Source of the DNA: Parabacteroides massiliensis
GTDB lineage: Bacteria; Bacteroidota; Bacteroidia; Bacteroidales; Tannerellaceae
Direction: 5' to 3'
NCBI RefSeq assembly: GCF_900155425.1
Contig: NZ_LT700190.1
Location: 789,386-853,385 of the forward strand
DNA: 64,000 nucleotides
Each line of letters opens with the position of its first letter. Positions within the stretch are counted from its first letter, which is position 1. Shown piece by piece: positions 1 through 64,000 of this stretch. The notes beneath the pieces are model-generated. The model searched no databases, had not been told where the DNA came from, and saw nothing but the letters and a program-made list of their open reading frames with translations. The position numbers were made by a program, and so were the translations under genes.

Positions 1-2
1 AT

Positions 3-107
3 CTTTCGGAGGAAATATTATGTAAATTGAAATGTTATTCTATTTATACAAATGCGGGTGTTATTAAGATAATAGCAGAAAATGATATTGAAATTTTCGA
101 TACTTGA
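3..107 (+). CDS. C-terminal end of a truncated-by-window gene, unknown
   Basis: An open frame enters from the left edge and stops at TGA 105-107, giving about 34 residues ending in ENDIEIFDT. I do not recognise it. It is AT-rich like the next three ORFs and runs in the same direction, about 33 bp before the next start, so it probably belongs to the same accessory cluster. It could be a chance open frame, since only the end is visible. Confidence 0.4.
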   Translation, partial: LSEEILCKLKCYSIYTNAGVIKIIAENDIEIFDT

Positions 108-140
108 ATACCGATTGTTGTTGCATAAAATAGAAGATTG

Positions 141-602
141 ATGAAATTTGAAAATCAAATTATTCAAAAAATAGATTCTGGGTCAATAGATGTATCTTGC
201 CCTATTTATTTATCTAATTGTATTATTGATACATTAGATTTTGTGGGTATAGAGTTTGAGAAAGAAGTTATAATACGAAGATGTATTATAACCAATATGG
301 ATATATACTCATCTTGGTTTAGTAAAGGATTGATATTTGTTGAAAATTTAGTATTGTCTGATATTGACTATGAAATGGGAGGACATAATAAGAAAGAGAT
401 TATTATAGAACAAAACATCTTCAAGGGTTTCTTCTCTTTTTTTGATTGTTGTTTTGAGAAAGAAATTGTTATTAGAAATAATATTTTTACTGGAAACAGC
501 GATTTGTTATTACAGGAAAATAAAGGATTTGATAATATATTTGAAAATGGATATATTGTAGAAAATAATATAGGAAGATTGGATATGCTGCGGCTTTTGT
601 GA
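141..602 (+). CDS. Hypothetical protein with beta-helix-like pattern
   Basis: A 153-residue protein when started at ATG 141; a TTG one codon upstream is less likely. The sequence repeats a loose pattern of hydrophobic strands separated by about 20 residues (IYLSNCIIDTLDF, VIIRRCIITNMDI, IIIEQNIFKGFFSFF, IVIRNNIFTGN), as in pentapeptide-like or right-handed beta-helix proteins. There is no signal peptide or membrane segment. I do not recognise a family. Small, AT-rich, cytosolic proteins lying in series like this are often immunity proteins of contact-dependent toxins, but no toxin gene is visible here, so that is only a suggestion. Confidence 0.6.
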   Translation: MKFENQIIQKIDSGSIDVSCPIYLSNCIIDTLDFVGIEFEKEVIIRRCIITNMDIYSSWFSKGLIFVENLVLSDIDYEMGGHNKKEIIIEQNIFKGFFSFFDCCFEKEIVIRNNIFTGNSDLLLQENKGFDNIFENGYIVENNIGRLDMLRLL

Positions 603-689
603 AAACAGAAATAATTTTTATTGATGTAATTATGGAAGATTATAAAATTAAATTTTAATATGTATGGATTTCTCTAAAAACTATCGGCC

Positions 690-959
690 ATGATTGATGT
701 ATTATATTATATGTACTACCTGTTCTATTCAAAGAAACTGAAAGAAGCAGATCCTCATTGGAGCACGATTTGGTTCTTAGGTATTTTCTTCTCTTATTGG
801 GTATTTTGTGCTATTGATTTATTTTTGCTTTTTTTCTTTTTGTATTCAATCTCTTTGGGAGGTGCACTTGCAATTTTCTTTTTAGGAGTACTGCTGTTTT
901 ATTGGATTTATATGTATCAGCTTGTTGAGCCTATGTCCCGGATGGTGTTTGGTGGATGA
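690..959 (+). CDS. Small membrane protein, unknown
   Basis: An 89-residue protein very rich in Phe, Tyr, Leu and Trp. Two strongly hydrophobic stretches (about residues 27-52 and 55-76) predict two to three membrane helices after a short charged N-terminal part containing SKKLKEADPHW. There is no recognisable family motif. It lies between two other small AT-rich ORFs in the same direction, 16 bp before the next, suggesting cotranscription. The short length may mean that it is the remains of a longer membrane protein. Confidence 0.55.
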   Translation: MIDVLYYMYYLFYSKKLKEADPHWSTIWFLGIFFSYWVFCAIDLFLLFFFLYSISLGGALAIFFLGVLLFYWIYMYQLVEPMSRMVFGG

Positions 960-975
960 TTAAATATGTACAATT

Positions 976-1377
976 ATGGAGAGTGTTCAATATAAAGAAT
1001 ATCAATTGTCTGATTTGTCAAATCTGATAACTGAATATGATAGAAAGATTGAAAAAAAGTTTAGAATAGAGATTGTCCTTTTAATGATGGAACAAAGGGG
1101 ACAGTACTGTTTAAGTATACATCTACCTGAACTTAACGCGCCAGTCGATTTGCCTATTTCCTATGGTAATGTTAGAAAGGAAGGTGATATCGTGTATTTA
1201 AATGATGTTGTGTCAGGGTTACAGATCATCTTGAAAAAGAAAGATTCAAATACGTTTAGCTGTTGTACAGGTTTTTATTTTTTAATGGGGAAAAAGTTCG
1301 TATATCAATCGGTAAATCTTGTTGATGAGGAATATTTATCTTTTGACATTGATGAAGGGAAGCGTAGAAGGGGTTAA
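976..1377 (+). CDS. Hypothetical 133-residue protein
   Basis: A soluble, mixed alpha/beta-looking protein that starts at ATG 976 and ends in the basic tail KRRRG. It has no signal peptide, membrane segment or motif I know. Its middle (IVLLMMEQRGQYCLSIHLPE, then a YGNVRKEGDIVYL stretch) looks like alternating beta strands. It is the last of the AT-rich cluster at the left edge. Base composition shifts to the more GC-rich host style at about 1440, just after it, consistent with the cluster being acquired DNA. Function unknown; an immunity-type role is possible but unproven. Confidence 0.6.
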   Translation: MESVQYKEYQLSDLSNLITEYDRKIEKKFRIEIVLLMMEQRGQYCLSIHLPELNAPVDLPISYGNVRKEGDIVYLNDVVSGLQIILKKKDSNTFSCCTGFYFLMGKKFVYQSVNLVDEEYLSFDIDEGKRRRG

Positions 1378-1695
1378 AGAGAACATTTGTATGAAGATGA
1401 AATGTCGAATGAAGTCGTTCCTTTTCAATTAGGCATGTATGGGCATCAATTGACTTTTGATGTAATCAGGCGGCATGGAAGCCGGACTTTCTTGAACCCC
1501 GTTTTAACGTTGTCCTGAAATCGACTTCAACCCCATAGTCGCCCAAGGCTTGCACGGGCAGATTCCTTAAAATCAGGGTATATAACCTTGGATTGAGGGC
1601 TGCTTTTCATTTTAAGCAAAAACAACGTCCCCCTCTTTTGTCAATCCCTTAATTATAACTACTTTTGTGGCTGAAGAAAAAGTAAAAACTAAAGT
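1378..1695. other. Intergenic region before ddh, no convincing gene
   Basis: About 320 bp without a supported gene. The first 60 bp are AT-rich like the upstream cluster; from about 1440 the composition becomes host-like. A 38-codon frame at 1402-1518 has no features and was not called. The last 60 bp hold the ddh promoter. Confidence 0.6.
1637..1667 (+). promoter_or_regulatory. ddh promoter (-33 TTTG, -7 TACTTTTG)
   Basis: TTTG at 1637-1640 and TACTTTTG at 1660-1667 match the Bacteroidetes primary sigma consensus (TTTG, then TAnnTTTG) with a 19-bp spacer. The ddh ATG lies 28 bp downstream of the -7 element. Confidence 0.75.
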
Positions 1696-2592
1696 ATGAA
1701 AAAGATTAGAGCAGCCATTGTTGGATATGGCAATATTGGAAAGTACGTGTTGGAGGCATTGGAAGTGGCTCCAGATTTTGAGGTTGCAGGTGTTGTGCGT
1801 CGAAATCCGAATGATGTTCCGGATGAATTGAAAAGATATACCGTCACTGATAGCATCACGAAGTTGGACAAAGTCGATGTGGCTATTCTGGCGACTCCGA
1901 CCCGTAGCGTAGAGACTTATGCCAAAGAAATACTTTCTTTAGGTATCAATACGGTGGATAGTTTCGATATCCACGGAAATATTGTCGATTTGCGCCGTTC
2001 GCTCAATGCCGTAGCGAAAGCTCATAACACCGTAGCAGTCATTTCTGCCGGATGGGATCCGGGAAGCGACTCTATCGTTCGTGCTTTGTTGCAGGCGATC
2101 GTTCCGAAAGGAATTACATATACGAACTTCGGGCCGGGCATGAGCATGGGGCATACTGTTGCCGTCAAAGCCATCGAAGGTGTGAAGGCGGCTCTGTCCA
2201 TGACAATCCCGATGGGGACAGGCGTCCATCGCCGCATGGTCTATATCGAAGTGAAAGATGGATATGATTTCGATAAAGTGGCAGCAGCCATCAAGGCGGA
2301 CGACTATTTTGCTCACGACGAGACGCATGTGATCCGGGTTGACAGCGTGGACGACCTGAAGGATATGGGACACGGCGTGAACCTTGTTCGTAAAGGTGTT
2401 TCCGGTAAGACGCAGAACCAGTTGATCGAATTCGACATGAAGATCAACAACCCGGCTCTTACGGCGCAGATTCTGGTTTGTGTCGCCCGCGCAAGCTTCA
2501 AACAGCAGCCCGGCGCCTACACGATGATCGAGTTGCCGGTGATCGATATGCTTTACGGCGAAAGAGAAGACTTAATAAGAAAATTGGTTTAA
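1696..2592 (+). CDS. ddh: meso-Diaminopimelate D-dehydrogenase
   Basis: A 298-residue NADP-dependent enzyme that interconverts L-2-amino-6-oxopimelate (as tetrahydrodipicolinate plus ammonia) and meso-diaminopimelate, the one-step branch of lysine and peptidoglycan precursor synthesis; cytosolic. The N-terminal Rossmann fold shows GYGNIGKY at residues 10-17. SAGWDPGSDS and NFGPGMSMGH are the characteristic substrate-site segments of this family, and the length is normal. A well-formed promoter sits directly upstream and a perfect inverted repeat follows the stop. It is transcribed toward lgt, so both may lie on one cell-envelope transcript. The family assignment is secure. Confidence 0.95.
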   Translation: MKKIRAAIVGYGNIGKYVLEALEVAPDFEVAGVVRRNPNDVPDELKRYTVTDSITKLDKVDVAILATPTRSVETYAKEILSLGINTVDSFDIHGNIVDLRRSLNAVAKAHNTVAVISAGWDPGSDSIVRALLQAIVPKGITYTNFGPGMSMGHTVAVKAIEGVKAALSMTIPMGTGVHRRMVYIEVKDGYDFDKVAAAIKADDYFAHDETHVIRVDSVDDLKDMGHGVNLVRKGVSGKTQNQLIEFDMKINNPALTAQILVCVARASFKQQPGAYTMIELPVIDMLYGEREDLIRKLV

Positions 2593-2595
2593 ATG

Positions 2596-2633
2596 AATTG
2601 ACAGTGGATAATTTCAATTGTCCACTGTCAATT
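2596..2633. repeat. Perfect 13-bp inverted repeat after ddh
   Basis: AATTGACAGTGGA at 2596-2608 pairs exactly with TCCACTGTCAATT at 2621-2633 around a 12-nt loop. It lies between ddh and lgt, lacks a T-tract on either side, and so is not a standard intrinsic terminator. It resembles other AT-rich palindromes in this window (5940-6038, 33900-33940). Confidence 0.7.
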
Positions 2634-2649
2634 ATCAATTGATATAATT

Positions 2650-3483
2650 ATGCTTGATTTTATTACCTGGACGGCTGATCCCGCCATCTTTTCCATCGGT
2701 TCGCGTGAGATACGCTGGTACGGACTGGCGTTTGCCATCGGTTTCCTGATCGGCTACAAGATCGTAGAGAAGATGTGGAAAAGAGAAAAACTCAATCCTG
2801 CATGGATCGATTCCCTGCTGATTTATACGATGTTGGGAACTGTGATCGGTGCCCGTTTGGGGCATTGCCTGTTCTATGCGCCGGACTATTACCTGGCCCA
2901 CCCGGTCGAGATACTGAAAGTCTGGGAAGGCGGGTTGGCCAGCCATGGGGGAACGTTGGGTATAATCATTGCCATCTATTTCTATTCTAAACGGGTCAGC
3001 CACCGGAGCATGCTCTGGACATTCGACAAGCTGGTGGTTCCGACCGGCCTTGTGGCTGCCATGATCCGCTTGGGAAACCTGATGAACCATGAAATATACG
3101 GGCATCAGACGGATCTGCCGTGGGGATTTCGTTTTATAGAAAACCTGCATGCCTGGAAAAGAGGGGCTGCCCCCGTCTTTACCGTCCCCAGCCATCCGAC
3201 ACAGCTCTATGAAGCCGCCTGCTATTTGGTGACTTTTGCGATCTGCATGTGGCTCTACTTCAAAAAAGATGCCTGGAAAAAGGAGGGGCTTATCTTCGGT
3301 GTGTTCATGATTTGCGTATTCGGTTCGCGTTTCTTCATTGAATTCCTGAAAAACAACCAGGAAGAGTTCGAAGCCGATATGATACTGAATATGGGACAAT
3401 GGCTCAGCATTCCGTTCATTCTGGCCGGCATCTACTTCGTATGGCGTGCCATGCGGCTTGGAAAAGCGATGAAGAAGAATTGA
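2650..3483 (+). CDS. lgt: Prolipoprotein diacylglyceryl transferase
   Basis: A 277-residue integral membrane enzyme that transfers diacylglycerol from phosphatidylglycerol to the lipobox cysteine of lipoproteins, the first step of lipoprotein maturation. Visible family features: the N-terminal RWYGLAFAIGFLIGY segment, GARLGH, WEGGLASHGG, RLGNLMNHEIYG (the Lgt signature with conserved Arg and Asn) and PSHPTQLYEA. About seven hydrophobic segments are present. The C-terminus ends in basic residues. It is essential for the many lipoproteins of this organism, including several in this window (GH92, DUF3823, both GLUG proteins). It follows ddh in the same direction. Confidence 0.96.
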   Translation: MLDFITWTADPAIFSIGSREIRWYGLAFAIGFLIGYKIVEKMWKREKLNPAWIDSLLIYTMLGTVIGARLGHCLFYAPDYYLAHPVEILKVWEGGLASHGGTLGIIIAIYFYSKRVSHRSMLWTFDKLVVPTGLVAAMIRLGNLMNHEIYGHQTDLPWGFRFIENLHAWKRGAAPVFTVPSHPTQLYEAACYLVTFAICMWLYFKKDAWKKEGLIFGVFMICVFGSRFFIEFLKNNQEEFEADMILNMGQWLSIPFILAGIYFVWRAMRLGKAMKKN

Positions 3484-3520
3484 TTATTTAATGTCCAACT
3501 TTTAATTTTTAATTTTCAAA

Positions 3521-4717
3521 GTGTATAAGTTAAAAGAAATAGCAGATAAAGTTTACTATGTAGGTGTAAACGACCGTCAAAAAGCTCTTTTTGAGAATAT
3601 GTGGCCTTTGCCTTACGGCGTATCCTATAATTCCTATCTGATCGTGGATGAGAAAACGGTCCTGGTCGATACGGTGGATGTGTGTTATTCCGATGTTTTC
3701 CTGAAAAAAATAGCAGATGCTCTCGATGGGCGTCCATTGGATTTTCTGATTGTAAACCATATGGAACCGGACCATGCGGGCAGCATCCGTTTGTTGCGCC
3801 AGCAGTATCCGGATGTCCGGATCGTCGGGAACAAGCAGACTTTCGGCATGTTGGAAGGCTATCATGGCATTTCGACCGGGTTGTATGAAGTGAAAGAAGG
3901 AGACACCCTGAGCGTGGGCCGCCACCAATTGTCTTTCTATATGGCTCCGATGGTGCACTGGCCGGAAGTGATGGTCACTTACGATTCGACTGATAAGATA
4001 CTGTTCTCTGCCGATGCGTTCGGGACATACGGAACGCTGGATGGCGGCGTGATCGACTCAGAAATGAATGTGGAACATTATTGGGAAGAGATGCTCCGTT
4101 ACTACTCCAATATCGTCGGCAAATATGGAAATCCTGTGCAGCGTGCCCTGCAGAAACTGTCGGCTCTGGATATCCGGACGATCTGTTCGACCCACGGACC
4201 TGTTTGGCGTGAATATGCGGCGAAGGCGATCGACCTCTATGACCGTATGAGCCGCTATGAAGGTGAAGAAGGCGTGACGATCGTGTACGGCAGCATGTAT
4301 GGCAATACCGAGCAGATGGCAGAAGCGATCGCAGCATCTTTGGCCGCAAACGGAGTGAAGAATATCGTCATGCACAATGTCAGCAAGAGCCCTGCATCTT
4401 ATGTCTTGAAAGACATATTCAAGTATAAGGGCCTGATTATCGGTAGCCCGACTTACAGCAACCGTCTGTTCCCTGAGATCGAGTCGATTCTGGATAAGAT
4501 AGAAACGCGTGAGGTGAAACATCGTCTCTACGGCTATTTCGGTTCTTTCACTTGGGCGGGAGCTGCGGTGAAAAACTTGGCGGCATTCGGCGAGAAGATG
4601 AAATGGGAAACCGTAGGCGCTCCGGTCGAGCAGAAACAGGCTCTGAAGGCAGATAAGTATGAAGAATGCTGGGCTTTGGGAGAAGAAATGGCCAAGAAAT
4701 TGAAAACAGAAGATTGA
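3521..4717 (+). CDS. Flavodiiron protein (FprA-type A flavoprotein)
   Basis: A 398-residue cytosolic oxygen- or nitric-oxide-reducing protein. The N-terminal metallo-beta-lactamase-like diiron domain has H80-x-E82-x-D84-H85 (HMEPDH), H146, D165 and H225 as the expected iron ligands. A flavodoxin domain follows, with the FMN loop YGSMYGNTEQ near residues 256-265. There is no C-terminal rubredoxin or reductase domain. The start is GTG 3521: an in-frame TAA at 3503-3505 leaves no upstream ATG. In an anaerobe it most likely detoxifies O2 or NO; which substrate is preferred cannot be read from the sequence. Confidence 0.93.
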   Translation: MYKLKEIADKVYYVGVNDRQKALFENMWPLPYGVSYNSYLIVDEKTVLVDTVDVCYSDVFLKKIADALDGRPLDFLIVNHMEPDHAGSIRLLRQQYPDVRIVGNKQTFGMLEGYHGISTGLYEVKEGDTLSVGRHQLSFYMAPMVHWPEVMVTYDSTDKILFSADAFGTYGTLDGGVIDSEMNVEHYWEEMLRYYSNIVGKYGNPVQRALQKLSALDIRTICSTHGPVWREYAAKAIDLYDRMSRYEGEEGVTIVYGSMYGNTEQMAEAIAASLAANGVKNIVMHNVSKSPASYVLKDIFKYKGLIIGSPTYSNRLFPEIESILDKIETREVKHRLYGYFGSFTWAGAAVKNLAAFGEKMKWETVGAPVEQKQALKADKYEECWALGEEMAKKLKTED

Positions 4718-4790
4718 GAATGGAAAATTCTTGGTCAGAAAGAATAAAGGTATTACTTTTAGGAACGAAAGAACTAAATAAAAAAAGCGT

Positions 4791-5603
4791 ATGAGACTAA
4801 TTATTGAACCTGATTACGAGCAACTCTCAAAATGGGCTGCCAATTATGTTGCTGCCAAGATTAAAAAAGCAAATCCGACAGCCGAGAAACCCTTTGTTTT
4901 GGGCTTGCCTACCGGCTCTTCGCCTCTGGGCATGTACAAGAACCTGATCGAACTGAACAAACAGGGAGTGATCTCTTTCCAGAATATCATAACTTTCAAC
5001 ATGGACGAATATGTAGGCTTGCCGAAAGACCATCCTGAAAGCTATCATTCTTTCATGTGGAACAACTTTTTTAGCCATATCGACATCAAGCCGGAGAATG
5101 TGAACATCCTGAATGGAAACGCAGAAGATCTGGAAGCCGAATGTGCCGCTTACGAAGCAAAGATGAAAGCTGCCGGAGGCGTGGACCTGTTCCTGGGCGG
5201 TATCGGTCCTGACGGGCATATCGCTTTCAACGAACCGGGTTCTTCTTTGTCTTCCCGTACCCGTGTCAAATCTTTGACGACCGATACGATCATCGCCAAT
5301 TCCCGTTTCTTCGACAACGATGTCAACAAAGTTCCGAAGACATCCGTTACGGTCGGCGTTGCTACGGTACTGGATGCAAAAGAGGTGCTGATCATGGTGA
5401 ACGGCCACAACAAAGCCCGCGCTTTGCAGCAGGCTGTTGAAGGTGCGGTAAACCAGATGTGGACCATCACGGCTTTGCAGATGCACCCGAAAGGCATTAT
5501 TGTTGCCGACGAAGCTGCCTGCGCAGAACTGAAGGTCGGGACATACAACTATTTTAAAGATATAGAGAAAGACAATCTTTGCCCTTGTTCTTTATTGAAG
5601 TAA
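4791..5603 (+). CDS. nagB: Glucosamine-6-phosphate deaminase
   Basis: A 270-residue enzyme converting glucosamine-6-phosphate to fructose-6-phosphate and ammonia, linking amino-sugar catabolism to glycolysis. Active-site residues fall at the same numbers as in the E. coli enzyme: D72 (NMDEYVG), D141, H143 and E148 ([12 protein letters not shown]). The phosphate-binding [11 protein letters not shown] is near residue 39. Length is typical. A strong hairpin terminator follows the stop. The gene is separate from its upstream neighbour by about 75 bp. Confidence 0.96.
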
Positions 5604-5637
5604 TTTTTTATTCATAATAGTTTTGATTTAAAAGATG

Positions 5638-5671
5638 AAAGGCCGTGTCTGTGATAGATACGGCCTTTTTT
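5638..5671. terminator. Hairpin terminator shared by nagB and the TPR gene
   Basis: AAAGGCCGTGTCT, a 5-nt loop and AGATACGGCC, followed by a T-run on the plus strand; A-residues on the other flank allow function in both directions. It lies between convergent nagB and the TPR gene. Confidence 0.8.
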
Positions 5672-5933
5672 ATTGGTTGAACATGTCTTTGTTGTAGAAG
5701 TTCATGATTGAAATAAGTTGATTGTGGGCGATTAGTGCAGGGCTGTCGGGGTTCAGGTCCATTGCCGTAAGGTAGTTGTTCAGGGCCTGGCGGATATCAC
5801 CTTTTTTGCGGTAAGCATTGCCACGTAAGTAGTACGCTTCGTCGGAAGAGGCATTTTTTTCTATGTATTCGTCCAACAAACGGATGGCTTCGTCTGTTTT
5901 ACCGTCAGTGATGAGTCGTTTAATCGTTTCCAT
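5670..5933 (-). CDS. Small TPR-repeat protein
   Basis: An 87-residue protein with two clear tetratricopeptide repeats: DEAIRLLDEYIEKNASSDEAYY, followed by KKGDIRQALNNYLTAMDLNPDS with the usual A, Y, A, P positions. No signal peptide, so probably a cytosolic protein-protein interaction module; its partner is unknown. It is convergent with nagB and its stop touches their shared terminator. It starts back to back with topA across an AT-rich repetitive spacer. Confidence 0.8.
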   Translation of the reverse strand: METIKRLITDGKTDEAIRLLDEYIEKNASSDEAYYLRGNAYRKKGDIRQALNNYLTAMDLNPDSPALIAHNQLISIMNFYNKDMFNQ

Positions 5934-5939
5934 TTCGAG

Positions 5940-6038
5940 ATTTATGATTTGTAATTTATGAATTATAGATGCCGATTTTGGCAGATAAAATGCAAATTTA
6001 AATCATAAATCATAAATGATAAATCATAAATCATAGAT
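5940..6038. repeat. AT-rich repetitive spacer before topA
   Basis: Five close copies of an ATAAATC-like unit at about 5998-6036, and related inverted copies (TTTATGATTT, AATTTATGAATTATAG) at 5940-5968, so the two halves can pair. It lies between the divergent TPR gene and topA, immediately before the topA promoter. It resembles the palindrome at 33900-33940. Confidence 0.6.
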
Positions 6039-6044
6039 TTTGTG

Positions 6045-6052
6045 TAAGTTTG
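6045..6052 (+). promoter_or_regulatory. topA promoter -7 element TAAGTTTG
   Basis: Exact match to TAnnTTTG 31 bp before the topA ATG at 6083. No TTTG is seen at the -33 distance; that region is the AT-rich repeat. Confidence 0.55.
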
Positions 6053-6082
6053 CACCCGATTTCAAATAGAGAAGACGTTATT

Positions 6083-8428
6083 ATGCAAAAAAATCTGGTA
6101 ATAGTAGAGTCACCCGCTAAGGCAAAAACCATTGAAAAGTTCCTCGGAAAAGATTATAAGGTTATGTCGAGCTATGGTCACATCCGCGATCTGAAGACGA
6201 AAGAGTTTAGTATTGACATCGAACACGACTATGCTCCGCAGTACGTGATTCCGGCCGACAAGAAGAAACTGGTCAGCGAACTGAAATCCGAAGCCAAGTC
6301 GGCCGAACAGGTATGGCTCGCTTCCGATGAGGACCGCGAAGGAGAAGCCATATCCTGGCACCTGTATGAAGTGCTGGGCCTGAAACCCGAAAATACCAAA
6401 CGTATCGTCTTTCATGAAATTACCAAGAATGCCATTCTGCATGCCATTGAAACACCGCGCGATATCAATATCAACTTAGTGAACGCCCAGCAGGCACGCC
6501 GCGTGCTGGACCGGATCGTGGGGTTCGAGCTTTCGCCGATTTTGTGGCGCAAGGTCAAACCGGCTTTATCTGCCGGACGTGTGCAGTCGGTAGCTGTACG
6601 TCTGATCGTGGAACGGGAACGCGAGATCAATGAATTCGTGAGCGAGGCAGCTTTCCGTGTGATCGCCAATTTCATCCTGCCCGATGGCACGACGGTGCTG
6701 AAAGCCGAGCTGAACCGCCGTTTGAAGGACAAGAAAGAGGTGGAAGCTTTTCTGGAATCCTGTAAGAATGCATCTTTCACGATAGACGACATCACGACGA
6801 AACCGGTAAAGAAATCGCCGGCTCCCCCCTTTACGACTTCCACTTTGCAGCAGGAAGCGGCCCGTAAGTTGGGCTACTCCGTGTCGCAGACGATGATGAT
6901 CGCACAGCGTTTGTATGAATCCGGGTTGATCACCTATATGCGTACCGACTCCGTGAACTTGAGCGACCTGGCGTTAGGCACGGCAAAAGAAGCTATTTTC
7001 GAGACATACGGAGAAAAATATTATAAGTTCCGCCAATATCATACCAAGAGCAAGGGGGCGCAGGAAGCTCACGAAGCAATTCGCCCGACTTATATCAGCA
7101 ATGTGGAGGCGGGAAGCACTCCGCAGGAGAAGAGACTGTATGAACTGATCCGCAAACGCACGATCGCTTGCCAGATGGCGGATGCCGAACTGGAACGAAC
7201 GACTATTTCGGTCGGCATCAGCGGACAGACGGAACGTTTTGTCGCTGTCGGCGAAGTGATCAGCTTCGAAGGTTTCCTTCAGGTCTACATGGAAAGCAAC
7301 GACGACGATGTGGAGAAAGAACAGGAAAACGGCCTGCTTCCTCCGGTGAAGTTGCATGAGGCATTGTCGTTGAAAGATATCGTAGCGACGGAACGTTTCA
7401 CGCAGCGTCCGCCACGCTATACGGAAGCCAGCCTGGTTCGCCGTCTGGAGGAATTAGGGATCGGACGTCCGTCTACCTATGCACCGACTATCCAGACGAT
7501 CCAGAACCGCGAGTATGTGGTGAAAGGAGACAAGGAGGGTACGGAACGAACTTACACGGTTGTTTCTCTGTCCAAAGGAAAGATCAAGGAGGCGGAGAAG
7601 ACCGAGATCGTCGGGGCTGACCGCAACAAACTGATGCCGACAGATATCGGTACGGTGGTAAACGACTTCCTGATGGAGTATTTTCCGGATGTGTTGGATT
7701 ACAACTTTACGGCCAGTGTTGAAAAGGAATTCGACTTGGTTGCGGAAGGCGAGTTGGTCTGGACGAAGGCTATCGATAAATTCTATAAGATTTTCCATCC
7801 GATCGTGGAAGCTACGGCAGCCGTTAAGACCGAACATAAGGTCGGGGAACGCCAACTCGGTATCGATCCGAAGAGTGGCAATCCGGTGTTTGTCAAGATC
7901 GGCCGTTACGGTCCTGTCGTTCAGATCGGGGTTGCCCATGCCGATGACAAGGAGGCGCCGAAACCTCAGTTCGCCTCTCTGATGAAAGGCCAGTCCATCG
8001 ACACGATCACCTTGGAAGAGGCTTTGAAACTCTTCGACCTTCCTCGTACGGTCGGAGAATATGAAGGCAAGGTGATGGTGGCAGCTGTCGGTCGTTTCGG
8101 GCCGTTTATCCGCCATGACGGTAAATTCGTTTCCATTCCGAAAGACTTGAATCCGCTGACGATTACGGCAGAGGAAGCAATCGCCTTGATCGAAGGGAAA
8201 AGAGTGAAAGACGAGCAGCGTTTTATCAAGAAGTTTGACGAAGACCCGGAGATGGAAATCCTCAAAGGTCGCTTTGGCCCTTATATCTCTTATCAGAAAG
8301 CAAACTATCGCATTCCGAAAACGATAACCGATCCGACAAACTTAACACTCGAAGATTGCAAAAAGATCATAGCTGAAGCAGGTGAAAAACCGGCAGCAAA
8401 GAAAACAACACGTAAAAAGAAAGCCTGA
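6083..8428 (+). CDS. topA: DNA topoisomerase I
   Basis: A 781-residue type IA topoisomerase that relaxes negative supercoils. The Toprim domain opens the protein (NLVIVESPAKAKTIEKFLG, later DEDREGEAISWH). The catalytic tyrosine is Y285 in LITYMRTDS. The C-terminus lacks cysteine zinc fingers and instead has three GRFGP-type topoisomerase C-terminal repeats (KIGRYGPVVQIG, VGRFGPFIRHDG, KGRFGPYISYQ) and a Lys-rich tail AAKKTTRKKKA, the usual Bacteroidetes form. ATG 6083 is chosen because an upstream in-frame TTG (6050) overlaps the promoter -7 element. A terminator overlaps the stop codon. Confidence 0.96.
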   Translation: MQKNLVIVESPAKAKTIEKFLGKDYKVMSSYGHIRDLKTKEFSIDIEHDYAPQYVIPADKKKLVSELKSEAKSAEQVWLASDEDREGEAISWHLYEVLGLKPENTKRIVFHEITKNAILHAIETPRDININLVNAQQARRVLDRIVGFELSPILWRKVKPALSAGRVQSVAVRLIVEREREINEFVSEAAFRVIANFILPDGTTVLKAELNRRLKDKKEVEAFLESCKNASFTIDDITTKPVKKSPAPPFTTSTLQQEAARKLGYSVSQTMMIAQRLYESGLITYMRTDSVNLSDLALGTAKEAIFETYGEKYYKFRQYHTKSKGAQEAHEAIRPTYISNVEAGSTPQEKRLYELIRKRTIACQMADAELERTTISVGISGQTERFVAVGEVISFEGFLQVYMESNDDDVEKEQENGLLPPVKLHEALSLKDIVATERFTQRPPRYTEASLVRRLEELGIGRPSTYAPTIQTIQNREYVVKGDKEGTERTYTVVSLSKGKIKEAEKTEIVGADRNKLMPTDIGTVVNDFLMEYFPDVLDYNFTASVEKEFDLVAEGELVWTKAIDKFYKIFHPIVEATAAVKTEHKVGERQLGIDPKSGNPVFVKIGRYGPVVQIGVAHADDKEAPKPQFASLMKGQSIDTITLEEALKLFDLPRTVGEYEGKVMVAAVGRFGPFIRHDGKFVSIPKDLNPLTITAEEAIALIEGKRVKDEQRFIKKFDEDPEMEILKGRFGPYISYQKANYRIPKTITDPTNLTLEDCKKIIAEAGEKPAAKKTTRKKKA

Positions 8429-8446
8429 TAAAAGGCTTTCTTTTTA
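8414..8446 (+). terminator. topA terminator
   Basis: AAAAAGAAAGCC at 8414-8425 pairs with GGCTTTCTTTTT at 8434-8445, giving a 12-bp stem with a T-run. The TGA stop lies in the loop. Confidence 0.85.
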
Positions 8447-8894
8447 TTGAGAAGATAAGTTCATTATTTGCAGGAAGTGAATTTTGTAAGAAAAATACAA
8501 AAGGAACCGACACCTGGCACCTCTGATTGTTATCTCTTTAATATATAGTCTATTAAACAGTGTCGGTTAAGTGTCAGGTCCGATAGTTCCCGGACACCCG
8601 GCACTTCTCTGGCACCGGTCTGCAAGCAACCGGCAAACTAACCCGTTTTATGCCACAAACTAAGTCAGAACACCCGAAGAACTAAGTAGAAGCATATAGC
8701 AAAGTATCTGTTGGTAGTTACTACTAACAGCCGATATGTAGTACTACTAATTGCCGATATGTAGTACTACGTATTCACGGTAGGTAGTACCACATATCGG
8801 CAATATGCTACATGTCTTGAATTAGTTTACTGTGACTTTCGAATTAGTTTCCGGTATGTTCCGTATTAGTTGCTCCGTAGAGGATGACTATTTC
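8447..8894. other. 450-bp non-coding region with palindrome array
   Basis: No gene is supported. The region carries several short repeats. AACCGACAC (8505-8513) is the inverse of GTGTCGGTT (8560-8568). GACACCTGGCAC (8509-8520) recurs as GACACCCGGCAC (8593-8604). GCCGATATGTAGTACTAC occurs at 8730-8747 and 8753-8770 and inverted, with one mismatch, at 8784-8801. Scattered ACTAAGT and ATTAGTT words fill the rest. It separates the convergent topA and argS genes. Confidence 0.7.
8730..8801. repeat. Two direct and one inverted copy of an 18-bp unit
   Basis: GCCGATATGTAGTACTAC at 8730-8747 and 8753-8770 (5 bp apart) and its reverse complement, 17 of 18 bases, at 8784-8801. The second and third copies can form an 18-bp stem with a 13-nt loop. 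Each copy also contains the self-complementary GTAGTACTAC (GTAGTACCAC in the third). Confidence 0.85.
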
Positions 8895-10688
8895 TTACAT
8901 TCTTTCCGGAACCTCGATTCCCAACAATGACATGGCCGATTTGACAATCTTGGCTACGTTGGCGGAGAGGACAAGGCGGAACTTCTTCACTTCTTCGTTT
9001 TCTTCGCGAAGGATGGAGAAATCATGATAGAACTGGTTGTATTCCTTGACCAGGTCGTACGTGTAGTTGGCGATGAGGGCGGGGCTGTATTCCTTTCCTG
9101 CTTCGCGAACGACGGAAGCGTAGTCGGCTATCATCTGGATCAGGTTTTCTTCCTTTTCGGAGATAGTGGTCGTTGTCGGCAGTTGCTCCGGTAAAACGAT
9201 GCCCTGCTCGGCCGCTTTACGCAAGACGGAACGGATACGGGCGTATGTATACTGGATGAACGGGCCTGTGTTACCGTTGAAGTCGATCGATTCTTTCGGG
9301 TTGAAAGTCATGTTCTTGCGCGGGTCTACTTTCAGGATGAAGTATTTCAGGGAACCGAGGCCGACCATGCGGGCGATGTCTTCGGCTTCTTCCGGGGTCA
9401 TTTCGTCCACCTTGCCCAACTCCTGCGAGATCTCGCGGGCTGTGCCGATCATCTCTTCCATCAGGTCGTCGGCATCGACAACCGTTCCTTCGCGGCTCTT
9501 CATCTTTCCTTCCGGCAGTTCGACCATGCCGTAAGAGAAATGGACAAGGCCTTTGCCGAACTCGAAGCCCAATTTATCCAACAGGATGGACAATACCTGG
9601 AAATGATAGTTCTGCTCGTTTCCTACCACGTAGATCATTTTGTTGATAGGATAGTCGTCGAAACGCAATTTGGCGGTCCCGATGTCCTGTGTCATGTAGA
9701 CGGAAGTCCCGTCGGCACGGAGCAACAGCTTTTCGTCCAGGCCGTCTTTTGTCAGGTCAGCCCATACGGAACCGTCTTCGCGGCGGTAGAAAATGCCTTT
9801 GTCGAGTCCTTCCAGGACTTTGGACTTGCCTTCCAGATAAGTTTGTGATTCGTAATAAATCTTGTCGAAGTTTACCCCCATCATTTTGTATGTCTCGTCG
9901 AATCCGGCATACACCCAGTTGTTCATCATTTCCCAAAGGGCGCGTACCTCCTTGTCTCCGGCTTCCCATTTACGGAGCATTTCGCGTGCTTCGCCCATCA
10001 GGGGAGAAGCGGCTTCGGCTTCCTCTTTCGTCATGCCTTTCGCTTCGAGGGCGGCGGTCTCTTCTTTCAGTTTGTTGCTGAAAAGGACATAGAAGTCACC
10101 GATCAGATGGTCGCCTTTCTTGCCCGCCGATTCGGGAGTCACGCCGTTGCCCCATTTCTGCCATGCGAGCATGGATTTGCAGATATGGATGCCGCGGTCG
10201 TTTACGATGTTTGTCTTTACCACCTTGTTGCCGTTTGCTTTCATGATCTCGGACAGGCTGTAGCCCAGCAGGTTGTTGCGCACGTGTCCGAGGTGGAGCG
10301 GTTTGTTGGTGTTGGGAGAAGAATATTCGATCATGACCAAAGGGGACTGTTCCGTCACGGGGATGAACCCGTATGACGGCTGGCCGTTGATTTCGTTCAA
10401 TAGATCGATCCAGCAGGCACAGGCGACGGTCAGGTTGAGGAATCCTTTGATTACATTGAATTCGGCAACAGCCGGTTCATGCCGGAGCAGGTATTCGCCA
10501 ATTTCCTGGGCTGTCTGTTCCGGTGATTTCTTCGACATGCGGAGGAAGGGAAAAACTACCAGAGTCAGATGTCCTTTGAACTCTTTTTTTGTCTTTTGCA
10601 GTTGTACCTGGTTAGCCGTCACATCGGCTCCATACAGTTCTTTTATGCCGGCAATGATCGCACCGGTAATCTGTTGTTCGATAACCAT
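8895..10688 (-). CDS. argS: Arginyl-tRNA synthetase
   Basis: A 597-residue class I aminoacyl-tRNA synthetase that charges tRNA-Arg. It has the N-terminal additional domain, the HIGH motif as HLGH at residues 132-135 (NKPLHLGHVRNN), the KMSKS counterpart in EGKMKSREGT, and the C-terminal DALR anticodon-binding domain ending in ANVAKIVKSAMSLLGIEVPERM-type helices. Length is normal. It is transcribed away from HU's terminator; a TACCTTTG -7 element lies 35 bp upstream of the ATG. Confidence 0.97.
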   Translation of the reverse strand: MVIEQQITGAIIAGIKELYGADVTANQVQLQKTKKEFKGHLTLVVFPFLRMSKKSPEQTAQEIGEYLLRHEPAVAEFNVIKGFLNLTVACACWIDLLNEINGQPSYGFIPVTEQSPLVMIEYSSPNTNKPLHLGHVRNNLLGYSLSEIMKANGNKVVKTNIVNDRGIHICKSMLAWQKWGNGVTPESAGKKGDHLIGDFYVLFSNKLKEETAALEAKGMTKEEAEAASPLMGEAREMLRKWEAGDKEVRALWEMMNNWVYAGFDETYKMMGVNFDKIYYESQTYLEGKSKVLEGLDKGIFYRREDGSVWADLTKDGLDEKLLLRADGTSVYMTQDIGTAKLRFDDYPINKMIYVVGNEQNYHFQVLSILLDKLGFEFGKGLVHFSYGMVELPEGKMKSREGTVVDADDLMEEMIGTAREISQELGKVDEMTPEEAEDIARMVGLGSLKYFILKVDPRKNMTFNPKESIDFNGNTGPFIQYTYARIRSVLRKAAEQGIVLPEQLPTTTTISEKEENLIQMIADYASVVREAGKEYSPALIANYTYDLVKEYNQFYHDFSILREENEEVKKFRLVLSANVAKIVKSAMSLLGIEVPERM

Positions 10689-10723
10689 ATTCGTTTAGTA
10701 TATGTTCGGATTTATTTTACCTG

Positions 10724-10731
10724 CAAAGGTA
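10724..10731 (-). promoter_or_regulatory. argS promoter -7 element TACCTTTG
   Basis: CAAAGGTA on the plus strand reads TACCTTTG on the minus strand, matching TAnnTTTG, 35 bp upstream of the argS start. No -33 TTTG is visible at the usual distance. Confidence 0.5.
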
Positions 10732-10758
10732 CAGGATTATTTTGTAAAAACCATAAAT

Positions 10759-10791
10759 AAAAAAGGCACCCCTGCGACGGGATGCCTTTTT
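10759..10791 (-). terminator. HU gene terminator
   Basis: AAAAAGGCACCCC pairs with GGGATGCCTTTTT (one mismatch) around a short loop. On the minus strand the stem is followed by a T-rich run, ending transcription from the HU gene. Confidence 0.8.
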
Positions 10792-10813
10792 ACTATGAGG
10801 ATGTAAAGTTGAA

Positions 10814-11086
10814 TTACTTGATATTTTCTGTCAATTCGGCTCCGGCTTTGAATTTAACCGATTTGCGTGCCGGAATTTCAATTGCTTGTTTCGTTCTCGG
10901 GTTAACGCCCTTACGTGCGGTTTTTTCAGCAACAGAGAAAGAACCAAAACCTAAAAGAGCTACTTTGCCACCTTCTTTTAATTCGCTGGATACTGTTTCA
11001 ACAAAAGCCTCTACTGCTTTCTTTGCATCAACTTTGCTTAAACCGGATTTTTCCGCTACAGCATTGATAAATTCTGTTTTGTTCAT
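10814..11086 (-). CDS. hup: HU family DNA-binding protein
   Basis: A 90-residue histone-like nucleoid protein. It begins MNKTEFINAVAEKSGLSK, carries the family core GFGSFSVAEKTARKGVNPRT with the DNA-intercalating Pro arm, and ends in KFKAGAELTENIK. It binds DNA as a dimer, bends it and compacts the nucleoid. It is monocistronic, with a fully formed promoter and its own terminator, as expected for an abundant protein. Confidence 0.95.
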   Translation of the reverse strand: MNKTEFINAVAEKSGLSKVDAKKAVEAFVETVSSELKEGGKVALLGFGSFSVAEKTARKGVNPRTKQAIEIPARKSVKFKAGAELTENIK

Positions 11087-11143
11087 GATGGTTTGATAAT
11101 TAATATATTAAACATTTTTGTGATAGCCTGAAAAAGTCGGTGT

Positions 11144-11174
11144 CAAATGTAATTCTATTTTAAGATATCGCAAA
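11144..11174 (-). promoter_or_regulatory. HU promoter (-33 TTTG, -7 TACATTTG)
   Basis: On the minus strand TTTG at 11174-11171 and TACATTTG at 11151-11144, with a 19-bp spacer, match the Bacteroidetes consensus. The leader is about 50 nt. Confidence 0.75.
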
Positions 11175-11246
11175 GAAAAAAAGAGTTTTTTTTATTGATT
11201 TACTATGTTTTAGTGCTGCCCTGTCAGAAAAGTACCAAAATATATA

Positions 11247-11254
11247 TACCTTTG
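11247..11254 (+). promoter_or_regulatory. Rhomboid operon -7 element TACCTTTG
   Basis: Matches TAnnTTTG, 22 bp before the first rhomboid ATG. No -33 TTTG at the expected distance. Confidence 0.55.
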
Positions 11255-11275
11255 TCCATAAATTGATAAATAAGT

Positions 11276-11986
11276 ATGATGAATCAAAATGGTTCGGGAT
11301 TTCTGAACAGCATCCCGATGGTTACGAAAAACCTTATCATAATCAACCTGCTGTTTTGGGTGGCGAGTCTTGTTTTGCCTAAAGTCGGGATTGATTTAGT
11401 TCAGCTGCTTGGGCTGCACTTTCCGGGTGTGAAGGATTTCTATCCTTTTCAGTTTGTTTCTTACATGTTCATGCATGATACTCACTCGTTCGCACACGTA
11501 TTCTTCAATATGTTCGGTGTCTATATGTTTGGACGTGTGCTGGAGAATGTCTGGGGGCCGAAGCGTTTCCTGATCTTTTATATGGTGACGGGGATCGGAG
11601 CTGGCATCGCGCAAGAGCTGGTCTGGCTGTATTCCGTCCATTCCTTCGCCAGCGCGAACGGGGTGACGCTGGCACAGTTGGTTGCGGGCGATCCTTCGTT
11701 GAACTACCTGATCACGATCGGTGCTTCCGGTTCCGTATTCGGTATTTTGCTGGCGTTTGCCATGTTGTTCCCGAATGTTCCGCTGTATCTGATGTTCATC
11801 CCGATTCCTATCAAGGCCAAATATTTCGTGATCTTTTACGGATTGGCCGAATTGTTCATGGGAGTCGCCAATAACGGAGGTGATTCCGTAGCGCATTTTG
11901 CGCATCTGGGCGGCATGCTTTTCGGGTTTTTCCTTGTACGGTATTGGAAAAAGAAAGATATAGGCAATGGACGATATTTTTACTAA
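11276..11986 (+). CDS. Rhomboid family intramembrane serine protease
   Basis: A 236-residue membrane protein with six predicted helices. Catalytic Ser151 lies in GASGSVFG (helix 4) and the likely partner His210 in HFAHLGGMLFG (helix 6). The L1 loop holds the usual NMFGVYMFGRVLE segment. Rhomboids cleave transmembrane helices within the bilayer; the substrate is unknown. Its 3' end overlaps the next rhomboid gene by 20 bp, so the two are cotranscribed and probably translationally coupled. No extra soluble domain is present. Confidence 0.92.
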   Translation: MMNQNGSGFLNSIPMVTKNLIIINLLFWVASLVLPKVGIDLVQLLGLHFPGVKDFYPFQFVSYMFMHDTHSFAHVFFNMFGVYMFGRVLENVWGPKRFLIFYMVTGIGAGIAQELVWLYSVHSFASANGVTLAQLVAGDPSLNYLITIGASGSVFGILLAFAMLFPNVPLYLMFIPIPIKAKYFVIFYGLAELFMGVANNGGDSVAHFAHLGGMLFGFFLVRYWKKKDIGNGRYFY

Positions 11987-12845
11987 TCTCAGACGGACTT
12001 TCAATTCCGGCAACATCCTGGCGAAACTGATTTATATCAATGTCGGGCTGTTCGTTGTCATACGCTTGACGAGTGTGGTCCTGATGCTGTTCAACCTGGG
12101 CGGCTTCCCGTTTTTGCAGTATCTGCAGATGCCTTCGTCTCCCGAATTGCTTTTGTACCGGCCGTGGACGATTTTCACTTATATGTTCACGCATTTCGAC
12201 TTCCTGCATATTCTGTTTAATATGCTGTGGCTGTACTGGTTCGGCGGCCTGTTCCTGACTTTTTTTAGCGAGCGGCAATTGGGCGGCCTGTATCTGTTAG
12301 GAGGCATAGCGGGAGCGGTCTTGTTCCTGGTGGCCTACAACGTGTTCCCTTATTTCCGTACGGTTGCCGCCTATAGCTATTTGATGGGGGCGTCAGCATC
12401 GGTCATGGCGATTGTGTTTGCAGTCTCTTTCTACCGGAAAGATTTGGAAATCGGCCTGTTCCTGATCGGTAGGATCAAGCTGGTTTATCTGGCACTGTTT
12501 ACATTTGTGATCGACTTGCTGGCCATTACGTCTACGAATGCCGGCGGCCATATCGCCCATATCGGCGGCGCGTTGTTCGGTATCTGGTTTGCCGCCCGGA
12601 TCAAGGAAGGTAAAGATTTGACGGCTCCGATGAACCGCCTGCTCGACCGGGTGGTGAATTTGGTGAAACCGAAACCCAGGATGCGTGTGACCTATAAACG
12701 TCCGGAGAGCGATTATGAATATAACGCCCGTAAACACCGGGAGACGGTCGAACTGGATACGATATTGGACAAATTGAAACGTTCCGGCTACGAAAGCCTT
12801 TCGGCGGAAGAAAAGAAAAAACTATTTGATGCCAGCAAAAAATGA
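11967..12845 (+). CDS. Second rhomboid family protease with C-terminal tail
   Basis: A 292-residue rhomboid. The active-site motif is GASASVMA (Ser143), with Ala in place of the second Gly of GxSG, and His198 in GGHIAHIGGALFG. FDFLHILFNMLWLYWFG is the conserved loop 1 segment. After the last helix there is a charged cytoplasmic tail of about 80 residues (KPKPRMRVTYKRPESDYEYN onward). It overlaps the upstream rhomboid and shares a 4-bp ATGA overlap with the downstream phosphatase gene. The tail and the pairing suggest a specialised role or a partner of the first rhomboid; the substrate is unknown. Confidence 0.9.
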   Translation: MDDIFTNLRRTFNSGNILAKLIYINVGLFVVIRLTSVVLMLFNLGGFPFLQYLQMPSSPELLLYRPWTIFTYMFTHFDFLHILFNMLWLYWFGGLFLTFFSERQLGGLYLLGGIAGAVLFLVAYNVFPYFRTVAAYSYLMGASASVMAIVFAVSFYRKDLEIGLFLIGRIKLVYLALFTFVIDLLAITSTNAGGHIAHIGGALFGIWFAARIKEGKDLTAPMNRLLDRVVNLVKPKPRMRVTYKRPESDYEYNARKHRETVELDTILDKLKRSGYESLSAEEKKKLFDASKK

Positions 12846-13963
12846 GCGAGCGGTTTAAAGCGATTAGGATTCTGTTCAAGTCTGTAGTCGGTGCTGCCAA
12901 TGTGATAGTGATCCTGCTATTCGTCGCATCCGCCTTCTCGGACCGGATTTCTCCGGATAGGAGTGTGCTTTTCTCTTATCTTGGATTGGGATTCCCTGTG
13001 TTTTGCGTTTTGAACTTTTGTTTTATCCTTTATTGGCTGTTCCTTTGGGAATGGCGGTTCGTTTTGATCGGGTTGTGTTCGTTACTGATCTGCCGGGGAC
13101 CTGTGACCCGCTATTTCCCTTTCCATAACAGAGTGAGCGAGATACCGAAAGAGAATGTGCTGAAAGTCTTGACCTACAACGTTATGGGATTTGGCTATAA
13201 AGGCCATACGGAAGATTCTCCGAACCCGATCCTGCGGTATATCGCGAATTCCGGAGCAGACATCGTGTGCCTGCAGGAATATGCGGTGGGAACATCCAAG
13301 AACTTTTTGACGAACCAGAAGATAGCCAATGCCTTGAAGATGTACAAGTATCGTTCGGTTATCCCGGTCGGCACTTCAGGCACGCTCAGATTCAATATCG
13401 CCGTGTTTTCCAAATATCCGATTTCCAAATCCCGCAAGATCAAATACGAGAGCTCTTTTAACGGTTCGTCCATCCATGAGCTGGATATAAACGGAAAGAA
13501 ACTGACTTTGATCAATAACCACCTGGAATCTTTCAAGCTGACAATGGAGGACCGGACTCATTATTCCGCATTTATCAAGAATTTGAATTCCGAAACGCTC
13601 GACGGTTTGAGAAGTTCCATCGAACAGAAGTTGGGCCCCGCCTTCCGGATACGTGCCCGCCAAGCGAGGGCGGTCGCCGAGGAAATAAAAAAGATCGATA
13701 CCGATTATATCCTGGTCTGCGGCGATTTCAACGATACGCCTGTTTCTTACGCCCATCGTACGATCCAGGGACCGCTGAAAGATGCTTATGCCGCTTCAGG
13801 CCGTGGCGTCGGGGTCACCTATAATGAAAACTTCTTCTGGTTCCGCATCGACAACATCCTGCATTCCGCCAACATGAAACCGATCAACTGCACGGTCGAC
13901 AAGGTCCGCTATTCCGATCATTACCCCTTGTGGTGCTACTTGCAACTGAAAATGGATCGTTGA
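12842..13963 (+). CDS. Membrane-anchored endonuclease/exonuclease/phosphatase family protein
   Basis: A 373-residue protein with two to three N-terminal hydrophobic segments (residues about 14-33, 42-68 and 71-86) and a C-terminal EEP-fold catalytic domain. Visible motifs: LTYNVMGFG, DIVCLQEY (metal-binding Glu), LINNHLES, LVCGDFNDTP and YSDHYPLW. The catalytic domain most likely faces the periplasm. Substrate could be a phospholipid, inositol phosphate or nucleic acid; sequence does not decide. It starts in the stop of the second rhomboid (ATGA), forming a three-gene operon. Confidence 0.88.
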   Translation: MSERFKAIRILFKSVVGAANVIVILLFVASAFSDRISPDRSVLFSYLGLGFPVFCVLNFCFILYWLFLWEWRFVLIGLCSLLICRGPVTRYFPFHNRVSEIPKENVLKVLTYNVMGFGYKGHTEDSPNPILRYIANSGADIVCLQEYAVGTSKNFLTNQKIANALKMYKYRSVIPVGTSGTLRFNIAVFSKYPISKSRKIKYESSFNGSSIHELDINGKKLTLINNHLESFKLTMEDRTHYSAFIKNLNSETLDGLRSSIEQKLGPAFRIRARQARAVAEEIKKIDTDYILVCGDFNDTPVSYAHRTIQGPLKDAYAASGRGVGVTYNENFFWFRIDNILHSANMKPINCTVDKVRYSDHYPLWCYLQLKMDR

Positions 13964-13987
13964 CATTTTGCTTCGGAAAAACAGATT

Positions 13988-14878
13988 CTATTTTTCTGTT
14001 TCTTTTTTGCGATAGGCAGAAGGAGAGCAACTCATTACTTTTGTAAACGTGCGAGAGAAATAAGCCGCATCCTCGAATCCCAGGTGTGTGGCGATCTCGT
14101 TCAACTTCATGTTTGTCAGCTCTATATATTCACAAGCCTTTTGTATCTTCAGACGTATGAAGTAATTCATGGGTGAGACCCCGGTTTCACTAAAGAAGAG
14201 AGCCGAGAAATGAGAAGAAGAATATTTGAAATAAGATGCTAAATCCTTTAAAGTAAGATTCTGTTGGAGATTTTCACGCATATAATGTATCACCCGTGCC
14301 GTGAACGGATATTCTTTTTGCGAAGGAATCATGATATGGCGGAATTGCTTTAGATAAATGAAAGAGGCCAGAAACACATAAAGGCACATGGAGGAATAGA
14401 TCATGTATTCTTTTATATATCCCATGGAGAAACTACTATAGATTTCCTCAAACAGGCGTAAGCGATCTTGCAGGCGGGAATATTCGTTCGGTAAAATAGT
14501 GACCGGAACCGGGTGGGGCGGCAGGAACTGATCGCGAAGTTTGCCTTGAAAGTGTAGCCAGTAAATAGTCCATGGGTCTGTTTCGTCTGCCCCGAATGAA
14601 TAAGGGATACCGGGAGGAATGATGATATATTGGTGTCTCTCTACGGTATATTGTTTACCAAGAATACGATACCATCCTTTCCCTTCTGTACAGTAAATAA
14701 GCATGGCGTAGTCACAACCCTGTTCTTTTTGAAGAAAATGATATTTAACACGGGGAAAGAAACCTATCTTGCGTACATATAAATTGCAGATGAGCGGTTC
14801 CTTTTGATAACCGGCCAATAGCTCTTTGGGTAAAGAAACGAGTCGTTCTCCCTTAAATCCTTCTTTTATCTTAATCAT
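13988..14878 (-). CDS. AraC family transcriptional regulator
   Basis: A 296-residue regulator. The N-terminal cupin-like sensing domain (about residues 40-130, with YCTEGKGWYRI and IIIPPGIPYSFG) is of the type that binds sugars. Two C-terminal helix-turn-helix units cover about residues 190-290, with LKDLASYFKYSSSHFSALF and LNEIATHLGFEDAAYFSRTF followed by SPSAYRK. It is divergent from the mannoside locus that begins 107 bp away and is the natural candidate for its regulator; that link is inferred from position. Confidence 0.92.
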   Translation of the reverse strand: MIKIKEGFKGERLVSLPKELLAGYQKEPLICNLYVRKIGFFPRVKYHFLQKEQGCDYAMLIYCTEGKGWYRILGKQYTVERHQYIIIPPGIPYSFGADETDPWTIYWLHFQGKLRDQFLPPHPVPVTILPNEYSRLQDRLRLFEEIYSSFSMGYIKEYMIYSSMCLYVFLASFIYLKQFRHIMIPSQKEYPFTARVIHYMRENLQQNLTLKDLASYFKYSSSHFSALFFSETGVSPMNYFIRLKIQKACEYIELTNMKLNEIATHLGFEDAAYFSRTFTKVMSCSPSAYRKKETEK

Positions 14879-14915
14879 GATGGATGAATCGTAAAATTGT
14901 ACAAGTAAATCAGAA

Positions 14916-14923
14916 CAAATGTA
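14916..14923 (-). promoter_or_regulatory. AraC gene -7 element TACATTTG
   Basis: CAAATGTA on the plus strand reads TACATTTG on the minus strand, 37 bp upstream of the AraC start. It lies in the divergent 107-bp control region; a plus-strand TTTG at 14952-14955 may be part of the opposing promoter. Confidence 0.45.
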
Positions 14924-14985
14924 CTATTCTTATCCAGATTATTAAAATAATTTTGCCGATATAAATCATAATATAGTACCATGAG

Positions 14986-16731
14986 ATGAGAAAAAGCAAT
15001 TATGATAAAAAGCCGGCCACCGTTGTAAACGGTACATTGTGGAAAGGTTGGGAGGCGGTACGAGATCGCTTGAAGGAGGTACATGCGCAAACGGATGGAC
15101 CACAAGTTTGGGTGGTGGAATGTTACCAAGGTGTCCATCACGAGGAGTTGATACATGAGTTGCAAGCGCTTCGACCGGATCGTTTCATTAATACGCAAGA
15201 TTTGTTTAAACCGGTGGAAGAGATAGAAATGATGACAGATCCTTATTTGACGGATGATCGGTTGTTTGGTTATCGGGCTCATTTTTCTTATACGGATTTC
15301 TTGGATATGGAGAAGGTGCATGTTTGCCGGGATTCTTTGCGTGAAGGAAAAGGCTGGACAATCGTTTATGGCCACGCTGCCGGCGAGCTCGTTCCCGCTC
15401 CGGATAAACTGATCTATGTGGATATGGCCCGTTGGGAGATACAGATGCGTTCCCGTAGAAAAGAGGTGAACGGTTTAGGTGTGGAAAACCGTGAGGAAGC
15501 TCCGTCGTACCACTATAAGCGAGGGTATTTTATCGATTGGATCGTTTGTGATAATTTGAAGAAGAAATTGCTCTCCAAGGTCGATTATTGGTTGGACACC
15601 CATATTGCCGGAACACCTAAGATGATATCAGGAGGGACTCTGAAAGAGGGATTGGAGAAAACGGCGCATGCACCGTTTCGGGTCGTACCGTTTTTTGATC
15701 CGGCTCCATGGGGGGGCCAATGGATGAAAGAGGTCTGTGATCTGGATAAAAAGCAAAAGAATTTCGGGTGGTGTTTTGATTGCGTGCCCGAAGAAAACAG
15801 TTTATACTTGAAAGTGGCCGAAGAGTTGTTTGAGATACCTTCCAATGATTTGGTATTCTATAAGACAAGAGAATTGCTTGGAGGGCCGGTCGAAGCTCGT
15901 TTCGGACAAGATTTCCCGATCCGTTTCGATTTCTTGGATACGATGGGAGGAGGAAACTTGAGCTTGCAAGTGCATCCGGTCACTCAATATATCCGGGATA
16001 CGTTCGGGATTTATTATACACAGGATGAGAGCTACTATCTGTTGGATGCCGAGGAAAATGCAACCGTTTATCTGGGATTGAAAACAGGGGTGAATCCAGA
16101 CGAGATGATCGCAGCCTTAAACGAGTCCCAGCAGACCGGAAAAACTTTCGATACGGAAAAATATGTCAATAAATGGCCGGCTAAACGGCATGATCATTAT
16201 TTAATACCAGCAGGAACGATTCATTGTTCGGGTGCCGGTGCGATGGTACTTGAAATTAGCGCTACCCCAAGTATCTTTACGTTTAAGCTTTGGGATTGGG
16301 GGCGCTTGGGATTGGACGGGTTGCCTCGACCGATTAATATCGGCCACGGCGCGAAAGCGATACAATGGGAACGGCAGACAGAATTTGTACGCCATCATTT
16401 AATTAACCAAGTGGAGACGATCGCTGAGGGAGACGGATGGCGAGAGGAGCGGACTGGCTTGCATGAGAATGAGTTCATTGAAACTCGCCGTCATTGGTTC
16501 ACGGATATTGTGTCTCACAATACGAATGGAGGGGTGCAAGTGTTGAATGTAATCAAAGGAGATGAATTGATCGTGGAGAGCCCGACAACGGCGTTTGAGC
16601 CATTTGTGGTTCATTATGCGGAGACTTTCATCATTCCGGCTTGTGTCGGTGAGTACACAATCCGCCCTTATGGGGTGTCCGTAGGCAAATATTGCGGTAC
16701 GATAAAAGCATATGTAAGATTTAGACAATAA
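14986..16731 (+). CDS. Class I mannose-6-phosphate isomerase-like protein with extra N-terminal domain
   Basis: A 581-residue protein. From about residue 220 it is a type I phosphomannose isomerase-like cupin: NLSLQVHP gives metal ligands Q328 and H330, and HCSGAGAMVLEIS gives H413 and E423. This interconverts mannose-6-phosphate and fructose-6-phosphate. The first 200 or so residues form an additional domain (WVVECYQGVHHEELIHEL, then YGHAAGELVP) that may be a P-loop kinase relative, but no Walker A motif is present, so it is not predicted to bind ATP. It is the first gene after the divergent AraC regulator. The isomerase fold is well supported; exact substrate is inferred from the mannosidase neighbours. 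Confidence 0.82.
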   Translation: MRKSNYDKKPATVVNGTLWKGWEAVRDRLKEVHAQTDGPQVWVVECYQGVHHEELIHELQALRPDRFINTQDLFKPVEEIEMMTDPYLTDDRLFGYRAHFSYTDFLDMEKVHVCRDSLREGKGWTIVYGHAAGELVPAPDKLIYVDMARWEIQMRSRRKEVNGLGVENREEAPSYHYKRGYFIDWIVCDNLKKKLLSKVDYWLDTHIAGTPKMISGGTLKEGLEKTAHAPFRVVPFFDPAPWGGQWMKEVCDLDKKQKNFGWCFDCVPEENSLYLKVAEELFEIPSNDLVFYKTRELLGGPVEARFGQDFPIRFDFLDTMGGGNLSLQVHPVTQYIRDTFGIYYTQDESYYLLDAEENATVYLGLKTGVNPDEMIAALNESQQTGKTFDTEKYVNKWPAKRHDHYLIPAGTIHCSGAGAMVLEISATPSIFTFKLWDWGRLGLDGLPRPINIGHGAKAIQWERQTEFVRHHLINQVETIAEGDGWREERTGLHENEFIETRRHWFTDIVSHNTNGGVQVLNVIKGDELIVESPTTAFEPFVVHYAETFIIPACVGEYTIRPYGVSVGKYCGTIKAYVRFRQ

Positions 16732-16742
16732 GGAAATAGGAT

Positions 16743-17126
16743 ATGTACACAAATGATGCTCGAATCGTAATGACACTGGATGCCGGAGGAACCAACTTTG
16801 TTTTCTCTGCAATCCAAGGCGGTCTGGAAATAGTCGATCCGGTAGTCCTTCCGGCTTGTGCGGATTGTTTAGAGAATGCACAGACGGGAATGATGGACGG
16901 TACTCGTTTCGGGCGTTTACAAAAGAAAGTATATGATTTGGATGATGAGATTAGTTTCTTTGCTTTTGCCAGGGGAGAAGCAGTAGAGGTTTCTGTCCCG
17001 GGGACGAATCGTAAGGTTGGATATGATCCTTGTAAACGGACCGGAGTGATACTCAGCAGGCAGGGAGCCAATCGTTCGATTGCAATGGGTGCTTATGTTT
17101 TTGCGTTAAACCATCTATCAGAATGA
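16743..17126 (+). pseudogene. ROK family sugar kinase with large internal deletion
   Basis: A 127-residue frame that joins the two ends of a ROK kinase. Residues about 8-45 are the N-terminal ATP-binding start (IVMTLDAGGTNFVFSAIQGG). Residues about 54-127 match the extreme C-terminus of such kinases (KVYDLDDEISFF, VPGTNRKVGYDP, GANRSIAMGAYVFAL). The middle of the fold, with the sugar site, catalytic Asp and zinc motif, is missing; intact members are about three times longer. The join is in frame, near ENAQTGMMDGTRFG. It would have been the mannose or fructose kinase of this locus. A residual function is unlikely. The stop overlaps the GH92 start (ATGA). Confidence 0.8.
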
Positions 17127-19498
17127 ATATGAGACAAAAGTATGTTATAGAATCTATGTGGTTCCTGATGTTTGCGTGTGTTTTCTTCATCTCCTGTGTG
17201 AGAGAAGGCGAGACGGTTCGGCAAGAGGAGCTTTGCCAATATGTGGAGCCTCGGATCGGTACGGCACATTGCCGTTGGTTTCATTTTACACCGGGAGCGA
17301 TGCCTTTCGGAATGGCCAAGCCGGCTCCTTCAACCAACGGGCATATCGGGAATAAATCCGGTTGGGAGGCTACGGGGTATGATTATCGGGATCAATCCAT
17401 CGAGGGTTTTCCTTGTTTGCATGAGTTCCAGATCGGGGGAATTGTACTGATGCCTGCAAAAGGTTTGTTGAAAACAGTGCCCGGAGCGGTAGACGACTCG
17501 ACAGGCAGAGGGTATCGTTCCCGTTTTGACCGTGCGGATGAGGTCGCTACTGCCGGCTATTATTCCGTTTTCTTAAAAGATCATTCGATTCGTGCGGAAC
17601 TGACAGCCACTCCTCGTGTCGCTATTCAGCGTTATACGTTTCCTGCGGGAGAGGATAGCCGTATCTTGTTTGACATAGGAAATCGTCAAGGAGAGAGTGG
17701 AGCCGTACGAGATGCGGAAATAGTCCTTACGGAAGACGGGCGTATCGAAGGTTGGGTGATTACCGAACCTGAATATGTAAGGAAATACCAGTCCGGAGCA
17801 TCAGTCCCTTTGTTTTTCTCTGCCGTGTTGGATAAGGAGCCTGTTGGATATGGCGCTTTCAACGGAGAGGATATCCGTCCGGATGGACGGAAAGCGACAG
17901 GGGTGGGAGCCGGGCTTTATTTGACATTTCATACCCAAGACCAAGAGCAGGTTACAGCAAAAGTCGGCCTTTCCTATACATCTGTTGAGAATGCCCGGGT
18001 GAATAGGGAAACAGAGGCCGCTTCCCTTACATTTGATGAGGCAAGGGAGATTTCCCGTCAAACATGGGAAAGTTATTTGGGACGTATCCGGATAGAGACT
18101 CCGGAACGGGAGGATAAAGTGAAATTCTATACCGGTTTGTATCACGCATTATTAGGCCGCGGGTTGGCAAGCGATGTAAATGGCTCTTATCCGAGAAATG
18201 ATGGTTCTGTAGGCCAAATACCTTTGAAAGACGGGAAACCGATACATAACTTGTATAATACCGATGCCGCCTGGGGTGCGCAATGGAATCTGACACAGGT
18301 TTGGGCTTTGGCTTATCCGGAGTATTATTCGGATTATATAAGTAGCCATTTGTTGGTGTATAAAGATGCCGGTTGGCTGGCGGATGGGATTGCCAATAGC
18401 CGTTACGTCTCCGGTGTCGGTACGAATTTGTTAAGTACGGTTATTGCCGGCGCTTATCAGTGTGGCATCCGGGATTTTGATGTGAATGTGGCTTATGAGG
18501 CTTGTTTGAAGAATGAGCTGGATGGAGAGAACCGCCCGTTAGGTGCAGGAAAGGTTGACACCCGTTATTTCGTGGAATATGGTTATGTGCCTCATTTGGA
18601 TAAAGGAGACGGGCCGGATGAGGCTTTTATGTTCTCAGCTTCCCATACATTGGAATATTCTTATAGTGCATGGGCTGTGGCCCAATGGGCGAAACAACTC
18701 GGCAAGATGGATGATTACAATCGTTTGATGTATCTGTCGAAAGGATGGGAACGGATCTATGATCCATCCTGTAATTTTGTCCGTCCTAAAAAGAAGAATG
18801 GCACGTTTATCGAAGATTTCAACCCGATGCAGGTATGGCGCGGGTTTCAGGAAGGTAATGCTTGGCAATATACTTTTTATGTGCCGCATGATGCGAAAGG
18901 ATTGGTTGCCAAAGTCGGTGCGAACGTATTTAACCATCGGTTGGACAGTATCTTTACGGTGTCTCGTAAGTTGATTTTTAGTGGTGGCACGGAAGTTGGA
19001 GCTTTCGCCGGTTTGCAGACCTTGTATAATCATGGGAACCAACCTTGCTTGCATATCTCTTGGATGTTCAACGAGGCAGGTCGTCCTTCCCTTACGCAAA
19101 AGTGGGTGCGGGCGATCTTGAATGAGTTCTATGGTACGGACGGTATACATGGTTATGGCTACGGGCAGGATGAAGATCAAGGTCAACTTGGGGCTTGGTA
19201 CGTGATGTCTTCCTTGGGATTATTTGATATGAAGGGTTTGACGGATCAAGCGCCTTCTTTTGCTTTGGGTAGTCCTTTGTTCGATAAGATTACGATTCAG
19301 CTAAATAGCTGTTATTATGAGGGAAAGGAATTTGTGATCGAGACTCGTAATAATAGTAAGCAAAATGATTATGTGCAATCGATAGACCTAAATGGAAAAA
19401 ACTTGACAGAGACCCGCCTTCCTTTTTCGGAGATTGTCAAGGGTGGACATTTAGTCTTGGAAATGGGAAACCAACCCAAAGATCGATATGAAAACTAA
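17123..19498 (+). CDS. GH92 alpha-mannosidase lipoprotein
   Basis: A 791-residue glycoside hydrolase of family 92, calcium-dependent exo-alpha-mannosidases of N-glycans and mannans. The N-terminus has a lipoprotein signal with lipobox Cys25 (FFISC), so it is predicted to be membrane-anchored, likely periplasmic or surface. Family motifs: VEPRIGTAHCRWFHFTPGAMP-like start, LYHALLGRG, YNTDAAWGAQWNLTQVW, and the catalytic-base region GQDEDQGQLGAWYVMSSLG with D683, E684 and D685. It appears intact, unlike most of its neighbours. Linkage specificity is not readable. Its start overlaps the ROK remnant and its end overlaps the MFS remnant. Confidence 0.93.
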   Translation: MNMRQKYVIESMWFLMFACVFFISCVREGETVRQEELCQYVEPRIGTAHCRWFHFTPGAMPFGMAKPAPSTNGHIGNKSGWEATGYDYRDQSIEGFPCLHEFQIGGIVLMPAKGLLKTVPGAVDDSTGRGYRSRFDRADEVATAGYYSVFLKDHSIRAELTATPRVAIQRYTFPAGEDSRILFDIGNRQGESGAVRDAEIVLTEDGRIEGWVITEPEYVRKYQSGASVPLFFSAVLDKEPVGYGAFNGEDIRPDGRKATGVGAGLYLTFHTQDQEQVTAKVGLSYTSVENARVNRETEAASLTFDEAREISRQTWESYLGRIRIETPEREDKVKFYTGLYHALLGRGLASDVNGSYPRNDGSVGQIPLKDGKPIHNLYNTDAAWGAQWNLTQVWALAYPEYYSDYISSHLLVYKDAGWLADGIANSRYVSGVGTNLLSTVIAGAYQCGIRDFDVNVAYEACLKNELDGENRPLGAGKVDTRYFVEYGYVPHLDKGDGPDEAFMFSASHTLEYSYSAWAVAQWAKQLGKMDDYNRLMYLSKGWERIYDPSCNFVRPKKKNGTFIEDFNPMQVWRGFQEGNAWQYTFYVPHDAKGLVAKVGANVFNHRLDSIFTVSRKLIFSGGTEVGAFAGLQTLYNHGNQPCLHISWMFNEAGRPSLTQKWVRAILNEFYGTDGIHGYGYGQDEDQGQLGAWYVMSSLGLFDMKGLTDQAPSFALGSPLFDKITIQLNSCYYEGKEFVIETRNNSKQNDYVQSIDLNGKNLTETRLPFSEIVKGGHLVLEMGNQPKDRYEN

Positions 19499-19619
19499 AA
19501 ATACGAATTCGGCTGTATTCCCGATTCTTTTCGGCTTTTTCGTGATGGGATTCGTGGATGTTGTTGTTAATCTGTATGTTATACATAGGACTTATATCAA
19601 TAAAAATACGATAAAATGA
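19488..19619 (+). pseudogene. N-terminal remnant of an MFS sugar transporter
   Basis: A 43-codon frame. The first 26 or so residues, with FPILFGFFVMGFVDVV, match the start of FucP-type MFS sugar transporters of Bacteroidetes. After VDVV the sequence is unrelated and stops at TGA 19617-19619, overlapping the next ATG. About 95 percent of the transporter is missing. It starts inside the end of GH92 (11-bp overlap), showing that the transporter was once the next gene of the operon. Confidence 0.7.
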
Positions 19620-19834
19620 AAAAAAGAACTTGTTTGTCGATCGGATTGGCTTTGTTGATAGGTGTATTGCCGATCCATGCGTCTTCGGGGTTGTCGGATA
19701 TCAAAAGCCGTGTATTGCCGGCGGTTTATAAATCGAAAAACGGACTGACCCAAAAGGTCGAGATCTCAGTGAAACATGAAGGGGAACCTTCTACGGTGAC
19801 GATCCGTTTAGGCGAGCAAAGCCGAAAAGAGTAA
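19616..19834 (+). pseudogene. 5' fragment of GH38-like alpha-mannosidase gene (IS-interrupted)
   Basis: A 72-codon frame starting with a signal peptide (MKKRTCLSIGLALLIGVLPIHA) and reading into ...STVTIRLGEQ before entering the IS at about 19820. The remaining codons are IS sequence and end at TAA 19832-19834. Codons AAG AAA CTG GCG TCG GGA at 21480 onward continue the protein (KKLASGDN) in the same frame if the IS is removed, so the gene was intact before the insertion. The signal peptide stays with this piece, and the catalytic domain with the other. Confidence 0.85.
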
Positions 19835-19875
19835 AGCCAAGCCTTTGTCTTGATTGAAATCAGAGTGGAACACAG

Positions 19876-19908
19876 AACGTTTCCGCCGCCTATGGCGGCA
19901 GAAACGTT
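19876..19908 (+). repeat. 15-bp hairpin in the IS left end
   Basis: AACGTTTCCGCCGCC (19876-19890) pairs with GGCGGCAGAAACGTT (19894-19908) with one mismatch and a TAT loop. It ends 7 bp before the IS promoter. It may protect the transposase from outside transcription, or act in recognition of the left end. Confidence 0.7.
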
Positions 19909-19914
19909 TTTAGT

Positions 19915-19922
19915 TACCTTTG
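19915..19922 (+). promoter_or_regulatory. IS internal promoter -7 element TACCTTTG
   Basis: Exact TAnnTTTG match inside the IS left end. It predicts a transcript starting near 19929 with a leader of about 165 nt before the transposase ATG at 20094. No -33 TTTG is present at the usual distance in this integrated form; in a circular form the joined right end could not easily supply it either, being more than 90 bp away. Confidence 0.55.
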
Positions 19923-19928
19923 CTGTAG

Positions 19929-20093
19929 GCATAAGAAGCAAGCCGTTTTTTTCTTGGGTTTTCAATCCCACAAAAGAGTATGGCTCCTTGTCCTGCGAAT
20001 CGAAGATTGGTCGTCAGAGGCCGTATAGAAGAATGCTCATCGACAGGACATGGCTTATGCCATTTATCCATCAACAAGAGTAACGATATTACC
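19929..20093 (+). ncRNA. Candidate IS110 bridge RNA (transposase leader)
   Basis: In IS110-group elements a structured RNA from the left non-coding end pairs with target and donor DNA and guides the recombinase. This leader is the right size (about 165 nt) and place. It shows paired segments: TGGG/CCCA around 19953-19969, TGTCCTG (19988-19994) with CAGGACA (20044-20050) enclosing a loop of about 50 nt, and ATGGC/GCCAT at 20050-20062. The enclosed loop contains ATAGAAGAA at 20025-20033, identical to 21476-21484 across the right IS/target junction. Role inferred from family knowledge; no folding was computed. Confidence 0.55.
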
Positions 20094-21479
20094 ATGGCAA
20101 AGAAAGCAAAAAAAGTCAAGAGCGCCAAAGGTGCGGAACTTCGGATAGTCAATCCCGATGCGGCTGGGATAGACATCGCGGACGGTATCATGCAGGTCTG
20201 CATCCCTGCTGACCGCTCCAAGGACAACAACCGTGCGTTCGGAGCATATACATCCGACCTGCATGCCATCTCGGCATGGCTTAGGGAATGTGGCATAAAG
20301 ACAGTCGCAATGGAATCCACCGGGGTGTACTGGATACCGCTGTTCTGTCGTCTTCAGGAGGACGGGCTGGATGTCGTATTGACCAACGCAAGGGATGTGA
20401 AGAACATAACGGAGAGGAAAACCGACGAGTCGGATGCCGAATGGCTGATGTTGCTGCACCAGTACGGGTTGCTCAAGGCAAGTTTCCAACCGCACAACGA
20501 CGCCAAACGGATGAGGACACTTACCCGTCATCGTGACACCCTCTCCCGTGAAGCCTCAAGCATGGTCCTGCGTATGCAGAAAGCCATGCAGCAGATGAAT
20601 ATAAAACTTACGCTTGTCCTGTCTGACATCACGGGAAAATCCGGCATACGTATCATCGAGGCCATTCTTGCAGGTGAACGTGACCCCAAGAAACTTGCGG
20701 AATTGGCTGACATCCAGTGCAAAACCCCGAAAGAGGAAATAGCCAAGGCACTTGAGGGCAACTGGGAAGAAGACCTCATGTTTGTCCTCAGACAAAACTA
20801 TGATACTTTCAAACATTATTGTACCCAACTTGGCGAGTGCGATGCAGAACTGGAGAAACTCATGGAAAACTACCGTGCGGAGGTTGCCAAAGTGGAAGAT
20901 ACTTCATATAGCCCGGCAAAAAAACGCCGCGATTATAAAAAGACCAGGCATACCGTGAGCTTCGACGTGGAAAGGAAAGCATACGAAATGTGGGGAGTGA
21001 ACGTTTTTGAGATACCGGGCATAAGCCACCTGACCGCACTTGAACTGATGAGTGAACTGGGGCACGACTTTACCCGGAAGTTCCCGTCTTCCAAACAGTT
21101 CTGCTGTTGGTGCAACATCTCACCGAACACCAAGATATCAGGAGGAAAAAGAATATCAAGCCACGTGCCACACCGTCGGAACAATGTCGGGTTGATTTTT
21201 AGAAGTATCGCTTCTTCGCTCGCCAATGCGAAGAACCAATTGGGGAACTTCTACCGCAGAATACGTTCACGGGCCGGAGGTAAAGCCGCAGTCATTGCCA
21301 CTGCCCACAAGGTAGCCGAGATATTCTTTGCCATGGTTGCAAACCAAACAACTTATAATCCGGAAAGAGTAGGTATAGACGAGAAAGTATTACTCGAAAA
21401 ACGGATTACAAGATACAAACGTGAATTAGAACGAATTACAGGCACACATATAGAAATTGGCAATGCATGTGTTCCATAG
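20094..21479 (+). CDS. IS110-family transposase
   Basis: A 461-residue recombinase when started at ATG 20094 (MAKKAKKVKSAKG); the frame is open to 19980, but that part is the leader RNA. The N-terminal DEDD/RuvC-like domain shows GIDIADG, AMESTGVYW and KTDESDAEWL. A coiled region follows, and the C-terminal Transposase_20 domain has EIPGISHLTALELMSELG and FCCWCNISPNTKISGGKR, which should hold the catalytic Ser. It looks complete, so the element may still be mobile. It inserted in the same orientation as the GH38 gene. Confidence 0.93.
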   Translation: MAKKAKKVKSAKGAELRIVNPDAAGIDIADGIMQVCIPADRSKDNNRAFGAYTSDLHAISAWLRECGIKTVAMESTGVYWIPLFCRLQEDGLDVVLTNARDVKNITERKTDESDAEWLMLLHQYGLLKASFQPHNDAKRMRTLTRHRDTLSREASSMVLRMQKAMQQMNIKLTLVLSDITGKSGIRIIEAILAGERDPKKLAELADIQCKTPKEEIAKALEGNWEEDLMFVLRQNYDTFKHYCTQLGECDAELEKLMENYRAEVAKVEDTSYSPAKKRRDYKKTRHTVSFDVERKAYEMWGVNVFEIPGISHLTALELMSELGHDFTRKFPSSKQFCCWCNISPNTKISGGKRISSHVPHRRNNVGLIFRSIASSLANAKNQLGNFYRRIRSRAGGKAAVIATAHKVAEIFFAMVANQTTYNPERVGIDEKVLLEKRITRYKRELERITGTHIEIGNACVP

Positions 21480-24155
21480 AAGAAACTGGCGTCGGGAGAT
21501 AATGTGTTTTTGATGGAGATACCGGAAGTTTCCGTTACAGGCCAATTACCATTGACGTTGGTCTGTGGAAAAGAGAAAGAGGAAACTACGGTTATTGTAA
21601 AACCTGTTCGCCATTGGCAGATGAATATGGTACAACACACGCATACCGATATCGGTTATACCCGTTCACAAATGGAAATCTTGGCAGAACATTTGCGATA
21701 TATCGATTATGCATTGGATTATTGTGACGCGACGGATCAATATCCAGATTTCGCTAAATTCCGTTGGACTTGCGAAATCGCTTGGGCGGTTAGCGAATAT
21801 TTGAAATGCCGTCCGGCGGAACAGGTCGCCCGCCTGAAACAGCGAGTAAAAGAAGGTCGTATCGAATTAGCTGCGATGTATTTGAATTTTGACGAATTGC
21901 CGGATGAACAAACGCTTGCCGCTTCTCTTTATCCGATCAGGCAATTCCGCGAAAACGGGATGCGTGCCGAGGTCGCAATGCAAGACGACGTGAATGGTAT
22001 CGGCTGGTGTTTCAGTGAGTATTTCGCGGATGCCGGCGTGAAATATGTGAACATGGGGACCCATGGCCACCGGGCTTTGATCTGCTTTGACAAACCTACC
22101 GTATTCTGGTGGGAATCTCCTTCAGGAAAGAAGGTCCTGACCTATCGCGCCGAACATTATAACCAAGGAAATTTCTTTGGTATCCATACGGATGATTTTG
22201 AACGGTTCGAACAACGAGTATTAACGTATCTGGATCAAATGGAAGCAAAAAACTATCCGTATGATATATTGGTAGCTCAACATTCGGGCTATTTTACGGA
22301 TAATGCGCCTCCATCCACGAAAAGTTGTGAGATGTTGCAAAGATGGAATGAGAAATATGAATGGCCAAAATTGCGCACAGCGGTAGCCAGCGAATTCTTT
22401 AAAACGGTCGAGAACCGATATGCGGACCGGATCGAGACGATTCGTGGCGCTTGGCCGGATTGGTGGACAGACGGTTTCGCTTCTGGCGCTCGTGAAGCCG
22501 CCATATCTCGTATAACTCATTCGGATGTCATAGCGAACCAGGTCGGGTTGTCATTCGCTAAAATCTTAGGCGCCCAATTACCGGCGGACATCAATGATCG
22601 TATTTATGACATCAACAAAGCACTTTTATTCTATGATGAGCATACTTTCGGGCATAGTGAGAGCGTGCGTAACGCTTATGGGCTGGAAACTTGGGAACAA
22701 CGTTCCTTGAAACAATCGTATGCGTGGGAGGCCTATCGCCATTCCGGTTTGCTGGGAGAGGTCGCTATGGGCATATTACAATCGTTCATACCCAAAAGCC
22801 ATATTCCGTCTATTGCTGTGTTTAATACGCTAAACTGGAACTATAGTGGTATAGCTAAAGCCTATGTGGATCATCAGATTTTGCCCGATGATCGAGCTTT
22901 TGAGATTGTGGATGTGGCAGGTAATGTAATTCCCGCTCAAGCAGGCGAAAACCGTTCGGATGGGACTTATTGGTATTTCTACGTGAAGGATGTCCCGGCT
23001 TTGGGATATGCGCAGTATTATATAAAGAAAAAGGATATGCCACGCCCGCAAAAGCAGGAGGCTGCGGATTTGAAGGATACACATGTGGAGAATCCTTGGT
23101 ATGCCATCGACTTCAATCCCCGTAAAGGTACGATTCGTAAATTGTATGATAAGGATTTGAACAAGCAATTGGTTACACCGGATGCGGAATGGGAGATGGG
23201 AGAGTTTATTTATGAGATTATCGATAGCCGTCATCCGATGGAGCAATATCGTGCTCCCCAATTTCTCCGTCGTCGTCCGGGAAAGATGCGTTTCGAAAAA
23301 TATGAGAAAGGGGATATTTGGGACACCTATCGGTTCCGGGGAGAAACGGAAGCGGGACGTGAACCGGATAATTTGATGGTGGAATTCCGGGTGTTTAACG
23401 TGACAAAAAAAATAGAAGTGGTTTACCGCTTGCGTAAAAAGGCGGTGACAGATCCGGAAGCGGTCTATATCGCATTCCCGTTCGAAATTGAAGATGGAAA
23501 AATACATTTGGATGTGCCCGGCGGGTCGATTGAAGCGGGCGTAGACCAAATTCCGGGTTCCTCTAACGATTGGTACACGGTGCAGAATTTTGTTACAGCT
23601 CGTAATGCAGAGTCGCAAGTCGTGATGGGGAGTCAAGAAATACCATTAATGCAATTTGGTGCAATCAATACGGGACGCTATAAGGCAGGTGCTGTTCCTC
23701 AGTCTACAAATATGTATTCATGGCCGATGAACAACTACTGGGTAACCAATTTTAATGCAGACCAGATGGGAGAGATGCAATGGAGCTACTTTATCAATTC
23801 TTCAAAAGACAACTCTATTGAGTATGCAACTAAGTTTGCTTGGGAAAACCGGATTCCGTTTTTGACTCGTGTTTTGCCTGGCGGTGATAAAAAAACGGAA
23901 CCTCTTCGACCTGCTTCCATTTTCAAGATCGTACCGGAAAATCTGTTATTGATAAACATGCGGCCGGTGGAAGGAGAGAATGCCGTTATGCTTCAGTTGC
24001 GCGAGATAGGCGGGAAACCTGCTGTTTTCTCTGTAGAATCGGATAAAATCAACTTTGTAAAAACTACGGTTTGTGATGTCGTAGGAGACCCGGTTCCGGG
24101 AAATCCATTAAGTTTCGCTCCGTGGGAAAATAAGTTTATAAAATTATCTTGGTAA
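21480..24155 (+). pseudogene. 3' fragment of GH38-like alpha-mannosidase gene (IS-interrupted)
   Basis: About 891 codons, continuing KKLASGDNVFLMEIPEV after the IS. The GH38-type catalytic domain has the metal-binding HTHTDIGYT, the EIAWAVSEYL and DDVNGIGW segments, and a large beta-sandwich C-terminal half ending FAPWENKFIKLSW. No frameshift is visible in it. Without its signal peptide it would remain cytosolic even if translated from GTG 21504 or a later ATG, so it is probably non-functional in its original exported role. Family assignment to GH38 is by the zinc motif and context with GH92 and phosphomannose isomerase. Confidence 0.85.
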
Positions 24156-24299
24156 ACAAAGGGGCTGTAGTTTCGTATCCCCCTTTTCTGATTACACTAC
24201 CAAAGATCACTTATTGTATAATATTGTTTATTTAACAAAGAAGCGTATCTTTTGTCAATTGTATTAAATCCAGGCTTTTCTCCTTAAAAAAAGGCCTTC

Positions 24300-24429
24300 T
24301 TGCCGTGAGGTGCACTGTTTTTTTTCATGAAGACGGTCTTCATTGCCTTGACGACCGTCTTCATACATGATGATCTCGGCATCTCACGGCAACGACGACC
24401 GTCTTCATCTCAACGACGACCGTCTTCAT
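24300..24429. repeat. Cluster of GACGACCGTCTTCAT repeats
   Basis: Three direct copies at 24350-24364, 24394-24408 and 24415-24429, and an inverted partial copy ATGAAGACGGTC at 24327-24338. TTGCCGTGAG (24300-24309) and CTCACGGCAA (24383-24392) form a further inverted pair around the first copies. Spacing is irregular (29 and 6 bp), so it is not a CRISPR array. Confidence 0.8.
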
Positions 24430-24726
24430 GGCCGTAAAGGCCGGAATCCCTTTTCAAATATCCAAAGCCGCCACCAATCTTTTTTACTACAGACAAATCT
24501 CAGGAGGTTAAGCTTTTCCAAAATGCAAGCGTTTATCCCTTTTCTATCTCTCTCTAAACAATATATTTTCATTTCCTGCCGGTCTCATATATCCGTTTAT
24601 CAGCAAAACAGAAAAAACAGTATCAAAATATCAAACTAAAATACTCTGATATTTTGATTGAAAGAGAAAAAGCAGGAAACAGGGGTTATTGTTCAGATTT
24701 ATTACATCAAACCATTATTTGATTTA

Positions 24727-24912
24727 TTATATTCCTAATTCCTTTTTTAGCCACACTTCCATTACCGGATCGGGAATGACAACTTGTCGTTTCTCGATCT
24801 CTATAAGTCCCTTTTTGACTAATGCTCTTTTCATATATGGAATATTATTATTACTAACAATGTTATTACTAATAAAGTTATTATAGCCACAGACTTTCTT
24901 TAACCTGCATGA
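24727..24912 (-). pseudogene. C-terminal remnant of an AAA-type ATPase gene
   Basis: On the minus strand a frame without a start reads ...NNIPYMKRALVKKGLIEIE, then PDPVMEVWLKKELGI and stop. This is the winged-helix and tail typical of the mobile-type ATPases common in Bacteroidales, which end in a DPVxxxWL segment. About 60 codons remain; an ATG at 24834 would give only 35 residues. The rest of the gene is absent upstream, where composition is AT-rich and the frame is closed by TAA. Confidence 0.5.
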
Positions 24913-24960
24913 TTATTATAACCTGAAAAGAGGAACAGATGCAAGGGTACGAAACTACAG

Positions 24961-25319
24961 TTTGACAATATCCCCTCCCGAAATGGAGATATTGAGCAAA
25001 CGTGTGATTATTAGTGATATATCAAAAATGAAGTTTCTTAAAAAATATTACCCTTGCGTGTAATTTGAATAATATGGGGTATAAAACCGAATTAGATGCG
25101 GTAGTAGTTTCGATTTGAACCAATCGCTTTTTCATTGATTTTTACAATAAGGGGGGATATATCCTGTGTATGTTTAAGTGAGAAGTACTTTTTTAGAATT
25201 ATGTTGATTTCAAGAATGAAATGGAAAAATGAAGTGAAAAAACTTTTTTCATAACAATTTGAAGAATAATTACAATGTGAACAAAAAATAGTGTATATTT
25301 GATTTAAATTCGGGCGATC
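24961..25319. other. AT-rich intergenic region before the NfeD-like gene
   Basis: No gene is supported. The last 30 bp contain the promoter -7 element of the NfeD/flotillin operon. The rest shows no repeat or structure I can support. Confidence 0.5.
25294..25301 (+). promoter_or_regulatory. NfeD/flotillin operon -7 element TATATTTG
   Basis: TAnnTTTG match 19 bp before the ATG at 25320; no clear -33 element. Confidence 0.5.
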
Positions 25320-25814
25320 ATGACAAGCACAATTTTCCTTACAGTGGCCATTGTTGCCACAGCGATTTTTCTGGTTCAGTTTATTGTTTCCATCTTTTTT
25401 GGAGATATTGATACGGATGTCGATATGGATACTGATCTCGGCAGTGTAATCTCTTTTAAGGGGTTGACACACTTTTGCATCGGTATGGGGTGGTATATGT
25501 ATATCTCGCAGGGAACGGATATCTCGTCTTATGTGGTCGGCATTCTGGTCGGACTTGTCTTCGTGCTTGTCCTTTGGTTCTTGTATAAGAAAGCCTGGCA
25601 ATTGCAGAATGAGAACAGGCCGGAGAAACCGGAGGCATTGTTGGGGCGTGAGTGCACGATCTATACGCAAAACGGGGATCGCTATGTCGTGCAGATTGCT
25701 GTCAACGGAGCCTTGCGCGAGATGGATGTCCGTTCGCTTGAGGGTCGGAAATACCGGACCGGCGACAGGGCTGTGATCGTTAGGTTTGAATCGGGAATTA
25801 TGTATATTCAATAA
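25320..25814 (+). CDS. NfeD-like membrane protein
   Basis: A 164-residue protein with two to three N-terminal membrane helices (residues about 4-27, 45-63 and 70-90), an acidic DIDTDVDMDTD loop between the first two, and a soluble C-terminal beta-barrel of the OB type (LLGRECTIYTQNG, then GDRAVIVRFESGIMYIQ). NfeD-like proteins accompany flotillins in membrane microdomains, and the next gene is a flotillin 19 bp downstream. No serine protease domain is present, so this is the short NfeD form. Confidence 0.8.
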   Translation: MTSTIFLTVAIVATAIFLVQFIVSIFFGDIDTDVDMDTDLGSVISFKGLTHFCIGMGWYMYISQGTDISSYVVGILVGLVFVLVLWFLYKKAWQLQNENRPEKPEALLGRECTIYTQNGDRYVVQIAVNGALREMDVRSLEGRKYRTGDRAVIVRFESGIMYIQ

Positions 25815-25833
25815 TAACAAATCTATTAAAATT

Positions 25834-27462
25834 ATGACACAGGAAATGTTAATCATGGTCGCTATACTGGTTGTGGTGGTCATCATTTCGTTTATCGGCA
25901 TCCTTTCGCGCTACCGGAAATGTAAGAGTGATGAGGTGTTGGTTGTTTATGGCAAGACTTCAGGTGAGAAGTCGGCCAAACTTTATCATGGCGGCGCAGC
26001 TTTCGTATGGCCGATCATTCAAGGATATGAATTTCTCTCCATGAAACCTTTGCAGATCGATTGTAAGCTGACCGGAGCCTTGTCGGCCCAGAATATCCGT
26101 GTGGATGTGCCGACGACCATTACGGTTGCCATCAGCACCGATCCCGAAGTGATGCAGAATGCAGCCGAACGTCTGCTCGGACTGCAGTATGAAGACAAGC
26201 AAAATCTGATTACGGATGTCGTTTACGGGCAGATGCGTCTGGTGATTGCCGATATGACGATCGAGGAACTGAACTCCGACCGTGATAAATTCTTGTCCAA
26301 GGTGCGCGACAATATCGATACGGAACTCCGTAAATTCGGTCTCTATCTGATGAATATCAATATCAGTGATATTCGCGACGCAGCCAACTACATCGTCAAC
26401 CTCGGTAAAGAAGCAGAAAGTAAGGCCCTGAACGAGGCGCAAGCCAACATCGAAGAACAGGAGAAACTGGGCGCCATCAAAATAGCCAACCAGATCAAGG
26501 AACGTGAGACAAAGGTCGCCGAAACCCGCAAGGACCAGGATATCGCTATTGCCGAAACCAAGAAGCAGCAGGAAATTTCGGTTGCCAATGCTGATAAGGA
26601 TCGTATCTCGCAGGTCGCCATAGCCAATGCCGAAAAGGAATCGCAGGTGGCAAAAGCGGAAGCCGAGAAGAACATCAATGTCGAGAAAGCCAATACGGAA
26701 AAGGAAAGCCGCATTGCCGAACTGAACTCCGATATGGAAATCAAGAAAGCCGATGCAGAGAAGAAAGCGGCTATCGGGCGAAATGAAGCCGGGAAGGATA
26801 TCGCGCTTTCTAATTCCGAACTTGCCGTGACGCAGGCGGATGCCGATAAGAAGGCCGGTGAAGCCGCCGCCCGTTCGGAAGCCGCTGTCCAGGCAGCCCG
26901 TGAGATCGCCCAAAAGGAGGTGGAAGAGGCAAAGGCGAAAAAGGTCGAATCGGCGCTGAAAGCTCAAAAGATCGTTCCGGCCGAAGTAGCCAAACAGGAA
27001 GCTATCCTGCAGGCCGATGCCGTTGCCGAAAAGACGATCCGTGAGGCGGAAGCACGTGCAAAAGCTTTGTTGGCGCAAGCCGAAGCCGAGGCTACTGCCA
27101 TCCGCATGAAGCTGGAAGCCGAAGCCGACGGTAAGAAGAAGTCATTGCTGGCCGAAGCCGATGGTTTCCGCGCGATGGTCGAAGCGGCCGAGTCGAATCC
27201 GGCGATTGCGATCCAGTACAAGATGGTCGACCAGTGGAAAGAAATCGCAGGCGAACAGGTTAAGGCATTCGAGCATATCAACCTCGGCAATATTACCGTA
27301 TTCGATGGCGGAAACGGCGCTACCGGCAACTTCCTGAACCAACTGGTGAAGACGGTTGCCCCGAGTCTCGGCGTATTGGATAAGCTGCCGATCGGAGAAA
27401 CCGTCAAGAATATTATCAAGCCGGACGAGAAAGGCAAGGATGATCCGGCTCCTGCATTATAG
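25834..27462 (+). CDS. floT: Flotillin-like SPFH/band-7 protein
   Basis: A 542-residue scaffold protein of membrane microdomains. It has an N-terminal membrane segment (MLIMVAILVVVVIISFIGIL), an SPFH domain to about residue 200 and a very long Ala/Glu/Lys-rich coiled coil (about residues 200-460) with many AEKE, KADAEKKA and EAEARAKA repeats. The C-terminal domain is IAIQYKMVDQWKEIAGEQ onward. ATG 25834 is preferred over an upstream in-frame codon at 25786 because that start would overlap the NfeD gene and precede the hydrophobic anchor with a polar leader. It ends three bases from the convergent DUF4468 gene. Confidence 0.92.
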   Translation: MTQEMLIMVAILVVVVIISFIGILSRYRKCKSDEVLVVYGKTSGEKSAKLYHGGAAFVWPIIQGYEFLSMKPLQIDCKLTGALSAQNIRVDVPTTITVAISTDPEVMQNAAERLLGLQYEDKQNLITDVVYGQMRLVIADMTIEELNSDRDKFLSKVRDNIDTELRKFGLYLMNINISDIRDAANYIVNLGKEAESKALNEAQANIEEQEKLGAIKIANQIKERETKVAETRKDQDIAIAETKKQQEISVANADKDRISQVAIANAEKESQVAKAEAEKNINVEKANTEKESRIAELNSDMEIKKADAEKKAAIGRNEAGKDIALSNSELAVTQADADKKAGEAAARSEAAVQAAREIAQKEVEEAKAKKVESALKAQKIVPAEVAKQEAILQADAVAEKTIREAEARAKALLAQAEAEATAIRMKLEAEADGKKKSLLAEADGFRAMVEAAESNPAIAIQYKMVDQWKEIAGEQVKAFEHINLGNITVFDGGNGATGNFLNQLVKTVAPSLGVLDKLPIGETVKNIIKPDEKGKDDPAPAL

Positions 27463-27465
27463 CGT

Positions 27466-28020
27466 CTACATTGTAGCGTCGTTCACTGCGTCCAGGATAT
27501 CGGCAAACAGGTTCTCGACGAAGAAAAACGTGGCATTGCAGAACAGCTTCGGGTCTTTGATCAACGCGATCGTGTTGCTTTTGCCATTATTGGCAATTAC
27601 GCTTTCTGCCGGATACGTTTTGAACTTCTTGTTGTTCTGAGGGTCGTATTGATAAACGATGTCGCTGACTTCCGCCGAGTAGCTGTTGTCATGGCAGTTG
27701 ATCTTCATTTTGTATTTGATGATCGTCTTATCTGTGTCATTCAACAGCATCTCGACTTTGGAAGAAACTTTGATAGTCCCTTGAGCCTTTTTGGAGTTGG
27801 CATTCGACAGGAATACATCTTTCGCATAGTTTTTCTTTGCCCACCGGCTGATAACTTCGAATATCTGATCCTGGTTCATGTCGTTCACATGGACAGTGTC
27901 GCGATAACATACTTTCCCGTTTCTCATCGGGGCGCATTCGTCGACTTCCCCTTTGTGTCCCTGTGCCATTGCCAGCACAGGGAACATTATTAATAGAAGG
28001 AAAAACAGCTTTTTCATCAT
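27466..28020 (-). CDS. DUF4468 domain exported protein
   Basis: A 184-residue protein started at ATG 28020 (MMKKLFFLLLIMFPVLAMAQ, a signal peptide cleaved after AMA). The mature part is one DUF4468 domain: YRDTVHVNDMNQDQIFEVISRWAKKNYAKDV, then the KAQGTIKVSSKVEMLL strand. DUF4468 proteins are Bacteroidetes periplasmic proteins of unknown function. It sits 8 bp after a longer DUF4468 gene, so they share a transcript. No terminator is seen between it and the convergent flotillin gene. Confidence 0.8.
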   Translation of the reverse strand: MMKKLFFLLLIMFPVLAMAQGHKGEVDECAPMRNGKVCYRDTVHVNDMNQDQIFEVISRWAKKNYAKDVFLSNANSKKAQGTIKVSSKVEMLLNDTDKTIIKYKMKINCHDNSYSAEVSDIVYQYDPQNNKKFKTYPAESVIANNGKSNTIALIKDPKLFCNATFFFVENLFADILDAVNDATM

Positions 28021-28028
28021 TATCCCGA

Positions 28029-29012
28029 TTATTTCATCCATACATTTATTATTTCACCGATAACGGTTATCTGTTGCCCTTCTGCCGTTTCGCCCTGTTT
28101 GCGGCAGTCGATGACCAGCCAAGGATCTCCGTTTTCGCCTTTCTTGAAGAAAGACAAGCTGTATGTGTCATTGTCCCCGATTTCTTTATAGACAGGACTG
28201 TCTTTGCTGATGACGATCGAGGCGATCGATTTGCCGAACATATTGCCCGTGCCTTTCCATTCGGCAGAAGTCTCTTTCGTGTCCGGTTTGCCGGCAGATG
28301 CGACCTGCATGTCGCTTTCCGGTAATATCTGTAATAAGGTAGACGGAATCTTGTCGGCGGCAAAAGCCACATACCCTTCTTTTGCCGGAACCTGGGGCGC
28401 CGGTGTCACAGTCCGGGCCGGTACAACCGATGCTGCCGGAGCGACGTTGGCTGCGGCCTGTACGCCTAAAGCGGCAGAGGCGGAGGCGAACATTTCGTCA
28501 ATGAAATCGATTGTTTTTTTGCGGAACTTGCCGTTGCCGCGGTTCAGTTTTGTCTTGTTTTTGTTCAAACAATATTTATCGGTAATCCACTCTTCGGCGG
28601 TGTATTTTTCCGGCTCGCGCTGGTAAGAAACATTATATTCGTAGCGGATACCTGCCACTTTCATGATGCACTTCCCGTCTTCGCATTCCATTGTGACGCG
28701 GTAGTTCATTTCTGCACGGTCCAAAGAAAGGGCTGTGCTTTGGAACACTAAGTTGGTTTGTCCTATGGCGGCGATGTCGCCTTGGGCTTTGTCGGAATAG
28801 GCAACGCGGTTATTGTCTTCGCTGAAGAACCCGTTCGCCCAGTCCAACATCCTGTCATATACTTCATCTTTCGAAAAAGAAGGTGCATTTATCTCTTTTG
28901 CAAATACTACTTTACCATTCTCGAGAGGAACAGCTCCGGCTAAATACTTGGAATCGTCCTGAGCCCAAAGCAGGGTCGGGATAAATAGTGCTAATAATAA
29001 AAGTTGCTTCAT
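28029..29012 (-). CDS. DUF4468 protein with extra C-terminal domain
   Basis: A 327-residue exported protein (signal MKQLLLLALFIPTLLWAQ). Residues about 30-175 form a DUF4468 domain: VVFAKEINAPSFSKDEVYDRMLDWANGFF, then QGDIAAIGQTNLVFQ. A Pro/Ala-rich linker (about 190-215) leads to a second domain of about 110 residues, with GTGNMFGKSIASIVISKDSPV and DPWLVIDCRKQG, that I do not recognise. Two related genes lie in tandem, suggesting duplication. Function unknown; the localisation is periplasmic. Confidence 0.8.
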   Translation of the reverse strand: MKQLLLLALFIPTLLWAQDDSKYLAGAVPLENGKVVFAKEINAPSFSKDEVYDRMLDWANGFFSEDNNRVAYSDKAQGDIAAIGQTNLVFQSTALSLDRAEMNYRVTMECEDGKCIMKVAGIRYEYNVSYQREPEKYTAEEWITDKYCLNKNKTKLNRGNGKFRKKTIDFIDEMFASASAALGVQAAANVAPAASVVPARTVTPAPQVPAKEGYVAFAADKIPSTLLQILPESDMQVASAGKPDTKETSAEWKGTGNMFGKSIASIVISKDSPVYKEIGDNDTYSLSFFKKGENGDPWLVIDCRKQGETAEGQQITVIGEIINVWMK

Positions 29013-29042
29013 GGTTATTCTTTACTTATGTTTTTATATGGG

Positions 29043-29050
29043 CAAAGATA
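29043..29050 (-). promoter_or_regulatory. DUF4468 operon -7 element TATCTTTG
   Basis: CAAAGATA on the plus strand reads TATCTTTG on the minus strand, 31 bp upstream of the start. No -33 element seen. Confidence 0.45.
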
Positions 29051-29126
29051 TATATTTGTGGCTGAAATAAACTAAGAGTGTGATAAATAAATTAATCTAA
29101 TTACTGTTGGACAAAGAAAAAAAGCC

Positions 29127-29134
29127 TATATTTG
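29127..29134 (+). promoter_or_regulatory. secDF promoter -7 element TATATTTG
   Basis: TAnnTTTG match 44 bp before the secDF start; a weak TTGG lies 16 bp further upstream. Confidence 0.5.
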
Positions 29135-29177
29135 CACCCTGTGAAAAAACGAATAATAACATAAACATAAGATTCAA

Positions 29178-32100
29178 ATGCAAAACAAAGGATTTGTAAA
29201 GGTCTTTGCCGTGTTACTTACGCTTGTCTGTATGTTTTATCTGTCATTCTCGTTCGTGACAAGACATTACAACAGTAAAGCCGCTGAGTATGCTGGTGGA
29301 GATCCGGTAAAAGAGAGTTCTTATTTGGACTCGTTATCTACTCAAAAGGTATGGCTAGGTTATACGCTCAAGCAATGCCGTGAAATGGAAATTAGTTTAG
29401 GACTTGACTTGAAGGGCGGTATGAACGTCGTTCTGGAATTGAATGTGGCTGATGTAATTCGCTCGCTTTCAAACAACAACCAGGATGAGAACTTCAACAA
29501 AGCATTGGATTTGGCCTATGCGCACCAAGCTACAAGCCAGAAGGACTTTATTGATCTGTTTGCAGAAGAGTATAAGAAGTTAGATAATGGCGCCCGTTTA
29601 TCCGCTATTTTCAGTACATTCGAATTGAAAGACAAAATCACTCCGCAGAGCACGGATGCACAGGTCGTTTCTGTGTTGAAGAATGAGCTGAAGAGTGCTA
29701 TCGATAATTCATTTAACGTATTGCGTACCCGTATCGACCGTTTCGGTGTGGTATCTCCGAACATCCAGCGTCTGGAAACAGCCGGCCGTATCCTGGTCGA
29801 ACTTCCGGGTGTGAAAGAACCGGAACGTGTGCGTAAATTGTTACAGGGGAGTGCCAACCTCGAATTCTGGGAAACATACAACTTGCCGGAAATCTACCAG
29901 CAGTTGGTCGCTGCCGACAATATGCTGGCTACAATCCTGAAATCGGACGATACTGCTGCCGAAGGTTCGGAAACAACGGTTACCGAAGTCGCAGAAGAAA
30001 CAGTTACCGACAATGCTGCTGCCGAAGCAACTAACGAGGCAGATTCTTTGTTGGCTAAACTCGGTGAAGACCAACCTGAAGCGCAGGCTGCCAAGAGCAT
30101 GGATGAATTTGCAAAACAACACCCGTTGTTCGCCATCCTGCAGATCAACCAGTATGGAGGACAGTTGGCTTCCGGTCCGGTTGTCGGTATTGCCGATAAG
30201 AAAGATATCGCCAAGATCAACGAATACCTGAACATGAAGCAGGTGAAAGATATCCTGCCGCGTAACCTTTCTTTGAAATGGGGCGTAAAGGCCATCGATG
30301 AAAAAGAACAATATTTCTATCTGTATGCAATCAAGATGACGAACCGCGACGGAACGCCTGCTTTGGGTGGTGACGTCGTAACGGATGCTAACGCAGACTT
30401 CGTTCAGCAGGCAGGCCGCTCAGAACAGCAGGTCAGCATGGCCATGAACGCGGAAGGTGCTAAAGCATGGGCTCGTCTGACAAAAGAAAATATCGGTAAA
30501 GCGGTTGCTATCGTGCTCGACGATATGGTTTATTCTGCTCCGAACGTACAGGTGGAAATCACGGGCGGACGTTCTCAGATCACAGGCCATTTCACTCCTG
30601 AAGAAGCGAAAGACTTGGCAAACGTATTGAAATCCGGTAAGATGGCTGCTTCCGTACATATCGTGCAGGAAGACGTTGTCGGTCCGTCTTTGGGTCAGGA
30701 AGCTATTAACTCGGGTGTCATCTCGTTTGCGTTGGCTTTGATCCTGTTGATGATCTACATGTGTGCCTTCTACGGAGTTATCCCAGGTCTGATCGCCGAC
30801 GGCGCTCTGGTGTTGAACATCTTCTTCACAATGGGTATCCTTGCCTCTTTCCAGGCAGTCCTTACATTGCCGGGTATTGCCGGTATGGTGCTGACATTGG
30901 GTATGGCTGTCGATGCCAACGTGTTGATCTACGAACGTACGAAAGAAGAACTTCGCGCCGGCAAATCATTGAGCAAGGCTATCGCCGATGGTTACAGCAA
31001 CGCGTTTTCTGCCATCTTCGACTCAAACCTGACTTCTATCATCACCGGTGTCGTATTGTTCTATTTCGGAACAGGTCCTATCCGTGGTTTTGCCACGACG
31101 ATGATTATCGGTTTGTTCGCATCCTTCCTGACGGCTGTCTTCCTGACTCGTATTGTCTACGAAGCGCTGTTGGCTAAAGATAAACTGAAGAACGTAACCT
31201 TTACGACTTCTATCACGAAAGATTTGTTGACGAATCCGAAGATCAACTTCCTCGGAGCTCGCAAAGTCGGTTATCTGATTCCGGCGGCTATCATCGTTTT
31301 AGGTGCTATCTCCATGTCTACAATCGGTCTGAACAACGGTATCGACTTCACCGGTGGACGTAACTATGTGATCCGTTTCGCTCAGGACGTAAAGACGGAC
31401 GAAGTGCGCAATCTGTTGGATACACAGTTGGAAGGTTCTGTCAGCGTTATCCAGATCGGTACTCCCGACCAGGTCCGCGTGTCTACCAACTATAAGATCG
31501 ATAATAACGATCCGGCTATCGACCAGGAAATCGAAAGTAAGATTTTCGAAGGTGTTAAATCATTGCTTCCGGCCGGTACGACATTGGATCAGTTTACAGG
31601 AGAGTTTGTCCAGAGCTCGCAGAAAGTAGGACCGAGTATGGCTGACGATATCAAGAACGCAGCATTCCTTGCCGTTATATTCGCTATGATCTGTATGGCG
31701 GCTTATATCTTGCTCCGTTTCCGCGACATCTCGTTCTCTATCGGTGCATTCGCTTCCGTTGCCGTGACGACTTTATGTATCATTTCGTTCTATACGTTGC
31801 TCTGGAAGGTGTTGCCGTTCTCTATGGAAGTCGACCAGACCTTCATCGCGGCTATCCTGACCATCATCGGTTACTCCATCAACGATACCGTGGTCGTATT
31901 CGACCGTATCCGTGAAACGATCGGCCTGTATCCGAAGCGCGACCGTTATCAGGTGATCAACGATGCTTTGAACTCGACTCTGTCCCGTACGTTCAATACA
32001 TCATTAACGACATTGGTTGTTGTGTTGTGTATCTTCATCTTAGGTGGTGCAACGATCCGTAGCTTTACGTTCGCTATCTTGTTAGGTATCATTATCGGTA

Positions 32101-32192
32101 CATATTCTACTCTGTTCGTGGCAACTCCTATCGCTTACGAATTGCAGAAGAAAAAGATCAATAAGAAAGCGGCTGCCGAAGCAGGTAAATAA
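29178..32192 (+). CDS. secDF: Fused protein translocase subunit SecDF
   Basis: A 1004-residue fusion of SecD and SecF, which use the proton gradient to help pull proteins across the membrane after SecA/SecYEG. The SecD half starts with a membrane helix, SLGLDLKGGMNVVLEL, and a large periplasmic region, interrupted by an acidic Ala/Thr/Glu-rich insertion (about residues 255-300) of low complexity. The SecD helices include VLTLGMAVDANVLIYERTKEEL. The SecF half begins near residue 690 with STIGLNNGIDFTGGR and has ILTIIGYSINDTVVVFDRIRE. The fused architecture is usual in Bacteroidetes. A terminator follows. Confidence 0.96.
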   Translation: MQNKGFVKVFAVLLTLVCMFYLSFSFVTRHYNSKAAEYAGGDPVKESSYLDSLSTQKVWLGYTLKQCREMEISLGLDLKGGMNVVLELNVADVIRSLSNNNQDENFNKALDLAYAHQATSQKDFIDLFAEEYKKLDNGARLSAIFSTFELKDKITPQSTDAQVVSVLKNELKSAIDNSFNVLRTRIDRFGVVSPNIQRLETAGRILVELPGVKEPERVRKLLQGSANLEFWETYNLPEIYQQLVAADNMLATILKSDDTAAEGSETTVTEVAEETVTDNAAAEATNEADSLLAKLGEDQPEAQAAKSMDEFAKQHPLFAILQINQYGGQLASGPVVGIADKKDIAKINEYLNMKQVKDILPRNLSLKWGVKAIDEKEQYFYLYAIKMTNRDGTPALGGDVVTDANADFVQQAGRSEQQVSMAMNAEGAKAWARLTKENIGKAVAIVLDDMVYSAPNVQVEITGGRSQITGHFTPEEAKDLANVLKSGKMAASVHIVQEDVVGPSLGQEAINSGVISFALALILLMIYMCAFYGVIPGLIADGALVLNIFFTMGILASFQAVLTLPGIAGMVLTLGMAVDANVLIYERTKEELRAGKSLSKAIADGYSNAFSAIFDSNLTSIITGVVLFYFGTGPIRGFATTMIIGLFASFLTAVFLTRIVYEALLAKDKLKNVTFTTSITKDLLTNPKINFLGARKVGYLIPAAIIVLGAISMSTIGLNNGIDFTGGRNYVIRFAQDVKTDEVRNLLDTQLEGSVSVIQIGTPDQVRVSTNYKIDNNDPAIDQEIESKIFEGVKSLLPAGTTLDQFTGEFVQSSQKVGPSMADDIKNAAFLAVIFAMICMAAYILLRFRDISFSIGAFASVAVTTLCIISFYTLLWKVLPFSMEVDQTFIAAILTIIGYSINDTVVVFDRIRETIGLYPKRDRYQVINDALNSTLSRTFNTSLTTLVVVLCIFILGGATIRSFTFAILLGIIIGTYSTLFVATPIAYELQKKKINKKAAAEAGK

Positions 32193-32211
32193 GAATACGT
32201 TTTAATTAGAT

Positions 32212-32248
32212 AAAAAAGGGCTGTTCCTGTTGGGGAATGGCCCTTTTT
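32212..32248 (+). terminator. secDF terminator
   Basis: AAAAAAGGGC and GGCCCTTTTT pair, with an inner GTTCC/GGAA, followed by a T-run. Confidence 0.8.
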
Positions 32249-32418
32249 GTGCTTCTAAACATACTATGCCGGTTGGCAAGATGAAAGAGAATGCTTATCT
32301 TGTAGGCCTCTTACTCCTGCTATTTACTTACAGATTGTAAGCGAATACTTTAAAAAGTCATGTTATGGAAGGTACGTCTGAGTAACCAATGTTGGAAGCC
32401 AAAATGAAGGAATAGAAT

Positions 32419-33669
32419 ATGGAAGACGAAAAGATATTGATACGGAACGCATCGCAGGTGGTGACCTGTTCCGGCTTTGAAGCGAAGAGGGGGAAGGCCA
32501 TGTCTGACGTCGGTGTGATCGAGGATGGGGCGGTTGCCGTTTCGAACGGTATTATTACGCATGTGGGGCCGACTGAAGTGGTGCTCCGGCAAGTGGATGT
32601 CGATGATTATCTGGAAATAGATGCTTACGGGCGTGCGCTTCTGCCGGGGTTTGTGGATAGTCATACGCATTTGGTTTTCGGCGGTTGCCGGGAAGAGGAG
32701 TTCTCCTGGCGGATGCGGGGAGACAGCTATATGTCGATCATGGAGCGGGGAGGCGGTATCGTCAATACGATGAATGCGACACGGAGCACCAGCTATGATG
32801 ATCTGTTCGAAGATGCATATGATCGTCTCGACACTATGATGGACATGGGAGTGACAACTGTCGAGGGAAAGAGCGGCTACGGTCTCGATCTTGCTACAGA
32901 ACTGATCCAGCTTCGTGTAATGAAAGAGCTTAATGACGACCATCCGCTGGATGTGGTGTCTACCTTCCTGGGGGCTCATGTCGTTCCTCCGGAATTTACC
33001 GGGCGTACGGATGCGTATGTCGACTATATAATAGATGAGATGCTACCGCATGTCCGTGCAGAACGTTCCGTGACTTTCTGCGATGTTTTTTGCGAACAAG
33101 GCGTTTTCTCGATCGAACAAAGCGAGCGTCTGCTGAAAGCAGCCCGCAGCCAGCGTTTTAAACTGAAACTCCATGCCGATGGGATCGGGCCTTTTGGAGG
33201 TGCTGAGTTGGCTGCCCGCCTGAAAGCCGTGAGTGCCGATCATCTGTCGCACGTGTCCAATTACGGTATCAAGCGGTTGGCTCGTTCCGGGACGATCGCG
33301 ACATTATTGCCGCTTACCACTTTCTCGCTGGGCAAACCGTATGCTCCGGGGCGGCGTATGATAGACGCCGGTTGTGCTGTGGCGTTGGCTTCCGGCTTGA
33401 ATCCCGAAAGTTGTTTCTCCTGCTCGATCCCGCTATTGTTTGCCCTCGCCTGCATCCAAATGAAGTTGACTCCCGAAGAGGCTTTGACAGCCCTTACGAT
33501 CAATGGAGCGGCAGCCTTGGGGCGGGAGAAGAAGGTCGGCAGCATCGATGTCGGAAAGAAAGCGGACTTGATCCTGTTGAAGTTCCCTTCCTATAAGTTC
33601 CTCCCTTACCATGTAGGAATGAATATCGTGGACACGGTTATCAAAGATGGCGTGCTTTATATCGTTTGA
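32419..33669 (+). CDS. hutI: Imidazolonepropionase
   Basis: A 416-residue metal-dependent amidohydrolase that opens imidazolone-5-propionate to N-formimino-L-glutamate, the third step of histidine degradation. Motifs: the metal-binding DSHTHLVFGG, the substrate loop GGGIVNTMNATR, EGKSGYGLD, LHADGIGPFGGAELA and AVALASGLNPES. Length is normal. A histidine-degradation partner, the cyclodeaminase ftcD, follows but is truncated. Neither hutH nor hutU is in the window. Confidence 0.95.
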   Translation: MEDEKILIRNASQVVTCSGFEAKRGKAMSDVGVIEDGAVAVSNGIITHVGPTEVVLRQVDVDDYLEIDAYGRALLPGFVDSHTHLVFGGCREEEFSWRMRGDSYMSIMERGGGIVNTMNATRSTSYDDLFEDAYDRLDTMMDMGVTTVEGKSGYGLDLATELIQLRVMKELNDDHPLDVVSTFLGAHVVPPEFTGRTDAYVDYIIDEMLPHVRAERSVTFCDVFCEQGVFSIEQSERLLKAARSQRFKLKLHADGIGPFGGAELAARLKAVSADHLSHVSNYGIKRLARSGTIATLLPLTTFSLGKPYAPGRRMIDAGCAVALASGLNPESCFSCSIPLLFALACIQMKLTPEEALTALTINGAAALGREKKVGSIDVGKKADLILLKFPSYKFLPYHVGMNIVDTVIKDGVLYIV

Positions 33670-33677
33670 CAGAATAA

Positions 33678-33935
33678 AGACAAAGTGTTCGGAATGCCGT
33701 GACCGGTGCTTGTGTGGCTATGATGGCGGCTCGTACTTGTGTGTTGGGGGCTTTGCTGAATGTCCGTATCAATCTGACATCCATAAAGGATGAAACGTTT
33801 GTCCGGCGGATGTCGAACAAAGCCGATTTTCTCGAATCGGAAGCTATCCGGATAGAGAAGAAGTTGTTGGATTGGGAGAGAGAGCAATTGACAATTAAAA
33901 TGAATTATGAATTATGCGTCAATCATAATTCATAA
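33678..33935 (+). pseudogene. C-terminal remnant of formimidoyltetrahydrofolate cyclodeaminase (ftcD)
   Basis: After a TAA at 33675-33677 the frame reads RQSVRNAVTGACVAMMAART, then VLGALLNVRINLTSIKDETF and KKLLDWEREQL. This is the C-terminal third of FtcD-type cyclodeaminases, which convert 5-formimino-THF to methenyl-THF. The N-terminal two thirds are missing between hutI and this piece. The 3' end runs into the AT-rich palindrome, which supplies its last residues and stop. A GTG at 33699 could start a 78-residue peptide, but it cannot be functional. Confidence 0.75.
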
Positions 33936-33940
33936 TTCAT
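33900..33940. repeat. Perfect 17-bp inverted repeat
   Basis: ATGAATTATGAATTATG (33900-33916) and CATAATTCATAATTCAT (33924-33940) are exact inverse copies around a 7-nt loop. It lies between the ftcD remnant and the convergent mrp gene, without a T-run. It is itself built of an 8-bp tandem unit. Confidence 0.85.
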
Positions 33941-33948
33941 AAATATCC

Positions 33949-35058
33949 TTATTTCTTGGTAACAACCACCCGCTTTGTCGGATCCAAATGCTCGTTACGG
34001 TAATCGATCTGTTTCACGACGTTTTCGGCCAGCTTCTGGAAAGCTTGACCGGTGATGCTGTCCGGATTGAGGGCGACCGGCTTCCCGTTGTCTCCACCTT
34101 CGCAGATGCTTTGTACGATGGGAATTTGTCCCAGCAGCGGGATGTCCAGTTCTTCTGCCAGACGTTTGCCTCCTTCTTTGCCGAACAGGTAGTATTTGTT
34201 TTCCGGCAACTCGGCAGGTGTGAACCAGGACATGTTCTCGACCAGTCCCAATACCGGCACATTGATCTTTTCGCCCATAAACATGCTGATTCCTTTGCGG
34301 GCATCCGCCAGTGCCACTTCCTGCGGTGTGCTGACGACGATGGCACCGGTGATGGCCAATGTCTGCACCATGGTCAGGTGGATATCGCTTGTTCCCGGTG
34401 GCAAGTCGATCAGGAAATAGTCTAGGTCTCCCCAGTTTGCGTCACCGATCAACTGTTTCAGGGCGTTGCTTGCCATAGCGCCGCGCCAGAGGACGGCATC
34501 TTCCTTGTTGACAAAGAAGCCGATGGAGAGCAGTTTCACGCCGTAGTTGGCTGCCGGTTCGATCAGTTCACGACCTCCCACTTCTACCATGTAGGGACGG
34601 GCCTCTTCCACATTGAACATCTTCGGCTGCGAAGGCCCGAAGATATCGGCGTCCAGCAGACCGACCTTGTAACCTTGCAGGGCCAAAGCTACCGCCAGGT
34701 TGGCGGCTACCGTGCTTTTGCCCACACCTCCCTTACCGGAAGATACGGCAATGATATTTTTTACTTCCGGCAGCAGTTTGTCCGGTTCGGGACGAGCCGC
34801 CTGTTTGGCATCTACCGTAATGTTGCCTTTGATTTCCACATCCTCGCCTACATAAGTCAGGATGGCCGTCTCGGCAGCTTTCACCACCGACTTGATAAAC
34901 GGGTCGTTCGGCTTTTCGAAAAGGAGCGAGAAGCTCACCTTGTTACCTTCGATCCGAATGTTATCTTCAACCATGCCCATCGTCACAAGGTCTTTCCCTG
35001 TTCCCGGGTAACGCACCTTGGCCAGCGCGTCCATGATTAGTTTTGGATAGAGTGTCAT
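33949..35058 (-). CDS. mrp: Mrp/NBP35 family P-loop ATPase (iron-sulfur carrier)
   Basis: A 369-residue protein with an N-terminal DUF59/MIP18-like domain (about residues 1-85) and a SIMIBI P-loop ATPase domain. The deviant Walker A is SSGKGGVGKST at about 107-116, followed by LLDADIFGPSQP and LIDLPPGTSD. The family carries Fe-S clusters to apoproteins. The usual CPxC cluster-binding cysteines, expected after ENMSWF, are absent: the segment reads FTPAELPENKYYLFG. It may use another ligand or act differently. Cotranscribed with the upstream trmB (75-bp gap). Confidence 0.92.
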   Translation of the reverse strand: MTLYPKLIMDALAKVRYPGTGKDLVTMGMVEDNIRIEGNKVSFSLLFEKPNDPFIKSVVKAAETAILTYVGEDVEIKGNITVDAKQAARPEPDKLLPEVKNIIAVSSGKGGVGKSTVAANLAVALALQGYKVGLLDADIFGPSQPKMFNVEEARPYMVEVGGRELIEPAANYGVKLLSIGFFVNKEDAVLWRGAMASNALKQLIGDANWGDLDYFLIDLPPGTSDIHLTMVQTLAITGAIVVSTPQEVALADARKGISMFMGEKINVPVLGLVENMSWFTPAELPENKYYLFGKEGGKRLAEELDIPLLGQIPIVQSICEGGDNGKPVALNPDSITGQAFQKLAENVVKQIDYRNEHLDPTKRVVVTKK

Positions 35059-35133
35059 AATCTTTTTTATGATGATTATTATTTATTTATAGCTTATTCG
35101 TATCTCTGAAATTGTCAATTGCCCATTGATAAT

Positions 35134-35892
35134 TTATTTCCCTGAAGCCAACGCGCTTCGTTTGCTGCGGTTGAAACTGCGATACGGGTCGTATTCGATT
35201 TCTACGTCCGGTTCGACCAGCTCCTCCCGTTCTTCACAAACAAATTTGATGTATTTGATGTTCAACCCACGATCCAGCCATTGCTGTTCATAATAGGTTT
35301 TGATGGACAGAATCTCGTCCGTCAACCCCGAATGATACAGGTCGTCGTTGCTGAACAGTACGGGATAATGGTTCGCTTTTACCATCTCGCAGGTGTAGGT
35401 GTACATGAAGTTGCTGTCTGTTTTCAGATGTACGATGCCGTCTCCTGCCAGTATCTCGCGATACATTTTCATGAAGCGGGTGGAGGTGAGGCGTTTGTTC
35501 ACCTTCTTCATCTGCGGATCGGGGAAGGTGAGCCAGATTTCGGCTACCTCTCCGGCTGCGAAGAAATGGGCGATCAGTTCGATACTGGTCCGGAGGAAGG
35601 CAACATTCGTCATGCCTGCCTCAAACGATTCTTTCGCTCCAGTCCACATGCGGGCTCCCTTGATATCGACTCCTATAAAATTCTTGTCGGGAAACAGCTT
35701 TCCCAAACCTACCGTATATTCTCCTTTTCCGCAACCCAGTTCAAGTACGATCGGATTGTCATTCTTAAAGAACCGTTCGTGCCAGTGTCCCTTCAGCTCG
35801 AATCCTTTCTCTTGAAGGGCCGCAAACGGATATTGGAACACATGGGGATAACCCGCCATGTCGTCAAACTTTGCTAATTTATTCTTTCCCAT
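35134..35892 (-). CDS. trmB: tRNA (guanine-N7-)-methyltransferase
   Basis: A 252-residue SAM-dependent enzyme that methylates G46 of tRNAs. The SAM motif is [15 protein letters not shown], followed by [15 protein letters not shown]; the signature [18 protein letters not shown] and the TDSNFMYTY part complete the family pattern. ATG 35892 ([11 protein letters not shown]) is chosen. A longer frame to 35910 would start upstream of the promoter -7 element at 35897-35904, so its start codon would not be transcribed. Confidence 0.93.
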
Positions 35893-35896
35893 AATG

Positions 35897-35904
35897 CAAA
35901 GGTA
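35897..35904 (-). promoter_or_regulatory. trmB -7 element TACCTTTG, nearly abutting the start codon
   Basis: CAAAGGTA on the plus strand reads TACCTTTG on the minus strand and ends 4 bp before the ATG. Transcription should begin at or within a few bases of the ATG, predicting a leaderless or near-leaderless mRNA. Confidence 0.5.
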
Positions 35905-35978
35905 ATACAATTCTTTTTACTTTTTAGACTGATAGTAGTCAACAAATGGATCATGGGCATAGAGATATATTGCGGGTA

Positions 35979-36011
35979 TAAAAAAAAGGGATACTCTTAT
36001 GAAGTATCCCT
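35979..36011 (-). terminator. tRNA operon terminator
   Basis: On the minus strand AGGGATACT and AGTATCCCT form a 9-bp stem followed by eight or nine T residues, downstream of the two tRNA genes. Confidence 0.85.
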
Positions 36012-36021
36012 CTCTCTTTCG

Positions 36022-36095
36022 CTCTTCCTCTTGGACTTGAACCAAGGACCCTCTGATTAACAGTCAGATGCTCTAACCAACTGAGCTAAGGAAGA
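36022..36095 (-). tRNA. tRNA-Asn (GTT), second copy in the operon
   Basis: A 74-nt tRNA on the minus strand. Acceptor stem TCTTCCT/AGGAAGA, D arm GCTCAGTTGGTTAGAGC, anticodon loop CTGTTAA with anticodon GTT, T arm with GGTTCAAGTCC, discriminator G. CCA is not encoded. It is identical to the copy 110 bp away. Confidence 0.95.
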
Positions 36096-36131
36096 ATATG
36101 TCTTTTTCAGTCTGTCCCGATGTCTTTTTCG

Positions 36132-36205
36132 CTCTTCCTCTTGGACTTGAACCAAGGACCCTCTGATTAACAGTCAGATGCTCTAACCAACTGAGCTAAG
36201 GAAGA
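36132..36205 (-). tRNA. tRNA-Asn (GTT), first copy in the operon
   Basis: Identical in sequence to the other tRNA-Asn; the flanks are also similar (TTTCGC on one side, an AATNTG then T-rich stretch on the other), so this is a recent tandem duplication of a 110-bp unit. The pair ends in one terminator. Confidence 0.95.
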
Positions 36206-36287
36206 ATTTGTTTTTCCAGTCCGGTATCAATTATGACCCTTTCTGAATTTGCACTGCAAAAGTAGAGGTTCTTTTTGAAATATGCAA

Positions 36288-36295
36288 TATCTTTG
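36288..36295 (+). promoter_or_regulatory. PfkB kinase gene -7 element TATCTTTG
   Basis: TAnnTTTG match 18 bp before the ATG at 36314, which also argues against the longer frame beginning at 36275. Confidence 0.5.
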
Positions 36296-36313
36296 CGAAA
36301 AAAAATAGAAAAA

Positions 36314-37291
36314 ATGAATACGATTGGATTAGGAAATGCTTTGGTAGACGTACTGCTAAGGCTTAAAAGCGATGATGTTCTGGCAGAAGTAGGGATGCAG
36401 AAGGGCACAATGGATATGATCGACCAGGAACAGATGATTAAAATCCGCAAGTCGCAGGAAGGACTTGAACGCAGTCAAGCACCGGGTGGTTCGGTATGTA
36501 ACACCATGCGTGCGATGGCAATATTGGGAGCAAATACGGGATTTATAGGTAAGATTGGCTCTGATTCCGTAGGCGAATATTATGAAGAAGCCTTGAGAAA
36601 AGCGAACGTCTCTCCTTATTTTGCCAAGACAGACGGCATTTCCGGAAGCTGTACGGTCTTGATTTCACCGGATGGCGAGCGTACGATGGGTACGTTTCTC
36701 GGACCGGCTCCGACGATCACACCGGATGAAATTACGGAAGAGATGCTTTCCGCTTACCAATGTATTTATATAGAAGGCTACCTGTTGGTGAACGAAGAAC
36801 TGGTACGTACTACTATGCAGAAAGCGAAGAAGTTAGGGCTGAAGGTCGCTCTCGATCTTTCCAATTTCAATATCGTGAAGGCATTCCGTGGCCTGTTGGA
36901 CGATATTATCCCTAAGTATGTCGATATTCTTTTCTCAAACGAAAGCGAAGCGGAAACCTATACCGGGTTGGAAGCGCACGAAGCGGTCAAAGTCCTTTCC
37001 GAGCAAGTGGAGATATCTTTGGTCACTTTAGGAAAAGAAGGCGCCCTGGTGGGAAGCAAGGGACAAGTTTTCACTGTCCCGGCTGAAGGCGGCAAGCCGG
37101 TCGATACGACGGGAGCCGGTGATCATTTTGCTGCCGGATTCCTTTACGGACAGTCGGTCGGCGCCACATTGGAACAGTCCGCCCGTATCGGCTCGCTTTT
37201 GGCCGGCTACATAATCGATGTAATCGGAGCACAGATTCCGGATGATAAATGGGAACAAATAAAGTTAAAAGTAAATAGTATATTGGTCTGA
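36314..37291 (+). CDS. PfkB family carbohydrate/nucleoside kinase
   Basis: A 325-residue ribokinase-fold kinase. It has APGGSVCNTMRAMAILG with the Gly-Gly of the substrate lid, the anion-hole and catalytic-base motif DTTGAGDHFAAGF near the C-terminus, and LFSNESEAETYTG. In Bacteroidetes this type is usually annotated as adenosine kinase or sugar kinase; the substrate cannot be fixed from sequence. ATG 36314 is chosen as it follows the promoter -7 element. It stands 47 bp upstream of the S41 protease gene in the same direction. Confidence 0.88.
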   Translation: MNTIGLGNALVDVLLRLKSDDVLAEVGMQKGTMDMIDQEQMIKIRKSQEGLERSQAPGGSVCNTMRAMAILGANTGFIGKIGSDSVGEYYEEALRKANVSPYFAKTDGISGSCTVLISPDGERTMGTFLGPAPTITPDEITEEMLSAYQCIYIEGYLLVNEELVRTTMQKAKKLGLKVALDLSNFNIVKAFRGLLDDIIPKYVDILFSNESEAETYTGLEAHEAVKVLSEQVEISLVTLGKEGALVGSKGQVFTVPAEGGKPVDTTGAGDHFAAGFLYGQSVGATLEQSARIGSLLAGYIIDVIGAQIPDDKWEQIKLKVNSILV

Positions 37292-37338
37292 CAAGCGTTT
37301 ATTATATACATTTACGTCGTTAATTAACTAAATATTCT

Positions 37339-39027
37339 ATGTATAAACAACGAGAGAAAATAATAGCTCTTTTCAGTTTGCTGCTCCTGTTGGGAGGTGT
37401 GACCCCCGGACAGGCACAGAAAGACAACCGTTTCGAGGTCAGTAAAAACCTGGATATCTTTAACGCTCTGGTAAAAGAGGTGGAAATGTTTTACGTGGAT
37501 TCGGTCGATGTCGAGAAAACGGTGCGCCGAGGTATCGACGCCATGTTAGGCGGCTTGGACCCTTATACCGAATACTACCCGGAGCAGGAAATGGATAAAC
37601 TGAAATTCATGACGACCGGCGAATATGGCGGTATCGGCTCTTATATCCGCGAACGGAAAGAAGGTGGTGTCTATGTTATCGAACCGTTTGAAGGGATGCC
37701 GGCTGCTTTGGCCGGCTTGAAAGCAGGCGACCGCATTCTGGCGATCGACACGGTGGATGTGACCGACAAATCTTCGGATGAGGTGAGTGCCCTGCTAAAA
37801 GGTGTTCCCAATACGAAGATGGTATTGAAGATACAGAGTCCGTATGACAAGAAACCGCGTGAGGTGGAACTGGTGCGTAAGCAGATTTTGGAAAACCAGG
37901 TTACCTACTATGGCGTGCGTGGCGATGGCGTAGGCTATATCTATTTGAAAGGTTTTACGGACAAGAGTGCTCAGGAAGTAAAAAATGCGTTCGAAGACTT
38001 GAAAAATAACCATCATATCAAATCGTTGGTTTTGGACTTGCGTAACAATGGAGGCGGTTTGTTGGAAAGCGCCACGCAAATTGTCGGTATGTTCGTCCCG
38101 AAAGGGAAAGAAGTGGTTTCGACAAAAGGGAAAATCAGCCAGTGGGATCGTACCTACCGTACACCAAGCGAACCGCTCGATACGGTGATGCCGATGGCCG
38201 TCCTCATTAACGGAGGTTCTGCTTCTGCAGCCGAGATCGTGTCAGGTTCTTTGCAGGATATGGACCGCGCCGTCTTGATCGGGCAGCGTTCTTTCGGCAA
38301 GGGGCTTGTGCAGTCTCCCCGTGAACTTCCTTACAACGGAAGCGTGAAGGTGACGATGAGCAAATATTACATTCCCAGCGGACGTTGCATCCAGCAGATG
38401 GACTATTCGCACCGGAAAGCCGACGGAAGTGTCGGGGCCATTCCGGACAGCCTGACATCTGTCTTCTATACATCCAAAGGACGTCCCGTCCGGGATGGAG
38501 GTGGCATTACTCCCGACTTTAAAATAGAAGAACCGGAAACGCCGACTATGATGTTCTATCTGGTGACTGATTTTGTCTTGACAGACTTTGTCGCAAACTG
38601 GTCCCAGAAACACAAGAAAATTGCTTCGCCCGAAGACTTCGAGGTGACAGACGAGGATTTCGAGGCTTTCAAGCAGTATGCCAAAGAAAAGAATTTCACT
38701 TACGACCGGCAGAGCGAAAAGCTGTTGAAGAACCTGAAGGAGGTGGCTAAGTTTGAAGGTTACATGGACAATGACTCCACCATTTTCAACTCTTTGGAAG
38801 CCAAACTGACTCCGGACTTGGAACGCGACTTCGACCGCAACAAGGAGCAGATCAAGAAACTGCTGACTTCCGAGATCATGAAACGCTATTATTTCCAGAA
38901 AGGCGAGTTGATAAACAGCCTGAAGGATGATGAGGTTTTGGATAAGGCGTTGGAAGTCTTGGGTGATCCGGAGCTCTATAAGCAAACGCTTACCGCTCCT
39001 GGGAAAACGGAAGAGCCGCAAATTTGA
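37339..39027 (+). CDS. S41 family C-terminal processing peptidase
   Basis: A 562-residue periplasmic serine protease with signal peptide (IALFSLLLLLGGVTPGQAQ). A PDZ domain follows (GIGSYIRERKEGGVYVIEPFEGMPAALAG... region, about residues 95-180). The catalytic dyad is Ser296 in GGSASAAEIVSG and Lys321 in RSFGKGLVQ, with the 25-residue spacing of Prc/CtpA enzymes. A long C-terminal helical part follows to residue 562. It trims or degrades envelope proteins from their C-termini. Its 3' end overlaps the convergent metallophosphoesterase gene by 38 bp. Confidence 0.93.
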   Translation: MYKQREKIIALFSLLLLLGGVTPGQAQKDNRFEVSKNLDIFNALVKEVEMFYVDSVDVEKTVRRGIDAMLGGLDPYTEYYPEQEMDKLKFMTTGEYGGIGSYIRERKEGGVYVIEPFEGMPAALAGLKAGDRILAIDTVDVTDKSSDEVSALLKGVPNTKMVLKIQSPYDKKPREVELVRKQILENQVTYYGVRGDGVGYIYLKGFTDKSAQEVKNAFEDLKNNHHIKSLVLDLRNNGGGLLESATQIVGMFVPKGKEVVSTKGKISQWDRTYRTPSEPLDTVMPMAVLINGGSASAAEIVSGSLQDMDRAVLIGQRSFGKGLVQSPRELPYNGSVKVTMSKYYIPSGRCIQQMDYSHRKADGSVGAIPDSLTSVFYTSKGRPVRDGGGITPDFKIEEPETPTMMFYLVTDFVLTDFVANWSQKHKKIASPEDFEVTDEDFEAFKQYAKEKNFTYDRQSEKLLKNLKEVAKFEGYMDNDSTIFNSLEAKLTPDLERDFDRNKEQIKKLLTSEIMKRYYFQKGELINSLKDDEVLDKALEVLGDPELYKQTLTAPGKTEEPQI

Positions 39028-40138
39028 TATGCAGCACAACCATTTCTGATACAGTGCCGACCCGGTAAGGAGGTCCGGCTATCCCAATGCCGGAAGATAC
39101 ATAAAACTGGGTCGGCCCTTTTTTATGGTAGCCGTACGGACATTCATAGATCAGTTTCATTAAAAGGGGGTAAGGCCATAGTTGTCCGTTATGGGTATGC
39201 CCGTGAAGTCCGAGATCCACACCGTTCATTGTCATTTCGGCAAACGACCAAGGTTGGTGGTCCAGCACGATGACCGGTTTAGTCGTGTCTATGCCTGCCA
39301 TCAGTGCATGTAACGGCTTTCTTTTCTTGTTGATATAGTCATCCCGGCCGATCAGATAGAATGAAGAGTCCGGGCGTGCGACGGAATCGATCAGAAGCGT
39401 CGCCCCTGTTTTCTTCAACCAGCGGTATTTGGCTATGCGGTTGGCGCGATACTCATGGTTGCCATAGACCACATATACGCCTAACGGGGCTTTCAGTTGT
39501 TTCAAATCCTCTTCGATACGGGCTTTTTCAGCAAAACGGGATTCGTAATCCATGATATCACCTACCAGAACGACCATGTCGGGATGTTGTTCGTTGCTCA
39601 TCTTCACGTATCGCTGTACCAGTTCTTTGCCGATCACTTCCCCGATATGAAGATCGCTCATCATGACAATCGTCATGCTGTCCCGGTCGCTGCTTCCTTT
39701 GGGGAGGGTGACATACACATCTTTGACAACCGGATAGGCGACGGCATGGTAAGCATGAAACATCAGGCCGGTGACAGCTGCCGGAATCAAAAAGAACAGA
39801 ATGAGTTTTGTCTGTTTCCAGTGTCTCGTCATCCAACCTGGAAACCAATGGAAGAAACGGTTGCCGAGCCGGAGCACTTCCAGAGCCAACAAGGAAAGCG
39901 TGATGTAAATAGATGCGATATACCAGGTGTTGCAAATATATTGAATGGCAATCATGACAGAATCCGGCAACACATTACGAAATGTAAAACCGAAGAAGAA
40001 GAGGGATAATTCAAGGATAAAAAACAAAATATAGGGAATCCGCCAGCTCTTTTTGGGGGGGATTGCCTGATACCCTCGCCAGAAGATATAAGGATTCAGT
40101 AATATCTGTGCTACTATCGATTGAATAAAAACCTTCAT
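38990..40138 (-). CDS. Membrane metallophosphoesterase (first of pair)
   Basis: A 382-residue protein with four predicted N-terminal membrane helices (to about residue 135) and a calcineurin-like phosphoesterase domain: SDLHIGEVIG, LVGDIMDYES, VYGNHEY, VLDHQPW and GLHGHTHNGQ supply the two-metal ligands. This is the YkuE-like class that acts on lipid phosphates or similar; the real substrate is unknown. It follows a paralogous gene by 9 bp. Its stop lies inside the convergent S41 protease gene. Confidence 0.9.
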   Translation of the reverse strand: MKVFIQSIVAQILLNPYIFWRGYQAIPPKKSWRIPYILFFILELSLFFFGFTFRNVLPDSVMIAIQYICNTWYIASIYITLSLLALEVLRLGNRFFHWFPGWMTRHWKQTKLILFFLIPAAVTGLMFHAYHAVAYPVVKDVYVTLPKGSSDRDSMTIVMMSDLHIGEVIGKELVQRYVKMSNEQHPDMVVLVGDIMDYESRFAEKARIEEDLKQLKAPLGVYVVYGNHEYRANRIAKYRWLKKTGATLLIDSVARPDSSFYLIGRDDYINKKRKPLHALMAGIDTTKPVIVLDHQPWSFAEMTMNGVDLGLHGHTHNGQLWPYPLLMKLIYECPYGYHKKGPTQFYVSSGIGIAGPPYRVGTVSEMVVLHIKFAALPFSQER

Positions 40139-40147
40139 GCCTGCAAA

Positions 40148-41239
40148 CTATTTACAGAGAATGTTGAATACGACAAGCTCGCTGTCGGTCCCGATCCTGA
40201 AAGGCGGTCCCCAAAGCGACAGTCCTGAGGAAACATATATGTGGCTGTTTCCCCACTTGCGGTAACCATAACTTTGATCGAACAGGCGGTCGGTGACGAG
40301 ACTGATCGGCCATACCTGTCCGCGATGCGTATGCCCGCTGAACTGAAGGTCGATACCCGCACTTTCCGTATCCGGCAAGTCGTACGGTTGATGGTCCAGA
40401 AGAATAACAGGTTTTGCCGGATCAATGTTTTTCATCAACTCTTGCAAAGATAACCTGGATTTATTACTGCGGTCGTCCCGACCGACTATTTGTATGCCAC
40501 CCGGTAGTGTCACCACTTCGTCCCTCAATAGGCGTATCGGTGTTTCGTTTATGAATTGCATGCTTTTCCGTATGCCGCTGATGTATTCATGATTTCCCGG
40601 AACCATATAGATTCCTAAAGGTGCTTTTAGTTCAGCCAGCTCTTCCATCATCTTTTCTTCATAAAGAGGGACTACACTGCTGTCGATCAGGTCGCCGCCT
40701 ATCAGGATCAGATCCGGTTTCTGTGCGTTGATCATCTCGACATATTGTTTGAGTTCTTCTTTGTCTGTCCCGTATCCTAAATGTATATCACTGACGGAAA
40801 CGACTTTCAACGGTTGTTCATAATGAACCGCCGGCTTGTTGATAACTATGTTGAAAACTTCTGTCTTCGGATGTTGGTAGTTGTAGTATCCGTAGCTTAA
40901 TAGGCTGAGTGTCAAAAATAAGGATATGTAAAATTCATATTTACATGAGAAGTTGAAAAGTCGGAACAAGTCGAATACGGCCAGACACAATACCATATAG
41001 AGTGTGAAAACCAACCAACCGGTTCCTATTTCGTGTGTCGTATGAGCCAAAGTAATCGGCAATTTGGTGTTTTGAATCCAAAAACTACCGATAAACGACA
41101 AAGCTCCGCACCAGAACAGTGCTGCTAATAGAATCTTGACTCCGAAAGGCTGGGCAACCAAGGCCTCAGCTCCTCTCTTGAATATATAAAAGTTCCCTGC
41201 AAGATAGATACTGAAGAGGACAACAAAAAATATCGGCAT
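40148..41239 (-). CDS. Membrane metallophosphoesterase (second of pair)
   Basis: A 363-residue paralogue of the next gene with the same plan: N-terminal membrane helices, then SDIHLGYGTD, LIGGDLIDSS, VPGNHEYISG, LLDHQPYD and FSGHTHRGQVWP. ATG 41239 (MPIFFVVLF) is chosen over 41272 because a TATTTTTG -7 element at 41256-41263 lies between them. The two genes form an operon and arose by duplication. In UDP-2,3-diacylglucosamine-type or YkuE-type enzymes the same fold hydrolyses lipid phosphodiesters; specificity here is open. Confidence 0.9.
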   Translation of the reverse strand: MPIFFVVLFSIYLAGNFYIFKRGAEALVAQPFGVKILLAALFWCGALSFIGSFWIQNTKLPITLAHTTHEIGTGWLVFTLYMVLCLAVFDLFRLFNFSCKYEFYISLFLTLSLLSYGYYNYQHPKTEVFNIVINKPAVHYEQPLKVVSVSDIHLGYGTDKEELKQYVEMINAQKPDLILIGGDLIDSSVVPLYEEKMMEELAELKAPLGIYMVPGNHEYISGIRKSMQFINETPIRLLRDEVVTLPGGIQIVGRDDRSNKSRLSLQELMKNIDPAKPVILLDHQPYDLPDTESAGIDLQFSGHTHRGQVWPISLVTDRLFDQSYGYRKWGNSHIYVSSGLSLWGPPFRIGTDSELVVFNILCK

Positions 41240-41255
41240 AGTTATAAATTTTCGG

Positions 41256-41263
41256 CAAAAATA
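41256..41263 (-). promoter_or_regulatory. Metallophosphoesterase operon -7 element TATTTTTG
   Basis: CAAAAATA on the plus strand reads TATTTTTG on the minus strand, 16 bp upstream of ATG 41239. Confidence 0.5.
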
Positions 41264-41340
41264 CGGAAACATTTTTGGTTATTCTTGTATTTGATCCGAA
41301 TTTTGTCAAGCAAGGCGTTTGGGTAGTTGTGATTCGGATA

Positions 41341-44010
41341 TCATCTGTTTTCCTGTATGGCTGTATGAGCAACATGTTTGGTTGCGAACCGATGGAGGCC
41401 TGATCCGACATTCCTGTATTTCTTGCCGTCCGGCAGAATGACTGTAGCAGTCGTGTTGACAGGTATCTCGACTGTCAATTCGAACGAATCCGCTTCTATC
41501 CGCCAGTCTGAGCGGACAAGGCCGTACAAGGATTGATACGATCCGCTGCAATAAGTGAGGCCGCCTACCGGTTGAGGAGCGATGGTGGTGTGTTTCATGC
41601 CCGGCTCCGCTTCATCATAACAGATCCCGGCAAGTGTCCGGTAAAACCAGGCCACTACGCTGCCGAACATCGGATGGCAACAGGAAGCCTTTCCTTCCCA
41701 CCGTTCCCACAAACAAGAATACCGGTCGTCCATCACATACCCGAACCCCGGTATCTCGCGCTGGTTCATCAACCGGAAAGCGATGTCGGCACGTCCGTTA
41801 TCGCTTAATACTTTCAGAAGCAGAGGTGTTGCCATGATACCAGTGTCGAAATGATTTCCTATGCTGTCCAGATGAGCGAGCAAAGCGTCGAACACGGCTT
41901 TCTTTTCACCTTCCGGCACCATTCCGAAAGCTAACGGGAACACATCCGCACCTTGTCGTCCTTCCCAATAATGATGGGTCGACGGGTTGAAAAAGACCGT
42001 ATTGAAATCCTGTCTGATCCGTGTGCACAGCCGGTCAAAGTGTAGCCTGTCTTCCTCCTTCCCTAAGACGGCTGCCACCTTCGACATCAAGTCTGCCGAA
42101 TGATAGTAATAAGCCGTATTGACCAGAGGTTCGGGAAGTTCCATATTCCTTTTTCCCGGTGCACACCAATCTCCCAGGCACCAGCCATCCGGTTCTTCCC
42201 GGACAACAATTCCGCGGGCGTCGGTTCTCGTTCCCAGATAAGCAACCCATTGTTTCATACCCTCATAATGGCGGTTCAACAAAACCGTATCGCCATAATA
42301 ACAATAGTAGGCCCAAGGCATGATCACATAGGCTGAACCCCATGCCGGACCGCCGCCTCCGCCACCGAAGGGAGCCGTATGCGGAACATAGCCGCTTTTC
42401 CGATTCCGGGCATCCTCCATATCGTCAAACCATTTCCGGTAAAACTGGGCCATATCGAAAGATAAGATGGAACTTTCCACAACCACCTGCGCGTCTCCGG
42501 TATAGGCCAACCGCTCCCGGTGCGGGCAGTCACTGCTGATACTGCCGTGGAAGTTGTTCTTCTGTGTCCGCAGGTAGACCTCGTTGATCTTGTTAAACAA
42601 TTCGTTCGAACAGCTGAAACTACCGGCAGGTTGCGGATCGGTATGCACGACTTTCGCAATCAGACTTTCCTTGTTCATCTTGACCTGTTGGGATATGACT
42701 TCGACATAGCGGAACGTGTGCCAGGTGAAACGCGGTTCCCATTGTTCCACATCGCCACCCCGCAATGTATAGAGGTCTATCTGGCCGAAATCATTCTTTT
42801 CCTCGCCGATAAAACGAAGTTTGATCCGGTCACCGGCATTACCTTGCACCTTTATATGTGCCCAGCCGGAAATCATTTCCGGAAATGCGTACCAATAAGT
42901 GGAATCGTTCTTCTGTTCGCAGCTTACCGGCTGTAATGTCCGGGTTATTTTCTCATGAGGGGCAAGTTGGGCATGCAAACTGCCCTCCGGCGCTCTAACC
43001 AGAAGGGCTTTCTTCCAGGTAGAATCCTTGTACCCGTTCCGGTTCCAACCGTCCAACTCCAGCCGGGCATCATATTTTTCACCTGTGAATATGGCGTCAT
43101 GCAGTAAAGGGCCGGTCGTTGTCTTCCAGCTATCATCCGTAGCGATCAGCTCCGTCGATCCATCGGCATACTCTATCTCCAACTGGCATAACAGCCGGGG
43201 CGTGTCGTACCACATACAGCCTTCCACCGTCCGGTCACGCTGGTTATACCAGCCGTTTCCCAACAAAACCCCGACCGTATTCTCCGCCTTTTGTATCAAA
43301 GGCGTGACATCGAACGTGTTGTAGAGAACCCTTTGGGTAGATTGGTCGTCAAAGAAATACAACATCTTTTTGAGCGGGCGGCGGTCGAAATTGGTAACGG
43401 CAGGAGCCAATACCTGGTCGCCTACCTTTTTGCCATTCAGGTACATCTCATAAAAACCCAGCCCGCATATGTAGACTTTCGCCTGCTTGACCGGCTTGGT
43501 TATCCGGAATGTTTTACGGAAATAAGGAGCCGGAGTGGTCAACGTCGAATCCGGATAGGACTCCTCCCTGTTGCCGATCCACCGGGCTTTCCAGTCGGAC
43601 GGTTTCAACAACCCCATCGTCCATCTCCCTGTTTCGCTCCAAGGCGAAGCCTCTCCCTTTTCATCCCAAGCCATCGCTTTCCAGTAAAGCGTTTGCCTGG
43701 AATCAAGCGTTTTTCCCTCATATCCTACCTGGCTGGAACGGGAAGAGGCTATTTTTCCGGAATCCCAGAAATCCGCTTTCCCATCAGCCAGCAAGGAAGG
43801 AGAACTTGCCACGAGAATACGGTAGGCCGTTTGGCTTTTTACCTGCCCTGAGGATTGCAATTGCCAACTCAACAAAGGCTTCCCATTCTCTATCGCAACC
43901 GGATCTTCCAAATATTCACACCGCAGATTACAGACAGCTATTCTTTCCTGTCCCGAAACAGAAACAACGGATCCTAAAAGGAAAGAGAGTAACAAATAAA
44001 AATAGTTCAT
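41341..44010 (-). CDS. GH78 alpha-L-rhamnosidase
   Basis: An 889-residue exported enzyme (signal MNYFYLLLSFLLGSVVSVSG) that removes terminal alpha-L-rhamnose. Fn3-like and beta-sandwich domains come first (ARWIGNREESYP, KVYICGLGFYEMYLNGKKVG). The (alpha/alpha)6 domain has DCPHRERLAYTGDAQ with D494, E499 and D506, the spacing of the GH78 active site. The C-terminal beta domain follows (FGSVVAWFYRTLAGI). ATG 44010 gives a proper signal peptide; 44028 does not. It is the last gene of the PUL, 92 bp after GH51. Confidence 0.93.
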   Translation of the reverse strand: MNYFYLLLSFLLGSVVSVSGQERIAVCNLRCEYLEDPVAIENGKPLLSWQLQSSGQVKSQTAYRILVASSPSLLADGKADFWDSGKIASSRSSQVGYEGKTLDSRQTLYWKAMAWDEKGEASPWSETGRWTMGLLKPSDWKARWIGNREESYPDSTLTTPAPYFRKTFRITKPVKQAKVYICGLGFYEMYLNGKKVGDQVLAPAVTNFDRRPLKKMLYFFDDQSTQRVLYNTFDVTPLIQKAENTVGVLLGNGWYNQRDRTVEGCMWYDTPRLLCQLEIEYADGSTELIATDDSWKTTTGPLLHDAIFTGEKYDARLELDGWNRNGYKDSTWKKALLVRAPEGSLHAQLAPHEKITRTLQPVSCEQKNDSTYWYAFPEMISGWAHIKVQGNAGDRIKLRFIGEEKNDFGQIDLYTLRGGDVEQWEPRFTWHTFRYVEVISQQVKMNKESLIAKVVHTDPQPAGSFSCSNELFNKINEVYLRTQKNNFHGSISSDCPHRERLAYTGDAQVVVESSILSFDMAQFYRKWFDDMEDARNRKSGYVPHTAPFGGGGGGPAWGSAYVIMPWAYYCYYGDTVLLNRHYEGMKQWVAYLGTRTDARGIVVREEPDGWCLGDWCAPGKRNMELPEPLVNTAYYYHSADLMSKVAAVLGKEEDRLHFDRLCTRIRQDFNTVFFNPSTHHYWEGRQGADVFPLAFGMVPEGEKKAVFDALLAHLDSIGNHFDTGIMATPLLLKVLSDNGRADIAFRLMNQREIPGFGYVMDDRYSCLWERWEGKASCCHPMFGSVVAWFYRTLAGICYDEAEPGMKHTTIAPQPVGGLTYCSGSYQSLYGLVRSDWRIEADSFELTVEIPVNTTATVILPDGKKYRNVGSGLHRFATKHVAHTAIQENR

Positions 44011-44102
44011 ACTTTTAGAATTGACCAAATGTTAATATTCTTAGTATATACATAGAAAGAATCTTATCCTATGTAATCTGCATGTGTAAGATGGATTGCC
44101 TT

Positions 44103-45647
44103 TTAAATATCAGATAACTCAAATTTGCAAATCGTGATACTTTCTCCTTGCAATTTGATTTCTTCTGTTTTTTTATTGATGTCGGTATATTTTGTTTGTA
44201 CAACATTCTTATCCGGACTATCCAGCTTGTTTTTTGCATCTAAAGATGTGGCTGTCATGACTGTTGTATTTAATAATTTACCGATTTTGCATCCGGAGAA
44301 TCGAAGTTTTGTCTTTAGAGCTTGGGGATTTATATTGACGATATTCACTGTCATCAGTTTTTTATCCCTGTCTACCGTGGCCGAAACATTGATGGACTGT
44401 AGCCCTTTTTCTATGATTGGAGATTGGGCCTTGGCTTGTACGCTCTCTTTCAAAGACTGTTTACGATATTCTTTCAAAGGGAAGAACACCGTTTGTTTTA
44501 CCGAAGTCTGGCTATTGGTCATGATCGGAGCCAGGATATTGACCATTTGCGCCCAGTTTGCCATCCCTATATGTTCTGCATTGTGCAAGATTGCATTTAA
44601 GAAACAAGCGGTAGCGAGGCCATGTCTCCATTCATACGTGTTAGTAGTCCCGTACGGCGGTTCCTGTTGTTCCCAAATTCCCCATTCGTCCAATGCAATT
44701 TTGACCGGAGCTGTACGATGCGGGAAGCGGTACCATTTCTTCCAGTTCTGCACCGTGTCCGGCACGGTTGCCTTGACCATCTCGGCAAACTCCCTCATCC
44801 ATGTGTCCTGACCTTGTATTTTTTGGAAAATGGAATAGGGGCTGGGACCGTTTGTCCCCACATAGGCATGATAGGAGATGTAATCGATGGCGCCATCCAA
44901 TCCTTTTAATGCGGTTTTCGTCCATTCCTTGTTGCCGCTTTCACCGTTGGCGATCAGTTTGATCGAAGGGTCGGTCAGTTTCATCAGCTTGATGAAATGC
45001 CAGACATCTTCCACATATTTATGTGGGTTCTGATGCCGTCCGGCATCCGGTTCGGCCGCTTCTTCATTTCCCAATGCCCAGTATTTGACATTAAACGGTT
45101 CCGGGTAGCCGTGCGAACGCCTAAGGTTGGCATAATAGGTGTTCTCTGTCCCGTTGCAATATTCGACCCAGTTGGCCGCTTCGTCCGGTGTGCCGGTAGA
45201 GATATTGATGACCAATACCGGTTCGCAGTTCAACTCCCTGCAATATTCAATAAACTCGCAAGTCCCGAAATGGTACGGATTGATGCCGCCCCATATCAGG
45301 TTCTTTTTGGCTTTCCGTTGTTCTTTGGGACCGATCCCGTCTTCCCAGTGGAACGTCTTTATGACAGTTCCACCCGGAAAACGGAGCAGGGTCGGAGCCA
45401 GCTCTTTCGCTTTTTCCAACACATCGGTTCGAAATCCCCTTGCATCTGAAAGCGGGCTGTTCTCTTCGTATATGCCGCCGTCTATGCAACGTCCCATGTA
45501 TTCGATGAATTGTCCGTAGACAAACGGGTTGATCTCACCTAAACTTTTGGATGCATCTATTGTAATCTCATTCTCCTGGGAAAAAAGAGGAGAACAAAAT
45601 GCGATTGCCAGTAATGATATAATGGATATTTTTATCTTTCTCATCAT
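44103..45647 (-). CDS. GH51 alpha-L-arabinofuranosidase
   Basis: A 514-residue exported enzyme (signal MMRKIKISIISLLAIAFCSPLFSQ) releasing alpha-L-arabinofuranose from side chains. The acid/base is E195 in YWALGNEE, and the nucleophile E321 in IALDEWGIW. LRFPGGTVIKTFHWEDGIGP is the conserved GH51 N-terminal part. The C-terminal beta-sandwich is complete. Its ATG overlaps the stop of the GH2 gene (ATGA), so the two are translationally coupled. Confidence 0.94.
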   Translation of the reverse strand: MMRKIKISIISLLAIAFCSPLFSQENEITIDASKSLGEINPFVYGQFIEYMGRCIDGGIYEENSPLSDARGFRTDVLEKAKELAPTLLRFPGGTVIKTFHWEDGIGPKEQRKAKKNLIWGGINPYHFGTCEFIEYCRELNCEPVLVINISTGTPDEAANWVEYCNGTENTYYANLRRSHGYPEPFNVKYWALGNEEAAEPDAGRHQNPHKYVEDVWHFIKLMKLTDPSIKLIANGESGNKEWTKTALKGLDGAIDYISYHAYVGTNGPSPYSIFQKIQGQDTWMREFAEMVKATVPDTVQNWKKWYRFPHRTAPVKIALDEWGIWEQQEPPYGTTNTYEWRHGLATACFLNAILHNAEHIGMANWAQMVNILAPIMTNSQTSVKQTVFFPLKEYRKQSLKESVQAKAQSPIIEKGLQSINVSATVDRDKKLMTVNIVNINPQALKTKLRFSGCKIGKLLNTTVMTATSLDAKNKLDSPDKNVVQTKYTDINKKTEEIKLQGESITICKFELSDI

Positions 45648-48331
45648 TTAATTATTTGAGGTTTTATATTCCAGCCTTTCACAACATACTTGCCGTTGGC
45701 AGGCAGGTTGCCGAGTGCTGTTTCGATCGTTACTTTTTTAGATTCGCCCGGAAGCAGAGAGAAGAAATTGTCGGTATAGAAACTGGGTCTTACCGGCTTG
45801 TTGTCTGCATCTAAATATTGCAGTTGAACAAAGAAAGCCAAGGATGATGACGGATTTTTGATTTCCAGTTCCATCATCTGGCAGTTCTCTTTTTTTACCA
45901 GTTTATGTTTGGTCTTCAGTTGTACCGGTTTCAATTTCGACAAATCTTCGAAGCCGGACGAAGTCGGTCCTGTCAGAGTCTTGCGTCCTTCATACTTGTC
46001 GTTGGAACGCCAGTAGAATGTGTTGGCTACCTCTTTCCCTTTCGTGTCGAACAGGCGCAGTTTTATGAAATGGACCTGCGTGATGTTTTGGGGAAAGTCG
46101 ATTGTGAAGACATCGTTTACGACGCCGTCTTCCGGGATATCGATTTTCTGGCTTTTGCTCCATACCTTCTTGCTGTTCAAATCGTACACTTCGGCTGCTA
46201 CCTTATAGTCTTTGAAAGCCTGGTAGTAGTCATTGTAAACGGAAACCGTGTTTTTCAAATAATCGAACTGTGCGTGAAGCGGTTCCAATGCGTTCTGGGT
46301 ATGGTATAAGGAGGCTGTCGGTTCCAACGAGTAGTCCCACATACGGGCACAAACCTGGCTTACGGGACAGTTGTGATACCAGAACAAAAGTCCTGAAGCA
46401 TAGCGGTCTCCATAACCGAGTTTGTTATAGTTCCAGACTTCCCAGATTGATTTTGAGTTCATGGCTCCGACTGCCTGACCTTTGGAGGCAAACTCTTCGA
46501 TGGAAGAGGAGGGACCGTAATTGTTGGTAAGATCCGTGTACATGGTCGACATCAGATGGAATCCACCGCCATCATGATAATCCCATACCTCCTTATTGAT
46601 CGGCCAGAGGTCTTTTTCGTCCATTACTTCGCGGAGTGTTTCGACTGTCGGGATAGTGGGTGATCCGTATTCCGGGTTGAAACCATCGACACGGCTACCG
46701 CGGTCGGAGGCCGTATTTTCGTAATGCTGCATCGGGTTTACCTGCTTGTAGGGGCTGCCGTCGTGCACACCGTCACATTCCGACTGCATCTGGTAACCGC
46801 GTGTCCCGTCCAGTTTCATGATCAGGTCTTTTGCTCCCGGCATTTCCGTGCTTTCGTTAGACGAAACATAGTAGGCCAGTGAAGGATGGTTACGCAAACG
46901 TTTTACGGTTGCTTCGACATTACTCAGATATAAATCTTTATCCTGCGGATGTTTGGTGTCACCGGTCATCCAGAATTCCTGCCATACGAGGAGTCCCATT
47001 TCGTCGCAGAGCTGGAAGAAATAGTCCGATTCGGCAATTCCGCCTCCCCACATACGGATCAGGTTGATACCGGATTGTTTGGTGTAGCGCAATTCGGCAT
47101 AAGTACGTTCGTCGGAGGTACGGAGCATTCCTTCCGGAATCCAGTTGGTTCCCCGGATGAAGAGTTTCTTGCCGTTCACGTAGAACTGGCGGGATTTGTC
47201 CGGTGTGTTCTGGCCGGATGTGATTTCCCGGATACCGAAACGAGTCTTTGTCTCATCAGACACTTTGCCGTCTATGCTTACGGTCAGTTTCAGTTCGTAC
47301 AGTTCCGGGTTCCCTTTGAAGATCGGCCACCACAGACGCGGGTTCTTGATTGTCAGTTGTGGAAATTCTTCCGGAGTAAAACTAATTTCCTTCGTTTCCC
47401 CTCTGAACAGGTTCAGGTCTTTGCTGAACGTGATGTTTTCGCCGATGATTTCTCCTTTGACCGTGCATTTTACGCCACGCTGTGTCGGGTTTGTCACCTC
47501 TACGCTGACTGTCTCTTTTGCCAGGTCGTAGTTCGGTTTGGAGAGTTCGGATTTGATGAACGGATGGCGGATAACCGCTTTGTCCGTAGCATAGAGGCTG
47601 ATGTTTTTCCAGATACCGGTATTACGGTCGCGGATCCCGTCGTTGAAGGTGAAATCCCAGCCCACACTCATCAGCATGGTTGTGTTCAGTCCGATGTTAC
47701 CGTCTCCGCCATTATGAAACTCGCCGGCGGCTCCCCACTGCTTCGGCTTGATGGTTCCCGGCATATCGACCGGATAAACTTTGATCGCCAAAGCATTCTT
47801 CCCGCCGATACGGGCGAAATCGGTGATATTGATATATTCCGGTTTGAACATACCCGACATATTGCCAAGCAGATAACCGTTTACCCATATTTCGGCACGG
47901 TAGTTGATACCGTCCACCTGGAGCCAGACGATTTTGTCTTTATAGTTTTCCGGTACGTCGAATTCCGTACGGAACCAGTAGGTGTAGAACTCGCGTCCTG
48001 CTCTGGCAAGGTCCGGGATGATATTCCGGTCCAGCTTGTTGTTCATACCAAAATAAGGTTCCGGATATACCTTGTTGTGGACGAGGGAGTTCAAGACCGT
48101 ACCGGGCACGATCGCCGGCATCCATTGTCCGGTCTGATAGCCCGGTTGTGAAATTTTTTCTGCCGGGTCTTTCGTCTCGTCAGCCTTATGCATCTGCCAA
48201 GTGAAACTTCCGTTATGTCCGTCTTTCGAATCCAGATAGATTCTATCCGGGTTGCGGTAGTAGTTAGTTGTCTGAGCTTGCATGAAGCAGGCTGACACAA
48301 GTAAAAAGATTCCTGTAAAAATGTTTTTCAT
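45644..48331 (-). CDS. GH2 beta-mannosidase / glucosaminidase-type enzyme
   Basis: An 895-residue exported GH2 enzyme (signal MKNIFTGIFLLVSACFMQAQ). A sugar-binding jelly-roll (VWLQVDGINYRAEIWVNGYLLG), an immunoglobulin-like domain and a TIM barrel (RGTNWIPEGMLRTSDE, NLIRMWGGGIAESDYFFQLCDEMGLLVWQ) are followed by C-terminal sandwich domains. The acid/base is likely the Glu in YVSSNESTEMPG, and the nucleophile the Glu in SIEEFASKGQ. It most resembles the GH2 group annotated as mannosylglycoprotein endo-beta-mannosidase or exo-beta-glucosaminidase. Beta-mannose is favoured by the GH130 neighbour; specificity not proven. Confidence 0.88.
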   Translation of the reverse strand: MKNIFTGIFLLVSACFMQAQTTNYYRNPDRIYLDSKDGHNGSFTWQMHKADETKDPAEKISQPGYQTGQWMPAIVPGTVLNSLVHNKVYPEPYFGMNNKLDRNIIPDLARAGREFYTYWFRTEFDVPENYKDKIVWLQVDGINYRAEIWVNGYLLGNMSGMFKPEYINITDFARIGGKNALAIKVYPVDMPGTIKPKQWGAAGEFHNGGDGNIGLNTTMLMSVGWDFTFNDGIRDRNTGIWKNISLYATDKAVIRHPFIKSELSKPNYDLAKETVSVEVTNPTQRGVKCTVKGEIIGENITFSKDLNLFRGETKEISFTPEEFPQLTIKNPRLWWPIFKGNPELYELKLTVSIDGKVSDETKTRFGIREITSGQNTPDKSRQFYVNGKKLFIRGTNWIPEGMLRTSDERTYAELRYTKQSGINLIRMWGGGIAESDYFFQLCDEMGLLVWQEFWMTGDTKHPQDKDLYLSNVEATVKRLRNHPSLAYYVSSNESTEMPGAKDLIMKLDGTRGYQMQSECDGVHDGSPYKQVNPMQHYENTASDRGSRVDGFNPEYGSPTIPTVETLREVMDEKDLWPINKEVWDYHDGGGFHLMSTMYTDLTNNYGPSSSIEEFASKGQAVGAMNSKSIWEVWNYNKLGYGDRYASGLLFWYHNCPVSQVCARMWDYSLEPTASLYHTQNALEPLHAQFDYLKNTVSVYNDYYQAFKDYKVAAEVYDLNSKKVWSKSQKIDIPEDGVVNDVFTIDFPQNITQVHFIKLRLFDTKGKEVANTFYWRSNDKYEGRKTLTGPTSSGFEDLSKLKPVQLKTKHKLVKKENCQMMELEIKNPSSSLAFFVQLQYLDADNKPVRPSFYTDNFFSLLPGESKKVTIETALGNLPANGKYVVKGWNIKPQIIK

Positions 48332-48343
48332 AAATTATTCTTT

Positions 48344-49483
48344 TTAATTCGGGATCTGATCGCCAGGAGTTTTCTTTGCCGGATCGTAAATGGCTACACT
48401 GACCTGGGAATCTGCACATCCGTAATAGAGATACCATTTGTTTTTGAAAAAGACCAAACCTTCGATAAAGACGGTCCCGTCGACATACTGTCCGCTCTTT
48501 TCGAATGAAGCCATCGGGCGGAAGAAAGGAACGTCCAGGCGTTGCAGAAGCTTCATCGGTTCTTTCGGGTCGGTCAGGATTTGTCCGGCGCAGTAAGCTC
48601 CGGCGGTGAAACGCTTGTCGCGTTTGCTGTCGTTTGTATGGTTCTTGCCGTTATAAAGCAAGACGATGCCTTTATCTGTCAGGATAGCGGGAGGGCCGCA
48701 CTCCGTCAAGGCGCTGTCGAAGTATTGAGGACGAGGTTTGATCACGGTCGCCAGTTCGTTGTTCTCGTCCAATATCGGGGTCCAGTTGACCAAGTCGTCG
48801 GAGGTTGCCGCATAGACTGCATATTCACCCCAATACATGAAGTATTTCCCGCCGATTTTCGTCAACACCTGTTTTCCGTCTTTGATCTCTGTCACCATAG
48901 AACCGGACTTGCAGAAGATGTCTTTGAAACGTCCGTTGTAGGCTTTGGCAAAAGCCGGGCCGTGTTTTTCCCAATTGACCAGGTCGCGTGAGGTGGCGAT
49001 GCAGAGACGTGCCACTTTCCGGTTCCAGGAAGTGTAGGCCATGACATACAGGCCGTCTTCCGTCATTGTCACGCGTGGGTCTTCGCAACCTCCCGACCAT
49101 TCGTATTCCTTCATGTTGTCTTTGTCCGGATACATGACGGGAGTATTTCGGCGTTTCATGCGGATGCCGTCTTTGGACTCAGCCAATCCGATACGCGAAG
49201 TACGTTTGCCGATTCCGGTCGCTGAATTGTCTTCGGCCCGGTAAAGAACATATATTTTACCGTCTTTGACTGTTGCTGCCGGGTTGAACACATCGCTCTC
49301 TTCCCAGCCGATTTTTTTGCCCTGCATAGGACAGTCGAATAGTTTGGAAGGATCAGGCGTGATGATCGGGTTGACTTTTTCCGGCCTGACAAAGCCGCCT
49401 AAAGCCCAATCCGGTAATGTGTTTTGGGCATTCCCAGCGAATGGTAGGAGCGCCAGAGTGAGTAATAAGATTTTTTTTTTCAT
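48344..49483 (-). CDS. GH130 family glycosidase/phosphorylase
   Basis: A 379-residue five-bladed beta-propeller enzyme acting on beta-mannosides. ATG 49483 is chosen since it begins a clear signal peptide (MKKKILLLTLALLPFAGNA). SDVFNPAATVKDGKIYVLYRAEDN, WSGGCEDPRVTMTEDGLYVM with the family catalytic Asp, and TECGPPAI mark the family. Secreted members are more often hydrolases of beta-1,2-mannosides, while cytosolic ones are phosphorylases; export thus favours hydrolysis. It is 12 bp upstream of the GH2 gene in the same operon. Confidence 0.88.
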   Translation of the reverse strand: MKKKILLLTLALLPFAGNAQNTLPDWALGGFVRPEKVNPIITPDPSKLFDCPMQGKKIGWEESDVFNPAATVKDGKIYVLYRAEDNSATGIGKRTSRIGLAESKDGIRMKRRNTPVMYPDKDNMKEYEWSGGCEDPRVTMTEDGLYVMAYTSWNRKVARLCIATSRDLVNWEKHGPAFAKAYNGRFKDIFCKSGSMVTEIKDGKQVLTKIGGKYFMYWGEYAVYAATSDDLVNWTPILDENNELATVIKPRPQYFDSALTECGPPAILTDKGIVLLYNGKNHTNDSKRDKRFTAGAYCAGQILTDPKEPMKLLQRLDVPFFRPMASFEKSGQYVDGTVFIEGLVFFKNKWYLYYGCADSQVSVAIYDPAKKTPGDQIPN

Positions 49484-49553
49484 GATACTAAAGAATAAAA
49501 AGCACAGATATCCCTGTTGTCTTTTTGGAATATCTGTGCCGAATTTAGGAATT

Positions 49554-50249
49554 TTATTTGACAATTACTTCACTGATCGTGCTGTAATTGATTTTCCCTT
49601 GAGTTTTAGCCCCGATGCGGAAATATACTTTGTAACCGTTTGCCTTGATCTTGTACAGGTTGTTTTGGAAAGCAGCATCGTTTTCCAAATCAAAAGTAAT
49701 AGTTCCTTCTGTCTCATTGACACTCTGTTTGCCTGCATAGTTGGCATTGCTGTCATCCACGCCCGGTGCAAAATTCCAATATCCGTAGACATCGGAAACG
49801 TTGAAAGAAGGATCCGTAGGCGTAACTTTGTATGTGACCGTGACTGTTTTGCCGGAAGCTTGTGTGCTCGCACTGATCCGGGCATACGGAGTAGCGGTTA
49901 CGTTGAAAGTCGTTTGGCCTTTTACGGTGACAAAGTCTTCGCAAGTGGAAACGAACGGGCCGTTGACCACGATCTTGTAATCGCAATTGAACAGTTTCGT
50001 GTTTTCGAACGATCCGTCCATCTTCGCATAAAAGTCGACGGATTGTGTCGCATCCGTGTTCTGTTCGAACATATTGATGATGACACCGGTCGAACCTGAT
50101 ACCGGCAGGGGGATCGGCTCGTTTGTCGTAGCATCCAGTATTTGTCCTTTGATGCCTCCGTTCGGAGATTCATAATTGTCTAAATCGCTCAAACAGCTGG
50201 TGAAGCAGAGTGAGCATATAGCCATCAATAATACATTTATCTTTTTCAT
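49554..50249 (-). CDS. DUF3823 lipoprotein
   Basis: A 231-residue lipoprotein (lipobox LCFTSC, Cys19). An N-terminal carboxypeptidase-regulatory-like fold starts GGIKGQILDATTNEPIPLP; a second Ig-like domain follows from about residue 130. DUF3823 proteins are coded directly after SusD in many PULs and probably act as surface glycan-binding accessory proteins. This one sits 24 bp after SusD. Direct binding is inferred from position, not shown. Confidence 0.87.
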   Translation of the reverse strand: MKKINVLLMAICSLCFTSCLSDLDNYESPNGGIKGQILDATTNEPIPLPVSGSTGVIINMFEQNTDATQSVDFYAKMDGSFENTKLFNCDYKIVVNGPFVSTCEDFVTVKGQTTFNVTATPYARISASTQASGKTVTVTYKVTPTDPSFNVSDVYGYWNFAPGVDDSNANYAGKQSVNETEGTITFDLENDAAFQNNLYKIKANGYKVYFRIGAKTQGKINYSTISEVIVK

Positions 50250-50273
50250 ATTCGCTTTCTATTATTACAATAA

Positions 50274-52124
50274 TTAGTTTGTATATCCCGGATTCTGTAC
50301 GAGGTTCGGGTTCGAATTCATATCATCCTGGTTGATTTTCGAGTAATAGTTCTTTTCGAGGAAGATACGAACCTGTTTCGGAGAGTTTTTCCCTCTTTCG
50401 AACACATATTTTCCGTCGCGGATATCATACCAAGGATATAAGGCTGTGCCTCTGAATCCGTTCAAACCGCCTTGTGCTACATCCAAGTGAGCAACTCTCC
50501 AACGTTTCAGATCCCAGAAACGATGGCTTTCGAATGCTAATTCCACTCTGCGCTCGTGGCGGACCTTATCCATATTGATGCTTGACAATAAAGCGATACC
50601 GGCACGTTCGCGAATTTTGTTGACAGCATCCAACGCTTCGGACGGTTTGTTCAACTCTATTGCGGCTTCAGCCAGGTTCAAGTACATTTCTCCCAAACGG
50701 AAGACAGGCCAAGGAGTTTCGGACTTGTTCATGTTCATATCCTCCAAAGTCTCGTCGAAGAACTTCTTCTGGTAGAATCCGGTCTTGGAAGCATCACCGG
50801 CATCGGCTCCTCCATCCTTGCCTGAAGTGCTGTAAGTGACACCGTTGACTACGGCAGTGTTACCACCGTCCGGCTGGCTTGTTGCCTGATATCTTTCATT
50901 ATCGGAAACGATGATACCTCTTTTCCAATCAACCGTCGAACCTTTACAAGGAGAACCGGGCAGGAAAACTGAAGCGTACAGACGCGGGTCTTTGTTGGCA
51001 AACAGGTCATAAGGATTGTCGAAACGTAATTGTTTTCCGTTTTGATCTTCCAATTTCAAAGTACCTTCGGAACCATCTACATATTCGTATGCTTCGACCA
51101 ATTCCAATGTCGGTGCGATACCGCATCCCCAACCGCCGCCGCGATAAGAGAACGGAGCGTTACGTTTGTCCCAGCTATGCGCTTTACCGCCGGCAACACT
51201 GAACTGCTTCTGGAAAATATATTCGCCGTTGTCGCCGTTGCCTTTCAAGAACATGTCGCAGTAGTTCTGGCTCTTGTCGTCCGGTTTTTTATTGTATAAT
51301 GAGTACTTGCCTGATTCGATGATCGTTTTAGACGCATCGTAGGAAGCTTGGAAATAACGATCGGCTTCTGAAGAGGGGATACCGACCAAACCGTCTAACT
51401 GCACTGTCCCGTAGCGGGCAATTGAGCCTGCATAGAGAGCTGCACGGGAGCAAAGAGACAATGTCGTATATTTGTCGGCGCGGTATTTGCCTTCTGCGCT
51501 TCTTGTTTCCGGCAGGTCTTGAGAAGCCTCCTGACATTCGGATACGATGAAGTCATAGATCTCTTTTTCCGTGTTACGCGGAACTCTCAACTCTTCCAAA
51601 TTAGAAGGATCGTATTCTTGCGATTCTTTGATCAGAGGCACTCCGCCATATCGTTTGACCAAGGTGAAATAATGCATGGCACGAATGAAACGCACTTCTG
51701 CAGCCAGTTCTTTTTTCTTGTCTTCAGTCAGGATTTTTGAAACCTCGATCTGATAGAGGAAATCGTTGCAGTTGCGGATATATTTGTATACATCGGAAAA
51801 TTTTTGTTCGAACAAAGCATCTTCGTATGTATACGTCGTGTTTCCGTTGTTGAAAAGCGGGTCTTTCTGGAAGGATCCCTGCGCATCGTCTGCCATGGAG
51901 GAGATATTTTGCAAACGCCAAGGATCACGATACCAATAGTCGAAATCCTCCATCTGGACGTAGTAGTACATTCCGACTAAAACCGCATCAATCAGTTTGG
52001 AATCACTCCATACTTTGTCTGGAGTGATGATGTCGAATGTTTCTTTTTCCAAGTAGTTAGAACAAGCACTGCTTCCGAACAAAAGCAATCCGAGTCCGAT
52101 ACTTTTTATTTTTGTTGTGTTCAT
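50274..52124 (-). CDS. SusD/RagB-like outer membrane glycan-binding lipoprotein
   Basis: A 616-residue lid protein of a SusCD transporter. Lipobox LFGSSACS places Cys21 as the lipid anchor. The family segments are visible: EVRFIRAMHYFTLVKRYGGVPLI (TPR scaffold), RVPRNTEKEIYDFIVSECQEA, FRLGEMYLNLAEAAIELN and RRVELAFESHRFWDLKRW. It binds the glycan at the cell surface and closes over SusC. It follows SusC by 13 bp. Confidence 0.96.
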   Translation of the reverse strand: MNTTKIKSIGLGLLLFGSSACSNYLEKETFDIITPDKVWSDSKLIDAVLVGMYYYVQMEDFDYWYRDPWRLQNISSMADDAQGSFQKDPLFNNGNTTYTYEDALFEQKFSDVYKYIRNCNDFLYQIEVSKILTEDKKKELAAEVRFIRAMHYFTLVKRYGGVPLIKESQEYDPSNLEELRVPRNTEKEIYDFIVSECQEASQDLPETRSAEGKYRADKYTTLSLCSRAALYAGSIARYGTVQLDGLVGIPSSEADRYFQASYDASKTIIESGKYSLYNKKPDDKSQNYCDMFLKGNGDNGEYIFQKQFSVAGGKAHSWDKRNAPFSYRGGGWGCGIAPTLELVEAYEYVDGSEGTLKLEDQNGKQLRFDNPYDLFANKDPRLYASVFLPGSPCKGSTVDWKRGIIVSDNERYQATSQPDGGNTAVVNGVTYSTSGKDGGADAGDASKTGFYQKKFFDETLEDMNMNKSETPWPVFRLGEMYLNLAEAAIELNKPSEALDAVNKIRERAGIALLSSINMDKVRHERRVELAFESHRFWDLKRWRVAHLDVAQGGLNGFRGTALYPWYDIRDGKYVFERGKNSPKQVRIFLEKNYYSKINQDDMNSNPNLVQNPGYTN

Positions 52125-52137
52125 AGATTAGCTGTTT

Positions 52138-55100
52138 TTAAAATGTTAGGTTTGCTCCAAAATTAAACGTTTTCATTTGCGGGTAATACTTAAACGCTCC
52201 GTTGCTGTTTTCCGGGTCCATGTATTTCATTAGACCTTCTCTGCTTGTAAATGTGAATGTATTGAAGCTGTTCACATAGATACGGAGGTTTTCAATGCCG
52301 ATTTTCGACATCCATGATTTGGGGAATGTATAACCCAGCTCGATTGTTTTCAGACGAAGATAATTGGCTTTGTGCATTGTCCAAGTGTTGTTGGTTGCAT
52401 TTGCCGCATATCCGGTCGGACGCAATGCCGGCATGTATCCGGGAATCCATTCGCTATCCATATCCGACGGATCTGCTCTGTGCCAACGATCCAGCCACAA
52501 TGAGATACCGTTACCCAGGCCTTGTTGGATAAACGGATACATGAAGTCGCCCGATGTGAAGACTTCGTGGCCGGCAGCTCCTTGGAAGAACAAGGTCAAA
52601 TCAAATCCCTTATATGATCCGGAAAGGTTCAAACCGTAGTATATACGAGGCGTATTGCCGTGTCCGATAGGTTGGTCATCCTTGCTGTCGATGATTCCGT
52701 CGTTATTCCAGTCTTCGAACTTCAAGTCGCCGGGCATTAATGATTTATTCCCGTTGTTATCCTGGATAGGAGAGTTGAAGATTTCTTCGTAGCTCTGGAA
52801 TTGCCCGATGCAAACTTTACCCCATTGGATGTCTTTGTAACGGTCGTTGCTGTTGTTGCGCCAGTTGTCGTACATATTGGTAGAGGCGGCTCTTTCCACA
52901 TAACGGTTATAATTACGGGTAGTGGAGAAGTTCGCTTTTACGTCATAGCTGAAGTCGCCGACATTGTTGTGATGTCCCAACACGATTTCGAAACCTTGCG
53001 TTTTGTCCGAGTTCAAGTTCTCTTGTGGCAATGATTGACCGAATGTGGTAGGAAGCGTAAGAATACGAGTGGCCAACAGTCCGTCTCTTTTACGGATGAA
53101 GTAGTCGAATTCAGCACTGATTAATCCGGACAAAGCAGAAGCTTCGAATCCGACATTCGCAGTGGTCGATTTGTACCAAGTCAGGTTGGTATTAGGCATT
53201 CCTCTGTCGACAGCACCGTTCGAAACACCTCCCGAACCTAAAATGTAATCTTTCGAAGGATATGTGTATCCTGTCAGATATTGGTAAGCGCTGAAATCCC
53301 CTTCGTCTCCGATCTTTCCGTATGAACCTCTGAGCTTGAAGTTGTCGATCATAGGCAGTGCTTCTTTGAAGAAAGACTCTTCAGACATTCTCCAACCTAA
53401 AGAAACAGCAGGAAAGAATCCCCAACGTTTATCCGGATCGAATTTGTAAGAACCATCATAACGGAAGCTGAATTCTGCCAAATACTTGCTGGCGTATGCA
53501 TAGTTGATACGTCCGACGAGACCTGCATGTGCAGAAACTTTAGCGGAACCGTCATTATTGATGTTCGTCTTGTCGCCGGCAGCAATCTGGTCGATAGCTC
53601 CGATTGTGAATTGACGATAGGCTTCTACCCAGTCTGTACGGTCGTTATAGAATTCCCACAAGCCTAAAACGCCGATATCATGTTTACCGAACGTATTCTT
53701 GTAGTTCAAAGAAATTTGGCCATTGGGTCTGAAATAGTTCTCTGCTTTTGTTGTCAGTTCCGAGATTGCATGGTTACCTGCGACATTGTACACATCGTTT
53801 GCTTTGTCGTATACATAGTCTTTGTATTCTTTAACCCAATCGCGTGTATATTTGTTATTATAGTCGTACGAGAAAAGACCTTTTGCAGACAACCCTTTTA
53901 CCCAAGGAATATCCCAATTCAACGTGATAGAACCATTGAATTCTCTTCTGTCTCTTCGGTTATACCCGATTTCGTCAATGTTTGACACCTGTACGGGGTT
54001 ATGTCCGCCGCCGGGGTTGTTCCAATAATCAGGATTGTCGTTGGCATAGAGAGACAAAACAGGTCTTGCCATCTGGATGTCACCGAACAAGTTGGTGTTT
54101 TTGTAAGGCAAAGCCGGTGTCATTCTGGTGTCCAATCGTCCGCTTAATTGTAAGTCGACGGTAAGGCCTTTTACGATTTCTGCACTGATGTTTGAACGGA
54201 CGTTATACTTTCTGTAGTTGATGTCATTGGAACGAAGAATACCGTCTTGGTTCGTCAAACCGAGTGAAAAATAGTATTTTACTTTTTCAGCACCACCTGA
54301 AACACTTAAATTGTGATAAGTGGATGGAGCCGATTTTCTGATTGTCTCGTTATACCAGTCTGTTGTTCCAATTCCTTGTCTGTAGTTTTCCAGGTCTTCA
54401 GCGGAATAGGGAGCAAGAACTCCAATGTTCTGCTGTGCTTCGTTATACAAGGTCGCATACTCGTATCCATTGAAATATCTCGGATAGCGAGTGACGTTTT
54501 GGAAACCGACATACCCATTGTAATTGATCTTCGGCTTGCTTATTTCTCCTTTTTTGGTCGTGACAAGGATAACACCGTTCGCACCCTTGAAACCGTAAAC
54601 GGCAGCGGAAGCATCTTTCAGGATACTGATCGATTCGATATCGTTGGCATCGAGCTGTTTGAAATCACGTTCTACACCGTCCACGATAACCAATGCACTA
54701 CCGAATCCACGGATATCGATGCTTGCGTCGTCATCACCCGGAGCACCGCTTCTCTGTACGGCACGCAAACCCGGCAACTTACCTGCCAGCGCGTTGCTGA
54801 CATTCGGAGTTTTGACAGTGGCAATGTCTTTTGCCTGAAGTGAAGCGACTGATCCTGTTACGGATGCACGTTTCTGGACACCGTAACCGACAACGACCAC
54901 TTCATCCAATGCTTGTGAGTCTTCGACTAATTTGACTTGGATGCTTGTCTTGTTGTTTACCGGCACTTCCTGTTCTTTGTAGCCGATATACGAAATAACC
55001 AGTACGGCGTTCGGTGCTGCGTTTAAGGTGAAATTACCGTCCATATCGGTAATCGTACCATTAGTGGTTCCTTTCTCTACGACATTAGCTCCGGCGATAG

Positions 55101-55494
55101 GGCCTAAAGCATCTTCTACCACACCTTTCACCGTGCGTTTTGTTTGTTGCGCGGCGCCTGTCGTTCCTGTCGGCGAGAGGACGATGTAGGAGCCTTCGAT
55201 CTTGAAGGATACATTGTTGTCAAACAGGTTTTGCAGTACTTCCTGCAAAGAGATATTTTCAGCTTTTACTGAAACTTTCTTGTTCACATTTACATCTTTG
55301 TTGTAAATGAACAATAAATTGGTCTGGCTTTCAATGTCGTTCAAGATGTTTTCCAGCCGGACATTGTTTTTGTTGAGCGTGATGCGTATACTCTGCGAAC
55401 TTACCGTTTCTGCTTGTGCGCACATGGCACAGGAAAGGAAGAACAGAGATGTCATCTTTAAAACACGAGATACACAAATTTTTCTTTTCTTCAT
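52138..55494 (-). CDS. SusC/RagA TonB-dependent transporter with STN domain
   Basis: A 1118-residue outer membrane transporter. After a signal peptide it has an STN domain (about residues 36-108, ILNDIESQTNLLFIYNKDVNV), a carboxypeptidase-like domain (120-190, KGVVEDALGPIAGANV), a plug with TonB-box-like DEVVVVGYG and SIDIRGFGSALVIVDGV (about 205-325) and a 22-strand barrel. The STN domain is the hallmark of transporters that signal import to a FecR anti-sigma factor; the FecR/ECF pair lies directly upstream. Substrate is the PUL glycan. Confidence 0.96.
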   Translation of the reverse strand: MKKRKICVSRVLKMTSLFFLSCAMCAQAETVSSQSIRITLNKNNVRLENILNDIESQTNLLFIYNKDVNVNKKVSVKAENISLQEVLQNLFDNNVSFKIEGSYIVLSPTGTTGAAQQTKRTVKGVVEDALGPIAGANVVEKGTTNGTITDMDGNFTLNAAPNAVLVISYIGYKEQEVPVNNKTSIQVKLVEDSQALDEVVVVGYGVQKRASVTGSVASLQAKDIATVKTPNVSNALAGKLPGLRAVQRSGAPGDDDASIDIRGFGSALVIVDGVERDFKQLDANDIESISILKDASAAVYGFKGANGVILVTTKKGEISKPKINYNGYVGFQNVTRYPRYFNGYEYATLYNEAQQNIGVLAPYSAEDLENYRQGIGTTDWYNETIRKSAPSTYHNLSVSGGAEKVKYYFSLGLTNQDGILRSNDINYRKYNVRSNISAEIVKGLTVDLQLSGRLDTRMTPALPYKNTNLFGDIQMARPVLSLYANDNPDYWNNPGGGHNPVQVSNIDEIGYNRRDRREFNGSITLNWDIPWVKGLSAKGLFSYDYNNKYTRDWVKEYKDYVYDKANDVYNVAGNHAISELTTKAENYFRPNGQISLNYKNTFGKHDIGVLGLWEFYNDRTDWVEAYRQFTIGAIDQIAAGDKTNINNDGSAKVSAHAGLVGRINYAYASKYLAEFSFRYDGSYKFDPDKRWGFFPAVSLGWRMSEESFFKEALPMIDNFKLRGSYGKIGDEGDFSAYQYLTGYTYPSKDYILGSGGVSNGAVDRGMPNTNLTWYKSTTANVGFEASALSGLISAEFDYFIRKRDGLLATRILTLPTTFGQSLPQENLNSDKTQGFEIVLGHHNNVGDFSYDVKANFSTTRNYNRYVERAASTNMYDNWRNNSNDRYKDIQWGKVCIGQFQSYEEIFNSPIQDNNGNKSLMPGDLKFEDWNNDGIIDSKDDQPIGHGNTPRIYYGLNLSGSYKGFDLTLFFQGAAGHEVFTSGDFMYPFIQQGLGNGISLWLDRWHRADPSDMDSEWIPGYMPALRPTGYAANATNNTWTMHKANYLRLKTIELGYTFPKSWMSKIGIENLRIYVNSFNTFTFTSREGLMKYMDPENSNGAFKYYPQMKTFNFGANLTF

Positions 55495-55611
55495 CTTTGT
55501 GATAGTTAAATAAAATGATATTAGATTGAAACTTCATTTTTACATAGGACATAGTTTGTCCATTATCGTTCTGATCATCTCCTTGTCATAGGCTATATAT
55601 ATTTTAATTGT

Positions 55612-56538
55612 TTATCGGATACGAATTTCACTTCCGCTCTCTCGCTCGAAGGTGAAGTGGGCGTCTTGTTGCAAAGCTCTCAACACCTGTTCAATCCCGT
55701 CGGATATACGGAACTTTCCACTACATGCATAATTGTCGAGCGTATGATTGTCGACGACTATGCTGATACCGTAGTTTTTCTCAAGTTTCTTCATCAGATC
55801 CTTGAAATTGATATCCTTAAAAGTGATAAGCCCCTCTTTCCAACTATATGGATTGAAGTCGGTGATGGGAGTGACCGTCAGCTTTCCGTTGTTGAGGCTG
55901 ACAGCATTATTTGGTTCTAACACAACTGATTCGTCTGGCTGTGACTTGTCGGTGACTTTTACGCTGCCTCGGATGAGGGCTGTGGAAAAGTCATTTTCGT
56001 TGTAGGCCTCCACATTGAACTGGGTTCCTAAAACTTCCACTTCGCAGCGACCGGCATTGACTATAAATTTTTTGTCTTTGTCCTTGGCGACATCGAAAAA
56101 GGCTTCTCCTTTCAGATGAACCTCCCTTTTGTCTCCGTTGAATGAAACCGGATAGGAAAATTCCGACCGGGCGTTCAGCCAAAGGTGAGTCCCGTCCGAT
56201 AGCGTTACTTCAACCCGCTGTCCGGCAGGTACCTTTATGGTGTTGAAAGCTATTTCAGGCTGGATGTTCTTATGGGTGAATATTTGAATGTTATATAATA
56301 AGAACAGGGCGATAACAGCAGCGGCTGCACTTCCGATCCACTTCCAAAGCGGCACGGACTGTTTGCGGGTATGATTTTCTCTTTGAACAGTATTTAATTG
56401 GAGCGCGTCGAACAAGGCGCGTTCATGATAGAATGCGTCTCTGTTCGCTTTGTCGGCGTTTACCCACTGACGGATTTGAGTCAGCTCGTTGTCTGTGGCC
56501 TCTCCGTTAAACATTTTATGTAGTAGTCTTTGTTCCAT
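55612..56538 (-). CDS. FecR-type anti-sigma factor
   Basis: A 308-residue inner membrane regulator. A cytosolic N-terminal part (DNELTQIRQWVNADKANRDAF) binds the sigma factor, one membrane helix spans about residues 66-84, and the periplasmic FecR domain (VPAGQRVEVTLSDGTHLWLNAR, GEAFFDVAKDKDKKFIVNAG) plus a DUF4974 C-terminal STN-like domain (ITFKDINFKDLMKKLEKNYG) contact the transporter. Together with the sigma gene it forms the switch of the PUL. It is 117 bp upstream of SusC. Confidence 0.95.
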   Translation of the reverse strand: MEQRLLHKMFNGEATDNELTQIRQWVNADKANRDAFYHERALFDALQLNTVQRENHTRKQSVPLWKWIGSAAAAVIALFLLYNIQIFTHKNIQPEIAFNTIKVPAGQRVEVTLSDGTHLWLNARSEFSYPVSFNGDKREVHLKGEAFFDVAKDKDKKFIVNAGRCEVEVLGTQFNVEAYNENDFSTALIRGSVKVTDKSQPDESVVLEPNNAVSLNNGKLTVTPITDFNPYSWKEGLITFKDINFKDLMKKLEKNYGISIVVDNHTLDNYACSGKFRISDGIEQVLRALQQDAHFTFERESGSEIRIR

Positions 56539-56652
56539 TTTTTCGTGTTTCTACTATTAAGGGCGAACGGAAGGGAAAATACCCTAAAGGAAGAATGATT
56601 TTTTTTGTGTTTTTTTTCATCGTACAGCAAGAAAATAAAGTTTCACTCATGG

Positions 56653-56688
56653 GAAAATTTATTTTCTCCTGCATGAAAATTTATTTTC
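56653..56688. repeat. Two GAAAATTTATTTTC copies between sigma and FecR genes
   Basis: Exact 14-bp near-palindromic copies at 56653-56666 and 56675-56688, 22 bp apart, about two helical turns, in the 175-bp gap upstream of fecR. This could be an operator for the fecR/susCD transcript. Confidence 0.6.
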
Positions 56689-56713
56689 ACTTTAAAGCGG
56701 ACCGTGAAAATAT

Positions 56714-57289
56714 TTAGGGCTTATAAAAGAAATCCAGTATGAATAGCAGGCAGGGAAGATAGTCTTTTAACTCTTTTCGTAATAATTTCAGTGCTTTGCT
56801 GATATGAAACTCGACGCTCTTCACCGAGAGGTTTGTCTCCTCGGCAATGGTTTGGTAATTTTTCCCCTCGTATCGGCTCATGATAAAAATGTGCCGGGAC
56901 TTTTCCGGCAGTTTGGTCAAAGCCTGATGGACAAGTTTCTGGATTTCGTCACCGAGTAATCTCTCCGGCTCGCATGCTTCCAGGCTGGAGATACGCATTT
57001 GAAGTTCCCATTCTTTGTTGGATAGTAAATTTTCGGCGATATTATTCCAGGTACGTTCTCGCTGAAGGTAATCCAGGCATTTGTTCTTCAGAGTGACCAA
57101 TATATATAAAGGTATGTCTTTGACATCCTCCAGCCGATGGCGGTTCTCCCAATAGTACATCAGGCTTTCCGTCACAAGGTCTTCTGCTGCCTCTTGATTG
57201 TAGGTATACGAATAGGCGAACCGGATATACCGGTCCCGATGGGTAACGAAAATATTGTTGAATCTCTTTATGTCCGCTTTCTCATCCAT
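56714..57289 (-). CDS. ECF family RNA polymerase sigma factor
   Basis: A 191-residue sigma-70 factor. Region 2 holds RYIRFAYSYTYNQEAAEDLVTESLMYYWENR; region 4 holds LTKLPEKSRHIFIMSRYEGKNYQTIAEETNLSVKSVEFHISKALKLLRKEL. Bound by FecR when the glycan is absent, and released to transcribe the SusC operon when import signals through the STN domain. It heads the PUL and is transcribed toward it. Confidence 0.95.
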   Translation of the reverse strand: MDEKADIKRFNNIFVTHRDRYIRFAYSYTYNQEAAEDLVTESLMYYWENRHRLEDVKDIPLYILVTLKNKCLDYLQRERTWNNIAENLLSNKEWELQMRISSLEACEPERLLGDEIQKLVHQALTKLPEKSRHIFIMSRYEGKNYQTIAEETNLSVKSVEFHISKALKLLRKELKDYLPCLLFILDFFYKP

Positions 57290-57708
57290 GCTGTGCCGTT
57301 CGTCTGGAATTTAGTCCTAGTGGAACTGCGGTAATCTCATTTCTTCAGAGGAAGGAAGAATTTCTTTAGAATCTTATGTCCCAATCTATTATATTGTAGA
57401 GATTATTCCTGCTCTGAAGACCCTTGCTCGATGTATGCGGATTTATTTAGCCTAAAGCCGTTAAAAAGCATAATAAGATTAAATCTTTACAACATATTTC
57501 AACTATTCGGAAATAAATTTATAATTTTGGTGGTCATAGTTCCACTAGAACTATGATATTTGTGGTTATTGATAATGGGTTGTATTACAGATGAATGAGT
57601 CCGGTATTTATGCTTAATTCGGAAATTTGAATTTTTGTTAAAGTTAATTTGTTTATTAATACATACCGCATAAAACCTGGTTGTATAAATGTCCGATCGA
57701 TATATATT
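57290..57708. other. Intergenic region upstream of the sigma gene
   Basis: No gene is supported. It is AT-rich. CTAGTGGAACT at 57317-57327 and its inverse AGTTCCACTAG at 57538-57548 flank about 210 bp. The second lies in a further palindrome, CATAGTTC/GAACTATG (57535-57555). These may be regulator sites for the sigma gene. No clear -7 promoter element was seen before the sigma start. Confidence 0.55.
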
Positions 57709-57742
57709 GATCTTGATGGCGTTTTGAAACGCCATCAAGATC
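57709..57742 (-). terminator. 16-bp perfect hairpin after the GLUG genes
   Basis: GATCTTGATGGCGTTT and AAACGCCATCAAGATC pair exactly with a 2-nt loop (57725-57726). It follows the stop of the minus-strand GLUG gene by 12 bp. There is no good T-run, so it may be a terminator, an RNA stabiliser, or both. Confidence 0.6.
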
Positions 57743-57754
57743 AGAAGATGATAA

Positions 57755-60700
57755 TCAGAGTTTGATAAATTGGAACGGGCAACTCTGCAAATAAGGATAT
57801 CCGTTGTTTACAGTCGGGTCAAGGCGCCATATCGTATTGAAGTTGAATCCGCCATAAGTGGACTGATTGCCTTTGTCTTTCTCCTTGAACTTGCTGCATT
57901 TCCAGTCTTTACCGGTGCCTTCCAAAAAATAGAGGTTGTGATGATACCATACCGCAGCGCTCTTTCGGGTTCCGACGACACCGTTGCCGTGTTCAACCTT
58001 TCCGGTATTGACGCAGTTTTTCACTTCGGACGTATGGTCTACGTATCCGACAATGCCGCCCGTATTCCGGTCGTGATTGGTAGGGACATTTCCGCTGTTG
58101 TAGCAGTCGTGAACCATCCAGTTATCATCATCGACGGTGCTGCCCAAGGATTGTCTTCCCAAGACTCCGCCGACATACGAGTTCCAATCGTCGCTGGAGA
58201 CGGTTCCCCGGTTGCAGCAGTGGGCCAACTCCGTATTATTGTTTTTATACACATCCGAACTGGAATGCCACCCGAATCGTCCGCAGATACCGCCGACGTT
58301 GGAATCTCCACCCGGTCCGCCATTTACGGCTCCGTGGTTGGCGCAGGAGAAGATGGCGGAATGGGCGATATTGCCATATCCAAGAATACCGCCTACGCTG
58401 CCGCCCCCGCTGTTGTTGACGCTTCCGTAGTTGGCGGAGTCATAGATCTCGTTGCCTCTAGAGTTGCTTCCGTCGATGAACCCGACACAACCACCGACGT
58501 CGTGCTGGCCGGTGATTGTACCCGTATTGACGAGGTATCTCAAGATCATCTTCTCCCCTTTGTCATCCACCGAAGCATGGCCCACGATACCGCCCGTGTT
58601 TTTCGCCCCTTCGATTCTGCCGTAATTGACCAGATATTCGAAGCTGCCGTATTTATACTGGAGCAATCCGACGATGCCGCCCGTGTTGCTGTTGGAACTA
58701 TTCGTTACGGTCTTTCCGTTGTTGACGCAATTCGTGATGTTATTGTTGCCGTCATAGAGGGTGGCATGTCCGACAATTCCGCCCACACGCTCTCCACCGA
58801 ATACCGAGCCCGTAAAACATACGCCCGTGACAGACGAACTGTTGGCATATCCGACAATCCCGCCCATCGATGTCCCGTTGGATGACGCTCCTCCGCTTGG
58901 CGTGCCCGACGAAACCGTTCCGGGGAAATGGCTCGTGAAACTGTCCGCTTTCGGTATGGTTCCGCCAAAGGTGACCTTGTTGTTCCCTTTGATGGTGCTA
59001 TTTTCGGCCTGGCCTACAATACCGCCTGTGGCATCCGCTCCATAGACGTGCATGTTCGCATCGAACTTGAAATTTTCCAACTCCAAGGTCCTGTTGCGGA
59101 GATATCCGATCAGTCCGCCGGCCGAACTGATGTAGGCTGTGACCTGCGTGTTGATTACACATTGGGCTTTGGCCTTGACGGTACACGCTGCGTTGCCGAT
59201 CATCCCGCCTGCGTTTCTATTGGCTTCGATAGACATGTAGCCTCCGTTGTAGGTCTTGGCGATCTGGGTCTGGGTCCCATCTATGTTGATGGTCCCGTCG
59301 GAGGCCGTTCCGATGAATCCGCCTACGTTTTCGTTGCCTCTCAAATAGGAGTTGAACTCGCAGTCGTTTAAGGTCAGCTCTTGGTTGGCGGTGTAAGCGC
59401 CTATCAGTCCGCCAACGTTGTTGCCGGCGCTGCGTATCGACGCCGCCACTTGCACGTTGGTGATTTTGGAGCTTCCGCTAAGATTCATTTTGCCGGCCAA
59501 TCCACCCGAATTACCCCCTTGGCTGTAGATGACTTTGACATCTATGTCTGATTGGGGAATGGAGTGGAGGAGCGTGATGTCGCTGAAATTGACGTTTCCG
59601 CTGTTCACCGCTCCTACGATGCCGCCGACATTGCTGCCGGAGGCTATGAGGCCGATTACGCCTGTCTCCGCACCCGGCATCAGGTTCGTGAAGTCCTCCA
59701 CCTTTAAGGAGCCGTTCTCGTAGCAGCCGACCAGTCCGCCGATCGAAGAAGCCCCGTTTACGGTCGCATAGATTCTGCATTTCTTCGCGGTCAGGTTACG
59801 AAGGCAGTATCCGATGAATCCGCCGATATTGTCTCCGCAATCATTGAAGTTGCCGCTTACCTGCACGTTCTCCAGGATGACGTTCCCTTCTGCTTTGCCG
59901 GCTACCGCGCCTCCGTTTTTCAAGATGCCTCTCATGCCGGCATAGATGGTCAGGTTCTTGATGGTCGCTCCGTTACATAGGACTTTGAACAACCCGATGT
60001 TCTGGTCCCTCTCGGAGTTGGAACCCGTGTAGTTGAGTATGATTTTATGTCCGTTTCCGTCGTATGTCCCGGCAAAGGAATAGCCTGTATAATTCCGGCC
60101 GGTGTATTCTTCGCTCAGGGGAGGAGCGGTGAAATCGGCCCCCTGCTTGAAGTAGAGATTGGCTCCGTGGGTGAGGGAGTCTTTGTATAGTCCGAACGCA
60201 AATGTATTGAAATCATCCGCCGTGTTGATTATATATGGATTTTCGGCTGTTCCGTCTCCCTCCGCCAAACCATACTCGACGGTTGTTGACATGACGGAAT
60301 GGAGCATTTCGTTCTTAAACGTGGCGACCAGCCGGGCGCCTAACTTTTTTCCGTCAGCCAGGATACCCCACACGTCGTAGTCGCTGTCCGGGATGTGGAC
60401 GTCCTTGGGAATCCGGATGCACAGCCAGAGTTTCTCGTCCTTGATGCTCACGGTCGCGTCAAACTCTATTACCGTGAAATCCGTATGCGAACGGAGTTGT
60501 ATCGTGATCAGTGTGGTCGTTTCCGGAATCTCCCATATATGGCGTTCCAAAGGAAACGAACTCAACTTGAAATCTTTTGTCGTTTCCAGTACCGAACCAT
60601 TCTCGTTCGACAGGTATGGATTGTCGTCACTACAGCTATTGCCGGCCATCAACAGAAGGGCGAGCAAAAAGCCGACGATCGATGCTTTTTTCACTTTCAT
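57755..60700 (-). CDS. GLUG-repeat lipoprotein (second gene)
   Basis: A 981-residue lipoprotein with lipobox MAGNSC (Cys at about residue 22) when started at ATG 60700; the longer frame adds 37 residues with no signal. After an N-terminal beta domain (to about residue 150) the rest is a long run of GLUG-type repeats with the pattern GGIVGxxxxS...NC.N.G.V, predicted to form a right-handed beta-helix. GLUG repeats occur in secreted adhesins and IgA peptidases. It probably sits at the cell surface. It follows a similar lipoprotein by 40 bp. No catalytic motif is seen. Confidence 0.85.
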   Translation of the reverse strand: MKVKKASIVGFLLALLLMAGNSCSDDNPYLSNENGSVLETTKDFKLSSFPLERHIWEIPETTTLITIQLRSHTDFTVIEFDATVSIKDEKLWLCIRIPKDVHIPDSDYDVWGILADGKKLGARLVATFKNEMLHSVMSTTVEYGLAEGDGTAENPYIINTADDFNTFAFGLYKDSLTHGANLYFKQGADFTAPPLSEEYTGRNYTGYSFAGTYDGNGHKIILNYTGSNSERDQNIGLFKVLCNGATIKNLTIYAGMRGILKNGGAVAGKAEGNVILENVQVSGNFNDCGDNIGGFIGYCLRNLTAKKCRIYATVNGASSIGGLVGCYENGSLKVEDFTNLMPGAETGVIGLIASGSNVGGIVGAVNSGNVNFSDITLLHSIPQSDIDVKVIYSQGGNSGGLAGKMNLSGSSKITNVQVAASIRSAGNNVGGLIGAYTANQELTLNDCEFNSYLRGNENVGGFIGTASDGTINIDGTQTQIAKTYNGGYMSIEANRNAGGMIGNAACTVKAKAQCVINTQVTAYISSAGGLIGYLRNRTLELENFKFDANMHVYGADATGGIVGQAENSTIKGNNKVTFGGTIPKADSFTSHFPGTVSSGTPSGGASSNGTSMGGIVGYANSSSVTGVCFTGSVFGGERVGGIVGHATLYDGNNNITNCVNNGKTVTNSSNSNTGGIVGLLQYKYGSFEYLVNYGRIEGAKNTGGIVGHASVDDKGEKMILRYLVNTGTITGQHDVGGCVGFIDGSNSRGNEIYDSANYGSVNNSGGGSVGGILGYGNIAHSAIFSCANHGAVNGGPGGDSNVGGICGRFGWHSSSDVYKNNNTELAHCCNRGTVSSDDWNSYVGGVLGRQSLGSTVDDDNWMVHDCYNSGNVPTNHDRNTGGIVGYVDHTSEVKNCVNTGKVEHGNGVVGTRKSAAVWYHHNLYFLEGTGKDWKCSKFKEKDKGNQSTYGGFNFNTIWRLDPTVNNGYPYLQSCPFQFIKL

Positions 60701-60740
60701 CTGATTGTATGATTTTTTAAGTGCTACATTCGTTTTATTC

Positions 60741-63698
60741 TTATTCTTCCACAGCCTCTTCCATCTCGGAGTGGTAGGGTATCGGGAAATACCCCTTGCT
60801 GTTTTCCACATACCATTTTGCGTACGGCCCGCTGAAGCTCCATTCCTGAAAAGACTCTGTGTCGCACAACTCGTCCAGTGAAATTATCTTTCCTATTTGC
60901 GACTGTTTATAGTCTTCCGGGCCGTAATAGTAGGAGTTTTTCAGCGAGACGACATTCCCTTGGCTGGGAACAACCGCGAACCAGTTCGCGCCGACGTTCA
61001 AGCAATTGTTGATGACCGAACGTGAATCGGCTCTCCCGACCACACCGCCGTTCGTAAGCGATTGCTCGCCTTTGAACGGGCCGACGTTGACGCAGTCGTC
61101 GATTTCGCAGAACTGCTGGGCATGTCCCAATATACCGCCCACCTTGTCGACCTTGTCAACCTTTATCTCGCCGATGTTGAGGCATTGGGAAACGACAACC
61201 GCATTGTTTTGATAGTCTGTCGCCCCTTCGACAATGGCGTTTATGCCACCGATGGAGGTGACGACCCCTCCTATGGAAGCCAGTACCAAGGCCGCCGTAG
61301 ACCCGGCATCGAAAGGTATGGCCGCAATCCCGATGACAGCCCCTACTATGCAGCAGGCTCCCGTAATGCTCTTTTGTATGATCTCTTGAAGTTTTCTTGA
61401 CTTTTCAATCTCTTCGTAACGTTCCTCGCGCTTATGGTTGATGTTGTAGTTGACGATGGCGTTGTTTTCATCCGAAGCCTCGTAGAACGCCAACACTTGG
61501 TTCATGTGCTGCAATTGCTGCTTGGAGACATCCGTGGTCAGCCCGTCCGCCATGATGCTGCTCGACCAGACGTAGCCGTTGCGTATGTCGCTCATGGCTT
61601 GCTTCACTTTGTCGGTGATTTCTGTCGTTTTTGCCGTCAAGGAGCTTTTCATCAGTTCGAGCTCTTTTTCGGTTGCCATCTCGTAGAATCCGTAAAGCCA
61701 GATCGAAGTCTCGGTGGCAATCAGGGCGAAGTCGAGCCCCGTCTCTCCGAGATGCAACACATGCGTGATCTCTTTCATGATATGAGCTGCTCCGGCTTCG
61801 GCCTCTTTAAAAACGGCTCCCGATACGGCTATCATCGGCCCGGCGATACCCAACACGCATTCCACGCTGCCTAAGACACAACTGACGATATCCAGAGCAG
61901 ACCATTCCCTCGGATCGCCTATCTCGCCGATGATGCCACCGGTCGGGCCTTTGCCTGAATTGTGGATTCTCGCCATGTTGCTGCAATAGTTTATCATGGT
62001 GTAGTTGCCTGCCAAGCCGACAACTCCGCCTGCATAGTGTGCCGATACGTTCAAGTCGCCATAATTCTGGCAGGCAAAGATGGCTCCCCATGTCGTTTTG
62101 CCGATGATGCCTCCGGCGCAATGGCTGGACGGCGCTGTCACGGCTCCTTGGTTGAGGACATTGTGCGTCACGGCGATAGAGGTGTTGCCGACAATGCCTC
62201 CTACGTATGCATCGGAAGCAAAGGCAGATATGCGGCCGGTGTTGTAGACCAGGTAACCACCGAATTGCGATTCGCCGCAGATGCCGCCTACGGCCGTCTC
62301 GCCTTCTATGGCACCGGTGTTGGAGCAGCCCTTGACCAATGCGTTGTTGAAGAGCAGTTCGTCCGAACCGATACGGGTGCTGCCGATGATTCCGCCCACG
62401 CCGGTGTGCCCTTTTATGTCTCCTTTATTGATGGATGCGTATATGAACGAGATACCCGTTCCGCCTGCGATACCTCCCGTGCCGAATCCTCCGGAGGCTT
62501 TGTCGGAAGGGTCGTAGTCGCTTGATCCGGAGATGTTCCCGGTGTTGGTGCAGGCCAGGACGGAGAGCGAGTCTACGGAACCGACCAGGCCGCCCGCCCC
62601 AGTATGCCTGGAGCTGATTGATGCGTGGTTTTCGCTTTGCTGGACGTTCGTGTAGGAATATAAGGAACCGGCTCCCAACAGCCCGCCTACCGCGTAGTCT
62701 CCGCTCACCGGCGTGCTCTCGTTGACGCAGTTGTCCATCAACAGTACGCTCTTCATGTCTGTGACGCCGATCAGCCCGCCGTTGCCCACGCTGCCCTTGC
62801 AGCCTTTGACATATCCTTGGGACGTCGAACAAGAAGCGATGAATGTCGTGTCTGCCCGGTCGCCCGCCGTGATGCTGCCGCCGACAATGCTGCCTACGGC
62901 ATAGATGCCTTCCATCTTCGGATTGACCATCTTGACATTTTTGATGCAGGCGTGTTCCACAAAACCGAACAGCCCGATCCCCGATGTATAGGGGCGGACA
63001 CACCAAAGATTCTTGATGGAATATCCCGCACCGTCATAGACTCCGCGATACGGCGTGCTCGGCTGGTTGCCGATAGGATTCCAGCCCTGGTCGTGGTCGC
63101 TGTCCCACGAGGCTCTGTCCATGTCGATGTCGACTGTTTGGCGGAAATAGGTGTGAGTGGTGATTGTTTCGTTCTGCCGTTGGTCGTTGATGATGTTCCG
63201 GAGTGTCTTCAGGTGGCTGTAGCTGGAGATGATATAAGGGTCCTCCTGGGTCCCGCTTCCGGAGAAATTGAGAGAAGAGTTGTAATGGTCGATAACCTTC
63301 ACGTCGCCTGCAGCGGATATGTCGATGCGGCAACCCAGTCCGAATTCAACCCATGTCGTGTCCGACGAGGTCTCGCCAAGATCCGGAAACTCCAGGGCGA
63401 GGAGTCGGTAGACGCCTTTTTTCAATCCCGTATGGAGCGTCAGGATGGATTGGCCGTCCAGCCGCACATGCAGTCCTTTCCGGGTAAATACTGTGCCGTC
63501 TTCCGCTTTTATTTTGCAGACATATTCGGGCGAATGAAATCCTTTGGTTTGTTGCTGCAAAATAATGGTCCGGTTTTCTCCGGCAAAGAGTTCACGGTCG
63601 CTGTCTTCGGGTGTGTCTATCGGCTCGTCCTTGTCTTGGCAAGCCGTGAAAAGGGTACAGATGCACCCTAAATAAAATAGCCAATGAAGTGCTTTCAT
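60741..63698 (-). CDS. GLUG-repeat lipoprotein with internal helical domain
   Basis: A 985-residue lipoprotein (MKALHWLFYLGCICTLFTAC, Cys20). The N-terminal domain and GLUG-type repeats (GGLVGSVDSLSVLACTNTGN and similar) run to about residue 590. Residues about 596-830 are quite different: helical, with two Gly/Ala-rich hydrophobic stretches (LDIVSCVLGSVECVLGIAGP; ACCIVGAVIGIAAIPFDAG) and charged helices between. GLUG-type repeats then resume (DKVGGILGHAQQFCEIDDCV) to the end. The insert resembles the membrane-inserting hairpin plan of alpha-pore-forming proteins; I cannot name a family. Confidence 0.85.
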   Translation of the reverse strand: MKALHWLFYLGCICTLFTACQDKDEPIDTPEDSDRELFAGENRTIILQQQTKGFHSPEYVCKIKAEDGTVFTRKGLHVRLDGQSILTLHTGLKKGVYRLLALEFPDLGETSSDTTWVEFGLGCRIDISAAGDVKVIDHYNSSLNFSGSGTQEDPYIISSYSHLKTLRNIINDQRQNETITTHTYFRQTVDIDMDRASWDSDHDQGWNPIGNQPSTPYRGVYDGAGYSIKNLWCVRPYTSGIGLFGFVEHACIKNVKMVNPKMEGIYAVGSIVGGSITAGDRADTTFIASCSTSQGYVKGCKGSVGNGGLIGVTDMKSVLLMDNCVNESTPVSGDYAVGGLLGAGSLYSYTNVQQSENHASISSRHTGAGGLVGSVDSLSVLACTNTGNISGSSDYDPSDKASGGFGTGGIAGGTGISFIYASINKGDIKGHTGVGGIIGSTRIGSDELLFNNALVKGCSNTGAIEGETAVGGICGESQFGGYLVYNTGRISAFASDAYVGGIVGNTSIAVTHNVLNQGAVTAPSSHCAGGIIGKTTWGAIFACQNYGDLNVSAHYAGGVVGLAGNYTMINYCSNMARIHNSGKGPTGGIIGEIGDPREWSALDIVSCVLGSVECVLGIAGPMIAVSGAVFKEAEAGAAHIMKEITHVLHLGETGLDFALIATETSIWLYGFYEMATEKELELMKSSLTAKTTEITDKVKQAMSDIRNGYVWSSSIMADGLTTDVSKQQLQHMNQVLAFYEASDENNAIVNYNINHKREERYEEIEKSRKLQEIIQKSITGACCIVGAVIGIAAIPFDAGSTAALVLASIGGVVTSIGGINAIVEGATDYQNNAVVVSQCLNIGEIKVDKVDKVGGILGHAQQFCEIDDCVNVGPFKGEQSLTNGGVVGRADSRSVINNCLNVGANWFAVVPSQGNVVSLKNSYYYGPEDYKQSQIGKIISLDELCDTESFQEWSFSGPYAKWYVENSKGYFPIPYHSEMEEAVEE

Positions 63699-63743
63699 TC
63701 TTTTTTTGATTTTGTGTTTAGGTCTTTAAATATTAAGGATGTA

Positions 63744-63751
63744 CAAATATA
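63744..63751 (-). promoter_or_regulatory. GLUG operon -7 element TATATTTG
   Basis: CAAATATA on the plus strand reads TATATTTG on the minus strand, 45 bp upstream of the lipoprotein start. Confidence 0.5.
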
Positions 63752-63822
63752 TGAAAAAGCTGCTTTTCCTGTAATATAACGATCAATTATTTATCAGGGC
63801 GTCAGACGGATTATAAAGCTAT

Positions 63823-63872
63823 GCTTTAGCCTGCCTAACCCATAGCTTTAGCCTGCCTAACCCTATGCTTTA
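63823..63872. repeat. 22-bp tandem repeat, 2.3 copies
   Basis: GCTTTAGCCTGCCTAACCC occurs at 63823-63841 and 63845-63863, followed by a third GCTTTA at 63867-63872; the period is 22 bp. Confidence 0.85.
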
Positions 63873-63913
63873 TTCTTTCAGATCCATTGGGTTATTTACG
63901 GAAAATAACAAAT

Positions 63914-63950
63914 ATTGATTATCAGCTTGTTGAGGTGGCTGATAATCAAT
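63914..63950. repeat. 13-bp perfect stem-loop
   Basis: ATTGATTATCAGC (63914-63926) and GCTGATAATCAAT (63938-63950) pair exactly around an 11-nt loop; no T-run follows directly. It may belong to a gene beyond the window. Confidence 0.75.
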
Positions 63951-64000
63951 AGTGGCTTCTAAACGATAAGAGGCTTTTTATTTACGGGGATATCCAACAG

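Follow-up and report, generated by a model that had tools for sequence, protein, structure and literature searches.

The closest described systems are the bridge RNAs of IS621 and the seekRNAs of IS110- and IS1111-type elements. In the available part of the IS621 structural description, each loop is made up of a stem, a left guide (LTG), a stem loop and a right guide (RTG) (PMC11208158), and the bridge RNA model, as far as the accessible text of its source sets it out, has the left donor guide as one of its components (PMC11208160). For the IS1111 group, the accessible portion of the seekRNA paper places the top-strand match 5′ of the bottom-strand match, with the opposite order in ISEc21, gives subterminal inverted repeats of 7–17 bp, and names a few IS1111 relatives with an upstream non-coding region, such as ISMtsp17 (PMC11187229).

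Here, we describe an IS110 element of Parabacteroides massiliensis lying in the window, which is the whole stretch of 64,000 nucleotides of DNA that was analysed. The comparisons below indicate that the leader of this element very probably encodes its bridge RNA, with a nine-nucleotide segment of the leader reassigned from target to donor recognition. Like IS621 in the available parts of its descriptions (PMC11208160, PMC11208158; PDB 8wt6), the element has a DEDD/Tnp recombinase and a predicted RNA in the left end in which the predicted target loop precedes the predicted donor loop, the left guide would read the bottom strand plus the core, the core is 2 bp long and the target is not duplicated. 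Within the same parts of those sources (PMC11208160, PMC11208158), the differences are a recombinase of 461 aa as against the 328-residue chain of IS621, a core of AG as against CT, and loops that are predicted to meet in a three-way junction, unlike those of IS621; the right donor guide that belongs to the IS621 model was not found here when the antisense of AG.LE was looked for by eye on both sides of the second loop, in the window element and in the homologs L016 and L024.

The element shares with the ISEc21 seekRNA (IS110 type), as the accessible portion of its source presents it, a non-coding region upstream of tnp and short target matches to both strands, whereas the ISEc21 top-strand match lies 3′ of the bottom-strand match and the candidate order in the window is the opposite (PMC11187229). 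With the IS1111 group (ISEc11, ISPa11 and ISKpn4), described in the same portion, it shares a top-strand match 5′ of the bottom-strand match and a possible 9-bp subterminal inverted repeat (PMC11187229). There, IS1111 non-coding regions are almost always downstream of tnp and transposases have 330–350 aa, whereas the window element has a predicted upstream RNA, an RE of a few bases and a 461 aa protein (PMC11187229); the IS1111 trait of an RNA downstream of tnp combined with a long right end is thus absent from it. Taken alone, the locus adds one more case, of a kind to be expected, to a system published in 2024. It provides a Bacteroidota element in which sequence comparison has yielded the core, a target rule of 11 nt and the two left guides.

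The IS110 element and the nine-nucleotide match in its leader

The element proper occupies 19832–21480 on the plus strand, with a left end (LE) that begins TAAAGCC and a right end (RE) that finishes CCATAGA, both of which were compared in the seven copies of the P. massiliensis genome and in one 98% identical copy from a related genome (G040). The leaders of the seven copies are identical, and over the 1656 nt compared, two base changes occur in one copy, outside the leader. Independent support for the right end comes from L012, a broken relative in Bacteroidaceae bacterium IMSAGC_004 in which the IS sequence halts directly after CCATAGA. The right junction of this degraded copy is without the AG core, which likely reflects a later rearrangement. 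In the window, the region 17123–24155 holds a GH92 gene and then a GH38 gene that is split by the IS after its 5′ part; GH38 matches were obtained in 22 of the 38 genomes searched in the genus, with weak matches and the window's own genome included in that count. A megablast search of plasmids and a single-protein scan of viral contigs each gave no match. Protein searches returned 411 plasmid records, all below 60% identity, and 5 phage records, and an alignment scan of viral contigs returned 3 loci, these being distant relatives.

The recombinase gene (20094–21479, plus strand) encodes 461 aa and has its stop codon inside the RE, with 262 bases of left end before the gene and one element base after the stop codon, that is, a long left end and a short RE. 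The protein matches Pfam DEDD_Tnp_IS110 and Transposase_20 as well as NCBIfam NF033542, ‘IS110 family RNA-guided transposase’ (E 5e-65, above cut-off), and in the PDB its profile aligns to chains of IS621, in two stretches, and of ISCro4. D27, E74, D111 and D114 are invariant among six aligned proteins, and ISPNTKISGG fits P----SG by eye, with the S outside the list of invariant columns. A predicted DEDD RuvC-like domain together with a Transposase_20 domain carrying the SG motif places the recombinase in the IS110 family. A different arrangement was seen at L015 (G171 C429), an IS110 gene that has no leader and starts directly after the end of another transposase-like gene.

The initial annotation had proposed the leader as an IS110 bridge RNA in which a loop containing ATAGAAGAA pairs with the target; the first part is supported, and the second is not, as the segment is mostly IS end and core. 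The 9-mer is present exactly at 20025–20033 and at 21476–21484, where, in agreement with the boundary given by the initial annotation, it takes in the final five IS bases, the core AG and the two target bases that follow, and it occurs at the right junctions of all eight intact copies. In 20,000 dinucleotide shuffles of 19929–20093, scored against 26 nt on the right junction, a match of at least 9 nt to that junction arose in 1.25%, making the earlier estimate of about 1% a fair one; the corresponding figures were 1.7% for the left junction, 2.9% for either and 0.015% for both. A second 9-nt match, overlooked earlier, joins AAAAGAGTA at 19972–19980 to the left junction at 19825–19833. The weaker likeness to the left junction that had been pointed out, TAGGC..AGCAAGCCG, is GH38 sequence missing from the left junctions of the other six copies in the genome, and is taken as a coincidence.

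Agreement between this part of the leader and the right end was measured across 34 IS110 elements, including that of the window, by matching the leader zone at -100 to -45, counted from the start codon, against the sequence surrounding the stop codon. Thirty-one were usable, L035 and L040 being dropped since the script did not find their frame and L041 since its leader is cut by a contig end; second copies (L044 and L080), members of the same IS (L009, L012 and L014), the leaderless L015, L017 with a broken frame, and L066–L068 were never in the set. The summed longest matches reached 219 against a permutation mean of 176.7 (sd 5.8), with 0 of 20,000 permutations as high, and 160 against 129.4 (sd 5.0; 0/20,000) for 23 representatives; the elements share ancestry, so that these permutation counts overstate certainty, and shifts within groups depend less on ancestry. 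Three other leader zones compared with their own RE gave no excess, with 2366, 1476 and 1828 of 5000 permutations as high. In a run on 26 of the 34 elements, the match was at least 7 nt long in 18, 6 nt in five (among them L071, L076 and L077, on the same motif) and 5 nt in three. The guide varies between groups (ATAGAAG/ATGGAAG/ATAAAAG; TCAGAAT/TCAAGAT/TCTCAAT; TTGGTAGC/TTAGTAG), and within groups it shifts on guide and RE alike. No clear donor-guide match was seen in L027, L028, L039, L075, L034, L038, L045 and L072, and the match is doubtful in L026 and L032.

Because the 9-mer segment consists mostly of IS right end and core and changes with its own RE in homologs, AUAGA.AG (20025–20031, plus strand) is assigned as the left donor guide rather than as a target guide, the further AA of the 9-mer being the same as the first two target bases. 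The original proposal, that the loop with ATAGAAGAA is a target-binding loop recognising the GH38 junction, can draw on those final two bases, which equal the target AA common to 8/8 sites; yet IS right end accounts for five of the nine bases and the core for two, the segment follows the RE when that changes in homologs, and the target consensus matches another segment of the leader over 7 nt. We regard this reading as very unlikely.

Target site, core and proposed target guides

C[G/C]AAAAGAG|TAAAGCC stands at the left junction and CCATAGA|AGAA at the right junction of the seven genomic copies and of that in G040, and the flanks of these eight copies are unrelated outside an 11-nt common target, C[G/C]AAAAG.AG.AA. 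The refuting case named by the initial annotation, copies with an identical leader beside unrelated flanks, does not apply under these boundaries, given this common target. In the GH38 gene, the left target half CGAAAAG lies at 19823–19829 (C[G/C]AAAAG at 8/8 sites, with such bases in uninterrupted relatives), the core dinucleotide AG has its left copy at 19830–19831 and its right copy at 21481–21482, where the two junctions overlap when compared with intact relatives, and the right target half AAACTGG lies at 21483–21489 (AA at 8/8 sites), all on the plus strand.

Intact relatives of the gene hit at L003 (80–87% identity across the site) exceed the joined bare flanks by 6 nt and have, for instance, GGCGAAAAGAAAATGAGTGAG in L083 and GGGGAAAAGAGAATGAGCGAG in L085, with more divergent versions elsewhere, among them that of L084, GGAGAAAAGACAATGAGC. 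Across the 270-residue query, from which two codons are missing, the best GH38 relatives within the genus have 272 codons; a GH38 query that retains the AAAAGAG bases gives an ungapped alignment across the site with 12 of 15 GH38 relatives, and in the closest (93%, protein level) the site reads AGCCGTAAAGAGAAACTGG. Since intact relatives are 6 nt longer and carry such bases, AAAAGAG plus AA is read as the target and the dinucleotide AG as the core, and the comparison points to insertion at a short core AG without target duplication. A first boundary model, with core AA, a target near NCGA.AA and near-random insertion, was ruled out by the 6-nt-longer relatives of the L003 target and of GH38. 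A bridge RNA whose target requirement is no more than about CGA.AA (core AA), leaving insertion nearly unselective, would agree with the initial reading of the junctions and with the joined flanks being in frame at the coding sites inspected, but the reading-frame test cannot separate the boundary models, the difference of 6 nt being two codons that keep the frame under either, and in both genes tested, the intact relatives have two additional codons at the site, with AAAAGAG-like bases; we regard this explanation as very unlikely. GCGAA (19994–19998), once considered as a target guide, fell together with the core-AA model.

In the genome, AAAAGAGAA occurs 251 times, compared with 214 for a control in which the pattern is read backwards. 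A search for relatives of the L006 site returned just the genome's own two flanks, and three plasmid records gave a partial match to the L003 site, each spanning roughly half of the query.

With the target read as these 11 nt, the left target guide is AAAAG.AG at 19972–19978 (plus strand), in the 3′ strand of the first hairpin, about 50 nt upstream of the 9-mer and equal to the left target (LT) plus core at 8/8 sites. By itself, a 7-nt match to the target consensus arises in 9.4% of shuffled leaders. L016 and L024, which are homologs of about 50% identity, have TTAAA.AG at the place of the guide and are inserted at TTAAA.AG; compared with the window, three target-guide positions differ (-5, -4 and -1), each matching its own target, with the core of both elements assigned by analogy with the window. 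Their sites, TTTTTTAAA.AG.AAGAAG, lie in related two-frame transposase genes, which we take to be ISAon1-like, and L065, a distant uninterrupted gene of that transposase type (38% over 65 residues), has TTTTTTAAAAGAA at the site. The conserved C[G/C] at -7/-6 of the target has no contiguous match in the leader, which has A and C there, and a second G334 copy, L044, fits its own left flank more poorly with a leader that is the same as that of L029. For the right side of the target, UUUUUUU.CU at 19946–19954 (plus strand), in the 5′ strand of that hairpin, is a plausible candidate guide in the window only: it is antisense to AG.AAAAAAA, the right target (RT) begins AA at 8/8 sites, and the fit is partial in L016 and absent in L024.

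Both left guides extend two bases beyond the core (19972–19980 and 20025–20033), fitting the partner DNA, namely TA of the LE and AA of the right target; L016 and L024 have one such past-core base each.

Predicted fold and expression of the leader

The segment 19923–20093 has a predicted folding energy of -48.8 kcal/mol (z -2.65), with 2 of 200 shuffles as stable. The predicted bridge RNA (19928–20061, plus strand) would be closed by P1, which pairs GGCATAAG at 19928–19935 with CTTATGCC at 20054–20061 and is also formable in L016 and L024, as GACATAAGT/ACTTGTGTT and GACAAGC/GCTTGTC, respectively. The predicted target-binding loop (19942–19984, plus strand) is closed by P2, GCC at 19942–19944 with GGC at 19982–19984, which is GGCC/GGCC in L016 and GTCA/TGAC in L024. 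The predicted donor-binding loop (19989–20050, plus strand) is closed by P3, whose place is taken in L016 and L024 by stems of other sequence, TCGCAGTC/GACTGCGA and GGTCT/AGACC. In the window, P3 is the TGTCCTG/CAGGACA stem described previously, which exists with its 3′ arm at 20044–20050 and its 5′ arm at 19989–19995, one base off the earlier position. The stems were paired by hand, because in a MAFFT alignment of the leaders of five elements the 3′ strands of P1 and P3 were out of place; in this pairing, P1, P2 and P3 allow a three-way junction in all three elements (window, L016 and L024), and the stem changes between them are two-sided.

In the minimum-energy fold, the left target guide is taken up in pairing with the U-run, and the first loop would need opening; the minimum-energy fold of the 98% copy, L009, differs from that of the window. 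Rfam at gathering scores returned only two tRNAs over the whole window and none at the leader, these tRNA genes adjoining each other on the minus strand (36022–36095 and 36132–36205) with equal scores.

The promoter-like TACCTTTG reported by the initial annotation is found at 19915–19922 (plus strand), 5 nt before the first stem, and has the form TAnnTTTG, which we take to be the Bacteroidota-type -7 promoter box. Of 31 elements, 18 have this pattern in the 260 nt preceding the gene, as a raw count with no chance expectation attached. A pattern scan of 19800–20100 called no sigma-70 promoter and no terminator. Directly before the promoter-like box, at 19876–19910, there is a GC-rich hairpin followed by TTTTT, of which L009 and L012 retain altered versions, as judged by eye; it could keep read-through transcription out of the leader, although the terminator scan made no call there.

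In the favored reading, the RNA would be transcribed from near 19928, downstream of the TACCTTTG box, fold as a three-way junction with two loops and be bound by the DEDD/serine recombinase, and pairing in cells would let the two join the RE.AG.LE junction of a presumed circle to genomic C[G/C]AAAAG.AG.AA, without target duplication. It is extremely unlikely that the match is instead a coincidence, with the leader being simply a 5′ untranslated region or coding for an N-terminal extension of the transposase. The 1.25% of shuffles with a right-junction 9-mer and a frame open back to an ATG at 19980, in L009 too, could be adduced for this, whereas guide and RE agree over 31 elements, the stems are kept with two-sided changes, L012 has another frame, and in-frame stops, absent from the L009 leader, are present in the leaders of L016 and L024 and therefore argue against the leader being coding.

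Guide order among related elements

Guide order and subterminal repeats were compared in 20 elements picked for having a donor-guide match. In 19 of the 20, the predicted fold is more stable for the 40 nt on the 5′ side of the donor guide than for the 40 nt on its 3′ side (mean -8.3 vs -2.5 kcal/mol), the sole exception being the window element (-8.8 vs -9.9), in which the 3′ side includes part of P3. In 18 of the 20 elements, no more than 6 nt separate the guide from the end of a stem-loop on its 5′ side, and in the window, the predicted stem-loop GGUC...GGCC (20009–20022, plus strand) lies directly 5′ of the guide; 16 of the 20 have CC(C)G directly before the donor guide, and 19 have TGG upstream of it. 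The target guide of the window likewise comes after a hairpin (19955–19970, predicted fold). The IS621 order of left guide, stem loop and right guide was not observed in the 20-element comparison, and left guides seem to lie 3′ of their stem-loop, an IS1111-like order in an upstream RNA.

Candidate subterminal inverted repeats of the window element are TGGAACACA at 19866–19874 (plus strand) and its complement TGTGTTCCA at 21468–21476 (minus strand). Over the 20 elements, subterminal inverted repeats summed to 147 vs 115 expected (0/20,000), and a direct-repeat control was also above chance (129 vs 110, 0/5000).

We suggest, as a conjecture that we would sooner doubt than assert, that Bacteroidota IS110 elements with recombinases of about 450 aa form a mixed branch, with the upstream RNA of IS110, two loops that each follow the IS1111 order from right guide through stem-loop to left guide, 6–10 bp subterminal inverted repeats, and left guides that continue for 1–2 nt beyond the core into the partner DNA, which is the LE for the target guide and the RT for the donor guide, possibly a mirror image of the handshake bases of IS621. 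No prior mention of a reversed guide order in other long-recombinase IS110 elements was found among the titles and abstract openings listed from an open-access library. If true, the reversed order bears on the kinship of IS110 and IS1111 guide RNAs and widens the range of bridge recombinase architectures.

Two further groups of loci were noticed. L024 (C3:170471–171811 of the window's own genome) and L016 belong to a second IS110 type, about 50% related, and occupy the same kind of site in related transposase genes, where one mobile element would appear to target another. The left flanks of one homolog group, L031, L032, L033, L047, L074, L076 and L077, contain, by eye, CGTT[A/G] boxes, for example CGTTGGGC or CGTTAGGC, which we take to resemble integron attC sites, and these IS110 elements may target attC.
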